A stretch of 43,693 nucleotides of DNA, taken from positions 1-43,693 of the forward strand of contig NZ_JACJQG010000080.1 in assembly GCF_014696435.1 (NCBI RefSeq). The letters run 5' to 3'. This DNA is from Calothrix anomala FACHB-343 (GTDB lineage: Bacteria > Cyanobacteriota > Cyanobacteriia > Cyanobacteriales > Nostocaceae). Position numbers and translations under genes: made by a program. The notes beneath the pieces were generated by a model. The model worked only from the letters and a program-made list of their open reading frames with translations, searched no databases and was not told the origin of the DNA. This document shows, piece by piece, positions 1 through 43,693 of this stretch. Each line of letters starts with the position of its first letter. Within the stretch, counting starts at the first letter, position 1.

Positions 1-47
1 AGCCTGCCTTCGCAGGCTAAAAGTTTGATAGCCTGCGAAGGCAGGCT
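1..47. repeat. Nested inverted repeat (hairpin)
   Basis: Two 18-base arms (1-18 and 30-47) are perfect reverse complements of each other, and each arm is itself a small palindrome (AGCCTGC-cttc-GCAGGCT). The DNA can therefore fold as one long stem or two short ones. It lies downstream of the minus-strand gene at 120-1064. There is no clear T-tract, so it looks more like a dispersed cyanobacterial hairpin repeat than a classical terminator. The window edge cuts the context. Confidence 0.75.
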
Positions 48-119
48 TCGTATTTCTAGCCCCACCCTTATAGGGTGAGGGCGTTTTTGCACATTTGGGA
101 TGCTCCCGTTGACGGTTGA

Positions 120-1064
120 CTATTGACTATAGACAGCTGCCGCAAACCGATTTGCTAGGTTAATAATGTCTTGTTTGCGGGCAATTTGGTTAATCCATGC
201 TTGGGGAATACTCTCTATTCCGTAGTAAATTCCGGCTAAACCGCCAGTTACCGCCGCAGTCGTATCTGTATCGCCGCCTAAGTTAACTGCTGTTAATACT
301 GCATCAGAATAAGATGAACTATTTAAAAAACACCATAATGCTGCTTCTAGGGTATCGATGACATAGCCGCCAGAATTAATCTCTTCTACGGGCAGTTTAT
401 GGATTTCACCAGTATAGATGCGGCTAAAATGGGGTTTTTCTAGCAAATAGTCTCGTACAGAATAAATAGCTTGAATTTTCTCTAAACTTTGTAAATAAGC
501 TGTTTGCGGGTCAGCTCCTTCTAACAGGGCAACGGCGATTGTAATATAAATACCACAAGCCATGAGCGATCGCGCATGAGCATGGGTAATGGCTGAAACA
601 TCATGTACCCGCGAAATTAATTCGTTATAGGTCAAGATTTTGTGGCAATAAGCCATTGGCAGGATTCTCATCAACGAACCATTACCATTGGTGTTTTCGA
701 TTTTTCCCCCGGCTTCCCGGGGCAAAATACCCTGTTTCAGACGCATAATTGCGGCATGGGTGGTATTGCCAATATCAAATAGCTGACCTCTAGGAGTCCA
801 ATAAGCGGCTTTATACCAGCGCCAGAAGGAATTAGCTATAGCATCTAAGGAATACCCTCTACAAAGACTTTCTGCCAAGCAAAACGTCAAAGAACTGTCA
901 TCTGACCAAGTTCCTGGTGGCTGATTCCACGTGCCATAACCCAACATCTTTGTGACTGGAGATTGAACTCGTTCAGCGCGGCTGGTAAACTCCACCGGCA
1001 CACCCAACGCATCACCGACACATAAACCCATCAATCCAGATAACGTTTTTGTAGCGGCTAGCAT
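120..1064 (-). CDS. ADP-ribosylglycohydrolase (DraG/ARH) family protein
   Basis: The 314-residue protein has the layout of the ADP-ribosylglycohydrolase fold, whose members remove ADP-ribose from proteins or small molecules using two metal ions. Visible family signatures are the N-terminal GLCVGDALGVPVEF (about residues 13-26), the metal-binding WSDDS (53-57), NGNGSLMRI (126-134), a His-rich AITHAHARS (158-166) and the C-terminal GGDTDTT (263-269), whose Asp and Thr residues hold the second metal. The length is normal for the family and the protein has no signal peptide, so it should be cytoplasmic. The substrate cannot be told; true DraG acts on nitrogenase reductase, but many cyanobacterial homologues are not DraG. 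The gene stands alone, and the next gene is 390 bases away on the other strand. Confidence 0.88.
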   Translation of the reverse strand: MLAATKTLSGLMGLCVGDALGVPVEFTSRAERVQSPVTKMLGYGTWNQPPGTWSDDSSLTFCLAESLCRGYSLDAIANSFWRWYKAAYWTPRGQLFDIGNTTHAAIMRLKQGILPREAGGKIENTNGNGSLMRILPMAYCHKILTYNELISRVHDVSAITHAHARSLMACGIYITIAVALLEGADPQTAYLQSLEKIQAIYSVRDYLLEKPHFSRIYTGEIHKLPVEEINSGGYVIDTLEAALWCFLNSSSYSDAVLTAVNLGGDTDTTAAVTGGLAGIYYGIESIPQAWINQIARKQDIINLANRFAAAVYSQ

Positions 1065-1456
1065 TATTCAATCTCCATAGAAGTCTCTAAAACTTAACTT
1101 TATAGATTCCCTCTAGAGCTTGTTGCAATAGCTGTTACAACCTCATATTTCAGCTTATATGGAAATATCCTAATTAAGGGTTAAATCATTTTTTATCCTG
1201 GCTTTGAAATCTCATCACTATTGATATTTATTGTGCCAGTTATCAAAGCGTCTACCTTTTAGAAAAACTCCCGGATAATTCTCAAAAAGCTTGTAATTAT
1301 AGCGCCACTATTATCAGTTCAGATTAATACAGGGCTGGAAACGTACCAGCATCAATAGAGACAGAAATTTAGTAGAAAATGAAAAAATCTTGGAACCTTT
1401 TTTATTAGAATGCGACTTTTAATTTAACAGCAAAAAAACAATATTTGGTGCGAATT
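1065..1456. other. Intergenic region, divergent promoters expected
   Basis: This AT-rich gap separates two divergent genes and must carry both promoters. I see no RNA gene, no strong hairpin and no clear operator. The bases just before 1457 are A-rich without a strong Shine-Dalgarno sequence. Confidence 0.4.
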
Positions 1457-1993
1457 ATGAAAGGTTTACTTAAGTCTGCTTTGACAATTTCTGCGTTGTC
1501 TTCTGTAGTAATTGCTCCTCTTTTGATGAATGCAGGTCAAGCTTCTGCACAAACACAAAAAGGTACTGATGCTAGCTATATTGGTGCTGGTGTTGCAGGT
1601 GGTGTAACTAATGGCGGACAAGCTGGTCAAGATGCTCAATTTGGTGGTAACGTTACAGGCCGTTTAAAATTAGGACCTACTCCCTTTTCTGCACGTACTC
1701 AAATCTTATTTACTGATGAGACGACTGCAATTATTCCTCAAGTTTCTATAGACGCACCAATTGCTAAAGGAACTAACGTTTACTTAGCTGGTGGTTATTC
1801 TTTTGTGGAAACTGATGGTAAACAAACTCCTCTAGGCGATCGCGATGGTGTAGCTCTGACTGCTGGTGTAGAATCTGAAGTTGCTAAAAACTTCATGCTC
1901 TACGGTAACACCACACTAGGTATGAAGACTTACCAAAATAGCCCAGCTTCAGCTGTCAGCATTCAAGGTGGTGTAGGTTATCGGTTTAGATAG
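1457..1993 (+). CDS. Small exported protein, outer-membrane-barrel-like
   Basis: About 178 residues from the ATG at 1457; the frame is open upstream to a TTG at 1445, but the ATG gives a clean signal peptide. A Lys start, a hydrophobic core (about residues 6-25) and an ASA-Q cleavage site near residue 32 predict export. The mature part is rich in Gly, Thr and Val, has alternating patterns (KLGPTPFSARTQILF, TNVYLAGGYSFVE) and ends in GVGYRFR, an aromatic-rich ending typical of beta-barrel proteins. It could be a small 8-strand barrel of the OmpA/OmpX-like type or a periplasmic beta protein. I do not recognise a named family. The codon use is AT-rich and even, which suggests a well-expressed gene. 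An intrinsic terminator-like hairpin follows at 2227-2270. Confidence 0.75.
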   Translation: MKGLLKSALTISALSSVVIAPLLMNAGQASAQTQKGTDASYIGAGVAGGVTNGGQAGQDAQFGGNVTGRLKLGPTPFSARTQILFTDETTAIIPQVSIDAPIAKGTNVYLAGGYSFVETDGKQTPLGDRDGVALTAGVESEVAKNFMLYGNTTLGMKTYQNSPASAVSIQGGVGYRFR

Positions 1994-1997
1994 AGCA

Positions 1998-2070
1998 TGG
2001 GGCATGGGGGAGCCACTGCGTTGGACGGGTTTCCCGGCTTGAAGCAAGTGGCGTCATAGGGCATGGGGCA
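1998..2070. repeat. Dispersed structured repeat, copy 1
   Basis: A GC-rich block with stem GCCACT...AGTGGC enclosing GCGTTGGACGGGT-TCCCGGCTTGAAGCA. A second copy lies at 9982-10050 with the stem changed on both sides to GGCAGT...ACTGCC, which means compensatory changes. The block is flanked by GGGGCATGG heptamers. Each copy follows a protein gene. Confidence 0.75.
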
Positions 2071-2226
2071 TGGGATAATTTTTTTCATGCTTCAGTCTGG
2101 AAAGATTTACCCAGGGATTGAAGTATTTTATAGGTTTGCAAAAAGGTGTCAGATTAGCTAGTTGAGGGAGTTGTTTGTTCTAAAGTTCCCGATCTGAAAG
2201 TTTGGCACAACCAGATATACTGGTAT

Positions 2227-2270
2227 GCTGGTTTTGTTAAGTGTTGCGTCACTAACAAGGCCAGCTTTTT
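2227..2270 (+). terminator. Intrinsic terminator or attenuator upstream of sulfite reductase
   Basis: GCTGG and TTGTTA pair with TAACAA and CCAGC across a loop of about 13 bases, and the stem is followed directly by TTTTT (2266-2270). It lies 234 bases after the exported-protein gene and 130 bases before the sulfite reductase start. It could end the first transcript or act as an attenuator for the second. Which one depends on where the sulfite reductase promoter lies. Confidence 0.6.
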
Positions 2271-2297
2271 GTCATGTTAGAATAAAATATTCCTCAT

Positions 2298-2399
2298 AAT
2301 TCCGACCGGATATCCGGGGATCACCTGGCCGAAAAGGTGCTTTCAAATTTGCAGCTTCGGCGTCTACTGATGCCTTATTAAGAACAGTCTACAACTCTA
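2298..2399 (+). promoter_or_regulatory. Possible structured leader of sulfite reductase
   Basis: The 100 bases before the ATG hold a self-complementary CCGGATATCCGG (about 2305-2316) and a short hairpin CACCT...AGGTG (about 2321-2338). This is GC-richer than the surrounding DNA. I do not recognise a known riboswitch class. The role is inferred only from position and foldability. Confidence 0.3.
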
Positions 2400-4424
2400 A
2401 TGGTTAAATCTCCTCCTTCCCCGATCGCTAGCCGCAAGCCTTCCAAAGTAGAAGGAATCAAGGAAAACAGTAATTTTTTGCGTGAACCTGTAGCCACTGA
2501 AGTACTTCAGGATACAACTCACTTTAGCGAAAATGCAGTGCAGTTGCTGAAGTTTCACGGGTCTTATCAACAAGATAACCGTGATAATCGCGTCAAGGGG
2601 CAGGAGAAAGATTACCAGTTTATGCTGCGGACGAAAAATCCGGGTGGTTTAGTACCGCCGCAGCTATATCTAGCTTTGGATAAGCTGTCTGATGAATATG
2701 GTAACCATACTTTACGAGCTACTACCCGTCAAGGGTTTCAGTTACATGGGATTTTAAAGAAAAATCTCAAAACTGCGATCGCTTCTATCGTCAACAATCT
2801 CGGTTCTACTTTGGGTGCTTGTGGCGATGTTAACCGCAACGTCATGGCTCCCCCCGTACCTTTTAAAAATCGCCCAGAATATCAGTATGCTTGGGAATAT
2901 GCCCAAAATATTGCTGACTTGTTATCGCCCCAAACCGGTGCTTATTACGAAATTTGGCTAGATGGCGAAAAAGCAATTAGCGCGGAAGAAAGCCCAGAGG
3001 TAAAAGCAGCCAGACAAAGCGATACTAACGGGACATTAATCAACAATTCCGAAGAACCTCTTTATGGCACTTACTATATGCCCCGCAAGTTTAAAGCTTG
3101 TGTGACAGTGCCAGGGGATAATTCTATTGATTTATATTCCCAAGACCTAACTTTGGTTGTTATTACCAATAAAAAAGGCGAATTAGAAGGTTTTAACGTA
3201 TTTGCTGGTGGTGGTTTAGGGCGGACACATAACAAAGAAGAAACATTTGCTAGACTAGCCGATCCGATTGGCTATGTCGCCAAAGCAGATGTTTACGACA
3301 TCGTCAAAGCCATTGTTGCTACCCAGCGAGATTATGGCGATCGCTCTGACCGCCGCCACGCTCGATTAAAATATTTACTGCACGATTGGGGTGTAGAGAA
3401 GTTCCGCGCCAAAGTCGAAGAATATTTTGGCAAAGCGATCGCTCCTTCTAAAGAACTGCCAGAATTTAAATATCATGACTTTTTGGGCTGGAACGAACAA
3501 GGCGATGGCAAGCTATTCTTAGGCATTTCCATTGATAACGGTCGGGTAAAAGATGAAGGTGCTTTTCAACTGAAAACTGCCTTAAGGGAAATTGTGGAGC
3601 AATTTAACTTACCTATCCGCCTCACAGCCCACCAAAACCTGATTTTCTACGAAATTGCACCAGCAGATAAAGCCGCAATTCAAGCAATTCTTGACCGTTG
3701 TGGCGTTATCTCCGACCCTAGTAAAATAGACCGCTTAGAAAGGTTAGCAATGGCTTGTCCAGCTTTACCTACCTGCGGTTTAGCCATCACCGAATCAGAA
3801 AGAGCAATTCCCGGTATTTTAGACCGGATTAGCACGATTCTCGATAAAGTTGGTTTACAAAATGAGCAATTTGTGGTAAGGATGACAGGCTGTCCTAATG
3901 GCTGCGCTCGTCCTTACATGGCGGAATTAGCTTTTGTGGGAAGCGCCCCAGAAAGTTACCAAGTATGGTTAGGCGGTTCGCCCCATCAGACGCGGTTAGC
4001 CCAGCCTTACATGGAAAGGCTACACCACAACGATTTAGAAACCCAACTAGAGCCAATTTTCGTTTACTTTAAGCAGGCGAAAAACGCAGAAGAAAGCTTT
4101 GGTGATTTTTGCGATCGCGTCGGTTTTGATGCTATCCGCGAGTTTGCAGCTAATTACACAGTACAATCCGTGGCAAATTCAGATATTACAGACGATAGCG
4201 ACGGTTTAGTGGAAGCAATAGCCGATTCACGAACCGCAGACAGTGAAGGACAAGAAGTAGCGATTGAAAACACTACCATTGCTACTTATAAGACTCGCCG
4301 CCGTGTCAGCTTGCAACATGAGGTATACAATAAGCTCAAAGACGCCGCCAGCAGTCAAGGTAGACCGATGACCGAATTGGTACATGAGGCGTTAGAAGCT
4401 TATTTCCAGAATCTGGAGAAATAG
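2400..4424 (+). CDS. sir: Ferredoxin-dependent sulfite reductase with ribbon-helix-helix-like C-terminal tail
   Basis: The 674-residue protein has the two-fold nitrite/sulfite reductase layout: a ferredoxin-like half-domain (about 70-140), a first catalytic domain, a second half-domain (about 365-425) and a second catalytic domain. The four Cys ligands of the 4Fe-4S/siroheme centre are visible: C453 and C459 in [12 protein letters not shown]498 and C502 in [12 protein letters not shown]. It reduces sulfite to sulfide with electrons from ferredoxin in assimilatory sulfur metabolism. The anionic-site motifs [12 protein letters not shown] (about 106-117) and [11 protein letters not shown] (142-152) fit sulfite rather than nitrite reductase. 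Unusual: the core ends near residue 585. A low-complexity acidic linker follows, and the last 44 residues ([20 protein letters not shown] onward) read as a ribbon-helix-helix motif of CopG/Arc type. How widely that tail is conserved is not known to me. Confidence 0.93.
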
Positions 4425-4802
4425 GGGCTAGGGGCTAGGGAAGAGAAATTTTCCCAGCAACTACTAATACCAATTCTCTATACACTTGCACTTAATAATT
4501 GCTTCTTTTCTCTTGGCGTTCTTCTCTTCTCCCAAGGGGAGACGCTGCGCGAACGAGACGCTAACGCGAAGGCGTTCTTGGCGGTTCATTCAATAAATAT
4601 TAAGTGCATCATAGCGAATTGGTCTAAACAAATTAACTACTGATAAACGTCGATTATATAAAATATCGGCGTTTATTTTTATTTCTGGAAAAATTCTCTC
4701 TCATACCAAACTGCAATCTAAAACGTAACATTGAAACCTTCACAAGGGCGGGGAAACCCCGCCCCTACGGGGGTTCGTAAACAATAAAAATTACGAATTA
4801 TT
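4425..4802. other. Intergenic region with three hairpins/repeats
   Basis: Holds a GGGGCTAGG heptamer run (4427-4440) and a dispersed repeat at about 4535-4590 (GGGGAGACGCTGCGCGAACG region). It also holds a 10-bp hairpin AAACGTCGAT/ATCGGCGTTT followed by a T-rich run at about 4647-4683, which is probably the terminator for the sulfite reductase transcript. A perfect 8-bp GGGCGGGG-aaa-CCCCGCCC palindrome lies at 4746-4764. Confidence 0.6.
4647..4683 (+). terminator. Probable intrinsic terminator
   Basis: A stem of about 10 bp with one G-T pair (AAACGTCGAT with ATCGGCGTTT) and a TATATAAAAT loop is followed by ATTTTTATTT. It is the best terminator candidate between sulfite reductase and rsmE. 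Confidence 0.55.
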
Positions 4803-5510
4803 ATGTCTCAACTGCAACGAATAGCGATCGCACCTTCTCAACTCCAACAAGGACAAATTGCACTCACCAAAGAGCAACAACACTATTTAACACGAGTATT
4901 GCGCTTGCGTGAAGGCGATCGCTTTATTGCAATGGATGGTAAGGGTAAATGGTGGTTAACCCAGCTAGCAGGGGAACAAGGACAGGTTTTAGAACCTTTG
5001 GTAGTCGAAACTGAGTTACCTGTAGCCGTTACCCTACTGATAGCTTTACCTAAAGGTAATGGGTTTGATGAAGTAGTCCGGTGTTGTACGGAGTTAGGAG
5101 TTACAACTATTGCCCCTGTTTTGAGCGATCGCACTTTATTGCAACCTAGTCCACAAAAACTCGAACGCTGGCGGCGGATTGCGGCGGAAGCTGCAGAACA
5201 GTCAGAGCGAGCGTTTGTGCCGACAATTTTAGAACCTGTGGCTTTTAGTAGTAGTTTAAAATTGACAAGTAGCCAAAAATATATCTGTGAAGCCCGTGGT
5301 AATTTTCCGCACCTCAAGGATTGCTTACCGCAACCAATTGACAAAGAAATTATTATCGCCACAGGCCCGGAAGGTGGATGGACGCAGCTAGAAGTTGATA
5401 ATGCGATCGCATCTGGATTTCAAGCAGTATCTCTAGGGCGGCGGATTTTGCGAGCTGTCACAGCGCCAATAGTGGCTTTATCACTAGTTTCCGCAGCCTG
5501 TGAAGTATAA
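4803..5510 (+). CDS. rsmE: 16S rRNA (uracil(1498)-N(3))-methyltransferase RsmE
   Basis: The 235-residue protein matches RsmE, a SPOUT-class enzyme that methylates U1498 of 16S rRNA with S-adenosylmethionine. Signatures: an N-terminal PUA-like barrel with HYLTRVLRLREGD (about 27-39), then KGNGFDEVVRCCTELGV (about 84-100), the conserved WRRIAAEAAEQSER (about 122-135), and the trefoil-knot motifs GPEGGW (about 188-193) and LGRRILRAVTAPIVAL (about 211-226). The knot motif usually reads LR-TETA; here the Glu is Val, a small departure. The length is normal for the family. The next gene follows closely: its long-start ATG lies 3 bases after this stop, so the two are likely co-transcribed. Confidence 0.93.
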   Translation: MSQLQRIAIAPSQLQQGQIALTKEQQHYLTRVLRLREGDRFIAMDGKGKWWLTQLAGEQGQVLEPLVVETELPVAVTLLIALPKGNGFDEVVRCCTELGVTTIAPVLSDRTLLQPSPQKLERWRRIAAEAAEQSERAFVPTILEPVAFSSSLKLTSSQKYICEARGNFPHLKDCLPQPIDKEIIIATGPEGGWTQLEVDNAIASGFQAVSLGRRILRAVTAPIVALSLVSAACEV

Positions 5511-5573
5511 AGGATGTATATCTCACGCCAAGCCGCGACGAGACATTCTTCCAGTGTGGGTGTAAATAAAGTG

Positions 5574-6665
5574 ATGATTGAACAAGTTGCTGCAGCTTTT
5601 GAGCGTAAAGATTATCACACTGCTGCTAAATTACTCAAAACCTTGTTAGATGAATCACCTGATAATCCTTGGGTGCAATTTTATCTAGCAAGGCTGCATG
5701 AAGTATCAAAAAAGTATAAGAATGCAGAAAAAGTTTACCGAAACTTGCTGCGAAGTACTACAAATACCAAAATTTTGACACTAGCGCGTCAGGGTTTGCA
5801 GCGATTGCAAGAAATTGAGCAAGAAGCTAGACAAAGAGCTATTATTGAGGCGACAACAGACCCTAGCAATATAGAATTAGGTGTACTGGTATTAGAACCT
5901 CTAAATAATCAATTAAAAACCCAATTAGCGCCTAAATTTGCTCAGATATTCCAAATTGATAATTATACTGCAAGGCTAACTTTACCCAGTCGCGGCTGGA
6001 AGTTATATCGCACTGGACAAATTGGAGAATTGAAGTTTTACGGTACGCAATTACAACAATCGGGTATTCCCTGCTTCTGGGCAAAAATTGCGGCGATTGG
6101 GCAAATTCGTGTATTTCAGGCGAATTATTTTTTTGAGGCTGGTGCTAATACTACTGTTATTTGTCGCAACCCCGCAAATCAAGTTGGTTCTTTAACTTTT
6201 AAATGGTCAGAAGTTAAAGCACGGGTAGTCGGACTATTACCTATTTTTGAGCAAGTTGTGGATGTTGATGCCCGTTACCAAATAGAACGCAAAACTAAAA
6301 CCCAAGATTATGCACAGTTTTGTGATTTACATCTACCTGGTAGGAGTTGTATTTTACGACTGGCTGATAAAAGCTATGAATTTCAAAAAGGCTTAGAGAT
6401 TGCACCTCAAGCTAGCCAAAATACTATCAGAATTAACTGGAATTTCTTACTAGAATGGCTTGACCAACAACTACCACAAATCAAAGTTTGGTCAGATTTT
6501 ACACCTTTTGCGGAAACTATCTTAGACCATACAGAAATGCTGGGTAACATCCAGTCTCACATTCACCTGTTCCGTAGGGATAAGACTAACTGGGACCCAG
6601 CATTTCATTTATATAGTGGACTCGTATTTTCTCACCTTACTCACAATCGAGATGAGGATAATTAG
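5574..6665 (+). CDS. Tetratricopeptide-repeat protein of unknown function
   Basis: About 363 residues from the ATG at 5574. A longer frame starts at 5514, 3 bases after rsmE, but its first 20 residues (Ser/Arg-rich) look unlike the rest and the later start begins cleanly with a helix. Residues 1-85 form two TPR-like helical hairpins (AFERKDYHTAAKLLKTLL, PWVQFYLARLHEV, KKYKNAEKVYRNLLR), suited to protein binding. The remaining 270 residues are a mixed alpha/beta region with no motif I know (RGWKLYRTGQIGELKFYG, ITFKW-like strands). There is no signal peptide and no catalytic pattern. It probably shares a transcript with rsmE, but a shared task does not follow from that. Confidence 0.8.
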   Translation: MIEQVAAAFERKDYHTAAKLLKTLLDESPDNPWVQFYLARLHEVSKKYKNAEKVYRNLLRSTTNTKILTLARQGLQRLQEIEQEARQRAIIEATTDPSNIELGVLVLEPLNNQLKTQLAPKFAQIFQIDNYTARLTLPSRGWKLYRTGQIGELKFYGTQLQQSGIPCFWAKIAAIGQIRVFQANYFFEAGANTTVICRNPANQVGSLTFKWSEVKARVVGLLPIFEQVVDVDARYQIERKTKTQDYAQFCDLHLPGRSCILRLADKSYEFQKGLEIAPQASQNTIRINWNFLLEWLDQQLPQIKVWSDFTPFAETILDHTEMLGNIQSHIHLFRRDKTNWDPAFHLYSGLVFSHLTHNRDEDN

Positions 6666-6683
6666 CGAGCCAAGCAAGTCAAT

Positions 6684-7169
6684 TTATTTAGAAGTTTTAA
6701 CTTGAAGTGCAAGATCCAAGTAAGAACTCATATTAGCTCCAGGACGGCGGCGACCGTTAGTGCTACCAGAAGTAGCAGCAACATACTTGGGTGCAAAAGT
6801 GGTTTCTTTTGGTTCTTCTTTAACTACTTTAGCAGCAGCAGCTTTTTCATTCTTACCTGGTTCAATCTTCAAACCTTGCGCAGTTTGAACTAGTTGTACA
6901 TCAGCTGGTTTTGCTTCCTTAGCTGATTTTTTCTTCGCAGCAGCTTTTGTACCGTTTAAGGATTCTGCTTTTGGTGCTGCTGGTGCTGCTGCTGTAACTG
7001 TTTCTGCTACCTTCTTAGTATTGTCTACTACTGTTGCTGCTGCTTTCTTGGCTGTGTCTTTAGCTTCATCTAGTTCCAAGTAGTAGCCGTTGCTTTTCTT
7101 ATTTTTTCCTGGTAAGAGTCCAGTCAGGAAACTGACAATGCCCGAAATCAACTTTTTGATAAAATCCAT
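6684..7169 (-). CDS. Ala/Lys-rich small protein, unknown function
   Basis: The 161-residue protein begins with a hydrophobic helix (FIKKLISGIVSFLTGLLPG, residues 3-21) that could anchor it to a membrane. Next comes the short motif NGYYLELDEAKD (about 27-38), then a long Ala/Lys/Val/Thr low-complexity part (about 39-125) and a tail with NGRRRPGANMSSYLDLALQ (about 137-155). The gene has a good Shine-Dalgarno sequence (GGCAGGAG about 10 bases before the ATG). Low-complexity Ala-Lys helices can bind nucleic acid or act as spacers, but nothing here proves either. Its stop is 19 bases from the convergent TPR gene. I do not recognise the family. Confidence 0.7.
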   Translation of the reverse strand: MDFIKKLISGIVSFLTGLLPGKNKKSNGYYLELDEAKDTAKKAAATVVDNTKKVAETVTAAAPAAPKAESLNGTKAAAKKKSAKEAKPADVQLVQTAQGLKIEPGKNEKAAAAKVVKEEPKETTFAPKYVAATSGSTNGRRRPGANMSSYLDLALQVKTSK

Positions 7170-7586
7170 TACAATTGCTCCTGCCTTTATAATTGAGAAT
7201 TTCTACCGTAATTATTAAAAATTACGACATTATTTTACATTTTTTTACTTTGCGTCATCTGAGCGATCGATGACAACCTATATAAGGTTTTTACTTAATC
7301 AACATTGTAGTAATAATACAGCGCAAGCGTTTTCGCCTGATTTGCGATCGCGCTCATAACCTGAATACAATGCATACACTAAGAATTAATTATTAAATTT
7401 TACGGTAACTGAGAGCAAGATTCTGATAGGTGGCTTAACAAAAATTAACAATTATTTATTTGTGTAATTATGAATTTCCACTAAGTACAGTTGTTGTCTT
7501 TTAACCAGTAAAGAGACTGTCATAGATAATTTTTCAGCAGCAATCAGGCTCGGTTAAATTTTGTACAGGAGAAATCAAGCACAAAT
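7170..7586. other. Intergenic region between divergent genes
   Basis: This AT-rich gap of 417 bases must hold the promoters of the Ala/Lys-rich protein (leftwards) and the lipase (rightwards). It includes HIP1-like GCGATCG sites near 7262 and 7345. I see no RNA gene and no strong hairpin. Confidence 0.4.
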
Positions 7587-8228
7587 ATGGTAACGAACAA
7601 TCAAAATCAGCAACGAAATCCTGTGTTGTTAGTACATGGTATTGATGATACGGGAGCAGTTTTCTACCGGATGGGCAAGTATTTAAAAGAACAAGGTTGG
7701 TCTGTATATGCTTTAGATTTAGTCCCCAATAACGGTGCTAAAGGTTTAGATGAGTTAGCAAAGCAGGTAAGGGATTATGTAGACAGAGAATTTTCCCCAG
7801 AACAACCACTAGATGTAGTTGGTTTCAGTATGGGCGGAATTGTCAGTCGTTACTATATCCAGCGCCTAGAGGGAATTAAGCGCGTACAGAGGTTTATCAC
7901 CCTTTCTTCGCCCCATCAAGGTACTGTGATAGCTTATGGCTCAATGCGGCCTGGTTGCGTGCAAATGCGTCCTAAAAGTGCTTTTCTGCAAGATTTAAAT
8001 TCTGATGTGGCGATGTTGCAGGAGATAAACTTTACATCAATCTGGACTCCTTATGATTTGATGATTGTCCCCGCTAAGAGTTCCCAATTACCCGTAGGTA
8101 ACGAGGTAATATTGCCAGTAGCTTTACACCCTTGGATGCTGTCAGATTCCCGGTGTTTGGCAGTAGTAGCAGAGACATTAAGCCAGCCGATTAGGGACTT
8201 GCAACTAAAAAATATCCGATCGCATTGA
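7587..8228 (+). CDS. Lipase / alpha-beta hydrolase
   Basis: The 213-residue protein has the fold and motifs of small bacterial lipases (class 2 / EstA-like). These include the oxyanion strand PVLLVHGIDDTG (12-23), the nucleophile elbow GFSMGG with Ser81 (79-84), and a strand LSSPHQGT (106-113). A late His181 in LHPWM is the likely catalytic His, and an Asp near 156 is a candidate acid. It probably hydrolyses carboxyl esters of lipids. It has no signal peptide, so it should act in the cytoplasm. The ATG is preceded by AGGAG at a slightly long distance (about 15 bases). A GC-rich GGGAGCAGG heptamer run follows the stop and separates it from the convergent VOC gene. Confidence 0.85.
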   Translation: MVTNNQNQQRNPVLLVHGIDDTGAVFYRMGKYLKEQGWSVYALDLVPNNGAKGLDELAKQVRDYVDREFSPEQPLDVVGFSMGGIVSRYYIQRLEGIKRVQRFITLSSPHQGTVIAYGSMRPGCVQMRPKSAFLQDLNSDVAMLQEINFTSIWTPYDLMIVPAKSSQLPVGNEVILPVALHPWMLSDSRCLAVVAETLSQPIRDLQLKNIRSH

Positions 8229-8315
8229 GGGCAGGGGAGCAGGGAGCAGGGAGCAGGGGGGAGGAACAGTCGTGTTGAGTCCAGAAATTGGGATAATTTA
8301 TTTTTTGGAGTTCCC

Positions 8316-8747
8316 TTAAGTCCTATCCCCAATTTGCGAATACTCAGCACCGCCAAAAATCGCCTCTGGGTGACGGTAATATTTAAATTCCATTAAGTTA
8401 TAAAACGGATCTTCTAAAAAGAAAGTGCGATGCTCTAAAGGCATACCTACAAAGCGGTTTTTCGGTTCTTCTCGAAAAGGTAGTTGGTGCTGTTGTGCCC
8501 TTTCTAGTAACTCTTGCCAATCTTGTTCGGCAGTAAACACTAGCCCAAAATGTCGGGGATAAATACCGCGTTGGGGTGTCAAAGGTTCCTTAGTGGTATG
8601 AGCTACTAACTGATGACCGTATAAATTAAGTATTAAAGCATGGGGATTTTCTCTTCCGGGAATACAGCCCAAACCATCTACATAATATGCTTTGGTTTGA
8701 GCAATGTTGCTGACTGGGAAAGCAAGATGAAATAAAGTTGCGCTCAT
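8316..8747 (-). CDS. VOC-superfamily (glyoxalase/dioxygenase-like) protein
   Basis: The 143-residue protein is a single VOC unit with paired beta-alpha-beta-beta-beta modules. The first module starts at FHLAFPVSNIAQTKAYYVDGLG (about 6-27). The second starts at PRHFGLVFTAEQDWQELLERA (about 64-84) and ends with FFLEDPFYNLMEFKYYR (about 109-125). Metal ligands are likely His7, His66 and Glu121 (in MEFK), a pattern shared by glyoxalase and dioxygenase-type members, so it may be an active metalloenzyme. The substrate cannot be told. It stands alone. Confidence 0.85.
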   Translation of the reverse strand: MSATLFHLAFPVSNIAQTKAYYVDGLGCIPGRENPHALILNLYGHQLVAHTTKEPLTPQRGIYPRHFGLVFTAEQDWQELLERAQQHQLPFREEPKNRFVGMPLEHRTFFLEDPFYNLMEFKYYRHPEAIFGGAEYSQIGDRT

Positions 8748-8789
8748 AGTTTTCGCCTAGAACACTAGTACTGATTATTGCTATCTATC

Positions 8790-9011
8790 TTAAAGGAGCT
8801 AGGAGCTAGGGGCTAGGGGTTAGGGAAGGGGACAAGGGAGACAAGGGAGACAAGGGGGACAAGGAAGCAGAGGAAGCAGAGGAGGAAAATTATATAGATG
8901 CTCTCCCTCTGCCCCTCTGCGTCTCTTCTCCCTTTGCTCACTATTCACCCAATGCCCCATGCCCAATGCCCAATGCCCAATGCCCCATGCCCCATGCCCC
9001 ATGCCCAATAT
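8790..9011. repeat. Low-complexity heptamer repeat cluster (STRR type)
   Basis: Consecutive runs of related short units are visible: GGAGCTAGGGGCTAGGGG, then GGGACAAGGGAGACAAGG, then GAAGCAGAGGAAGCAGAGG, then CCCAATGCCCAATGCCCCATGCCC (about 8950-9009). Short tandem heptamers of this kind are known from heterocystous cyanobacteria as STRR sequences. Open frames that cross them on both strands are artefacts of the repeats. Confidence 0.85.
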
Positions 9012-9140
9012 GAACTTTATCCGGAAAGACAAGAGAATATCTGTAATTGTTGGATTATGGGGTGGAGAGGATCAAGCAGTAAAGCGCGAATTTCGCTATT
9101 CTGTTGATCATCAGTCCACACTAAATGAGATGTATTACTG

Positions 9141-9938
9141 ATGCTCTCTTTCTTTGATTCTGCAAATCCTTGGTTGGTGGGAGTCGGATTAAACGCAATA
9201 CTTTTGGGTTTAGTTTGGATTGCTCCTAAAAAGCTGCTCACTCCTGCGGGAATCTTCCATGCTTGGGTTTTGGGTGCGATTATTTGGGGAACATTGGGTT
9301 GGCAAGGGTATCTGGTAGTCGGATTCTATTTTTTAGTGGGTTCTGGTGTGACGCGGATAGGTATAGCGCAAAAAGAAGCCGAAGGAATTGCTGAAAAGCG
9401 TTCTGGCGCAAGAGGCCCGGAAAATGTCTGGGGTTCGGCGTTGGTTGCGGCGCTTTGTGCTTTGGGAATTGGTGCTTTAAATGCTGGATTATTTGCTGCT
9501 GTTCCTCAGTCTGTAGTCGCTAGTCTCGAGTCTCTACTGGTGTTGGGCTATGTGGCGAGTTTTAGTACCAAACTTTCTGACACTTGTGCTAGTGAGGTGG
9601 GTAAAGCTTACGGTAAACGAACTTTTTTGATTACCACTATGCAACCTGTACCTCGCGGAACAGAAGGCGCTGTCAGTTTAGAGGGGACTTTAGCCGGGGT
9701 AGTGGCTTCAATTGCGATCGCAATTCTCGGTTGGGGAGTCGGTTTGATATCTTTGTTAGGTGTAGTTTGGTGTGCGATCGCGGCTTTGATTGCCACTAGC
9801 TTAGAAAGTGTCATTGGTGCTACCCTGCAATCTCGATACACCTGGCTCACTAATGAATTAGTGAATGTTCTCAATACATTCATCGGTGCGATCGCAGCTA
9901 TGTTAATTGCCTACATCTGGGGCTTATTTATTGCTTAA
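9141..9938 (+). CDS. DUF92 family membrane protein (VTE6-like, possible phytyl-phosphate kinase)
   Basis: The 265-residue protein has about six hydrophobic segments (for example 9-26, 42-70, 102-125, 129-142, 186-220, 240-264). It carries the DUF92 signatures LLTPAGIFHAWVLGAIIWG (about 32-50) and STKLSDTCASEVGKAYGKRT (about 142-161), followed by PVPRGTEGAVSLEGTLAGV (about 169-187). The plant member VTE6 phosphorylates phytyl-phosphate to phytyl-diphosphate, feeding phytol freed from chlorophyll into tocopherol and related lipids. The cyanobacterial members are thought to do the same. The family fit is clear from the conserved Asp/Gly-rich loops; the reaction is taken from the family, not shown here. 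The ATG at 9141 begins right before the first membrane segment. Confidence 0.88.
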   Translation: MLSFFDSANPWLVGVGLNAILLGLVWIAPKKLLTPAGIFHAWVLGAIIWGTLGWQGYLVVGFYFLVGSGVTRIGIAQKEAEGIAEKRSGARGPENVWGSALVAALCALGIGALNAGLFAAVPQSVVASLESLLVLGYVASFSTKLSDTCASEVGKAYGKRTFLITTMQPVPRGTEGAVSLEGTLAGVVASIAIAILGWGVGLISLLGVVWCAIAALIATSLESVIGATLQSRYTWLTNELVNVLNTFIGAIAAMLIAYIWGLFIA

Positions 9939-9981
9939 TGAAAAACTCCACCCACAAGGGGATGGAGTTGTTGGGCAAGGG

Positions 9982-10050
9982 GCATGGGGGAGGCAGTGCG
10001 TTGGACGGGTTCCCCGGCTTGAAGCAACTGCCGTCATGGGGCATGGTGAA
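9982..10050. repeat. Dispersed structured repeat, copy 2
   Basis: Matches 1998-2070 closely, but the stem is GGCAGT...ACTGCC instead of GCCACT...AGTGGC. Both sides changed so that pairing is kept, and the loop region (GCGTTGGACGGGT...CGGCTTGAAGCA) is nearly unchanged. Confidence 0.75.
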
Positions 10051-10233
10051 GAAATTACCAATGCTCAATGCCACAAGGGGATAGAGTTTCCCGCCGCTTT
10101 AAATTAATTGGGGCGCACAATTTAAATCAATTTTTACGGGTGTTATTTATCGTCAGTCTTTAGCCATTTTTGATGGTTACAGATAATTTGGCATTTCTAT
10201 GTAAATGTCAAATATCTAGTTGAGTTCTAGAGA

Positions 10234-10330
10234 TATAGCTGTAGCCAGATAGATTAGGACATCAACCTAAGATAAAACCCTGATACTAAAAGGTTTTTAA
10301 GTCTGTCAACTGTCAACTGTCAACAGCTAT
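10234..10330. repeat. Short MITE-like dispersed element, copy A
   Basis: The element starts TATAGCTGT and ends ACAGCTATA (perfect 9-base terminal inverted repeats). It contains the core ATTAGGACATCAACCTAAGA and ends with tandem TGTCAAC heptamers. A second copy lies at 19044-19147. Both copies lie next to a parvulin/SurA-like gene. Confidence 0.65.
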
Positions 10331-10516
10331 ACAAATAACTTCACTATTTTTCTCTAGCTAAAGACTGATTTAGGTATTTATGCCAACGCAAACTAATTTA
10401 CTAATTTGTTTTATAGAGATTTTGGTATGCAATATAACCAATAAAATTAGATAATCTCTATATTATTACAGTTGAAATTCGATAAAACACTGATTATTTT
10501 TATTCGTAATAAATTT

Positions 10517-11275
10517 ATGGAACCTTTATCATTTTTAACTGTAAACGAACAACCAATTTCTCTAGAACAAGCAGTAAAATATCTCCAAGCATCGGGAAAG
10601 TTGACTCAGTTTATTGGGGAAATTATTCGTCAGTACATCATTGACCAAGAAATCAACATCAGAGATGATATTGATATCAGTTCGGCTTTAACAGAACAAG
10701 CAATTATTGATTTTCGCCTAAAAAATCAACTCACAGATCCGCAAACTTTTCAAGAATGGCTCAAGAAAAATGGCACGGATTACCAAACATTTCATTCATC
10801 AATTGCTTTTAATTTTAAACTAGAAAAATTGAGAGCGTTAGTTACTGAGCCTAAACTACCAGAATATTTCATTGAACGTAAAATATATTTAGATAGGGTA
10901 GTAATTTCGAGAATATTTGTGGATAATCGCGAACTGAGCGAGGAATTACATACACAAATTGAAGAAGGAGGCAGCTTTGAACAACTAGCTAAAGAATATT
11001 CATTAACAGAGGATCGCATTGTTAACGGCATGATGGGAGCCATTAGTCGCGGCACATTACCAGATATCGTCAGAGCCGCTATTGACGCAGCAAATCCCGG
11101 AGAATTGATTGGCCCAATAGAAATTGAAGGACGTTATGGTTTGTTTCGAGTAGAACAATTTTTGCCAGCCTCTTTAGAAGATACTCAACTAAAGCAAACA
11201 CTACAAAATGAGTTGTTTGAAAAATGGCTAGCAGAAAAAATTCAAAAGCTGACAGTCAAGTTACAAGTGAAATAA
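10517..11275 (+). CDS. SurA/parvulin-like peptidyl-prolyl isomerase partner of the exporter
   Basis: About 252 residues from the ATG at 10517; a TTG at 10472 would extend it, but the ATG starts in front of the conserved part. An N-terminal helical region (about 10-110, a SurA-N-like chaperone fold) precedes a parvulin-like domain (about 118-225) with VVISRIFVDNRELSEELHTQ, FEQLAKEYSLTED, GAISRGTLPDIVRAAIDAAN and GPIEIEGRYGLFRVEQFLP. Parvulins turn proline peptide bonds. There is no signal peptide, so it probably acts in the cytoplasm, possibly on the substrate of the exporter. The exporter gene begins 52 bases before this stop (11224), which indicates translational coupling. A related protein is at 19166-19897. 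Confidence 0.85.
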   Translation: MEPLSFLTVNEQPISLEQAVKYLQASGKLTQFIGEIIRQYIIDQEINIRDDIDISSALTEQAIIDFRLKNQLTDPQTFQEWLKKNGTDYQTFHSSIAFNFKLEKLRALVTEPKLPEYFIERKIYLDRVVISRIFVDNRELSEELHTQIEEGGSFEQLAKEYSLTEDRIVNGMMGAISRGTLPDIVRAAIDAANPGELIGPIEIEGRYGLFRVEQFLPASLEDTQLKQTLQNELFEKWLAEKIQKLTVKLQVK

Positions 11276-13962
11276 AAATTCTGGATAATCACTCTCTAAA
11301 AATTAACGTGCTAGCTTCTGTACCGTGGAATCAACCGCCGCTATGCTGGCTAACTTCTGAACAACAATCCCGATTACAAAATCAATCAGAAATTCGTCGG
11401 TATCGCCTGGGAGAAAAAATTTGGTCAAACGCCATTGGAGGTTACCAGTTTTTTATTGTCACTGGTAAAGTTCGCTTGCGCGAAGAAGAAATTGGCAAGC
11501 CATTAGCAGCTTTACAACCAGGAGACTGGTTTGGTGACTTACAAAAATTATCTGTAGAATGCAAAGCTGTTGCTGCTAGTAAAGAAGTCATTGTGGTTTG
11601 TTGGGAAACTACACTTTGGGCGGAAGTTTTAACGCCAGAAATGGCGGGGTTTTTTGAAGGACAAGGGGAAGGGGGACAGGGAGGACAAGGAGGACAAGGG
11701 GGACAAGGAGGACAAGGGGGACAAGGGGGACAAGGGAGACAAGGAGGAATAGATAATTCCCTAGCCCCTAGCCCCCAGCCCCTAGCCCCTAACTCCCAAC
11801 CCCTAGCCCCTAATCCCCAGCCCCATGCCCCTAGTTATAACTATCCGTTTGTGGCGAGTGGGAATACAGCCGCAGCTTGTTTAACGATGGTGGCGCAGCA
11901 TTTGGATAATGCGGTGAAGTTGGAATGGGTACAACGCCAACTGCGGGGACAGCGCCCGAAAAATGTTGTGGAAGCAGGAGAAAAGTTAGGCTTATTGTTG
12001 CAGCGTTTGCAAATTGATTGGGGTGATTTGCGCTCGTTGTCATTTCCGGCTTTAATGCAGTGGTATGCTGCGGGGCAAGAAAGTCCTACTTGGGTGGTAG
12101 TCTATGGGATTAAAGGCGATCGCTTAATTATCGCTAATCCTTTAAATAGCGATCGCATTTGTGAAAGTCTCCCTCAATCTGTAGTCGAAGCCGCTTGGGA
12201 TGGGAAAATTTGGACGGTAGAACTCATTTCTCAGCAAGAAAAATTTAACCTGAGTTGGTTTACACCCGCCGTTTGGAAATATCGGGGATTATTAGGCGAA
12301 GTTTTGCTAGCTTCTTTAACATTGCAATTTTTGGGGTTAGCTACACCGCTAATTACCCAAGTTGTGATTGATAAAGTCATGGTGCAAGAGAGTTTACCAA
12401 CTCTCGATGTCATGGCGATCGCACTTTTATTAGTAGCGATATTTGAAGCTGTACTCGGCATACTGCGGTTATTTATCTTTACCCATACAGCCCGACGTTT
12501 AGATTTAAGTTTATCAGCGCAGTTATTTCGCCACTTAATGCGCTTACCCTTAGCTTATTTTGAATCGCGGCGCGTCGGGGATACAGTAGCCAGAGTCCAA
12601 GAACTCGAACAAATCCGCCAATTTCTTACAGGTACAGCCTTAACGGTGATATTAGATAGCGTCTTTGCTGTGGTGTATTTAGCATTGATGTTTTATTACA
12701 ATATCCCCCTCACCTTTGTAGCTTTAGCAGTATTGCCATTATTTGCCACATTAACCATCGTCGCGACACCAATTTTACGGGGTTGGCTGAACGAAACCTT
12801 TAACCGCAGCGCCGACAGTCAATCCTTTTTAGTAGAGACAGTTACCGGCATACATTCAGTTAAAGCCCACGCAGCCGAACCAGCAGCACGCGATCGCTGG
12901 GAAGGTTTATTTGCTCGCTTTATTCGCACCAGTTTTAAAGCCTCAACTACCTCCAACATCAGCAGCAATTTAGGTGACTTTCTCACCAATTTTTCTACCT
13001 TATTAATTCTCTGGTTTGGGGCAAAATTAGTCATTGACCAAAAACTGACAATTGGTCAATTAATCGCTTTTCAAATGTTATCAGGAAGAGTCACCGGGCC
13101 GCTATTGCGTTTAGTACAGTTATGGCAGAATTTGCAACAAGTTCTTCTATCTGTAGATAGAATCGGTGATATTCTTAACGTTGCGCCCGAAGCCGAAGCC
13201 GGAACCGGATTAGTATTACCAAATCTCAACGGACAAATTGCTTTTGAACAAGTATTTTTCCGTTATCAATCCAGTACAGAACCAGTATTAAGGGGCATTT
13301 CTTTTAACGTTGAACCAGGACAATTTGTCGGGATTGTCGGGCGTAGTGGTTCTGGTAAAAGTACCCTTTCAAAATTATTGCAACGCCTTTATCAAATTGA
13401 ATCAGGACGCATTTTAATTGATGGTTTTGATATCAAAAGTGCCGATTTAGCTTCACTGCGGCAACAAATTGGTGTAGTTTTGCAAGAAGACTTTTTATTC
13501 AACGGTTCCATCTTAGAAAATATCACCCTCGGCAACCCCGATATTACCGCCGAACAAGTAGTAGAAGCAGCGAGACTAGCCGTAGCCCATGATTTTATCA
13601 GTCAATTACCCTACGGTTACGAAACCAACGTCGGCGAACGAGGTACAGCTTTATCGGGGGGACAGAGACAACGGATAGCCCTAGCGCGGTTGTTTCTTTC
13701 CAGCGCACCGATTTTAATCTTAGATGAAGCCACCAGCGCCTTAGATAGCGAAACCGAACAACAAGTACTGCAAAACCTGCAAACAATTTCCGCCAACCGC
13801 ACCGTGTTTCTCATCGCCCATCGATTCGCCCCCCTCAAGCGTGCGGACTTAATTTTGGTGATGGAACAGGGAGTAATTGCCGAACGCGGTACTCATGTGC
13901 AATTGTTACAGCAAAAAGGCTTATACTGGTCACTTTATCAACGCCAACAAGCAAATATTTAG
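11224..13962 (+). CDS. Type I secretion-type ABC exporter with cNMP-like and degenerate C39-like domains
   Basis: The 912-residue protein is an HlyB/PCAT-type exporter. Domains: a cyclic-nucleotide-binding-like barrel (about 38-140), a Gly/Gln then Pro-rich linker (about 146-203), a C39-peptidase-like domain (about 205-335), a membrane domain (about 350-640) and an ATPase (about 670-905). ATPase motifs: Walker A GRSGSGKST (706-714), signature LSGGQRQR (810-817), Walker B ILILDEATS (830-838). The C39 domain has lost catalysis: where active members have an E/D-C-G before ACLAM, here it reads GNTAAACLTM (213-222), the His position reads PTWVVVY, and the Asp is Asn in IANP. It should bind substrate rather than cut leaders, like HlyB. 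The linker is encoded by heptamer-type repeats that also occur between genes. The 52-base overlap with the isomerase gene supports coupling; a GTG at 11308 is an alternative start. HetC of heterocyst formers is a C39-type exporter too, but identity with HetC is not claimed. Confidence 0.92.
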   Translation: MASRKNSKADSQVTSEIKILDNHSLKINVLASVPWNQPPLCWLTSEQQSRLQNQSEIRRYRLGEKIWSNAIGGYQFFIVTGKVRLREEEIGKPLAALQPGDWFGDLQKLSVECKAVAASKEVIVVCWETTLWAEVLTPEMAGFFEGQGEGGQGGQGGQGGQGGQGGQGGQGRQGGIDNSLAPSPQPLAPNSQPLAPNPQPHAPSYNYPFVASGNTAAACLTMVAQHLDNAVKLEWVQRQLRGQRPKNVVEAGEKLGLLLQRLQIDWGDLRSLSFPALMQWYAAGQESPTWVVVYGIKGDRLIIANPLNSDRICESLPQSVVEAAWDGKIWTVELISQQEKFNLSWFTPAVWKYRGLLGEVLLASLTLQFLGLATPLITQVVIDKVMVQESLPTLDVMAIALLLVAIFEAVLGILRLFIFTHTARRLDLSLSAQLFRHLMRLPLAYFESRRVGDTVARVQELEQIRQFLTGTALTVILDSVFAVVYLALMFYYNIPLTFVALAVLPLFATLTIVATPILRGWLNETFNRSADSQSFLVETVTGIHSVKAHAAEPAARDRWEGLFARFIRTSFKASTTSNISSNLGDFLTNFSTLLILWFGAKLVIDQKLTIGQLIAFQMLSGRVTGPLLRLVQLWQNLQQVLLSVDRIGDILNVAPEAEAGTGLVLPNLNGQIAFEQVFFRYQSSTEPVLRGISFNVEPGQFVGIVGRSGSGKSTLSKLLQRLYQIESGRILIDGFDIKSADLASLRQQIGVVLQEDFLFNGSILENITLGNPDITAEQVVEAARLAVAHDFISQLPYGYETNVGERGTALSGGQRQRIALARLFLSSAPILILDEATSALDSETEQQVLQNLQTISANRTVFLIAHRFAPLKRADLILVMEQGVIAERGTHVQLLQQKGLYWSLYQRQQANI
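11659..11832 (+). repeat. Intergenic-type repeat inside the exporter coding sequence
   Basis: GGACAAGGA/GGACAAGGG units followed by CCCCTAGCCCCTAGCCCC and CAGCCCCATGCCCC units are the same unit types as those at 8800-9010, 4427-4440 and 43500-43690. Here they are read in frame as about 58 residues of Gly-Gln and Pro-Leu-Ala repeats. The reading frame is preserved. Confidence 0.85.
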
Positions 13963-13982
13963 CATAACCCAATTGTTGGTAT

Positions 13983-14044
13983 TAGGGGCACGGCAGCAGT
14001 AATATTATTGTCTGTACCAAAAGATTATGGATGCCGTGCCCCTA
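13983..14044. repeat. Long inverted repeat, REP-like family
   Basis: Two perfect 13-base arms (TAGGGGCACGGCA and TGCCGTGCCCCTA) are separated by 36 bases. It lies 20 bases after the exporter stop and could act in termination or mRNA protection. The arms belong to the GGGCAYGGCA palindrome family found around the RAYT gene. A close relative is at 37217-37280. Confidence 0.75.
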
Positions 14045-14137
14045 CAGTTATATGCTATGTTTGCTGCTATATCGCCTGAACAATTCCCCAGAGCGATCGC
14101 TTATTACTAATTTAAACAACAATGGCACAAATGGTAG

Positions 14138-14158
14138 GGGCATGGCAGTGCCATGCCC
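14138..14158. repeat. REP-like palindrome
   Basis: GGGCATGGCA-g-TGCCATGCCC, ten perfect base pairs. It is one of several nearly identical palindromes in the window, in the gap between the exporter and the DUF4332 gene. The rest of that gap (13963-14295) shows no gene. Confidence 0.8.
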
Positions 14159-14295
14159 TCTAAAATATATTGATGTGCCAATCAAAATTAAGAAATTATA
14201 GCTGATAAAACTGCATTATCATGCTTTGTAACCTTCTGCCTTCATCAACTTTCTGCGGCACAATAGTTACAACAGCCCTGATTTAATTACAAGAA

Positions 14296-14733
14296 ATGCC
14301 TGCTAAACAAACCGCTAGTAATAACACTATTCAAGGGTGTGACTGGCCAATTGAACAATTACCGGGATTGAGTCTAGAAGAACAATCTCAATTGCAAAGC
14401 TGGGGAATTACCACCACAGGATTATTAGTCAAGCAAGGGAAAACCCCAGAAGCAAAGTTGGCGTTAGCGAATAAATTACAAGTTCACCTGCAGTATGTAA
14501 ATAAATGGGTAGCTTTGGCTGATTTGGCGAGAATTCCCACTGTGGGGACGCAATATTGTGGTTTATTGTTACACGCGGGTATTGGTTCTGTAGCCCAATT
14601 AGCGCAGGTTCCCACACACCGATTACACCAACAAATTCTCCGCTTGCAAGTAGCCACAATGCAACGCCGAGATTTGTGTCCTGCTATCAAGTTAGTACAG
14701 CAGTGGAGTTACCAAGCAAGACAAATTAGTTAA
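14296..14733 (+). CDS. DUF4332 (helix-hairpin-helix-like) protein
   Basis: The 145-residue protein has two repeated helix-hairpin-helix-like halves: LPGLSLEEQSQLQSWGITTTGLLVKQG (about 23-49) and ADLARIPTVGTQYCGLLLHAGIGSVAQLAQ (about 75-104). Each has the PG/PTVG-x-x-x-x-x-L-x-x-x-GI pattern typical of DUF4332 and of DNA-binding HhH motifs. It may bind DNA, but no enzyme domain is present. It has no signal peptide. The start ATG at 14296 follows CAAGAA without a strong Shine-Dalgarno sequence. TGGGCAT heptamers and TTTGAAT repeats follow the stop. Confidence 0.82.
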   Translation: MPAKQTASNNTIQGCDWPIEQLPGLSLEEQSQLQSWGITTTGLLVKQGKTPEAKLALANKLQVHLQYVNKWVALADLARIPTVGTQYCGLLLHAGIGSVAQLAQVPTHRLHQQILRLQVATMQRRDLCPAIKLVQQWSYQARQIS

Positions 14734-14817
14734 AAGGGCATTGGGCATTGGGCATTGGGCATTGGGAAAATATAATTCTTAATTTTGAATTTTGAATTTT
14801 GAATTTTGAATTATTTG
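14734..14817. repeat. Heptamer tandem repeats
   Basis: GGGCATT units (14738-14766) are followed by TTTGAAT units (14784-14812), between two convergent genes. Confidence 0.8.
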
Positions 14818-14841
14818 TCCTCCTTGTCCTCATTTAGTTTC

Positions 14842-15456
14842 TTATTCTTTGGCGAGTACGCCGTTGAGAAAAATATCCGCGAGTCCTTCAGCCATTTGCT
14901 GCATTTCTTGGGGAGAGGCGTTTGGTTCCATGAGGGTATTGTTGGAAAAGCCGGCGATCGCAAACATTCCCAAGAATACCTTAGCCACTAATTTGGCATC
15001 AGTTTGGCGATAAATGCCTTTATCCATCGCTGTTTGAAAGAAAGCCTCAGCCACATCTGTCATTTTTTCAATCACATCCGATTGAATGCGATCGCGTAAA
15101 TCTGGATGAAACTGCACCTCCATAAAGCAAACTTTCATTAAATCGACATTTTTGTGCAAATTCCACATCCGGCGGCGCATTACTTGGGCTACGGCTTTAT
15201 AACTGCCCATTTCGCTTAATTCTGTCAGCAAATCTGTGAGAATATCTACCCAGCCACTAGTCGCCACCTCTACCAAAATTGCCTTTTTATTGGGAAAATG
15301 ACGAAACAAAGTACCCTCGGCTACACCAGCGGCCTGTGCTAAGTCGCGGGTAGTGGTACCATCAAAACCTTGGGAGGCAAACAATTTTTGTGCCGCTTGT
15401 AAAATGCGGGTACGTGTCTGTGCCTCTGAGGGAGGAGAAGAATTAAAAACTCGCAT
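14842..15456 (-). CDS. TetR/AcrR family transcriptional regulator
   Basis: The 204-residue protein has a typical TetR N-terminal DNA-binding domain: RTRILQAAQKLFASQGFDGT (about 15-34), TTRDLAQAAGVAEGTLFRHF (about 35-54), PNKKAIL (55-61). The C-terminal half is an all-helical ligand-binding domain without named features. TetR proteins usually repress a neighbour or themselves and release DNA on ligand binding. The divergent neighbour is the M16 peptidase pair, 344 bases away, which makes it a possible but unproven target. Confidence 0.9.
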   Translation of the reverse strand: MRVFNSSPPSEAQTRTRILQAAQKLFASQGFDGTTTRDLAQAAGVAEGTLFRHFPNKKAILVEVATSGWVDILTDLLTELSEMGSYKAVAQVMRRRMWNLHKNVDLMKVCFMEVQFHPDLRDRIQSDVIEKMTDVAEAFFQTAMDKGIYRQTDAKLVAKVFLGMFAIAGFSNNTLMEPNASPQEMQQMAEGLADIFLNGVLAKE

Positions 15457-15800
15457 AGTAGTTATGGGGAGATATCCGGAACAAGACTTGTAGCATTATT
15501 GTCTAACAGCGAATCCAAAAAGCACAGAAAGCTTAATACAAGATTAACGCTCTGTCTTTCCCTTAGCCTGCCTCTAAGGTATTAAACAATTCGTAGTTGT
15601 AATTCATAATTCGTAATCATGTTTTGTGACAAAGATTTAACCATAAATCAATCTGAAGCTTTCTATTTATCTGGCTTCTACAAAAGAAACATAAACACAA
15701 AACAAGTCGTTTATATAAATGAGCTATCAATCTCTATTGAATTACGAATTACGAATGAGTAATTACGAATTAATATGAAACTTTACTGTATTTTTCGCTT
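15457..15800. other. Intergenic region between TetR and the M16 pair
   Basis: Contains near-tandem TTCGTAATTC / GAATTACGAATTACGAAT repeats (about 15590-15620 and 15738-15775) in both orientations, and no gene. Promoters for both sides are expected here. I see no clear TetR-type palindromic operator that stands out from the repeats. Confidence 0.4.
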
Positions 15801-17411
15801 ATGAATCAGCCCAATTGCGGGAGAGCAATTTTCAATTTTTCCCAAAGATTATCCGTGATGCTTTACCGGATGTTTGTCACTTTGCTAACTCTGGCATTTT
15901 TGTGGAGTGCTTTACTTCCAGAAGTGGCGCTAGCCCAAACTACAGCACCTCCAGCGCCAACTAGCAAAACTCCAACTTCGATTCAACCTTATCTAGATCG
16001 CGTCATCAAGCAGTTGACGGAGTTTCGCCTAGATAACGGTTTGAAGTTCATTGTTTTAGAACGTCATCAAGCACCAGTAGTATCTTTTTTAACTTACGCT
16101 GATGTTGGCGGTGTAGATGAGCCAGATGGAAAAACTGGTGTAGCTCACTTTCTAGAACATTTGGCTTTTAAGGGTACAAAGCGCATTGGTACAAAAGACT
16201 ACAACGCCGAAAAACCCTTATTAGACCGACTGGAACAGTTAGACACGCAAATTAGAGCCGCCAAAGCAGCAGGTAAAACAGAGGAACTGGCGAAGCTACA
16301 AGCCGAATTTGATCGGGTGGAATTGCAAGCAACCAAACTCAGCAAGCAAAATGAAATGGGGCAAATTGTCGAACAAGCTGGAGGTGTGGGGTTAAATGCC
16401 AATACTTCTACGGAGGCGACTCGTTATTTTTATAGCTTCCCCGCTAATAAGTTGGAATTGTGGATGTCTTTAGAATCGGAGCGATTTCTGGAACCTGTAC
16501 TCAGCCGCGATTTTTATAAAGAGAAAGAGGTAATTCTAGAAGAACGGCGTTTGCGGGTAGAAAATTCCCCCATCGGCTTAATGATCGAAAAATTTATCGA
16601 TGCAGCCTATAAAGTTCATCCTTACAGACGACCGGTGATTGGTTATGACCAGGATATCCGCAATTTGACGCCGGATGATGTGCAAAAGTTTTTTAACAAT
16701 TATTATGTACCGAGTAATTTAGCGATCGCAATTGTGGGTGATGTTAACCCCAATGAAGTCAAAAGACTAGCGCAAATCTACTTCGGACGCTTCCCCGCCA
16801 AAACAAAAGCTGTTCAGCCAATCCCTACAGAACCACCACAGGCGCAAACCAGAGAAGTAACTGTAGAATTACCTTCCCAACCTTGGTATTTAGAGGGTTA
16901 TCACCGTCCAGCAGTTACCCATCCCGATAATGCTGTGTATGAAATTATTGCTGGTTTATTAAGTAATGGACGGACATCGCGGTTGTATAAATCTTTAGTA
17001 GAACAAAAGCGATTAGCTTTGGCTGCTCAAGGTTTTAGCGGTTTTCCTGGTGATAAATACCCAAACCTAATGTTATTTTATGCGCTGACAGCACCAGGGC
17101 ATACAGTTGATGAATTAGCAGCAGGTTTACGCACAGAAATTGACAAATTGAAAACTGAACCTGTCACTGATGCGGAATTGCAGCGCGTAAAAACCCAAGC
17201 TAGAGCCGATTTGTTACGTACCCTCGATTCTAATATGGGCATGGCGCAGCAGTTATTGGAATATGAGGTAAAAACTGGCTCTTGGCGGAATTTGTTTAAG
17301 CAATTGGATGAAATTGCCGCAGTCACGGCTGCTGATGTGCAACGAGTAGCAAAAGCATCGTTTACCGCCGAAAATCGCACAATTGGCAAGTTGTTGTCAA
17401 AACAGGGATGA
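15801..17411 (+). CDS. M16 family zinc peptidase, catalytic subunit
   Basis: The 536-residue protein is an M16 (pitrilysin/MPP-like) metallopeptidase. The inverted zinc motif HFLEH is at residues 116-120 (H116, E119, H120), and the third zinc ligand should be a Glu in EKEVILEERR (about 233-242). The second half has the M16 C-terminal domain (residues about 280-500, YYVPSNLAIAIVGD; GLLSNGRTSRLYKSL). A signal peptide or anchor (about 20-45, ending in ALAQ) predicts export. The frame starts at 15801, but the ATG at 15858 right before the hydrophobic stretch is equally likely. Its stop overlaps the start of the next gene (ATGA), so the two chains are made together. Processing of imported or secreted peptides is the usual role; the substrate is unknown. 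Confidence 0.92.
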   Translation: MNQPNCGRAIFNFSQRLSVMLYRMFVTLLTLAFLWSALLPEVALAQTTAPPAPTSKTPTSIQPYLDRVIKQLTEFRLDNGLKFIVLERHQAPVVSFLTYADVGGVDEPDGKTGVAHFLEHLAFKGTKRIGTKDYNAEKPLLDRLEQLDTQIRAAKAAGKTEELAKLQAEFDRVELQATKLSKQNEMGQIVEQAGGVGLNANTSTEATRYFYSFPANKLELWMSLESERFLEPVLSRDFYKEKEVILEERRLRVENSPIGLMIEKFIDAAYKVHPYRRPVIGYDQDIRNLTPDDVQKFFNNYYVPSNLAIAIVGDVNPNEVKRLAQIYFGRFPAKTKAVQPIPTEPPQAQTREVTVELPSQPWYLEGYHRPAVTHPDNAVYEIIAGLLSNGRTSRLYKSLVEQKRLALAAQGFSGFPGDKYPNLMLFYALTAPGHTVDELAAGLRTEIDKLKTEPVTDAELQRVKTQARADLLRTLDSNMGMAQQLLEYEVKTGSWRNLFKQLDEIAAVTAADVQRVAKASFTAENRTIGKLLSKQG

Positions 17412-18952
17412 GGAACCGCAAAGAACCGATGAAAAGAAATATCCACAGGTACCACAGTAAAAGGCAGATGTTATTCGGAATCCAAAATGGCAAGAAGTTG
17501 ATTTATGCTTTGGTAATTGCTTTTGCCTTTGTACTTTTGACTTTTAACTTTTCTTTAGCGGCGACAGCAGCAGCCAAGCATTACACGGAGTTGCAGTTAC
17601 CACCGTTACCACAGGTTAAGTTACCTAAATACGAGCGCTTTGTCTTGCGCAATGGCTTGGTAGTTTATTTAATGGAGGATCGCGAGTTACCATTGATAGG
17701 CGGTACGGCGTTGGTACGCACGGGAAGTCGCCTAGAACCCGCAGATAAAGTTGGCTTGGCTGACTTTACAGGTGAGGTAATGCGAACTGGGGGAACGAAG
17801 AAGCATTCCCCCGACGAACTCAACCAAATCTTGGAACAACGCGCCGCTTCGGTAGAAGCTGGAATTGGTGAAGCTTCTGGTAGTGTGAGTTTTGAAGCAC
17901 TAACAGAAGATTTAGAGACAGTGTTTGGCTTATTTACTGAGGTGTTGCGGGAGCCAGTATTTGCCCAAGAAAAGTTAGATTTGGCGAAAAATCAGGAAAA
18001 AGGTAGTATTTCTCGCCGTAATGACGATCCTCATGCTATAGCAAGTCGGGAATTCCGCAAATTAATCTATGGTAAAGATAGCCCCTATGGGCGGACTACA
18101 GAGTATGCTTCCATAGAGAAGATTTCCCGTGAGGATTTGCTGAAGTTTTATCAGCAATATTTTTACCCGAATAATATAATTTTAGGGATTGTGGGCGATT
18201 TTGACGCGAAAAAAATGCGATCGCTCATTCAAGCCAAGTTAGGCGATTGGAAACCTAACCCCAAATTGGCTAAACCCCAGTTACCACAAGTCACTCAAGC
18301 TAACACTGGCGGCGTGTTTATTGTCAATCAGCCGCAGTTAACCCAAAGTAATATTTTCATTGGGCATTTAGGCGGAAGGTTAGACAATCCTGATTATGCA
18401 GCGTTAGATGTAGTTAATGGTGTATTGAATGGATTTGGCGGACGATTATTTAATGAAGTGCGATCGCGCCAAGGTCTAGCTTATTCAGTATACGGTCAAT
18501 GGAGTCCCCGTTACGATTATCCCGGACTTTTCATTGCTGGGGGACAAACGCGATCGCAAACTACAGTCCAATTCGTCAAAGCCTTACAAGCAGAAATTAA
18601 GCGTTTGCAAACTCAAAGAGTCACGCCACAAGAACTAGCTTACGCCAAAGAATCTACCCTCAATTCCTTTGTTTTCAACTTTGAAAACCCTAACCAAACC
18701 ATCTCACGCTTAATGCGATATGAATATTATGGTTATCCATCTGATTTTATCTTTCGCTATCAAAAAGCCGTAGCCGCCACCACAGCCGCCGATGTGCAAC
18801 GGGTAGCCAAGGAATATCTTAAACCAGAAAGTTTGGTAACTTTAGTAGTCGGAAATCAAAAAGAAATTCAACCACCTTTAACTCAGTTATCCGCACAAGT
18901 TACACCCATAGATGTAACTATTCCTCCTGCACAACCACAAGCCAAAAATTAA
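17408..18952 (+). CDS. M16 family peptidase-like protein, non-catalytic subunit
   Basis: The 514-residue protein has the same M16 fold as its upstream partner. At the zinc site, where the partner has HFLEH, it reads GLADFTGEVMRTGGT (about 117-131), so it cannot bind zinc there. This matches the alpha-type partner of two-chain M16B peptidases. The Arg-Tyr pair needed for substrate binding is probably in RSRQGLAYSVYGQ (about 355-367). A membrane segment (about 32-52) after a basic start predicts export or anchoring; Met8 (17429) is an alternative start. The 4-base overlap with the upstream stop and the complementary loss of motif argue for a heterodimer. A hairpin with a T-tract follows at 19003-19028. 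Confidence 0.92.
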   Translation: MRNRKEPMKRNIHRYHSKRQMLFGIQNGKKLIYALVIAFAFVLLTFNFSLAATAAAKHYTELQLPPLPQVKLPKYERFVLRNGLVVYLMEDRELPLIGGTALVRTGSRLEPADKVGLADFTGEVMRTGGTKKHSPDELNQILEQRAASVEAGIGEASGSVSFEALTEDLETVFGLFTEVLREPVFAQEKLDLAKNQEKGSISRRNDDPHAIASREFRKLIYGKDSPYGRTTEYASIEKISREDLLKFYQQYFYPNNIILGIVGDFDAKKMRSLIQAKLGDWKPNPKLAKPQLPQVTQANTGGVFIVNQPQLTQSNIFIGHLGGRLDNPDYAALDVVNGVLNGFGGRLFNEVRSRQGLAYSVYGQWSPRYDYPGLFIAGGQTRSQTTVQFVKALQAEIKRLQTQRVTPQELAYAKESTLNSFVFNFENPNQTISRLMRYEYYGYPSDFIFRYQKAVAATTAADVQRVAKEYLKPESLVTLVVGNQKEIQPPLTQLSAQVTPIDVTIPPAQPQAKN

Positions 18953-19002
18953 GCCTTTAATAGCAATTCCCAATTCGTAATCTAAGCAAATATATCCTGT
19001 AG

Positions 19003-19028
19003 GGGTTTAGCATTGCTAAACCCTTTCT
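19003..19028 (+). terminator. Intrinsic terminator after the M16 pair
   Basis: GGGTTTAGCA-t-TGCTAAACCC is a perfect 10-bp stem followed by TTTCTTATA. It lies 51 bases after the M16 operon. Similar GGGGTTTAGCA hairpins are common dispersed units in related cyanobacteria, so it may be a repeat that acts as terminator. Confidence 0.7.
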
Positions 19029-19043
19029 TATATAAAATATAAA

Positions 19044-19147
19044 TATAGCCGTAGCAGCTAAATTAGGACATCAAGCTAAGATAAAATCATACCAATAAAA
19101 GCTTTTCAAGTCTGTCAACAGTCAACAGTCAACGGTCAACAGCTATA
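19044..19147. repeat. Short MITE-like dispersed element, copy B
   Basis: Shares with 10234-10330 the ends (TATAGC...AGCTATA), the core ATTAGGACATCAAGCTAAGATAAAA and terminal heptamers (GTCAACAGTCAACGGTCAAC). It lies right after the stop of the second isomerase-like gene. Confidence 0.65.
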
Positions 19148-19165
19148 TCTTTCTATCTATCTTTC

Positions 19166-19897
19166 TCAAGAAATCAACATATATTCTAGCTCTTGATGTA
19201 ACCAATTATTAAACATATCATTGAGAATTTCTTGATAACGTTCTGGGGTTAATGTAGCCGGAATAAACTCATCAACCCAAAAAAGATGATAACCTTGCTC
19301 GCTTTTTAAAGGGCCGATCAATTCTTCAGTAGAAGAGCTAAATAAAGCCGCAGCAATATCTGGCTCCAGCGCAAACCGATAAATATTACCTTCATAACCA
19401 CAATGCTTGCGGCGTTGCATATCTATATCATAAATATGCGCCGCATCATAAAAAGTAATTTCCGCTTCTGCAATTTGATAGTAAATTTCTTGCGCGAGTT
19501 TTTCTGATTCTACCATGATTTGGTAGAGGCTAACTTGCTCAAATTCAAGCTGATTTTCAATAAAAAATAACTCTACATCTTGGGCAAATAATGCTTCGGC
19601 TAACTTCTTTGATAATAAGCGATCGCGAATTCCTATTTCCCAATCCTCAGCAGAAACCAACTGCTCTGCTAACCATGCTAAGGTATCTGAAGCTTTTTCT
19701 AAATGCTTCTCCCGGCGCTGGCGATGGGCTTCCGCTTCAATCTCTGCTGGTGTAACATTTATACCTCTTTCTTGGGCTGTATCATTTATTAATCTTTGAA
19801 ACCAAACTTTTTGACAAACATCTTTAAAATTCATTTCGCTTTTGAGGAGGTTAACAATTTCCTCTGGGTCAACAATTGATTTAGAGAGGTTTATCAT
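19166..19897 (-). CDS. SurA/parvulin-like protein, second copy type
   Basis: The 243-residue protein resembles the isomerase at 10517-11275 in length and layout. It has an N-terminal helical chaperone-like part (about 15-115, CQKVWFQRLINDTAQERGIN; EAEAHRQRREKHLEKASD) and a C-terminal parvulin-like part (about 120-235, YQIMVESEKLAQEIYYQIAE; RFALEPDIAAALFSSSTEEL; GPLKSEQGYHLFWVDEFIP). The parvulin core is more diverged (fewer His/Cys/Met active-site residues can be placed), so catalysis is doubtful and a chaperone role is as likely. There is no signal peptide. No exporter gene is adjacent; the exporter lies 5 kb away with the other copy. Upstream is a gene-poor AT-rich stretch. Confidence 0.75.
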   Translation of the reverse strand: MINLSKSIVDPEEIVNLLKSEMNFKDVCQKVWFQRLINDTAQERGINVTPAEIEAEAHRQRREKHLEKASDTLAWLAEQLVSAEDWEIGIRDRLLSKKLAEALFAQDVELFFIENQLEFEQVSLYQIMVESEKLAQEIYYQIAEAEITFYDAAHIYDIDMQRRKHCGYEGNIYRFALEPDIAAALFSSSTEELIGPLKSEQGYHLFWVDEFIPATLTPERYQEILNDMFNNWLHQELEYMLIS

Positions 19898-20305
19898 AAT
19901 ACTTGATACTTACTAACAACTAAGAAATTTTTCTCAAATTATTTATATATATGAATTAATAAATTTGACTTTACACTTTATGTAAAACTTTTCTGAAACC
20001 TACTTAATCTATAATAAGAAGTAATTTTCATATACTTTTTACTTATGTTTTAGGCTAATTATTGAGAAATTACCGTTACTATTTCTATTCACAAGCGATC
20101 AACTGATACTTTTTATACTCTAGGCGCACCCTTTTCTTATGAAAGTTGGCAAATAATTATCTATACATCTATCTTTAGTAGTAAAAAGTAAAATATTAAC
20201 CTTTTATTAAATAAACATTAACAACAGATTAAATAATTTGGTAATTGCCCCAAACTATTTTACAAAAAGTAAATCGCCTAAAATCCTGACAAATGACTCT
20301 TGTAC

Positions 20306-20365
20306 AGACGCGATTCATCGCGTCTCTAACAAATGGCTATTGTACAGACGCAATTAATCGCGTCT
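20306..20365. repeat. Two copies of the AGACGCGAT hairpin repeat
   Basis: TGTACAGACGCGATTCATCG and its near copy carry the palindrome AGACGCGAT-tc-ATCGCGTCT at 20306-20325, with a slightly changed copy at 20346-20365 (AGACGCAATTAATCGCGTCT). Further copies are at 33954-33973, 35225-35244 and 41219-41238. Confidence 0.85.
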
Positions 20366-20378
20366 CTAACAAATGACA

Positions 20379-20418
20379 AATAAAAAACTGGAAGCCATAC
20401 AAATTATGAGCTTCCAGT
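20379..20418 (-). terminator. Intrinsic terminator facing left
   Basis: A perfect 9-bp stem ACTGGAAGC/GCTTCCAGT (20387-20395 with 20410-20418) is followed, when read on the minus strand, by TTTTTTATTTG. It would stop transcripts entering from the right, where no minus-strand protein gene is found before the HetP-like gene at 21657. Confidence 0.65.
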
Positions 20419-20454
20419 ATTAATAATATAAATTGCTAATTTCTTAAACAGCTT

Positions 20455-20612
20455 TGACATACTCCCCAGCCTAAAGGCGTGGGGATTCTGGGTTCAAACA
20501 ACAGTTGCAGGCATAGCCCGTCTTACACTATCTCGCCCGACAGACAATGCCCTGCCTGTTTGCACAATTCTATCAAAAAGCCGTCCTTAAAGGACGGGGC
20601 TTTAGACCCAGG
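20455..20612. mobile_element. IS200/IS605-type mini-element (transposase deleted)
   Basis: The left end carries ACTCCCCAGCCTAAAGGCGT, which folds as CCCC-a-GCC-taaa-GGC-gt-GGGG, the typical subterminal hairpin of IS200/IS605 elements. The right end carries GCCGTCCTTAAAGGACGGGG, a second typical hairpin. Only about 80 bases lie between the two ends and no tnpA or tnpB remains, so this is a non-autonomous derivative of the PATE kind. Exact ends were not confirmed. Confidence 0.75.
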
Positions 20613-21656
20613 TTTTTGGTAACTTTCTTGATAGTAGTCTCAGAGCTATAAGCTTCACCAACATTGACGAGAATTTAACTGTCACTGTTTCAAATTTCCA
20701 CTCCTGCTAAAAGTGCTAAATATGATTTGTGGAAATAAAACCATACTAACCACAGTCAAGGAAGTTTTATCAGCATCGCTCCCACCATCTGTAAACTAGG
20801 TGAGAGCAATTCAAAGTTGAGAATGGGAGAATTCACAACTTTTACTTTTTATAGCTCAAGCTTCCTGGGAAAAAGAACCACCATCAGCAACAGTCGAAGT
20901 TTTAGTCTTGATGTTGGATTTATTTACTCTCAAAGACATGGAATATATTTCACGAGCGGAACTCATCATTGATTTTGTTCCCATGCATGAAATTAGCTGG
21001 TTAATTAGCTATTTTTCAGTTGGCATTTATAAATTTATAAAATTTTCTCGCCTAATTAGTGCCAAATTGGCAGAATTCATTATAAAAAATGGTCTTTTTT
21101 TAAGAAACTTTACCTAGATACAACTTTGAGTAATATTTGCTTACTATTTTTTTAATTTCTGTTGAGTTTTCTATGATTAAAATAATATATACAGTTTAAC
21201 TATTAGGCTAAATACGCTATAATCAGGAACACAATATCACCTCAATTCAATATCAATATTTCTAGAGAGCAAAAAGCAGTCCCCCTACTTTAGGGGGAAG
21301 CTAAAGTTCAACATTGTAAATTTTGGTATCACAAAGCAAATCTGTCCGCTAGATTTCTACAAGCCTTAGATATAAGGCCAAACATAATTATAAACCTGCC
21401 GTGCTATAAATTCTCAATCTGCATGGCAAATAGGCAGCTATTTAATTAACTGCAAATCTCCAGATATTGAATTCAGAAATGGGTAAATAAAACTTGCAGA
21501 GATTGAAAGCAGAATCTATTACAGCACGGCGTCAATAAACTATCCAATGGAAATATTCTCATCCCTAGCGAAAAGGTAATTAAGAATTACACATTTCGCA
21601 AAGTGCTAGTAGAGAAATTTCTCGCTGGAATTTTGATTTGATTGCTGTTATTGAAT

Positions 21657-22037
21657 CTACTTTGCTAACCACTTTTCTTTGGGAGTACGCATTTCTGTTT
21701 TTTGTTTGCTCACAACTTCTAGATAAGCTAAGTCCTTAATTTTGGCTAAACAGCCAGGAGAAACATTCTTCTCAGAGCGTTTCTCTGGAGATTGTTGATT
21801 TAAATTTATGTTGGGGTTTTGCTGCTGCTTTGAGCGATTCAGCAGCGAGTTTTCTTTAAGTAACCGATTGTAGGTACGGTAAGGAATGTAATGTAAAGGA
21901 TTGTAGCCCGCAAACCGTAGCATTAAAACACAAGCCCAGGAATACTTTCCAGCTAAAATTGCTTCTACTACTTGGTCAAATTGTTCGGGAGGAATCGAGT
22001 CTTTTAATTTGCTAATGCTAGGAATCTCTTGGTTCAT
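21657..22037 (-). CDS. HetP-like heterocyst commitment family protein
   Basis: About 126 residues from the ATG at 22037; the frame is open to a TTG at 22082, but the ATG is the better start. The strongly conserved block is [20 protein letters not shown] followed by [20 protein letters not shown] and YNRLLKEN (about residues 16-63 from this start), which I recognise as the HetP family core. HetP and its paralogues in Nostoc/Anabaena control the commitment step of heterocyst formation. The C-terminal half is Asn/Gln/Ser-rich and then basic, and probably disordered. Whether this is HetP itself or one of the paralogues cannot be told. The gene lies alone in AT-rich DNA, as expected for a developmentally controlled gene, but I found no clear NtcA site (GTA-N8-TAC) upstream. 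Confidence 0.85.
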
Positions 22038-22219
22038 AGTGTTATTTGTCGGGGATAAATTTATCCGATTAATGTTCTGCAATTGGGGTAATTTAAATTG
22101 AAATTAGCAAACAGCTTGATACTGCTTGCATTTGCTGAATTATTTGCAGCAATATTTTGGTAATGCACTATGAGTAAATCTTGACTGGTGCAAACAAAAA
22201 CAAAAGTTTTGCGCAACTT

Positions 22220-22438
22220 TTAAAATTTATCTTCAATAAAGTTGCTTGCTTGATACCAGTATTTTTCTAATACAGTTACAGTGGGAGTTGCTATAGCAAC
22301 AGCACTGCAATCAATTGATAATGTTGATACTTTTTGCGGAGTAAGATATTTCTGCGGATGGAAATCATAACGCTTCATCCCCAAATTTTCTCCTTGGTTG
22401 GAGGTTTCGACTGCATTTAACCTGATGATTCTTTCCAT
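22220..22438 (-). CDS. Small hypothetical protein upstream of the HetP-like gene
   Basis: The 72-residue frame opens with ATG after a weak AAAGGT. It is hydrophilic and begins MERIIRLNAVETS. A short Val/Ala/Thr-rich stretch (SAVAIATPTVTVLEKYWYQ) lies near its end. It has no signal peptide and no family I recognise. Its place on the same strand, 182 bases before the HetP-like start, suggests a shared transcript, but nothing else proves it is translated. Confidence 0.4.
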   Translation of the reverse strand: MERIIRLNAVETSNQGENLGMKRYDFHPQKYLTPQKVSTLSIDCSAVAIATPTVTVLEKYWYQASNFIEDKF

Positions 22439-24634
22439 GAGCTGACCTTTTCAAAAACTTGAAGATTGTGAATCAAGTTGAATGTGATGCTTTAGCGTAA
22501 CTCTTCAGATAGTCTCCCAAGTTCCACAGTTGTGACTAAGTGGTACTAGCACTGATGGAACAAGCTGCTTTTGCTTTGCAGTTAATCTCAGGTAAAAATT
22601 TACCAATGGCGATTTTAGATGACTGGTAGAAAAAAGTGTCCTGATAGCTCTTGGTAGATGCAGTTTCGTCCTCTAGAAATTTTCTTACTCCTAATCTAAT
22701 TACTGTTCCCTGATAAAAAGATTGTATATTTAGTGACTATGAAATTAGGAGATAATTAGTAAAACTCCTGAAGGATTAGGTTAGTCAAGAAAAATTCTGT
22801 AACCTTGACGTTAAAGAACAACATTTTTATTTATACTACATTTTTGCTGTTAATGTCATCTACCAAAATAGTACATTTATCAGTTAAATTTAGTGATTTC
22901 ATAGTGATTTCTACTTGTGTATTGTGCAACTAGACATTTTGTTACTTATTTTCTAGAGAGTGATGGGTGTTACCCCTCATTTGCTCGGCATGAAAACGTT
23001 TATTTACTTCATACTACTGAAAGATTTTACCATTGACTTTGTTGTTTAACAGCAGAAAAAATCAGCAGTATAGATATTATTAAAAAAATCTTAAGCCTCT
23101 CAAGCTTATTAAAAATAATTCTTAGGAAATCTGGCTAATATATACCAATTTAATTGCTGTAAGCTTTTATATAGCAAGACTTACAGCTTTTAAATGCTAA
23201 GGCGATATTATCCAGCGATCGCTAATATGATGCGATTAGCATTATTAAATTAAAGATAAAAAATTTTTCAAAATACTGGGTTTATGATATGATAGATAAA
23301 CCATCATCACCGGAGCCAACAATGCTCTGGCAAATCAGCCACCTCTACAAAAGTTGTAAATAGCAAAAGTAGCTGATTTAGCACCAAAATAAAATTCTTA
23401 ATTGGCAAAAATCCCAGCTTTAATCTCTAGTATTCTCAGTGTTAATTGCAAAAAGCTAAGTTACTGTTATTTTGGTTACAAACTTTTTTGTTAATTGAGA
23501 TACATAGCAAATTTGAGGTTGTAGAAATTTTAATTAAGTGCTGATGTTGCTATCAGCTTTGACAATCGGAGCTTTTTCCACAATGACACATCGGGAGAAA
23601 GCAGCCAAAATCCTGGAAGTCAGAAATTTAGCTGGATGTAAGGTGAATCAATCAGCTAGAGCGATCGCATCTGCTAACCTGATAACAGCACCTATAGCTG
23701 AGATATTCTCCATTCCCCTGAATTTTGAATAATGCAGAACAGTGCATACCTAAAGGTTAGGGTTATGGGTAAGCATTGTATGTTTAATACAGCAACTAAT
23801 ATCAGTACAAAAAATCGCCCATTCTTTCACTGTTGATTGTTGCTCACTCCAACAGCCTCAGCAAAACGCAATTATTTGTGTCGTTTATCACCAATTGCTT
23901 AGTTATCATTTTCCAGTGGCTGTTTGTAAGTAAAAGTTTAGAAAAAAAAATTACTAGTAGGTACCATGTATCTTTTGCGTAAGTTTTTCATGAATTACTG
24001 ATACATTCTCTTTCAAGGTTAATTAAATTCATCAGTAGAAATTTTTAACTTCATCAAAATTTTACTGACTCTTTAAGAATTTCATATTGATTTTATGACG
24101 TTTTCCTGCATTTAAAGCCGTTTAACATAAATTGTTAAAAATTTATCTTATTTCATAACTAGAAATTTTTTATTCCGATATTTTGCGCTTATAGTATTGA
24201 TTTTGACCCATAACCACTCAAGCTATTTTCTTTATCAAAGTAAAAAATGTTAGTAGTGAACATAAAATTTGTGCAGTTTAGTAACCTGAAGGATTAGAGC
24301 TAGCGATACCGGAAGATGATGACAGCATAGCTTTTCCAGCTTTAATAGTTGACATCTTGCCTGGTATTACTTATATTTTCTGTTGAATTTTGAAACACCC
24401 GGAAAATCACATTACAGATATAAATACACAGTGATTCAGCTACAAGTAAAGTAGGCTGCAAAACGCAAATCATAAAACTTATATATTTTTTTTTATGTAT
24501 CTTTAGTTGCAAATTTCAAAATACTTAAGTAGAGAAGAAGGGGGGCTAGGGGCTAGGGGCTAGAGGGGGAAAAAGAAGCAAAAATTAATTTTCAATGCCC
24601 AATGCCCAATGCCCAATGCCCAATGCCCAATACC
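22439..24634. other. Gene-poor AT-rich region, right part
   Basis: About 2.2 kb with stop codons in all frames except short runs. A 64-residue frame at 23538-23732 starts with GTG and is not believed. The region holds a hairpin-like GGAGCCAACAATGCTCTGG near 23311 and, at its right end, CTAGGGG and CAATGCC heptamers (24541-24632). No tRNA or other known RNA gene was recognised by eye; an unknown RNA or long leader is possible. Confidence 0.5.
24541..24632. repeat. Heptamer repeats
   Basis: GGGCTAG units followed by CCCAATG units directly next to the stop codon of the GH116 gene. Confidence 0.8.
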
Positions 24635-27076
24635 CTAATAAACTAAATAAATTGCCCAGATAGCCATTGCTCTGAGATAAGTGCTGGCGCGGAAGGTACC
24701 GGATGCGGTGATGGCTTCGGGTGTGCGGAACTGTAAACCGTTGTCGTAAATTTGCTTGACTACGGCTTGTGTTAAGCGCAATGCTTCATCCTTCATTCCC
24801 ATCTGGACGAGAAAAGCTGCTATTCCAAAGTTAATACCTGTCCAAACTTCTAGGGGGTGTGTGGCTTTGGGGTTCTCTGGCGAACCGTCGGGAAGAACGC
24901 CGTTTGCTGCACCGAATTGACCATTTTGGAATTTGAGGAAGCAAGCATCATATACTGTTTGCAGGGCAGATAAAGCGCGATCGCTCTCTACAATATCCGG
25001 TAATCCCAGTAACCTGGCGTAAAATTGTCCGCATAGTTGATCCGCCATGACGACATCAGAACCACTCTCGCTATCTAGGCGGTAATATTTACCATTCCAG
25101 AGTTTTGCTTCGTAGATGAGGCGAGATTGTTGCAACCAAGTTTGATATGTGGATTTTTGCCTTCCTAACTCCTCTGTGTTCTCTGCGCCTCTGCGGTTCA
25201 TTAATAAAATATCACTAATAGCGATCGCAGCTTCTAAGGCTGCTATCCACAAACCGCCGCAATATGCGCTGACACCTTGTAACCGCCAATCATCAAAGGT
25301 TTGATCCGGTGCGCCAGAATTTTCGGGAATCCCATCACCATCTTTATCAAAAGTCTTGAGGTAGTCGAGAGTTTGCACAATTGCATCCCAACAATCTGCA
25401 AGGAACTGCACATCATCAGCGCCGGTGAGCAGAAAATCTCGGTATACTTGCAAAACAAAATCGCTGCCTAAATCTTTCCATAAATTGCAGTCTTGGTAGC
25501 AGGTGTAGTTGGTTTGCTCCCAGACATGCTCATTCGGTGCGCCTAAATCGTGGGGTGTTGCGCCTGCAATTTTGCGCGGTGCGGTTGTGGTGTCTGCGCC
25601 AATTGTATAGTAATAACCAATGATGCGTTGATTGTCGTCGCTTTGGGGAATCGCTCTTGCAAAAGCGCGAATAACTGACTTTTCCAGTTCGGGGAATAAC
25701 ATCAGCAAAGCGAAAGAACCATACAAGCGCACATCTAAACTTTCATACCAGCGATAATCTAAGCATTCTAGTACGGCAAATTGACCGATGGGATCGAGTT
25801 CTGAGGCTGCACTCCAAAGTGTACCACCACTGGTAAGGTCATATAGCTCGTTAAATAAAGCCATTTTCAACCAAGCTGGTAAATCTTCCCGTTCCAGGAT
25901 GGGTTGCTGCCAAGTTTGAATTTGCGATCGCCAATTTTGATATTCTGTTAAAGCAGTAGATGCGATCGCCCAAGCATTTTTACCACTACGATTAAAGAAA
26001 TCTGTATATCTGCGGTAATAGTTAATTCCGGCTGCAAATTCTGTTACCGGGCAATCCCAAGCTAAGGCAAAGGGAATTTCTAAAGATTCCCCTGGTTGCA
26101 GAGTAAAACGAATTGCGATCGCTGCTCCTACTTGTGTATTATCTGTTGCAGAGGTTTCATCAACATAATTGGGCAAAGAACCATCACGAGCAAAGCTTTG
26201 CCACAACTCCTCACCCCTACCCGCCGGATTCCAGCGCGTATGATAAAACACTTCTACCTGGGGATGCTTCAAGGTAGCGATACACCAGCTACCATCACCC
26301 TCTTGCACAGGTTGATTCTCTGTAACTTGGGATAAAAAACAACCAATGTATTCCTGATTTTCGACTAATTGGTTGTAATTACCTTGACTCTCCCCCAAAC
26401 GCAGCTGATATTCATATACTGGACTTCCATCATCGCGTATCTTCACCTTGGGCGACTTCAACGCATTCGTAAACCAGCCCACCATATTTTGCCAGGTGAG
26501 CATAATACTCAAAGTAATCGGTGCATTTGTGCGATTATGGGCATTCCAGAGAAACACCGCTACCGGATAACTAGTTTCTTTGTAGTTATTTGCCCAAATC
26601 GGGGAAAACTGCTCGCAAGTTAACTGCGCTTGTAAGACATTTTCATAGACAAACCAACTCCGGGGATACAAAGCATGATAAGTACCCGTGTGAACATTTC
26701 CCCCTTTCTCCCTGCTCCCCTGCTCCCCTGCTTCGGAAGCTGGATACCATCGCCAAGCACTGAGACTACCATCCTCCGGTGCTGCGGTAGATAAAGCGTA
26801 AGCTTGAGAAGATGAGCCAGAAGACTCAAACACGCTGAATTGACAGGCGGCGATATTCTTAAAAGTATGCTCTCCCCCGTCAATATGCCATAAATTAAAG
26901 TCTCCGCGAGAAGAACGCCCGATACAACCAGCACCAAAGCCACCTAAAGGCATACCATGCCAAGGGCCATCATCAATATTGCTAGCATAACGGACAGTGT
27001 AGGGCTTGTCCCAACCAAGACCAAGGGGACGATTCCAAGTGTAAGAGGGAATTACGGAAGAGAGCGGATTTGTCAT
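24635..27076 (-). CDS. GH116 family beta-glucosidase (GBA2-like)
   Basis: The 813-residue protein matches GH116, the family of human GBA2 and bacterial beta-glucosidases. It has an N-terminal beta-sandwich domain (about 30-340, with GMPLGGFGAGCIGRSSRGDF at 41-60) and an (alpha/alpha)6 barrel (about 395-813). By family comparison the nucleophile is Glu437 in VLECLDYRWYESLDVRLYGS (435-454) and the acid/base is Asp591 in APDQTFDDW (589-597). It should remove beta-linked glucose from glycosides or lipids; heterocyst glycolipids are a conceivable substrate but this is only a guess. There is no signal peptide. Two in-frame stretches look like inserted repeat DNA: residues about 114-127 and about 627-641 (NRRGAENTEELGRQK). 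Upstream DNA holds GGCAGAG heptamers. Confidence 0.93.
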   Translation of the reverse strand: MTNPLSSVIPSYTWNRPLGLGWDKPYTVRYASNIDDGPWHGMPLGGFGAGCIGRSSRGDFNLWHIDGGEHTFKNIAACQFSVFESSGSSSQAYALSTAAPEDGSLSAWRWYPASEAGEQGSREKGGNVHTGTYHALYPRSWFVYENVLQAQLTCEQFSPIWANNYKETSYPVAVFLWNAHNRTNAPITLSIMLTWQNMVGWFTNALKSPKVKIRDDGSPVYEYQLRLGESQGNYNQLVENQEYIGCFLSQVTENQPVQEGDGSWCIATLKHPQVEVFYHTRWNPAGRGEELWQSFARDGSLPNYVDETSATDNTQVGAAIAIRFTLQPGESLEIPFALAWDCPVTEFAAGINYYRRYTDFFNRSGKNAWAIASTALTEYQNWRSQIQTWQQPILEREDLPAWLKMALFNELYDLTSGGTLWSAASELDPIGQFAVLECLDYRWYESLDVRLYGSFALLMLFPELEKSVIRAFARAIPQSDDNQRIIGYYYTIGADTTTAPRKIAGATPHDLGAPNEHVWEQTNYTCYQDCNLWKDLGSDFVLQVYRDFLLTGADDVQFLADCWDAIVQTLDYLKTFDKDGDGIPENSGAPDQTFDDWRLQGVSAYCGGLWIAALEAAIAISDILLMNRRGAENTEELGRQKSTYQTWLQQSRLIYEAKLWNGKYYRLDSESGSDVVMADQLCGQFYARLLGLPDIVESDRALSALQTVYDACFLKFQNGQFGAANGVLPDGSPENPKATHPLEVWTGINFGIAAFLVQMGMKDEALRLTQAVVKQIYDNGLQFRTPEAITASGTFRASTYLRAMAIWAIYLVY
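25154..25198 (-). repeat. In-frame repeat inside the GH116 gene (AGGCGCAGAG type)
   Basis: On the minus strand it reads AACCGCAGAGGCGCAGAGAA followed by CACAGAGGAGTTAGGAAGG, a well-known intergenic repeat type of Nostocales. Here it is read in frame as NRRGAENTEELGRQ. Confidence 0.75.
26696..26737 (-). repeat. In-frame repeat inside the GH116 gene (GGGAGCAG type)
   Basis: TCCCTGCTCCCCTGCTCCCC repeats read in frame on the minus strand as EAGEQGSREKGG. The same unit lies between genes at 8228-8262, 35300-35340 and 43605-43640. Confidence 0.75.
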
Positions 27077-27392
27077 CGCCTGATTATACAGCGTGCGGTT
27101 ACGCTAATGAAGCCTAGCGCGATGTGTGATTTTTCTCAAGTGATGAAGGAAGGCAGAAGGCAGAGGGCAGAGGGCAGAAGGGATGTATTATCTGGATGAT
27201 TGGTTAAAATATTAATGCGATTGTTGGCAGTTAAAGGTTTTATTAGGTTTAATCGTCTTTGGTTTTAAACTATTATCTTTAGCTTGCTGACAAAAGCTAC
27301 AAAATATTCTGCCTTTTTCCATCATCTCATTGTAATTTACATGGTATATGTGGGCACTCTAAATTTAAGTAAAATTTAGGAGGATAATTTTC
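27077..27392. other. Intergenic region between divergent genes
   Basis: Holds GGCAGAA/GGCAGAG heptamers (about 27149-27180) and, near 27376, a strong GGAGGA Shine-Dalgarno sequence for the next gene. No other feature is seen. Confidence 0.5.
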
Positions 27393-27866
27393 ATGTCCAC
27401 AGCCCCAATTAGCGCCACACTGGCACAAAAACAGAGAGATGAAGTGTTACAAGCGATCGCCACTATTAAAGAAAAGCTACCATTTTTAATTGATTTAACA
27501 AACGAAGAGCGTAAAGCATTACCGAAGATGGGAGATAAAAGCCGCGCTTTTGTTAGTAAAGCATTAGAGGTAGCTAGCCAGAATCCAGAGTTCTTACCGC
27601 GATCGTTTGACCTGGAAGAAATGCGCAAAGACATACAATTATTTGAGGCGTTATATCCTGTATTGCTGTCACTTTCCCAATTACATGAATTAGTCGATGA
27701 TACATCTCTAGCAGTGGGTAGCGAAGCCTATGCAGCCGCCTTACAAGTGTACAACTACGCCAAAGCTAGCGGACAAGGCGGTGGTTTAGAGACAGTAGTT
27801 GAGGAAATGGGGCAAAGATTCAGCCGGAAATCTCGCAAAGCCAAGCTAGAAACAGCAACCGCGTAG
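27393..27866 (+). CDS. Helical hypothetical protein
   Basis: The 157-residue protein is predicted to be all helical: AQKQRDEVLQAIATIKEKLP (about 11-30), NEERKALPKMGDKSRAFVSK (about 38-57), DLEEMRKDIQLFEALYPVLL (about 73-92). The tail is basic (RFSRKSRKAKLETATA). It has no membrane segment, signal or catalytic motif. The start is clear: AGGAGGATAATTTTC lies directly before the ATG, one of the best ribosome binding sites of the window, so it is probably well translated. I do not recognise a named family. It marks the left edge of the repeat-rich island. Confidence 0.75.
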   Translation: MSTAPISATLAQKQRDEVLQAIATIKEKLPFLIDLTNEERKALPKMGDKSRAFVSKALEVASQNPEFLPRSFDLEEMRKDIQLFEALYPVLLSLSQLHELVDDTSLAVGSEAYAAALQVYNYAKASGQGGGLETVVEEMGQRFSRKSRKAKLETATA

Positions 27867-28061
27867 AAAATCACTCGAAAGTTGCACTTGAGAACTCGGA
27901 ACTTCGAGTAAATTACTCGGCGTTTCGAGTTCCGATGATAAATGATAGTGTAAAAAGAGCGATCGCTCCGGCTTTTTACTCGGAACTTCGTGCTTTGAAG
28001 TGCAACAGTCGAGTTCCGATGACGAATGATGGTGCAAAAAGAGCGAATATTGCCCTTCCAA
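27867..28061. repeat. ACTCGGAACTTCG repeat block, left of the island
   Basis: Contains ACTCGGAACTTCG and GAGTTCCGATGA units in both orientations, then GAAGTGCAACAGTCGAGTTC and CGAATGATGGTGCAAAAAGA before GCGAATATT. The same words in the same order occur at 33411-33490, on the other side of the RAYT/caspase block. Confidence 0.7.
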
Positions 28062-28108
28062 TCATCTCGCGATCAACACAAAACATCAAACCCCCACAAA
28101 TATATTAC

Positions 28109-28287
28109 GTAGGGGCTAGGCAACGCCTCGCCCCCCAGGAAATATGCATCACAGCCAACAATTTAGATATAATCATCCCCAGATAAATCAGCATATTTGA
28201 TATTTAAAATATCCGCTGCCCAACAATATTGTGATTCGTTGAGTTGCCATATCGGTTGGGGGGCATGGCATTGCCATGCCCCTACGG
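28109..28287. repeat. 179-base direct repeat, copy 1 (ends in REP palindrome)
   Basis: Runs from GTAGGGGCTAGGCAACGCCT to the palindrome GGGCATGGCA-t-TGCCATGCCC (28261-28281) and CCTACGG. Copy 2 (28361-28539) starts 252 bases later and is about 90 percent or more identical by eye. Confidence 0.9.
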
Positions 28288-28360
28288 GTTTAAATCAAAA
28301 TTAGGACAAAATATGCAATAAATACAATACCCATAATCCATCGCCACCATCCATAAACTC

Positions 28361-28539
28361 GTAGGGGCTAGGCAATGCCTCGCCCCCCAGTAAATATGCA
28401 TCACAGCCAACAATCTAGATATAATCATCCCCAAATCAATCAGCATATTTGATATTTAAAATATCCGGTGCCCAAGAATATTGTGATTCGTTGAGTTGCC
28501 AAATTGGTTGGGGGGCATGGCATTGCCATGCCCCTACGG
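28361..28539. repeat. 179-base direct repeat, copy 2 (ends in REP palindrome)
   Basis: Same structure as copy 1, with the palindrome at 28513-28533. It ends 73 bases before the ATG of the RAYT gene, so the transposase reading frame stays open back into the repeat. Confidence 0.9.
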
Positions 28540-28612
28540 TGTATATGTTGATGGATGGCAAAAATGTCGATTACAATGGGCAAAAATTGCAAATATTCAA
28601 ATTCAAAAATTA

Positions 28613-29209
28613 ATGCCCTACGATCCGCAAAAACACCATCGTCGTTCTATTCGCTTGAAAGGGTACAATTACACTCAAACTGGTGCATATTTCATCACTA
28701 TTTGCACTAAAGGACGGCAATGTTTATTTGGTAATGTGGTTCAGGGTGAAATGCAATTAAATACTTTAGGATATATTGCCTTTAACTGTTGGCAAACAAT
28801 ACCCGATCATTTTCCTCACATTGCATTAGATACATTTATAATCATGCCTAATCATGTACATGGCATCTTAATTATTATCGATAACTCTGTTGGTGGTTTG
28901 CATTGCTATCCCTTCAATCAAAACATCGAATACAACATAGGAAAATTCGGTAAACCTTTACCTGGTTCTATTTCTACGGTTATTGGTAGCTATAAAAGCG
29001 TTGTTAGCAAACGTATTAATATAATTTGGCAGACTCACAGCCAATCAATCTGGCAACGCAATTTTTACGAACTCATTGGTAGAGAAGAAAAATCTATAAA
29101 TAACATTCGAGAATATATTGTCAATAATCCCCGGCGTTGGGCAGATGATCCAGAAAACCCGCGACATAATTCTGATATTCAAGATTATCTTTTTAATATC
29201 CCTTTTTAA
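28613..29209 (+). CDS. REP-associated tyrosine transposase (RAYT, IS200-like Y1 family)
   Basis: About 198 residues from the ATG at 28613. The frame is open further up, but that part is encoded by the repeat and is not protein-like. The N-terminus has HHRRSIRLKGYNYTQTGAYF followed by ITICTKGR, the usual RAYT opening (RRSxRLxxYDY). The HUH motif is MPNHVHGI (about residues 78-85) and the catalytic Tyr is probably in NNIREYIVNNPRRW (about 164-177). RAYTs are single-copy Y1 transposases that move or maintain palindromic REP sequences in trans. The gene is flanked by such palindromes: two on the left (28261-28281, 28513-28533) and one on the right (29269-29289). It looks intact. Confidence 0.9.
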   Translation: MPYDPQKHHRRSIRLKGYNYTQTGAYFITICTKGRQCLFGNVVQGEMQLNTLGYIAFNCWQTIPDHFPHIALDTFIIMPNHVHGILIIIDNSVGGLHCYPFNQNIEYNIGKFGKPLPGSISTVIGSYKSVVSKRINIIWQTHSQSIWQRNFYELIGREEKSINNIREYIVNNPRRWADDPENPRHNSDIQDYLFNIPF

Positions 29210-29268
29210 TTAAAAATCCTGCAATATCCCATAAATATCAATCCACATTGAGATGCATATCATCGTAG

Positions 29269-29289
29269 GGGCACGGCAATGCCATGCCC
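29269..29289. repeat. REP-like palindrome right of RAYT
   Basis: GGGCACGGCA-a-TGCCATGCCC with one mismatched pair, preceded by CGTAGG. It forms the right boundary of the RAYT unit, 60 bases after the stop. Confidence 0.8.
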
Positions 29290-29317
29290 TGAGAATAAAT
29301 ATATAAAATGCGGCGAA

Positions 29318-29653
29318 TTATGGCTTTTTATTCGCCAAATTATACTTAACCTCGATTTCAAAATTACTTTCTGCCGAACCTTCAGTTAAAAACGGAATCC
29401 CCGTTTTCCCACCCAACTTGATGCCAAATTTAACAGTTACCTCTTCTGCATCAGGTATATTCTTAAAAGCCCCGACAGCTAACTTGGCATAATTACGAAT
29501 CTTGTTCTGAAACTCATGAATATTGACTGTAGGTAAAGCATCGCGATATCCGGGTTCATCATCTTCTGGAACTTCCGCAGCTTCCTTTGATTCCAAGTAG
29601 ATTTCGTACTCTAAATCCTCATCTTTGACAATCAGCCTTTGTACTTCTGACAT
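29318..29653 (-). CDS. Trypco1-like (CU044_2847 family) small protein
   Basis: The 111-residue protein starts with a beta-hairpin (MSEVQRLIVKDEDLEYEIYL). A helix follows (about 48-68), and it ends with EEVTVKFGIKLGGKTGIPFL and ESNFEIEVKYNL (about 71-105). The pattern (E)VxxxFGIKLxxxxG...ExNFxVxxxW/Y is that of the trypsin-co-occurring domain 1 family, seen next to proteases and NTPases in predicted biological conflict systems. The gene is divergent from the caspase/nSTAND/WD40 gene with only 69 bases between the start codons, so both share a control region. A GAGG Shine-Dalgarno sequence lies before the ATG. The role is unknown; a sensor, adaptor or inhibitor of the neighbour is inferred from position. 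Confidence 0.75.
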   Translation of the reverse strand: MSEVQRLIVKDEDLEYEIYLESKEAAEVPEDDEPGYRDALPTVNIHEFQNKIRNYAKLAVGAFKNIPDAEEVTVKFGIKLGGKTGIPFLTEGSAESNFEIEVKYNLANKKP

Positions 29654-29722
29654 TTGCTTGCCTCAGTTAGTTTTTTAGTTGTTATTCTAGTAATATTACG
29701 TAAAAATGACTGCTACAGAGAT
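29654..29722. promoter_or_regulatory. Shared divergent control region of the Trypco1/caspase pair
   Basis: The 69 bases between the two start codons are AT-rich (TTTTTTAGTTGTTATTCTAG) and must hold ribosome binding sites for both genes and probably overlapping promoters. A tight divergent layout suggests balanced or linked expression. No operator palindrome is obvious. Confidence 0.45.
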
Positions 29723-32700
29723 ATGGCTCGATATGCCCTGGTAATTGGCATTGCTAAGTATGACAACTTCAACAACCTGCCAAAAGCCGTTGATGATGCG
29801 GAAAAAATCGCACAACTCCTCAGACAATACGGTCGGTTTGATATTCAGCCGTTACCTGGTAAATTAATCGAGAGTGAAAATCTCTGGCAAGTCACTGCTG
29901 ATAAAAAATTACTGGGTAAAGAACTCGGTCAAGCGGTGAGGCTGTTTTTACTGGAGAAAGCCAAAGGTAGCGAAGCGCTGATTTATTTTGCAGGACATGG
30001 ATTTGAAGCAACCAGCAACACAGGTATAACGAAGGGGTTTTTGGCTACTTCAGATTGTCATAAAGATGGGCAAAATGCGATCGCCTTTGATGACTTTAAT
30101 ACCTTAATCGCCAAATCTCAACTCAGCAGTCTGGTGGTACTGTTAGATTGCTGTTATGCTGGCTCCTTGCTAGAAAGAAGTTTCATCAGATCCAGTTTCC
30201 CAATCTTCAATAGCAAACAAGACTACTGCTTAATTACCGCCTCCCGCGCATTTGAAAGAGCTAGGGAGGATGCAGAAGGTGGGATTTTCACCAAAGCAGT
30301 CCTCAAAGGATTGTCTCAAGATAAAGCTGATGATACTACAGGGGAAGTCAACGCCAACGACTTGATGAGCTTCGTATCACGGGAACTCAAGGGAAGCGGA
30401 CAAGAAGCAATTTACATGGGTGGTGGGAGATCCATTCCTCTGGTGTTTTATCGGCCAAAGAATCCCGTCAAGTCTGGGGTGGTAAGTGATGAATGTCCCT
30501 ATCGGGGATTACAAGCTTTTGAGAAAGAACATGCCAAATTCTTTTTTGGTAGGCAGAAAGTAGTTAACTTAATTCAACAGAAACTCACGCAAGCTAACTT
30601 TATTCCCATCATTGGCGCATCGGGTAGCGGTAAATCTTCTGTAGTGTTGGCGGGTTTGATTCCCCAATTAAATGAAACTGAATGGCAAGTATTAGAACCA
30701 ATAAAACCAGGATTTGAACCTTTAATTAAGTTGAGAAGCGCTTTTCAAAGATTCTTTCCTGGTGCTAAAAATGAGAAGCAGCTTAAAGAATTGATTGAAG
30801 ATAAGCAAAATAATTTATCTGCAATTCTCGAAAATATCCCAGGTTCAGCAAAATTATTGCTTGTAGTCGATCAATTTGAAGAAGTATTTACTGGTGGTGC
30901 TAGTCCACAAGAAAAGCAAAGATTTATTCAACTGCTGACACAGGTAGTAGACATTAGCGATGGGCGGTTAGCAGTGGTAATTACCATGCGAGCAGATTTT
31001 CTCGAACCCTGTTTGCAATATGAATCCTTAACCCAGATAATTCAAGTACAGGCTGTTTATATAGGAGATTTAACTGGAGTTGATTTAAAGGCGAGCATCA
31101 CTGAACCTGCCAAACTTCAGGGTCATAGTGTTGAAGAAGCGCTACTATTAAAAATTCTCCAAGATGTGAAACAAGAACCTGGATTTTTGCCCTTATTGGA
31201 GTTTGCTTTAACTAAACTCTGGGATAAACGCGATCGCAATAAACATCAACTCACCCTAGAAGAATATGAAAAGTTGGGAGAATTAACTGGGGCGTTAAAT
31301 CTTCATGCAGAAAATGTTTATCACTACCAAGATTTTGAGGAAGAATCGCCAACTCAAGAACGCAATCAGCAAGAGAAGGAATGGATTAGGCTGATTTTTT
31401 TGCGCTTACTGCGGACAGGAGAAGGAGAAAAAGACACCCGACAGCGCCAACCAAAAGCCACAATCTTAAATATTGCAGGTAATGACCCCAATCAACAGCA
31501 ACAACTCAGGGAATTACTAGATGGGGAAGCGGGATTAGTTAAAGGACGCTTGTTAGTTACAGGGAAAGATGAAACAGGAGAAGCTTGGATTGATTTAGCC
31601 CATGAAGCTTTAATAGAAGGTTGGCAGCAGTTTGCCCAGTGGCGACAACAAGACCGAGACTTGCGGCGGTTAAGAGATAGATTAGCAGATACTCGACGGG
31701 AGTGGAAAAATAAAGGAGAGAATGATACATATTTAATGCAAGGCGGATTGCTGGCGGAAGTGAGGGATAGCTGGCAACAGTTGCAGCTTTATTTACAATC
31801 ACCCCAGAAAGATAAAGATTTTTACAAACGTAGTGATGCTTACGAAAAAGACCGCATTGCTGAACTAGAAAGGGCACTTACTGAGTCTCAATTGCGAGAA
31901 AAGGCGGTGAGGGTAGAGAATTTATTGCCCGTTCAACCCCTAGAAAGTCTAGTTTTGGCGATTCAAGCTATGGGTGAGAATCACGATAAACTACCTCAGC
32001 AGATTCTTGCACCGATTCAATACAGCTTGAGTCGAGTGACAAATAAAGCCAGAGTCTCCATTCCCTTGCTTGGGGATGAGGATGTTGTCAGGTCTGTCGC
32101 CATCAGCGGCGATGGTCAGACGATTGTCAGTGGCGGTAGTGACGGCACAGTCAGGTTGTGGGACATTCAAGGTCATCCCTTAGCTGAATTTTTCCAGAGG
32201 CATCAGGGTTCTGTCATGTCTGTAGCCATCAGCAGCGATGGTCAGACGATTGTCAGTGGCGGTAGTGACGGCACAGTCAGGTTGTGGGACATTCAAGGTC
32301 ATCCCCTGGTTGAACCCTTCAGGGGGCATAAGGGCGTTGTTGTGATGTCTGTAGCCATCAGCGCTGATGGTCAGACGATTGTCAGTGGTGGTGAAGATGG
32401 TACGGTGCGGTTGTGGAACCTCCAAGGTCTTCCCTTAGCTGCACCCTTCTGTGGCCATGAGCATAGTGTGCGCTATGGGGGTCATGTCACATCTGTCGCT
32501 ATTAGTGCGGATGGACAGACAATTGTCAGTGGTAGTAATGACAGTACAGTGCGTTTGTGGAACCTTCAAGGTCATCCCTTGGGTAAGCCTTTCTGCGGTC
32601 ATAAGGATTGGGTCTATTCTGTCGCCATTAGTGCTGATGGGCAAATGATTGTCAGTGGTGGTCGTGATGGTACGGTGCGATTGTGGAACTTTCAAGGTTA

Positions 32701-33205
32701 TCCCTTAGCTGAACCCTTTCGTGGCTATGAAGGTGGTGTTGTGTCTCTCGCCATTAGCCCAGATGGGCAGAAAATTGTTAATGGTGGAGATGATGTCACA
32801 GTGTGGTTGTGGAATCTTCAAGGTCATCCTTTGGGTGAACCTTTTCATGGTCATAAAGGTGCTGTCAATTCTGTCGCCATCAGCGCCGATGGGCAGACGA
32901 TTGTCTCTGGCGGTGATGACGGTACAGTGCGGTTGTGGAATTGCCAAGGTTTTCCTTTAGGTGAACCGTTGCGTGGTCATGAAGGTGCGGTCAATACTGT
33001 CGCCATTAGCGCTGATGGGCAGACGATTGTCTCTGGCGGTGAAGACGGTACAGTGCGGTTGTGGCGGGGTGGTTGGCGTGCATGGTTACAAGTCTGTTGC
33101 GACAGGTTGCGTTACCATCCCATCTTCACCAACCCGCCAACCGAGGAAGCAAAAGCCGCTTGCGAAGTCTGCCGCAAATATGTTTGGGACAATGAAAATT
33201 TGTAA
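29723..33205 (+). CDS. Caspase-like protease / nSTAND NTPase / WD40-repeat protein
   Basis: 1160 residues from the ATG at 29723; the frame is open to a TTG at 29654, but MARYALVIGIAKYD is the usual start of the caspase fold. Domains: a C14 caspase-like protease (1-245) with His92 in YFAGHGFE and Cys144 in LLDCCYAGS. Then an nSTAND1-type P-loop NTPase (about 258-640) introduced by YRGLQAFEKEHAKFFFGR, with Walker [10 protein letters not shown] (298-306) and Walker B LLLVVDQFEEVF (378-389). Next a helical region with LRDRLADTRREW, then eight WD40 repeats (about 786-1117), and a C-terminal tail with WLQVCCDRLRYHP and ACEVCRKYVW. All catalytic residues are present. Proteins of this kind are thought to sense a trigger with the WD40 propeller, assemble through the STAND ATPase and release the protease, causing cell death. 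The WD40 units are unusually alike, also in DNA. Confidence 0.93.
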   Translation: MARYALVIGIAKYDNFNNLPKAVDDAEKIAQLLRQYGRFDIQPLPGKLIESENLWQVTADKKLLGKELGQAVRLFLLEKAKGSEALIYFAGHGFEATSNTGITKGFLATSDCHKDGQNAIAFDDFNTLIAKSQLSSLVVLLDCCYAGSLLERSFIRSSFPIFNSKQDYCLITASRAFERAREDAEGGIFTKAVLKGLSQDKADDTTGEVNANDLMSFVSRELKGSGQEAIYMGGGRSIPLVFYRPKNPVKSGVVSDECPYRGLQAFEKEHAKFFFGRQKVVNLIQQKLTQANFIPIIGASGSGKSSVVLAGLIPQLNETEWQVLEPIKPGFEPLIKLRSAFQRFFPGAKNEKQLKELIEDKQNNLSAILENIPGSAKLLLVVDQFEEVFTGGASPQEKQRFIQLLTQVVDISDGRLAVVITMRADFLEPCLQYESLTQIIQVQAVYIGDLTGVDLKASITEPAKLQGHSVEEALLLKILQDVKQEPGFLPLLEFALTKLWDKRDRNKHQLTLEEYEKLGELTGALNLHAENVYHYQDFEEESPTQERNQQEKEWIRLIFLRLLRTGEGEKDTRQRQPKATILNIAGNDPNQQQQLRELLDGEAGLVKGRLLVTGKDETGEAWIDLAHEALIEGWQQFAQWRQQDRDLRRLRDRLADTRREWKNKGENDTYLMQGGLLAEVRDSWQQLQLYLQSPQKDKDFYKRSDAYEKDRIAELERALTESQLREKAVRVENLLPVQPLESLVLAIQAMGENHDKLPQQILAPIQYSLSRVTNKARVSIPLLGDEDVVRSVAISGDGQTIVSGGSDGTVRLWDIQGHPLAEFFQRHQGSVMSVAISSDGQTIVSGGSDGTVRLWDIQGHPLVEPFRGHKGVVVMSVAISADGQTIVSGGEDGTVRLWNLQGLPLAAPFCGHEHSVRYGGHVTSVAISADGQTIVSGSNDSTVRLWNLQGHPLGKPFCGHKDWVYSVAISADGQMIVSGGRDGTVRLWNFQGYPLAEPFRGYEGGVVSLAISPDGQKIVNGGDDVTVWLWNLQGHPLGEPFHGHKGAVNSVAISADGQTIVSGGDDGTVRLWNCQGFPLGEPLRGHEGAVNTVAISADGQTIVSGGEDGTVRLWRGGWRAWLQVCCDRLRYHPIFTNPPTEEAKAACEVCRKYVWDNENL
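32080..33075 (+). repeat. Eight near-identical WD40-coding repeats
   Basis: Units of about 126-144 bases, each ending in a form of GGTACAGTGCGGTTGTGGAA. Units 1 and 2 are practically identical for about 70 bases (about 32111-32181 and 32237-32307). Unit 4 carries a 6-residue insertion and unit 6 is the most diverged (VTVWLW). One eight-bladed or seven-bladed-plus propeller is expected. Confidence 0.9.
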
Positions 33206-33289
33206 AGGCGTAGCAATGCTGTGTTTTGAAGATAGTTTGTAGTTATTATCTCCATCATGGAGCTTCAGAACTCCAGCTTTCACTGTCAA

Positions 33290-33436
33290 AACTCGGAACT
33301 TCGTGTTCGGAACTCGGAACTTCGTGTTCGGAACTCGGAACTTCATGTTCGGAACTCGGAACTTCATGTTCGGAACTCGGAACTTTGTGTTCTGAACTCG
33401 GAACTTTGTGTTCTGAACTCGGAATTTTCGGTTCAG
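33290..33436. repeat. 21-base tandem array, seven units
   Basis: The unit AACTCGGAACTTCGTGTTCGG is repeated seven times without gaps, with small ordered changes (CGTG, CGTG, CATG, CATG, TGTG, TGTG, then a diverged last unit). Because 21 is a multiple of 3, several frames on both strands stay open (SELGTSC on plus, PSSEHEV on minus). Confidence 0.95.
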
Positions 33437-33675
33437 AAGTGCAACATCCGAGATCCAAGGGTGAATGATGGTGAAAAAAAGGCGAATATTTTCCTAAATA
33501 TCTTCTTTTCAGCAGCTTGCAAACTCAAGCTAGCACAAATATCTTTCATCGGGGCATAAAAATCTTACGCCCTCAGAGAATTTTTTACCAATGCCGAGAA
33601 TTTTTTTGGTAATTTTCTCTCAAAAAATTGGCATGATGCAAATTTAATCTGCACCGGGAAAAATAATATTGTTAT

Positions 33676-33927
33676 TCGTTGAGATGTTAAATGGGTTGGA
33701 GGAGGGCACGGCATTGCCGATGCCCCTACGGTATTATTTTATGGATGAGGAATAGTTTATCGTTGAGATGTTAAATGGGTTGGAGGAGGGCACGGCATTG
33801 CCGATGCCCCTACGGTATGATTTTACGAATGACGAATAGTTGATCGTTGAGATGTTGAATCGGTTGGGGGAGGGCACGGCATTGCCGATGCCCCTACGGT
33901 ATGATTTTACGAATGACCAATGACAAA
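33676..33927. repeat. 84-base tandem repeat, three units, each with a REP palindrome
   Basis: Units start at 33676, 33760 and 33844 with TCGTTGAGATGTT and contain GGGCACGGCATTGCCGATGC followed by CCCTACGG. The sequence is related to the right half of the 179-base repeats next to the RAYT gene (TTCGTTGAGTTGCC...GGTTGG...palindrome...CCCTACGG). Confidence 0.92.
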
Positions 33928-33953
33928 TGAGCATTGACCAATGACAATTGTAC

Positions 33954-33973
33954 AGACGCGATTCATCGCGTCT
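33954..33973. repeat. AGACGCGAT hairpin
   Basis: AGACGCGAT-tc-ATCGCGTCT, 9 bp stem, 25 bases from the stop of the minus-strand permease. Read as RNA from the permease gene, it would fold just after the stop codon. Confidence 0.85.
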
Positions 33974-33998
33974 CTGACAAATGACCATTGACCAATTA

Positions 33999-35216
33999 TC
34001 ACGCGCTTCTTAAGGCGACAATTGGATCGAGTTTGGCGGCGCGTCTTGCAGGTACGACGCCAAAGAATAAACCGATTCCGCCGGAGATACCAACAGCCAT
34101 TGTAATTGCTACAAAAGAAATGCCAGCTTCTAAAGGTGTTAAGGCGGCGACTAAGAAAATTCCACCAACACCAACCGCAGTACCGACAACACCACCAATG
34201 GCGGAAACAATTACGGCTTCAATGATGAACTGTAACAAAATATCTTGCTCGGTTGCACCGATGGCTTTGCGCAATCCGATTTCCTGGGTGCGTTCGGTGA
34301 CGGATACTAGCATAATATTCATAATGCCAATACCGCCGACGAATAAGGAGATACCCGCGATCGCAGCTAGCATGATTGTTAATGCACCTGTAATCTGCCC
34401 GACTGTTTGCAAAGCATCTTTTTGGGAACGAATGGTAAAGTCATCTTCGCCGTTAATTTTGTGTCGTTGGCGGAGTAAATTTGTAATCTGAAATTCTGCT
34501 GCATCAACACTATCGGCGTTTTTGGCAGAAGCAACAATATAGCTTAACTCTAAACCATAGGGAGAAGTCCGCCCAATTAGGCGATTAGCTGTAGTAATAA
34601 TTGGTACTAATACTGCGTCGTCATAATTCACGCCTAAGTTAGAACCTTTAGCAGCGAGAACGCCAATCACTTGAAAGCTAGTATTTTTAATTCTTAACTG
34701 CTGTCCAACAGGATTACTACTACCAAATAATCTTTCGGCTAAATCTGCACCTAATACAGCAACTTGGTTGCTGCGTTTCATATCAATATCGGTGATAAAT
34801 CGCCCTTTCGCCGTTTCAAAATCCCTAACTACCAAAAAACTGGGAGTTGTACCAATGATATTGACATCGGTATTGCGATTGCGGTAAGTCACAACTTGAC
34901 GGCTATTTAATTCTGCCGTCACATTAGCTACAGTGGGTACTTGAGATGCGATCGCTTCTGCATCTTCCAAAACCAGAGTTTTTGGTAAATCTCTGGTGAT
35001 ACGTTCGGTTTCTTGGTTACCGGGAATCACAAATAATGTATTCGGCCCCAAAGACTCAAGCTGCTGGGAAACATACCTTTGTCCGCCTTCGCCAATCCCA
35101 ATCATCGCAATCACCGAAGCGTTACCAATGACAATCCCCAGCATGGTAAGCGCACTGCGCAACTTATTCGACAGCAGGGTTTTCCCCGCCATTTGGATGC
35201 TTTCTAAGAAGTTCAT
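33999..35216 (-). CDS. MacB-type ABC transporter permease (second copy)
   Basis: The 405-residue protein has the MacB/FtsX layout. It has a first membrane helix after NKLRSALTMLGIVIGNASVI (about 17-36), a large periplasmic domain (about 50-275) and three C-terminal membrane helices (about 280-305, 330-355, 365-390), ending LDPIVALRSA. It has no ATPase of its own. Upstream by 124 bases lies an adaptor gene and further up one ATPase gene (39109-39780), which probably serves both permeases. The family exports peptides, macrolides or lipids through a TolC-like channel by a pumping motion of the periplasmic part. It is closely similar to the permease at 39881-41158, so the pair arose by duplication. 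Confidence 0.92.
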   Translation of the reverse strand: MNFLESIQMAGKTLLSNKLRSALTMLGIVIGNASVIAMIGIGEGGQRYVSQQLESLGPNTLFVIPGNQETERITRDLPKTLVLEDAEAIASQVPTVANVTAELNSRQVVTYRNRNTDVNIIGTTPSFLVVRDFETAKGRFITDIDMKRSNQVAVLGADLAERLFGSSNPVGQQLRIKNTSFQVIGVLAAKGSNLGVNYDDAVLVPIITTANRLIGRTSPYGLELSYIVASAKNADSVDAAEFQITNLLRQRHKINGEDDFTIRSQKDALQTVGQITGALTIMLAAIAGISLFVGGIGIMNIMLVSVTERTQEIGLRKAIGATEQDILLQFIIEAVIVSAIGGVVGTAVGVGGIFLVAALTPLEAGISFVAITMAVGISGGIGLFFGVVPARRAAKLDPIVALRSA

Positions 35217-35224
35217 TTATCAAG

Positions 35225-35340
35225 AGACGCGATGAATCGCGTCTGTACAATTATTATTGGGCATTGGGCATTGGGCATTGGGCATTGAAAATTAATTGTT
35301 GTTCCCCTGCCCCCTGCTCCCTGCCCCCCTGCCTTTTCCC
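35225..35340. repeat. Hairpin and heptamer repeats between permease and adaptor
   Basis: An AGACGCGAT hairpin (35225-35244) is followed by GGGCATT heptamers (35258-35286) and CCCTGCC/CCCTGCT units (35305-35335). Such a structure between genes of one operon could uncouple their expression. Confidence 0.8.
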
Positions 35341-36795
35341 CTAGTCCCTCTCTATCTTGTAATCCTTGGGTGGATTTACAAAAATGCGATCGCCACTTTT
35401 GACGCCTTCTAAAACCTGGATTTGGTCTTTGATTTGGGCACCGACAGTGACTTGGCGAAATTGGGGTTTATTGTTTTCGTCGGGGACGAGTACGCCTGTT
35501 TGACCTTTTTCGGTGACGATGGCGACGGTAGGTAATACTAAGGCATTGTTGACGCGATCGCCAATAAAGGTTAAATCTACATTCAAGCCTGAGCGCAGCT
35601 TATCTAAACCTGTATCTAATGCCACCCGCACTTGGAAGGAAGTTACGCCCTGTTCTACTACTGCTTCTGGTGCTATTAGGCGCACGTTACCTTTAAATAT
35701 TTGGTCGGGGTAAGCATCAGCAACGATTTCTACCTGTTGTCCTGGCTTAATTCTGCCAATGTCTGCTTCGGGAACTTGGGCTAAGACTTCTAAACCCCGC
35801 GCTACAGCGACAATGGAACTAGATGTTGCTGAGGCGCTACTCGATGCGGAAGTAGTTGGTGTAACAAATGAGCCAACGTTAGCGTACTTCTGGGTAACAA
35901 TACCGTCAAAAGGTGCGCGAATTACTGTGTCTGCAAGTCTTACCTGGGCTGCTTTTAACTGTGCTTGGGCTGCTTTTACAGCTGCTTGGCGTTGGGCAAT
36001 TTCCTCAGGACGGCTACCATTTTGTAACAGCACTAAAGCGGCGCGGGCTTCAGTAACGGCGGCTTCTCTAACGTCGATTTCTTCGCTGCGAGTTCCACTT
36101 TGCAGCAGAGAGAGGCGTTTTTGCGTTTCTTGTAAACTAGCTTTGGCGCGGCTATTTTCACTGATATATTGATCGAGCTGATCTTGAGAAGTTGCGCCTT
36201 GTCTGGTTAATTCCCGATATCTCTCGACTCTGGCTTGGGTTAAGTTAACTTGGGCTTGAGCTGATTCTACCTGCGCTTGCGCCTGGCCGATTTCTTGGGT
36301 GCGATTACCTGCACGGGCTGAGGCTAACTGCGCTTCTACTTGGGCTAAACGCGCTTTGGCTTGGGCGATTTCTTGGGGACGACTCCCGGCGCGGGCTTCA
36401 TCGAGTTGGGCTTGGGCTTGGGCAATATTGGCTTGATATTGGAGAATTTGCGCTTGAATTTCCCCCACATCCATCCGGGCAATTACTTGTCCTTGTTTAA
36501 CGCGATCGCCTTGTTCAACATATAATTCACCCAACACCCCCGGATTTTTGGGACTGATATTTACACTCTGAACTGGTACTACCTTCCCACTAGCAGCAAT
36601 CCGCAAAGTAACAGTTTGGGTTTCTACAGGAACCGTTAATTCCGAAATATCTTGTTTGTTATTTCCCTGATTCACTAAATTATAGGTAGTAGTACTACCT
36701 ACAACCAATGCACCTGCTGTTACTAGTCCTATCAGCCAGCGCATCGGATACTTAATTTTTTTGCCAATCACGGGGATTTCTACATACGTATTCAT
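35341..36795 (-). CDS. Periplasmic adaptor (HlyD/MacA-like), second copy
   Basis: The 484-residue protein has an N-terminal membrane anchor (about 20-40), a first beta-barrel/lipoyl half (SPKNPGVLGELYVEQGDRVK, about 81-100) and a long coiled-coil hairpin (about 115-300) rich in AQAQLDEARAGSRPQEIAQ-type repeats. It closes with the lipoyl second half (VIRAPFDGIVTQKYANVGSF) and barrel domains. This is the membrane fusion protein of a tripartite exporter, linking permease and TolC. The coiled coil contains four RPQEI/RTQEI/RSEEI/RPEEI-type internal repeats, so it is longer than in E. coli MacA. It pairs with the permease at 33999-35216. Confidence 0.92.
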   Translation of the reverse strand: MNTYVEIPVIGKKIKYPMRWLIGLVTAGALVVGSTTTYNLVNQGNNKQDISELTVPVETQTVTLRIAASGKVVPVQSVNISPKNPGVLGELYVEQGDRVKQGQVIARMDVGEIQAQILQYQANIAQAQAQLDEARAGSRPQEIAQAKARLAQVEAQLASARAGNRTQEIGQAQAQVESAQAQVNLTQARVERYRELTRQGATSQDQLDQYISENSRAKASLQETQKRLSLLQSGTRSEEIDVREAAVTEARAALVLLQNGSRPEEIAQRQAAVKAAQAQLKAAQVRLADTVIRAPFDGIVTQKYANVGSFVTPTTSASSSASATSSSIVAVARGLEVLAQVPEADIGRIKPGQQVEIVADAYPDQIFKGNVRLIAPEAVVEQGVTSFQVRVALDTGLDKLRSGLNVDLTFIGDRVNNALVLPTVAIVTEKGQTGVLVPDENNKPQFRQVTVGAQIKDQIQVLEGVKSGDRIFVNPPKDYKIERD

Positions 36796-37110
36796 GATAC
36801 CAGCCGATAAGGATTGTTTTGCGGAAATAGCTGTTAGTTAATGGGCTATGAGGGCAGTTTTTCAGAGAATCAAGTTTAGAATAAAGCCTAGTTATTTATT
36901 AACGGACTCAATATTCTCTTGCTCAGTTATAGCTTAATTTCCTTTAATTTTAGCTATTACCTGTTTGGCTTAACTTCACCTGAATGGGTGAGTTACAATC
37001 AGCAGTAAAGACTCAGTCCTTATTCCCATCTAGAGCATAAATTTAGCCGATATAAACGAAGAGATTTTAAGCCTTATACCAATTATAAAAAACAATGCGA
37101 CAGACTGTAG

Positions 37111-37131
37111 GGGCATGGCAATGCCATGCCC
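37111..37131. repeat. REP-like palindrome
   Basis: GGGCATGGCA-a-TGCCATGCCC, perfect 10-bp arms, preceded by GTAG as in the other copies. Confidence 0.85.
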
Positions 37132-37216
37132 TCCTAGAATATATTGATGTTTCGCCAACATTATTTAACTTGGTCTTGTACTAATTCACATAATGTTGGC
37201 GACAAATAAATTCTTT

Positions 37217-37280
37217 GTAGGGGCAAGGCACCAGTAAGATAATTTGATATACCGAAAGATTGTGGATGCCGTGCCCCTAC
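37217..37280. repeat. Long inverted repeat, REP-like family
   Basis: Arms GTAGGGGCAAGGCA and TGCCGTGCCCCTAC with one mismatch and a loop of 36 bases. The loop end (ACCGAAAGATTGTGG) matches that of 13983-14044 (ACCAAAAGATTATGG), so both are copies of one element. Confidence 0.75.
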
Positions 37281-37577
37281 CCATCTGTCGCATTCTTCTT
37301 TCAAAATGGTATTACCTGATGCCTATCCTCATAGAGATAATTGTGAATATCTTACCCATTCAGCATCTTAAAATAACCATTCTTGAGGTTGAATAATATA
37401 GTTAGATGAATGGTATCTATCAAGGAAACTAATTTATATAGCACACCAGTAAATACAAAAATAGCACTAAAATGCTGACTATAAATTGAGCTATAGTTAG
37501 CATTTCATATTTGAAAAAATCAGACTAAATTTCAGACTCCAAAAAGATTTGATTTTGATAATTCCTGTGCTAAAGCA

Positions 37578-38999
37578 CTAACGCGCAGTTCTCGAAGTGA
37601 CGGAACGCTGTAAATTAGCCAAAGCGCGATTATAATCTAAAATCGCTGTCACTCGATTACCTTCAGCCCTAGTTAAGTCATTTTCCGCAGAAATCACTTC
37701 AGTTTGCGTACCCACACCAGCTTGTAAACGCAATCTAGCTATTTGCAAAGCTTCTCTAGCTTGGGTTAAAGCTAAAGTTGAAGTTTGCACGTTATCTAAA
37801 TTAGACTGCAACTGAAAATAATATTGTTCCACATCAAAGCGGATGAGATCGCGCTGGTTAGCAAATTGAGTTTCTGCGATCGCAATATTAGCACGTGACT
37901 GCGCTGCTCTAGCTCTAGCTGCACCACCATCGAATAAAGTTAAATTAGCTTGTAATCCTACAGAATAGCCATCAGCAACGCTAATTGAATCGTTATACCT
38001 ATCCTGCAAACTGTAAATCCCATTTAAACCCAGTTGCGGACCTAATTGCGACAGTGCTTGTCGGCGTTGTTGTTCAGCTTGATTGCGTTGTGCTAAAAAT
38101 TGCGGTAATTCTGGGCGATTTTGATAAGCTTGGATAATGGTTTGTTCGAGTGTTAACTGCCATAAACCCGCTATTCTCACCGGATCGACGGCAGTAATAT
38201 CTATTGATTGTGGCAAACTTAAAAGAGTAGCAAACTGACGCCGAGCTATTCTTTGTTGAGATATTGCATTAGTCAGTTGTTGTTGAGCATCAGCTAAATT
38301 AACTTGCGCTTGCAATACATCAAATTGCGTACCTACTCCCGCTTCTAGTCGAGCTTGAGTATCGCGTAAACTCGCCTGAGCATTTTCTACCGCAGAGCGA
38401 TTAATTCTCACTTGTTCATCTGCTTGTTGTAAATTGTAATATTGGGTAGAAACATTTAAACCAATTACCGCAGATTGATTTTCAAAATTTAATTCATCAA
38501 TCCGTACCTGTTCCTCAGCAAATCGAATACTAGCTTGGCGATTTCCAGATGTATATAGGTCATAATTGATTTGTGCTTGACCGCTAAAGGATGTCGTTGA
38601 TGGCGATGAACCACCAAAAAAACCATCACCATTATTAGTTAAATTTCCATTAATACTAGCATTAGGAAGTAAAGCCGCCTGAGCTTCCCTGAGCGCACTT
38701 TGACTGCGTTCTAATTGAAATTGTGCTGCTTGTAAATCTCGATTATTGCGTTTTGCTAATTCTAAAGCTTGATTTAAACTAATAGGTACAGTTCCCTGAA
38801 TCCTAACTTCTTCCGGTTTAGTCGGAAATTGTAAAGGATTAGGATTTGGTGTGAGATTATAGAGAACTGATGCTGAATTATTCGTCTGATTTGGAGATTG
38901 CAGCGTTTGTGCATCTGCGCTTTTAGTAAATGTTGCAATTAAAAGAGAAACTAAAACAGCCACCCAGGTAAAATGCACGCGGAATAATATCGAGTTCAT
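37578..38999 (-). CDS. TolC family outer-membrane efflux channel
   Basis: The 473-residue protein has a signal peptide (about 1-30, ending ADAQ) and two outer-membrane-efflux-protein repeats. The first contains ISLNQALELAKRNNRDLQAA (about 74-93), the second AQLALxQTIIQAYQNRPELP-like segments (about 280-300) and ends in AENDLTRAEGNRVTAILDYN followed by RALANLQRS. Each repeat builds half of the alpha-barrel through the periplasm, and three chains form the channel. An insertion near residues 120-150 (GDGFFGGSSPSTTSF) fits an extracellular loop. It is the only TolC in the locus and probably serves both adaptor/permease sets. Confidence 0.93.
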   Translation of the reverse strand: MNSILFRVHFTWVAVLVSLLIATFTKSADAQTLQSPNQTNNSASVLYNLTPNPNPLQFPTKPEEVRIQGTVPISLNQALELAKRNNRDLQAAQFQLERSQSALREAQAALLPNASINGNLTNNGDGFFGGSSPSTTSFSGQAQINYDLYTSGNRQASIRFAEEQVRIDELNFENQSAVIGLNVSTQYYNLQQADEQVRINRSAVENAQASLRDTQARLEAGVGTQFDVLQAQVNLADAQQQLTNAISQQRIARRQFATLLSLPQSIDITAVDPVRIAGLWQLTLEQTIIQAYQNRPELPQFLAQRNQAEQQRRQALSQLGPQLGLNGIYSLQDRYNDSISVADGYSVGLQANLTLFDGGAARARAAQSRANIAIAETQFANQRDLIRFDVEQYYFQLQSNLDNVQTSTLALTQAREALQIARLRLQAGVGTQTEVISAENDLTRAEGNRVTAILDYNRALANLQRSVTSRTAR

Positions 39000-39108
39000 T
39001 GTTAATACAAAAATAATTCGTAATTCGTAATTCGTAATTCGTAATTAAAACTTACGCACAGTCTATGAATTATTGGTATCTTGACGGTTAAATAAATCAA
39101 ATTTACAA
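39000..39108. repeat. TTCGTAA repeats between ATPase and TolC genes
   Basis: ATTCGTAATTCGTAATTCGT heptamers (39011-39044) fill part of this short gap. Confidence 0.8.
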
Positions 39109-39780
39109 TCAACCAACAATTAACCCATCTTGTACGCGGATAGTTCTGTGAGTTTGTGCAGCAATATCTGGCTCATGGGTAACGATGACAATGGTAATTC
39201 CTTGCTCATTTAATTCTGTTAATAAATTCATGACTTCGTAAGAAGTTTCTGTGTCTAACGCACCTGTAGGTTCGTCAGCTAAAACTAATGCAGGACGGTT
39301 GACTAAAGCACGCGCGATCGCAACTCGTTGTTGTTGTCCCCCAGAAAGTTGACTAGGACGGTTAGCTACACGTTCTTTAAGTCCCACTCTCTCTAATGCT
39401 TCTAATGCTCTTTGCTGGCGTTTAGCCTTGGGAATATTGGCGTAAACCATCGGTAGCATGACATTATCTAACGCCGTTGCTCTTGCCAAAAGATTAAATT
39501 GTTGAAACACAAACCCAATTCTTTGATTGCGAATATAGGCTAATTCATCATCATTAAAAGTAGTTAAATTTCTGCCTTCAAAAATATAATGTCCTGCCGT
39601 TGGACGATCCAAACAACCTAAAATATTCATCAAGGTAGATTTACCCGAACCTGATGCACCCATAATTGCCACATATTCACCTTCCTCTATTGAAAGTTGA
39701 ATTCCCTTAAGTATGGGAACATCAATTTCTCCTAAATGGTATGTTTTAGTAATAGATTCCATCCAAATCATTGTGGGCAT
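39109..39780 (-). CDS. MacB/LolD-type ABC transporter ATP-binding protein
   Basis: The 223-residue ATPase has Walker [10 protein letters not shown] (about 40-48), a Q-loop in [12 protein letters not shown] (about 88-99), the signature [16 protein letters not shown] (about 144-159), Walker [15 protein letters not shown] (about 161-174) and the H-loop in VIVTHEPD (about 198-205). The TGALD after Walker B is typical of the MacB/LolD/FtsE group that drives mechanical export. It lies 100 bases downstream of the first permease gene and upstream of TolC. As the only ATPase in the locus it should serve both permeases. Confidence 0.94.
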
Positions 39781-39782
39781 AT

Positions 39783-39879
39783 CAATTTTAGATTTTAGAT
39801 TTTAAATTTTAGATTTTGAATTTTGAATTTTGAATTTTGAACTTTGAATTTTGAACTTTGAATTTTGAATTTTGAATTA
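39783..39879. repeat. AT-rich heptamer repeats (TTTTGAA/TTTTAGA)
   Basis: About 95 bases made almost only of TTTTAGA and TTTTGAA units, in the gap between ATPase and permease genes. Confidence 0.9.
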
Positions 39880-39880
39880 A

Positions 39881-41158
39881 TTAGTCGCTCCTTAAGGCGG
39901 TAATTGGATCTAATTTGGCGGCATTTCTCGCGGGAATGACGCCAGCTATTAAGCCAACGGTTAACGAAAGTCCAAAACCAACAATTACTGAGATTAAAGA
40001 AATTACAAAGGGAAATTTAAAAATACTGGCTGCACCAAATGCGATCGCAACACCACTCACCATGCCAATGATTCCACCGACAATGGAAATCACGATCGCT
40101 TCGGCTAAAAATTGATTTAATATGGCTGAATTCGTCGCGCCTACGGCTTTGCGGATACCAATTTCTCTGGTACGCTCGACTACAGAAACTAGCATAATAT
40201 TGGCAATGCCAATACCGCCAACTACCAGAGAAATTCCCGCGATCGCTACTACCATGATTGTAAATAAACCCACTACATTGGTTAAAGTACTCACGATATC
40301 AGCTTGATTGGTAACGCGAAAATCATCTACTTGCGGTGGATAGATATTGTGACGCAGGCGTAAAAGATTTGTCACCTGAAACTGCGCTGCTTCTAATTGT
40401 TCTTGATTGGCAGCTTTGACTAAAATCCCATTTACGGAAATACCTGTTAGGGCATTATTACCAACTAGCCTCGCTGACATACTCGTTAGGGGAATGAAAA
40501 TTTGGTCATCGCGATCGAAAGGCCCCTGAGAACCTTTAGGTTCCATCACGCCAATGACTCTATAAGCTTCTCCCCGAATGCGGATAGTTTCATCTATAGG
40601 GTTAGCACCTTGTCCAAAGAGAGTCCGCAGCACTGTCGGCCCTAGTACAGCCACCTGTGCAGAGGTATCTAGTTCATCTTGAGTAAAATATCTCCCTTGT
40701 TGCGGGTAAGTATTTCTCGCTTCTGGGTAGTTTAAATCTGTACCGTAAATTGTGGTTGATGTGTTTTGTCCTTCATAAACAACTTGGGCGTTTCGCTGCA
40801 AATAGGCAGAAACAATTTGCGCTGATGGTGCTTGAGTTGCGATCGCTTTTGCATCTTCCCAGGTTAAAGTGCTACTTGAACCCAACCCTTGGCTGATATT
40901 CCCGCTTCTCGCCGCACCCGCTAAAATTTGCAGCACATTCGTACCCAACCCTTGTATCTGCTGCTCAACTCCCTTTTGTACCCCTTGACCTACAGAAGTA
41001 ATCGCAATCACCGAAGAAATACCAATAATTACGCCCAGCATCGTCAATCCTGTGCGTAATTTATTACTCCATAACGTCTCTGCTGCCATTGATAAAATTT
41101 CCCACAACGGCACAGTACGGGTATTATTTTTTTTGTAAAAACCCAGGAATTTGAACAT
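39881..41158 (-). CDS. MacB-type ABC transporter permease (first copy)
   Basis: The 425-residue protein has one N-terminal membrane helix (NKLRTGLTMLGVIIGISSVI, about 34-53), a periplasmic domain (about 65-290) and three C-terminal helices (about 300-325, 350-378, 388-415), ending LDPITALRSD. The layout is identical to the permease at 33999-35216 and the two are clear paralogues. The first about 18 residues (FLGFYKKNNTRTVPLW) are an extra cytoplasmic start. It probably works with the adaptor encoded 102 bases upstream and the ATPase encoded downstream. Confidence 0.92.
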   Translation of the reverse strand: MFKFLGFYKKNNTRTVPLWEILSMAAETLWSNKLRTGLTMLGVIIGISSVIAITSVGQGVQKGVEQQIQGLGTNVLQILAGAARSGNISQGLGSSSTLTWEDAKAIATQAPSAQIVSAYLQRNAQVVYEGQNTSTTIYGTDLNYPEARNTYPQQGRYFTQDELDTSAQVAVLGPTVLRTLFGQGANPIDETIRIRGEAYRVIGVMEPKGSQGPFDRDDQIFIPLTSMSARLVGNNALTGISVNGILVKAANQEQLEAAQFQVTNLLRLRHNIYPPQVDDFRVTNQADIVSTLTNVVGLFTIMVVAIAGISLVVGGIGIANIMLVSVVERTREIGIRKAVGATNSAILNQFLAEAIVISIVGGIIGMVSGVAIAFGAASIFKFPFVISLISVIVGFGLSLTVGLIAGVIPARNAAKLDPITALRSD

Positions 41159-41218
41159 AGGGACTAAAGGCTAGGGGGCAGGGAGCAGGGGGCAGGGGGA
41201 AAAATGACAATTTTGTAC

Positions 41219-41238
41219 AGACGCGATTCATCGCGTCT
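41219..41238. repeat. AGACGCGAT hairpin between adaptor and permease
   Basis: AGACGCGAT-tc-ATCGCGTCT in the 102-base gap, together with GGGGCAG heptamers (41170-41200). The same hairpin sits in the equivalent gap (35225-35244) of the second adaptor/permease pair. Confidence 0.85.
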
Positions 41239-41260
41239 GTGAGTCTCTGAGCAATGACAA

Positions 41261-42820
41261 TTAAAGCGAACCACCTTGAGAACGACGACCGCCACCACCG
41301 CCAGCACCACCACCGCCGACGCCGGGGAGGACTCCGCCTCGCGGTGTTGATTGGGGTCTAGAACCTGGAGGGAAACTGAGCAATACTTTTTCTGTTCCTG
41401 TCAATCCCGATTTAACTTCCGTAAATTTGTTGACGGTGACACCAGTTTCAATGGGAGTAAAGACAGGTTGGTTATCTTTTCCGGGTACATATACACCTGT
41501 GGCATTTTCCCGACGAACCACTGCGGCTGTGGGAACTACCAGTGCATTTTCTAACTGACCGACTTGGAAATCTGTAGTTACGTTCATCCCCGAACGCAGT
41601 AATCTTTGCGGATCTGTCAGGGTAACTCTAACTTCAAAACTAGTTACGTTTTGGGAAACGACAGATTGAGCCGCAATTTGTCTGACTCTACCTTCAAAAA
41701 TTTTGCCAGGATAAGCATCTGCCCTAACTGTCACTTTTTGACCAATGCGGATTTTAGAAATATTAGTTTCCGCTAAATTGGCGACTACTTCATTGGTAGA
41801 AGCTAAAGCTAAAATAGAAGAAGAAGTAGCAGAAGATACATCACTACTTGCCGTTGTCGGCGTTACAAAGGCTCCCGGATCGGCGTATTTCTTGGTGACT
41901 ACACCGTCAAAGGGGGCGCGAATAATGGTGTCGTTAATTTGAGCTTGGATATTTTGCAAAGAACCACGCGCAGATGTTACCTGGGCGCGGGCGACGCTGA
42001 TATCTTCTTGGCGCGTTCCGGCTTGGAGGAGTGCTAAAGCTTGTTTTCTTTGGTTAACTGTCGCTCTAGCTTGCTCAATGTCTTCTGGACGCGAACCGGA
42101 TTTTTGTAAATTTACTCCTTGCTGGGCTTCATTTACCGCCGCTTGGGCGCTGTCCCGGTCTGCACGTTTTTGATTAACTGTCTGTAGAGAAATACCACCA
42201 GAATTGTAAAGCTGCAAATTGCGGCGATAATCGTCGTCTGCTTTCGCAAGAGTGGCTTGGGCACTTTCTAAGCGTGCTTGTGCTTGGGCAATCTCTTGCG
42301 GACGATTACCCGCTTGTACTTTTTCCAGGTTCGCTTGGGCTTCGTCTAATTGCGCCTGTGCTTGAGCAATATCTTGGGGACGATTACCAGCTTGGGCTTT
42401 TTGCAGATTTGCCTCAGCCTGTGCTAATTGTCCTTGGGCTGAGGTAAGTTGTCCCCGTAGATTGGAATCATCCATATAAGCGACAATTTGCCCTTGTTTG
42501 ACGATATCGCCTTCTTTGGCTAAGAGTCTTTTGAGAATCCCGGAATTTTTGGGGCTGAGGTTAATTGACCGCTCAGGTTTTACCGTACCATTGGCAGAAA
42601 CTGCGATCGCTAAAGTTTGTCTTTCTACAGGCTGGGTCAAAACTCGCCGTCTCGCTTGCTGCGCTGGAGCCACAGCTACTTGGTAATAAATTACATAGCC
42701 AATTCCCCCCAACAACATCAGAGTAACTAGCCAAGGTAGCCATTTAATCTTGCCTTTGCTTCTTTTAACATCAGTAACCAAAGGTGGTGAATTTACAGGG
42801 TTTGAGGCATCAATTGTCAT
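41261..42820 (-). CDS. Periplasmic adaptor (HlyD/MacA-like), first copy
   Basis: The 519-residue protein has a membrane anchor (about 28-47), a lipoyl half (SPKNSGILKRLLAKEGDIVK, about 84-103) and a long coiled-coil hairpin with repeated AQAGNRPQDIAQAQAQLDEA-type units (about 118-300). The second lipoyl half is IIRAPFDGVVTKKYADPGAF, followed by barrel domains. Unlike the second copy it ends in a Gly/Arg-rich tail (about 490-519, GGGGAGGGGGRRSQGG), which may be disordered. As the first gene of the minus-strand efflux locus it is probably next to the main promoter. Confidence 0.92.
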   Translation of the reverse strand: MTIDASNPVNSPPLVTDVKRSKGKIKWLPWLVTLMLLGGIGYVIYYQVAVAPAQQARRRVLTQPVERQTLAIAVSANGTVKPERSINLSPKNSGILKRLLAKEGDIVKQGQIVAYMDDSNLRGQLTSAQGQLAQAEANLQKAQAGNRPQDIAQAQAQLDEAQANLEKVQAGNRPQEIAQAQARLESAQATLAKADDDYRRNLQLYNSGGISLQTVNQKRADRDSAQAAVNEAQQGVNLQKSGSRPEDIEQARATVNQRKQALALLQAGTRQEDISVARAQVTSARGSLQNIQAQINDTIIRAPFDGVVTKKYADPGAFVTPTTASSDVSSATSSSILALASTNEVVANLAETNISKIRIGQKVTVRADAYPGKIFEGRVRQIAAQSVVSQNVTSFEVRVTLTDPQRLLRSGMNVTTDFQVGQLENALVVPTAAVVRRENATGVYVPGKDNQPVFTPIETGVTVNKFTEVKSGLTGTEKVLLSFPPGSRPQSTPRGGVLPGVGGGGAGGGGGRRSQGGSL

Positions 42821-43693
42821 AGCTACTCTTTTTTATTATTGGTAAACATGACTTAACCACAATTTTGTTGTATAAATTCATGCTAGTAATTATCTTACAA
42901 AATCTGCAAAATTGGTGCATGACTAAAGTAACTAGTAATGCCCCACTGATATATGACCAAAGTCATCAGTTATGCAAAAATAAAGTGCATGTAATTTATC
43001 TAACTTAAATCGCAATTCAGCCAGCAAAAAAACTATTCTGGCTGTGGCTAGTAAGTATTTCATACATCAATAATTTTTATACTTTGCGCCCAATAATTGC
43101 AACTATCTTGGGCATTGGACATTGGGCATTGGGCATTGGTAATTAGTCATTTGTCTGTAGGGGCGGGTTCACAAATATCCTCACTGAACAATGATGATTT
43201 AAATAACCCCGCCCCTATATTTGTTATTGGTAAGGGCTTTAAGTCCTGTTTATGTGTCATACAATAATTGGCTTTATTTACAGTGATTTACTTACACTGG
43301 GAAATCATTTTATTAATTAGCTACCTATTCTATACCTTGATGAAATTATGTAACTTTAGTAGTCAGTTTTATTGCCGATTATTATTCCTCAAGTTGCAAT
43401 TTAATTCAGCAGGATTACTTACTGTCAGTAGACCTAAAATTTCTGCGATCGCTATTGATTTAATCAGGTGTCTAAATTAACTTAAATCACTTGCAAATAG
43501 AGGCTAGGAGCTAGGGGCTAGGGACTAGAAATTAGAGGACAGGAATAGATAAGAAGGAAATACTTAGGGAACTTCAAAAAATAAATCATGACAACAATTT
43601 CTCTCCCCTGCCCCCTGCTCCCTGCCCCCTGCTCCCTGCCCCATGCCCCATGCCCCATGCCCCATGCCCCATGCCCCATGCCCCATGCCCAAT
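42821..43693. other. Upstream region of the efflux locus and repeat-rich window end
   Basis: The first 250 bases are AT-rich and should hold the efflux promoter. Further right are GGGCATT heptamers (43110-43140), an imperfect inverted repeat GGGGCGGGTT...AACCCCGCCCC (about 43159-43215), CTAGGGG units (43503-43527) and CCCTGCC/CCCATGC heptamers (43605-43693). A 70-residue frame at 43268-43480 lacks support and is not called. Confidence 0.6.
43605..43693. repeat. Heptamer tandem repeats (CCCTGCT / CCCATGC)
   Basis: CCCTGCC/CCCTGCT units pass directly into at least seven CCCATGC units that reach the window end. Confidence 0.92.

Follow-up and report, generated by a model that had tools for sequence, protein, structure and literature searches.

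A head-to-head Trypco1-caspase gene pair of cyanobacteria as a putative NLR-like receptor module

In a stretch of 43,693 nucleotides from Calothrix anomala FACHB-343 (hereafter, the window), a gene for a 111-residue protein faces a gene for a 1160-residue protein that combines a caspase-like peptidase, an NTPase and WD40 repeats. The locus raises the question of whether the small protein is a partner of the peptidase and, if so, what the two would do together. The small protein was provisionally assigned to Trypco1, a domain that the literature ties mostly to trypsin (Kaur et al., 2020, PMC7159879); here and below, comparisons with published systems refer to the sections of the respective papers considered in this work.

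The assignment to Trypco1, made in the preliminary description from the sequence pattern, is confirmed by profile searches, in which the 111-residue protein scores 59.2 bits with PF19493 in Pfam (cut-off 24.6) and 64 bits with NF041216, the CU044_2847 family of NCBIfam (cut-off 23). The predicted layout is strand-strand, disordered acidic linker, helix, strand-strand, the linker varying in length and sequence among relatives; because this model, built from a 39-row alignment, is poor (mean pLDDT 54.6), no binding face can be named on it. A fold search of the model against the PDB gave no match at E <= 0.001, the sequence profile matched solved structures only at E 0.6-0.9, and tblastn of the protein against 50,697 phage records gave no match at E <= 0.01. 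EACC1 was considered as the identity of the small gene and rejected, given that the Pfam and NCBIfam matches are to Trypco1 models and the gene is divergent.

The reading of the larger protein is confirmed, too (Table 1). The Peptidase_C14 match was obtained with the caspase region alone as the query, and a fold search with the model of this region retrieved MALT1, GSU0716 and metacaspases as the closest solved folds, that is, the C14 fold. In the alignment with metacaspase-1, His92 falls on the SGHG motif and Cys144 on the DSC motif, which we take to be the site of the catalytic dyad. Both residues, along with the Lys-Ser of Walker A and the Asp of Walker B, are invariant in all 72 paired proteins examined (out of 99 collected rows). 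Judged from sequence and predicted fold, the large protein is a member of caspase superfamily C14 with intact active-site residues, and the PF20703 match with intact Walker A and B motifs identifies it as a STAND NTPase of the nSTAND1 family. The 69 bases originally counted between the two starts are the distance between the ATGs. An in-frame alternative TTG start would lengthen the large gene up to the Trypco1 start codon.

Table 1. Features of the Trypco1-caspase locus (window coordinates)
Feature	Position	Strand	Basis or remark
Segment missing en bloc from sister genome G001	29243..33632	.	both genes and the 21-bp array
Trypco1-domain protein, 111 aa	29318..29653	-	ATG start; Pfam PF19493 E 6.3e-16; NCBIfam NF041216 E 1.6e-17
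Divergent intergenic region, 69 bp	29654..29722	.	between the two ATGs
Palindrome GTAATATTAC	29690..29699	.	inside the 69-bp region; candidate shared operator
Caspase-nSTAND1-WD40 protein, 1160 aa	29723..33205	+	ATG 29723 to stop 33205; Pfam
Caspase (C14) domain, aa 3-225	29729..30397	+	PF00656 E 1.4e-18; AlphaFold2 pLDDT 87.9
His92 codon; Cys144 codon	29996-29998; 30152-30154	+	caspase domain
nSTAND1 NTPase, aa 259-668	30497..31726	+	PF20703 E 2e-104
Intact P-loop, aa 298-306	30614-30640	+	within nSTAND1; Walker B is D383
WD40 repeats, 8 units of ~42 aa, positions 4, 6 and 22 variable	32144..33100	+	Pfam, 8 stretches
Tandem repeat array, 21-bp unit	33243..33452	+	directly 3' of the large gene

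Across 59 genomes, 24 of the 81 Trypco1 genes lie head-to-head with a caspase of the window type; the others are found upstream of a trypsin gene (25), after a SWIM gene (21) or in neither context (11). The neighborhood listing contains no trypsin gene within 3.5 kb of any of the 24 head-to-head loci, and the neighbor of the window Trypco1 is likewise a caspase rather than the trypsin for which the domain is named. Given that only 53 caspases of this type (at least 150 bits) are present in the 59 genomes, far less than one chance neighbor is expected, by a rough estimate rather than a computed control. In a scan of named genomes with Trypco1 as the query, 76 of the best 80 loci are paired; of the four exceptions, one has lost the caspase gene and retains an open Trypco1 (L143), two are damaged in both genes (L198, L170) and one is rearranged, the caspase ORF overlapping the Trypco1 match (L221). 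The divergent pair is thus widely conserved among cyanobacteria, and the original proposal has withstood two of the conditions set for its refutation, namely lack of a Trypco1 match and lack of conserved pairing. Its distribution is patchy (30 of 292 genomes sampled across the phylum) and includes plasmids of Acaryochloris and Gloeothece, which are unicellular cyanobacteria, so the restriction to multicellular bacteria suggested at first does not hold.

The Trypco1 tree has 79 rows, and all 24 paired Trypco1s fall inside a single group of 29 (support 95/91), set apart there from the other Trypco1s; among the five unpaired members of this group, L052 and L057 retain short caspase remnants beside Trypco1, and no caspase trace was found beside L059, L064 and L109 (for L109, the caspase side is covered by the contig). 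A quick caspase tree, from which short sequences were excluded, covers 50 of the 53 strong matches. It has two groups that are themselves defined by holding Trypco1-paired caspases, and Trypco1 adjoins 23 of their 26 caspases. Two of the remaining three (G038, G052) belong to genomes with a paired-type Trypco1 elsewhere (L059, L072), and the third (L247) to a genome, G054, whose sole Trypco1 is of the trypsin type. In the sister genome G001, the two flank pieces adjoining the missing segment are 96% identical to those of the window, positions 29242 and 33633 of which lie only 7 bases apart there. DNA similar to the 21-bp array also follows the large gene in related strains. Intergenic lengths in related pairs cluster at 66-79 bp (40) or 140-150 bp (21), together 61 of 76 regions, and, of 76 other intergenic regions, six (L147, L148, L149, L150, L154, L156) contain an exact copy of the palindrome, a possible shared operator of both genes.

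The relationship between the two proteins is reflected in their co-variation, which was analyzed for 76 of 100 collected pairs (left out were 6 duplicates, 10 pairs in which nSTAND is missing or the caspase truncated, 5 whose caspase-NTPase ORF is short and 3 with a partial Trypco1). Distances correlate at r 0.92 between Trypco1 and the caspase domain, at 0.78 between Trypco1 and the NTPase and at 0.69 between caspase and NTPase, which are parts of one polypeptide; the first value exceeds both others in 500 of 500 taxon bootstraps, with the caveat that short physical distance alone can raise co-variation. Co-variation with Trypco1 falls around aa 271-360, at the P-loop. Beyond this point the proteins differ: the protein of one syntenic locus ends in WD40 in some strains and in a histidine kinase in others, the WD40 part is matched by 48 of the 76 paired proteins from named loci, and other pairs carry enzymes (histidine kinase, SpoIIE phosphatase, nucleotide cyclase) or GUN4, phycobilisome-like and CHASE2 modules. 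These patterns are best read as a constant cassette, consisting of the intergenic region, Trypco1 and the caspase, with the part from about the P-loop onward exchanged by recombination. Six pairs (L072, L105, L161, L193, L194, L204) have a full caspase with no nSTAND match and, together with the co-variation, make a Trypco1-caspase partnership well supported, albeit indirectly; to this extent, the earlier proposal that the small protein controls or relays activation of the protease is partly supported. At the sequence level, the pair turns out to be a conserved, mobile and co-evolving unit.

We consider it rather probable that this unit is an NLR-like receptor module in which the caspase has Trypco1 as its dedicated partner. 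The large protein would be a STAND switch triggered through recognition by its C-terminal part, which in this protein would be a WD40 propeller; triggering would lead to ATP-dependent assembly through nSTAND1, and assembly would switch on the N-terminal caspase. Trypco1 would bind the caspase domain and most likely hold it off until assembly, or else recruit it, both genes being presumably transcribed divergently from the one short intergenic region. Such a module may act in conflict or cell death.

A special case of this reading, rather than an exclusive alternative, would be a pair resembling a toxin and its antitoxin, in which Trypco1 is mainly an inhibitor, the caspase is toxic without it, and activation amounts to loss of Trypco1. 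Trypco1 is open and the caspase gene lost or broken at eight loci (L143, L174, L212, L173, L180, L052, L057, L088), against one clear reverse case with a stop in Trypco1 and an open caspase gene (L161). This asymmetry is weak, and the use of Trypco1 as the query for the 80 loci biases it. This imbalance and the adjacency of Trypco1 to most caspases of its groups make such a relationship possible, but we lean against it, given that the genes are divergent rather than co-transcribed, that 3 of the 26 caspases lack an adjacent Trypco1, that other Trypco1s lie beside trypsin and SWIM genes, and that both genes are damaged in L170 and L198.

The WD40 repeats of the module diversify at particular places. 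In repeats from the 18 of 76 proteins with at least five of them, four named positions show dN/dS values of 1.76 and 2.23, compared with 0.38 and 0.44 for the other positions, the four having been chosen by the rule of the fungal paper (PMC1805685), as those flanking conserved residues, after reading the window repeats by eye and hence not blindly. Position 24 is below 1 in the paired-module analysis and at 0.92-1.47 in the wider control set. With regard to concerted evolution, the best match lies inside the same protein for 127 of 188 repeats, but those of the window are on average closer to the repeats of another protein (0.82 vs 0.78). As in the fungal HET-D/HET-E (NWD/HNWD) receptors (PMC1805685), a STAND NTPase is joined to repetitive WD40 and the most diversified positions, at a presumed binding face, flank conserved residues in comparable loops, by a correspondence that we assigned ourselves. 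The same diversification is seen in one WD40 protein that has neither caspase nor nSTAND nor trypsin, the single control of this kind in place of a true negative set, and in four unpaired nSTAND or trypsin proteins; the pattern therefore extends beyond the module. Furthermore, unlike in HET-D/HET-E, the effector is a caspase, the NTPase is nSTAND1 and a conserved partner gene lies alongside; the likeness observed is one of architecture, with allorecognition hypothetical. In this sense, the module seems to be a bacterial relative of the immune receptors of animals and fungi.

Could the pair instead serve housekeeping or developmental signaling, in response to light, nutrients or cell differentiation? 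GUN4, phycobilisome-like, CHASE2 and histidine kinase modules at some C-termini would suit such a role. Among the PADLOC 2.0.0 protein models, the small protein has no match and the large one only single-protein models (HEAT-ARM_XIII for the WD40 part, 'caspase' and a marginal methyltransferase). No known defense gene is present among the six closest neighbors scanned (GH116, one without a match, a Y1_Tnp match too weak to reach its cut-off, MacB, HlyD and OEP; small ORFs between them left out). Nevertheless, we find this option doubtful: patchy presence, plasmid carriage, absence as a block from the sister genome and the exchange of modules are features more usual in conflict genes.

With enzymes at the C-terminus, this part could be an effector that is set free just as well as a sensor, and the combination of a small constant protein with a caspase protein of variable C-terminus matches the two-gene EACC1 system (Kaur et al., 2020, PMC7159879), which sometimes includes nSTAND1 (Kaur et al., 2021, PMC8195603). 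By analogy, Trypco1 would sense a signal and start the caspase, a constant trigger that cuts its own polypeptide and frees the variable effector. This appears unlikely, because Trypco1 is not the one-helix membrane protein EACC1, the genes are divergent instead of forming an operon, the window caspase reaches 80.5 bits with the NCBIfam model of EACC1-associated caspases (cut-off 140), and the frequent WD40 matches with diversifying positions at the presumed binding face fit recognition. Similarly improbable is a Trypco1 that is cut or recruited by the caspase as substrate or adaptor to relay the signal, for which the long acidic low-confidence linker between its other elements and the co-variation with the caspase domain could speak, given that the linker is variable and any cleavage site in it hypothetical.

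With regard to the conflict-system context invoked in the preliminary description, the known neighbors of Trypco1 are chiefly trypsins. As in the Trypco1-trypsin pairs of VMAP ternary systems (PMC7159879), Trypco1 adjoins a peptidase-bearing protein, and among the genomes surveyed here one locus (L037) has Trypco1 followed by a trypsin-nSTAND1-WD40 protein; unlike in those pairs, the peptidase of the window is a caspase and the genes are head-to-head, and, in contrast to VMAP/iSTAND ternary systems, the scan of the six closest neighbors revealed no MoxR AAA+ or vWA gene. LypABC of Caulobacter and other CARD-NLR systems likewise join a peptidase with a STAND/NLR ATPase, are toxic if overproduced and have lysis as the output (PMC13236601); unlike the window pair, they are tripartite with trypsin-like peptidases, and the word trypco does not occur in that paper. 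Cyanobacterial family beta metacaspases with WD40, NACHT, pentapeptide, CHASE2, GUN4 or DUF323 domains have already been catalogued, in an account whose sections considered here mention no paired small gene, Trypco1 or constant cassette (PMC2853523).

More broadly, and tentatively, the module might exemplify a plug-in architecture, in which a constant cassette is recombined with different STAND halves (WD40, pentapeptide, histidine kinase, cyclase, SpoIIE, lectin-like), Trypco1 regulates STAND-coupled proteases of either the trypsin or the caspase fold, and a second, unnamed small protein occupies the same head-to-head slot of sister caspases. Until now, Trypco1 has carried a name taken from trypsin and no assigned role; with a compact two-gene unit, a natural caspase-less allele and a sister genome without both genes, that role can be tested directly. 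For receptor repertoires, the module suggests a possible way of assembly in bacteria, in which a constant trigger is combined with exchangeable halves for recognition or output and the recombination boundary lies near the P-loop. The WD40 repeats of the module diversify at places that appear to correspond to those of fungal self/non-self receptors.

Pfam assigned the small protein of the window to Trypco1, the "trypsin-co-occurring" domain (E 6.3e-16), and it also matched NCBIfam CU044_2847 (E 1.6e-17), in agreement with the preliminary description. The layout proposed there for its divergent neighbor, namely a caspase with His92 and Cys144 followed by an NTPase and WD40 repeats, was likewise recovered: residues 1-256 match Peptidase_C14 (E 1.4e-18), metacaspase-1 motifs align with both residues, and Pfam detects nSTAND1 (E 2e-104) and eight WD40 stretches. 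The start codons are 69 bases apart, as had been stated and as the gene coordinates bear out. AlphaFold2 modelled the caspase domain with good confidence (pLDDT 87.9), and the nearest solved structures are MALT1 paracaspase, bacterial GSU0716 and metacaspases.

Coordinates of the Trypco1-caspase pair, adjoining features and related loci
Sequence	Feature	Position	Strand	Length
Window	Gene adjoining Trypco1	28613-29206		
Window	Trypco1 gene	29318-29653	minus	111 aa
Window	Caspase-nSTAND1-WD40 gene	ATG 29723 to stop 33205	plus	1160 aa
Window	21-bp tandem array, 3' of the module	33243-33452		
Window	Three 84-bp direct repeats, 3' of the module	33668-33919		
L089	SNF2 helicase with intein splicing domain inside the helicase region	8252-12079		
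L037	Trypsin-nSTAND1 protein directly 3' of Trypco1	7218-11453		

The gene adjoining Trypco1 weakly resembles an IS200-like transposase (20.9 bits, below the cut-off of 23), and a similar gene occupies the same place in related strains; a role in movement of the module is possible. DNA resembling the downstream repeats of the window likewise follows the large gene in related strains, and these repeats perhaps mark a boundary of exchange or loss. The genome of the window holds a second Trypco1-caspase pair with a pentapeptide-like end (L033, contig C97) and two further related caspase genes, L255 (C68) and L261 (C73), one of them with the second small partner described below.

Trypco1 was found at 81 places in 37 of 59 genomes (that of the window and 58 relatives), and the surroundings of all 80 places outside the window were retrieved. 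With context classes assigned in the order caspase, trypsin, SWIM, none, a head-to-head caspase gene is present at 24 of the 81 places (18 genomes), a same-strand trypsin-like gene follows at 25, a gene for a SWIM zinc-finger protein precedes at 21, and 11 have none of these contexts; the sole doubly labelled place among those listed is L100 (SWIM and a same-strand caspase 2.1 kb away). At 15 of the 21 places with SWIM, a large gene lying upstream resembles that of L089, an SNF2 helicase. This third Trypco1 context includes L061, L065, L066, L070, L076-L080, L089-L091, L094 and L107. The trypsin-nSTAND1 proteins located directly 3' of Trypco1 in L037, L040 and L085, one of them with WD40, share the architecture of the caspase protein but carry another protease fold.

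A 79-row tree of Trypco1 places all 24 caspase-paired proteins within one 29-row group (support 95/91); on this tree, the pairing label nevertheless requires six changes because five unpaired rows are mixed into the group. In two of these five (L052 and L057), 30 to 40 residues of the caspase start persist where the gene would be expected, and the other three (L059, L064 and L109) have no caspase trace beside Trypco1.

The divergent pairing of the preliminary description recurs widely. A scan of named genomes with a paired-type profile yielded 226 relatives, of which the best 80 were retained; all 80 were cyanobacterial by record title, and 76 of these 80 have Trypco1 head-to-head with a caspase, with an intergenic region of 66-79 bp or 140-150 bp in 61 of the 76. 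Paired-type Trypco1 is present in 30 of 292 sampled genomes of the phylum at E <= 1e-20, a threshold at which the profile misses the known trypsin-type copies of two relatives (G034 and G043). Five plasmid records contain Trypco1, four of them with the head-to-head pair (two from Acaryochloris, one each from Nostoc and Gloeothece) and the fifth with a short lone Trypco1; one carries the pair twice, the second caspase extending beyond the stretch retrieved. Typing classes three of the five as conjugative, two of which carry the pair. In the mobilizable plasmid pMB04 of Acaryochloris sp. Moss Beach (L276), two oppositely oriented pairs are separated by ~4 kb. Since both Acaryochloris and Gloeothece are unicellular, the multicellular setting envisaged initially is too narrow, the pair being widespread in cyanobacteria but not confined to multicellular ones. 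None of 50,697 phage records matched the Trypco1 protein (tblastn, E <= 0.01).

The C-terminal half of the large protein differs between strains at one locus. The same left-hand genes adjoin the pair in six genomes of the genus, of which three, including that of the window, encode a WD40 end (G000, G005 and G008, the G005 gene being cut by a contig end) and three a histidine kinase end (G003, G004 and G006). DNA homology to the window stops, short patches aside, at 30663, directly 3' of the P-loop, in G004 and G006, and at 31635 in G003. The WD40 end is present in 48 of the 76 paired named loci; further modules among pairs are pentapeptide repeats, CHASE2 and FGE-sulfatase/C-lectin. Among 15 scanned of the 28 non-WD40 ends in named loci, there are four histidine kinases, two FGE-sulfatases, two TPRs and one each of GUN4, SpoIIE, nucleotide cyclase, phycobilisome-like and NfeD, and the domain scan of the other two gave no match. 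Six pairs have a full caspase without an nSTAND match, with a pentapeptide end (L072), an inactive STAND (L105), a GUN4 end and a stop in Trypco1 (L161), a TPR end (L193 and L194) or no known domain (L204).

Protein distances computed on 76 of 100 collected pairs correlate at 0.92 between Trypco1 and the caspase domain, at 0.78 between Trypco1 and the NTPase, and at only 0.69 between caspase and NTPase of the same polypeptide, the first value exceeding both others in 500 of 500 taxon resamplings; short-distance linkage contributes to these correlations, and the figures are therefore no proof of Trypco1-caspase binding. Sliding windows along the large protein give correlations with Trypco1 of 0.86-0.91 as far as residue 300, of 0.82 for 271-330 and of 0.66-0.76 from 301 onwards, with the fall at the P-loop (residues 298-306). 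We read this drop as probable recombination that swaps the NTPase and C-terminal half, through which Trypco1, the intergenic region and the caspase would remain together. Trypco1 is very probably the partner of the caspase.

In a caspase-profile search of the same 59 genomes, 53 matches were strong, scoring at least 150 bits, and the others reached no more than 111 bits. Trypco1 is head-to-head with 24 of these, 13 have neither small partner, and 16 have a divergent upstream gene whose product, another protein of about 155-160 aa, bears an N-terminal motif common to this family (L240, L249, L250, L254-L258, L262-L264, L266-L268, L270 and L271), so that the same slot takes at least two partners. 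This second family, helical by eye, has a TLLALLLAL-like N-terminal motif; four members tested had no Pfam match and two had no informative NCBIfam match. Its gene lies 360-420 bp from the caspase gene in two of the 16 cases; in nine, a second gene follows (about 450-510 aa where complete), and in two the family member is embedded in a ~715-aa protein, one such fusion ending in a CHAT protease domain.

The related genome G001 lacks both genes along with the downstream repeat array: the flank pieces on either side of the gap share 96% identity with the window, and the counterparts of window positions 29242 and 33633 are 7 bases apart there. In Tolypothrix sp. FACHB-123 (L143), Trypco1 is 98% identical and the caspase gene is gone, homology stopping at window position 29704 and restarting within the repeat array. 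In seven more loci (L174, L212, L173, L180, L088, L052 and L057), Trypco1 is open and the caspase gene is interrupted, truncated or nearly lost; the opposite case is less frequent (L161, with a stop in Trypco1 and an open caspase gene), and L170 and L198 have damage in both genes. In the two caspase-tree groups that hold Trypco1-paired members, 3 of 26 caspases lack an adjacent Trypco1, and two of these come from genomes with paired-type Trypco1 elsewhere (L059 in G038, L072 in G052). This pattern leans towards a restraining role of Trypco1 but carries only modest weight, because Trypco1 was the query that found the named loci. An NLR-like switch with Trypco1 as the caspase regulator is somewhat more likely than not; a model in which the C-terminal module is itself the released effector is kept alive, mainly by the enzymes in that slot, and the rival readings overlap one another.

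The WD40 end of the window consists of eight 42-aa repeats with mean DNA identity of 72%. Among 188 repeats of 18 paired proteins, dN/dS at positions 4, 6, 22 and 24 together is 1.76 for repeat pairs at least 75% identical (515) and 2.23 for those at least 85% identical (214), compared to 0.38 and 0.44 for the remaining 38, the repeat pairs not being independent of each other. The three highest values belong to positions 4, 6 and 22, in the order of rank given, and position 24 is below 1. The repeats give a mixed signal on concerted evolution: the best match of 127 of the 188 lies within the same protein, which on average is not the case for the repeats of the window. In the fungal STAND-WD40 receptors HET-D/HET-E, as described in the part of the source available, the four codons under selection lie next to conserved residues in two propeller-top loops (PMC1805685), and the hotspots match them by a correspondence that we assigned. 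WD40 proteins outside the module show the same pattern, and such sites are general in repetitive WD40 proteins according to the accessible portion of a survey (PMC5587647). The pattern supports a putative diversifying binding surface, with no particular ligand indicated.

In the sections available of Kaur et al. (2020; PMC7159879), Trypco1 is defined as a frequent neighbor of trypsin-like peptidases in VMAP systems, VMAP caspases are accompanied by an alpha/beta-hydrolase gene, and EACC1-caspase two-gene systems are described. Cyanobacterial caspases with WD40, NACHT, pentapeptide, CHASE2 and GUN4 parts were catalogued in 2010, to judge from the portion available (PMC2853523). The head-to-head Trypco1-caspase-nSTAND unit was not found in the accessible text of the two relevant Trypco1 papers, whose supplements may list it, and a full-text search on the NCBI family name of the Trypco1 protein returned no paper. 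The apparent novelty lies in a constant cassette of two genes that co-evolves and has an exchangeable half. Phage defence or cell death is, in our estimate, an evenly balanced prospect as the putative function. The module is real, conserved and mobile, and belongs among the STAND-peptidase conflict systems as a variant.
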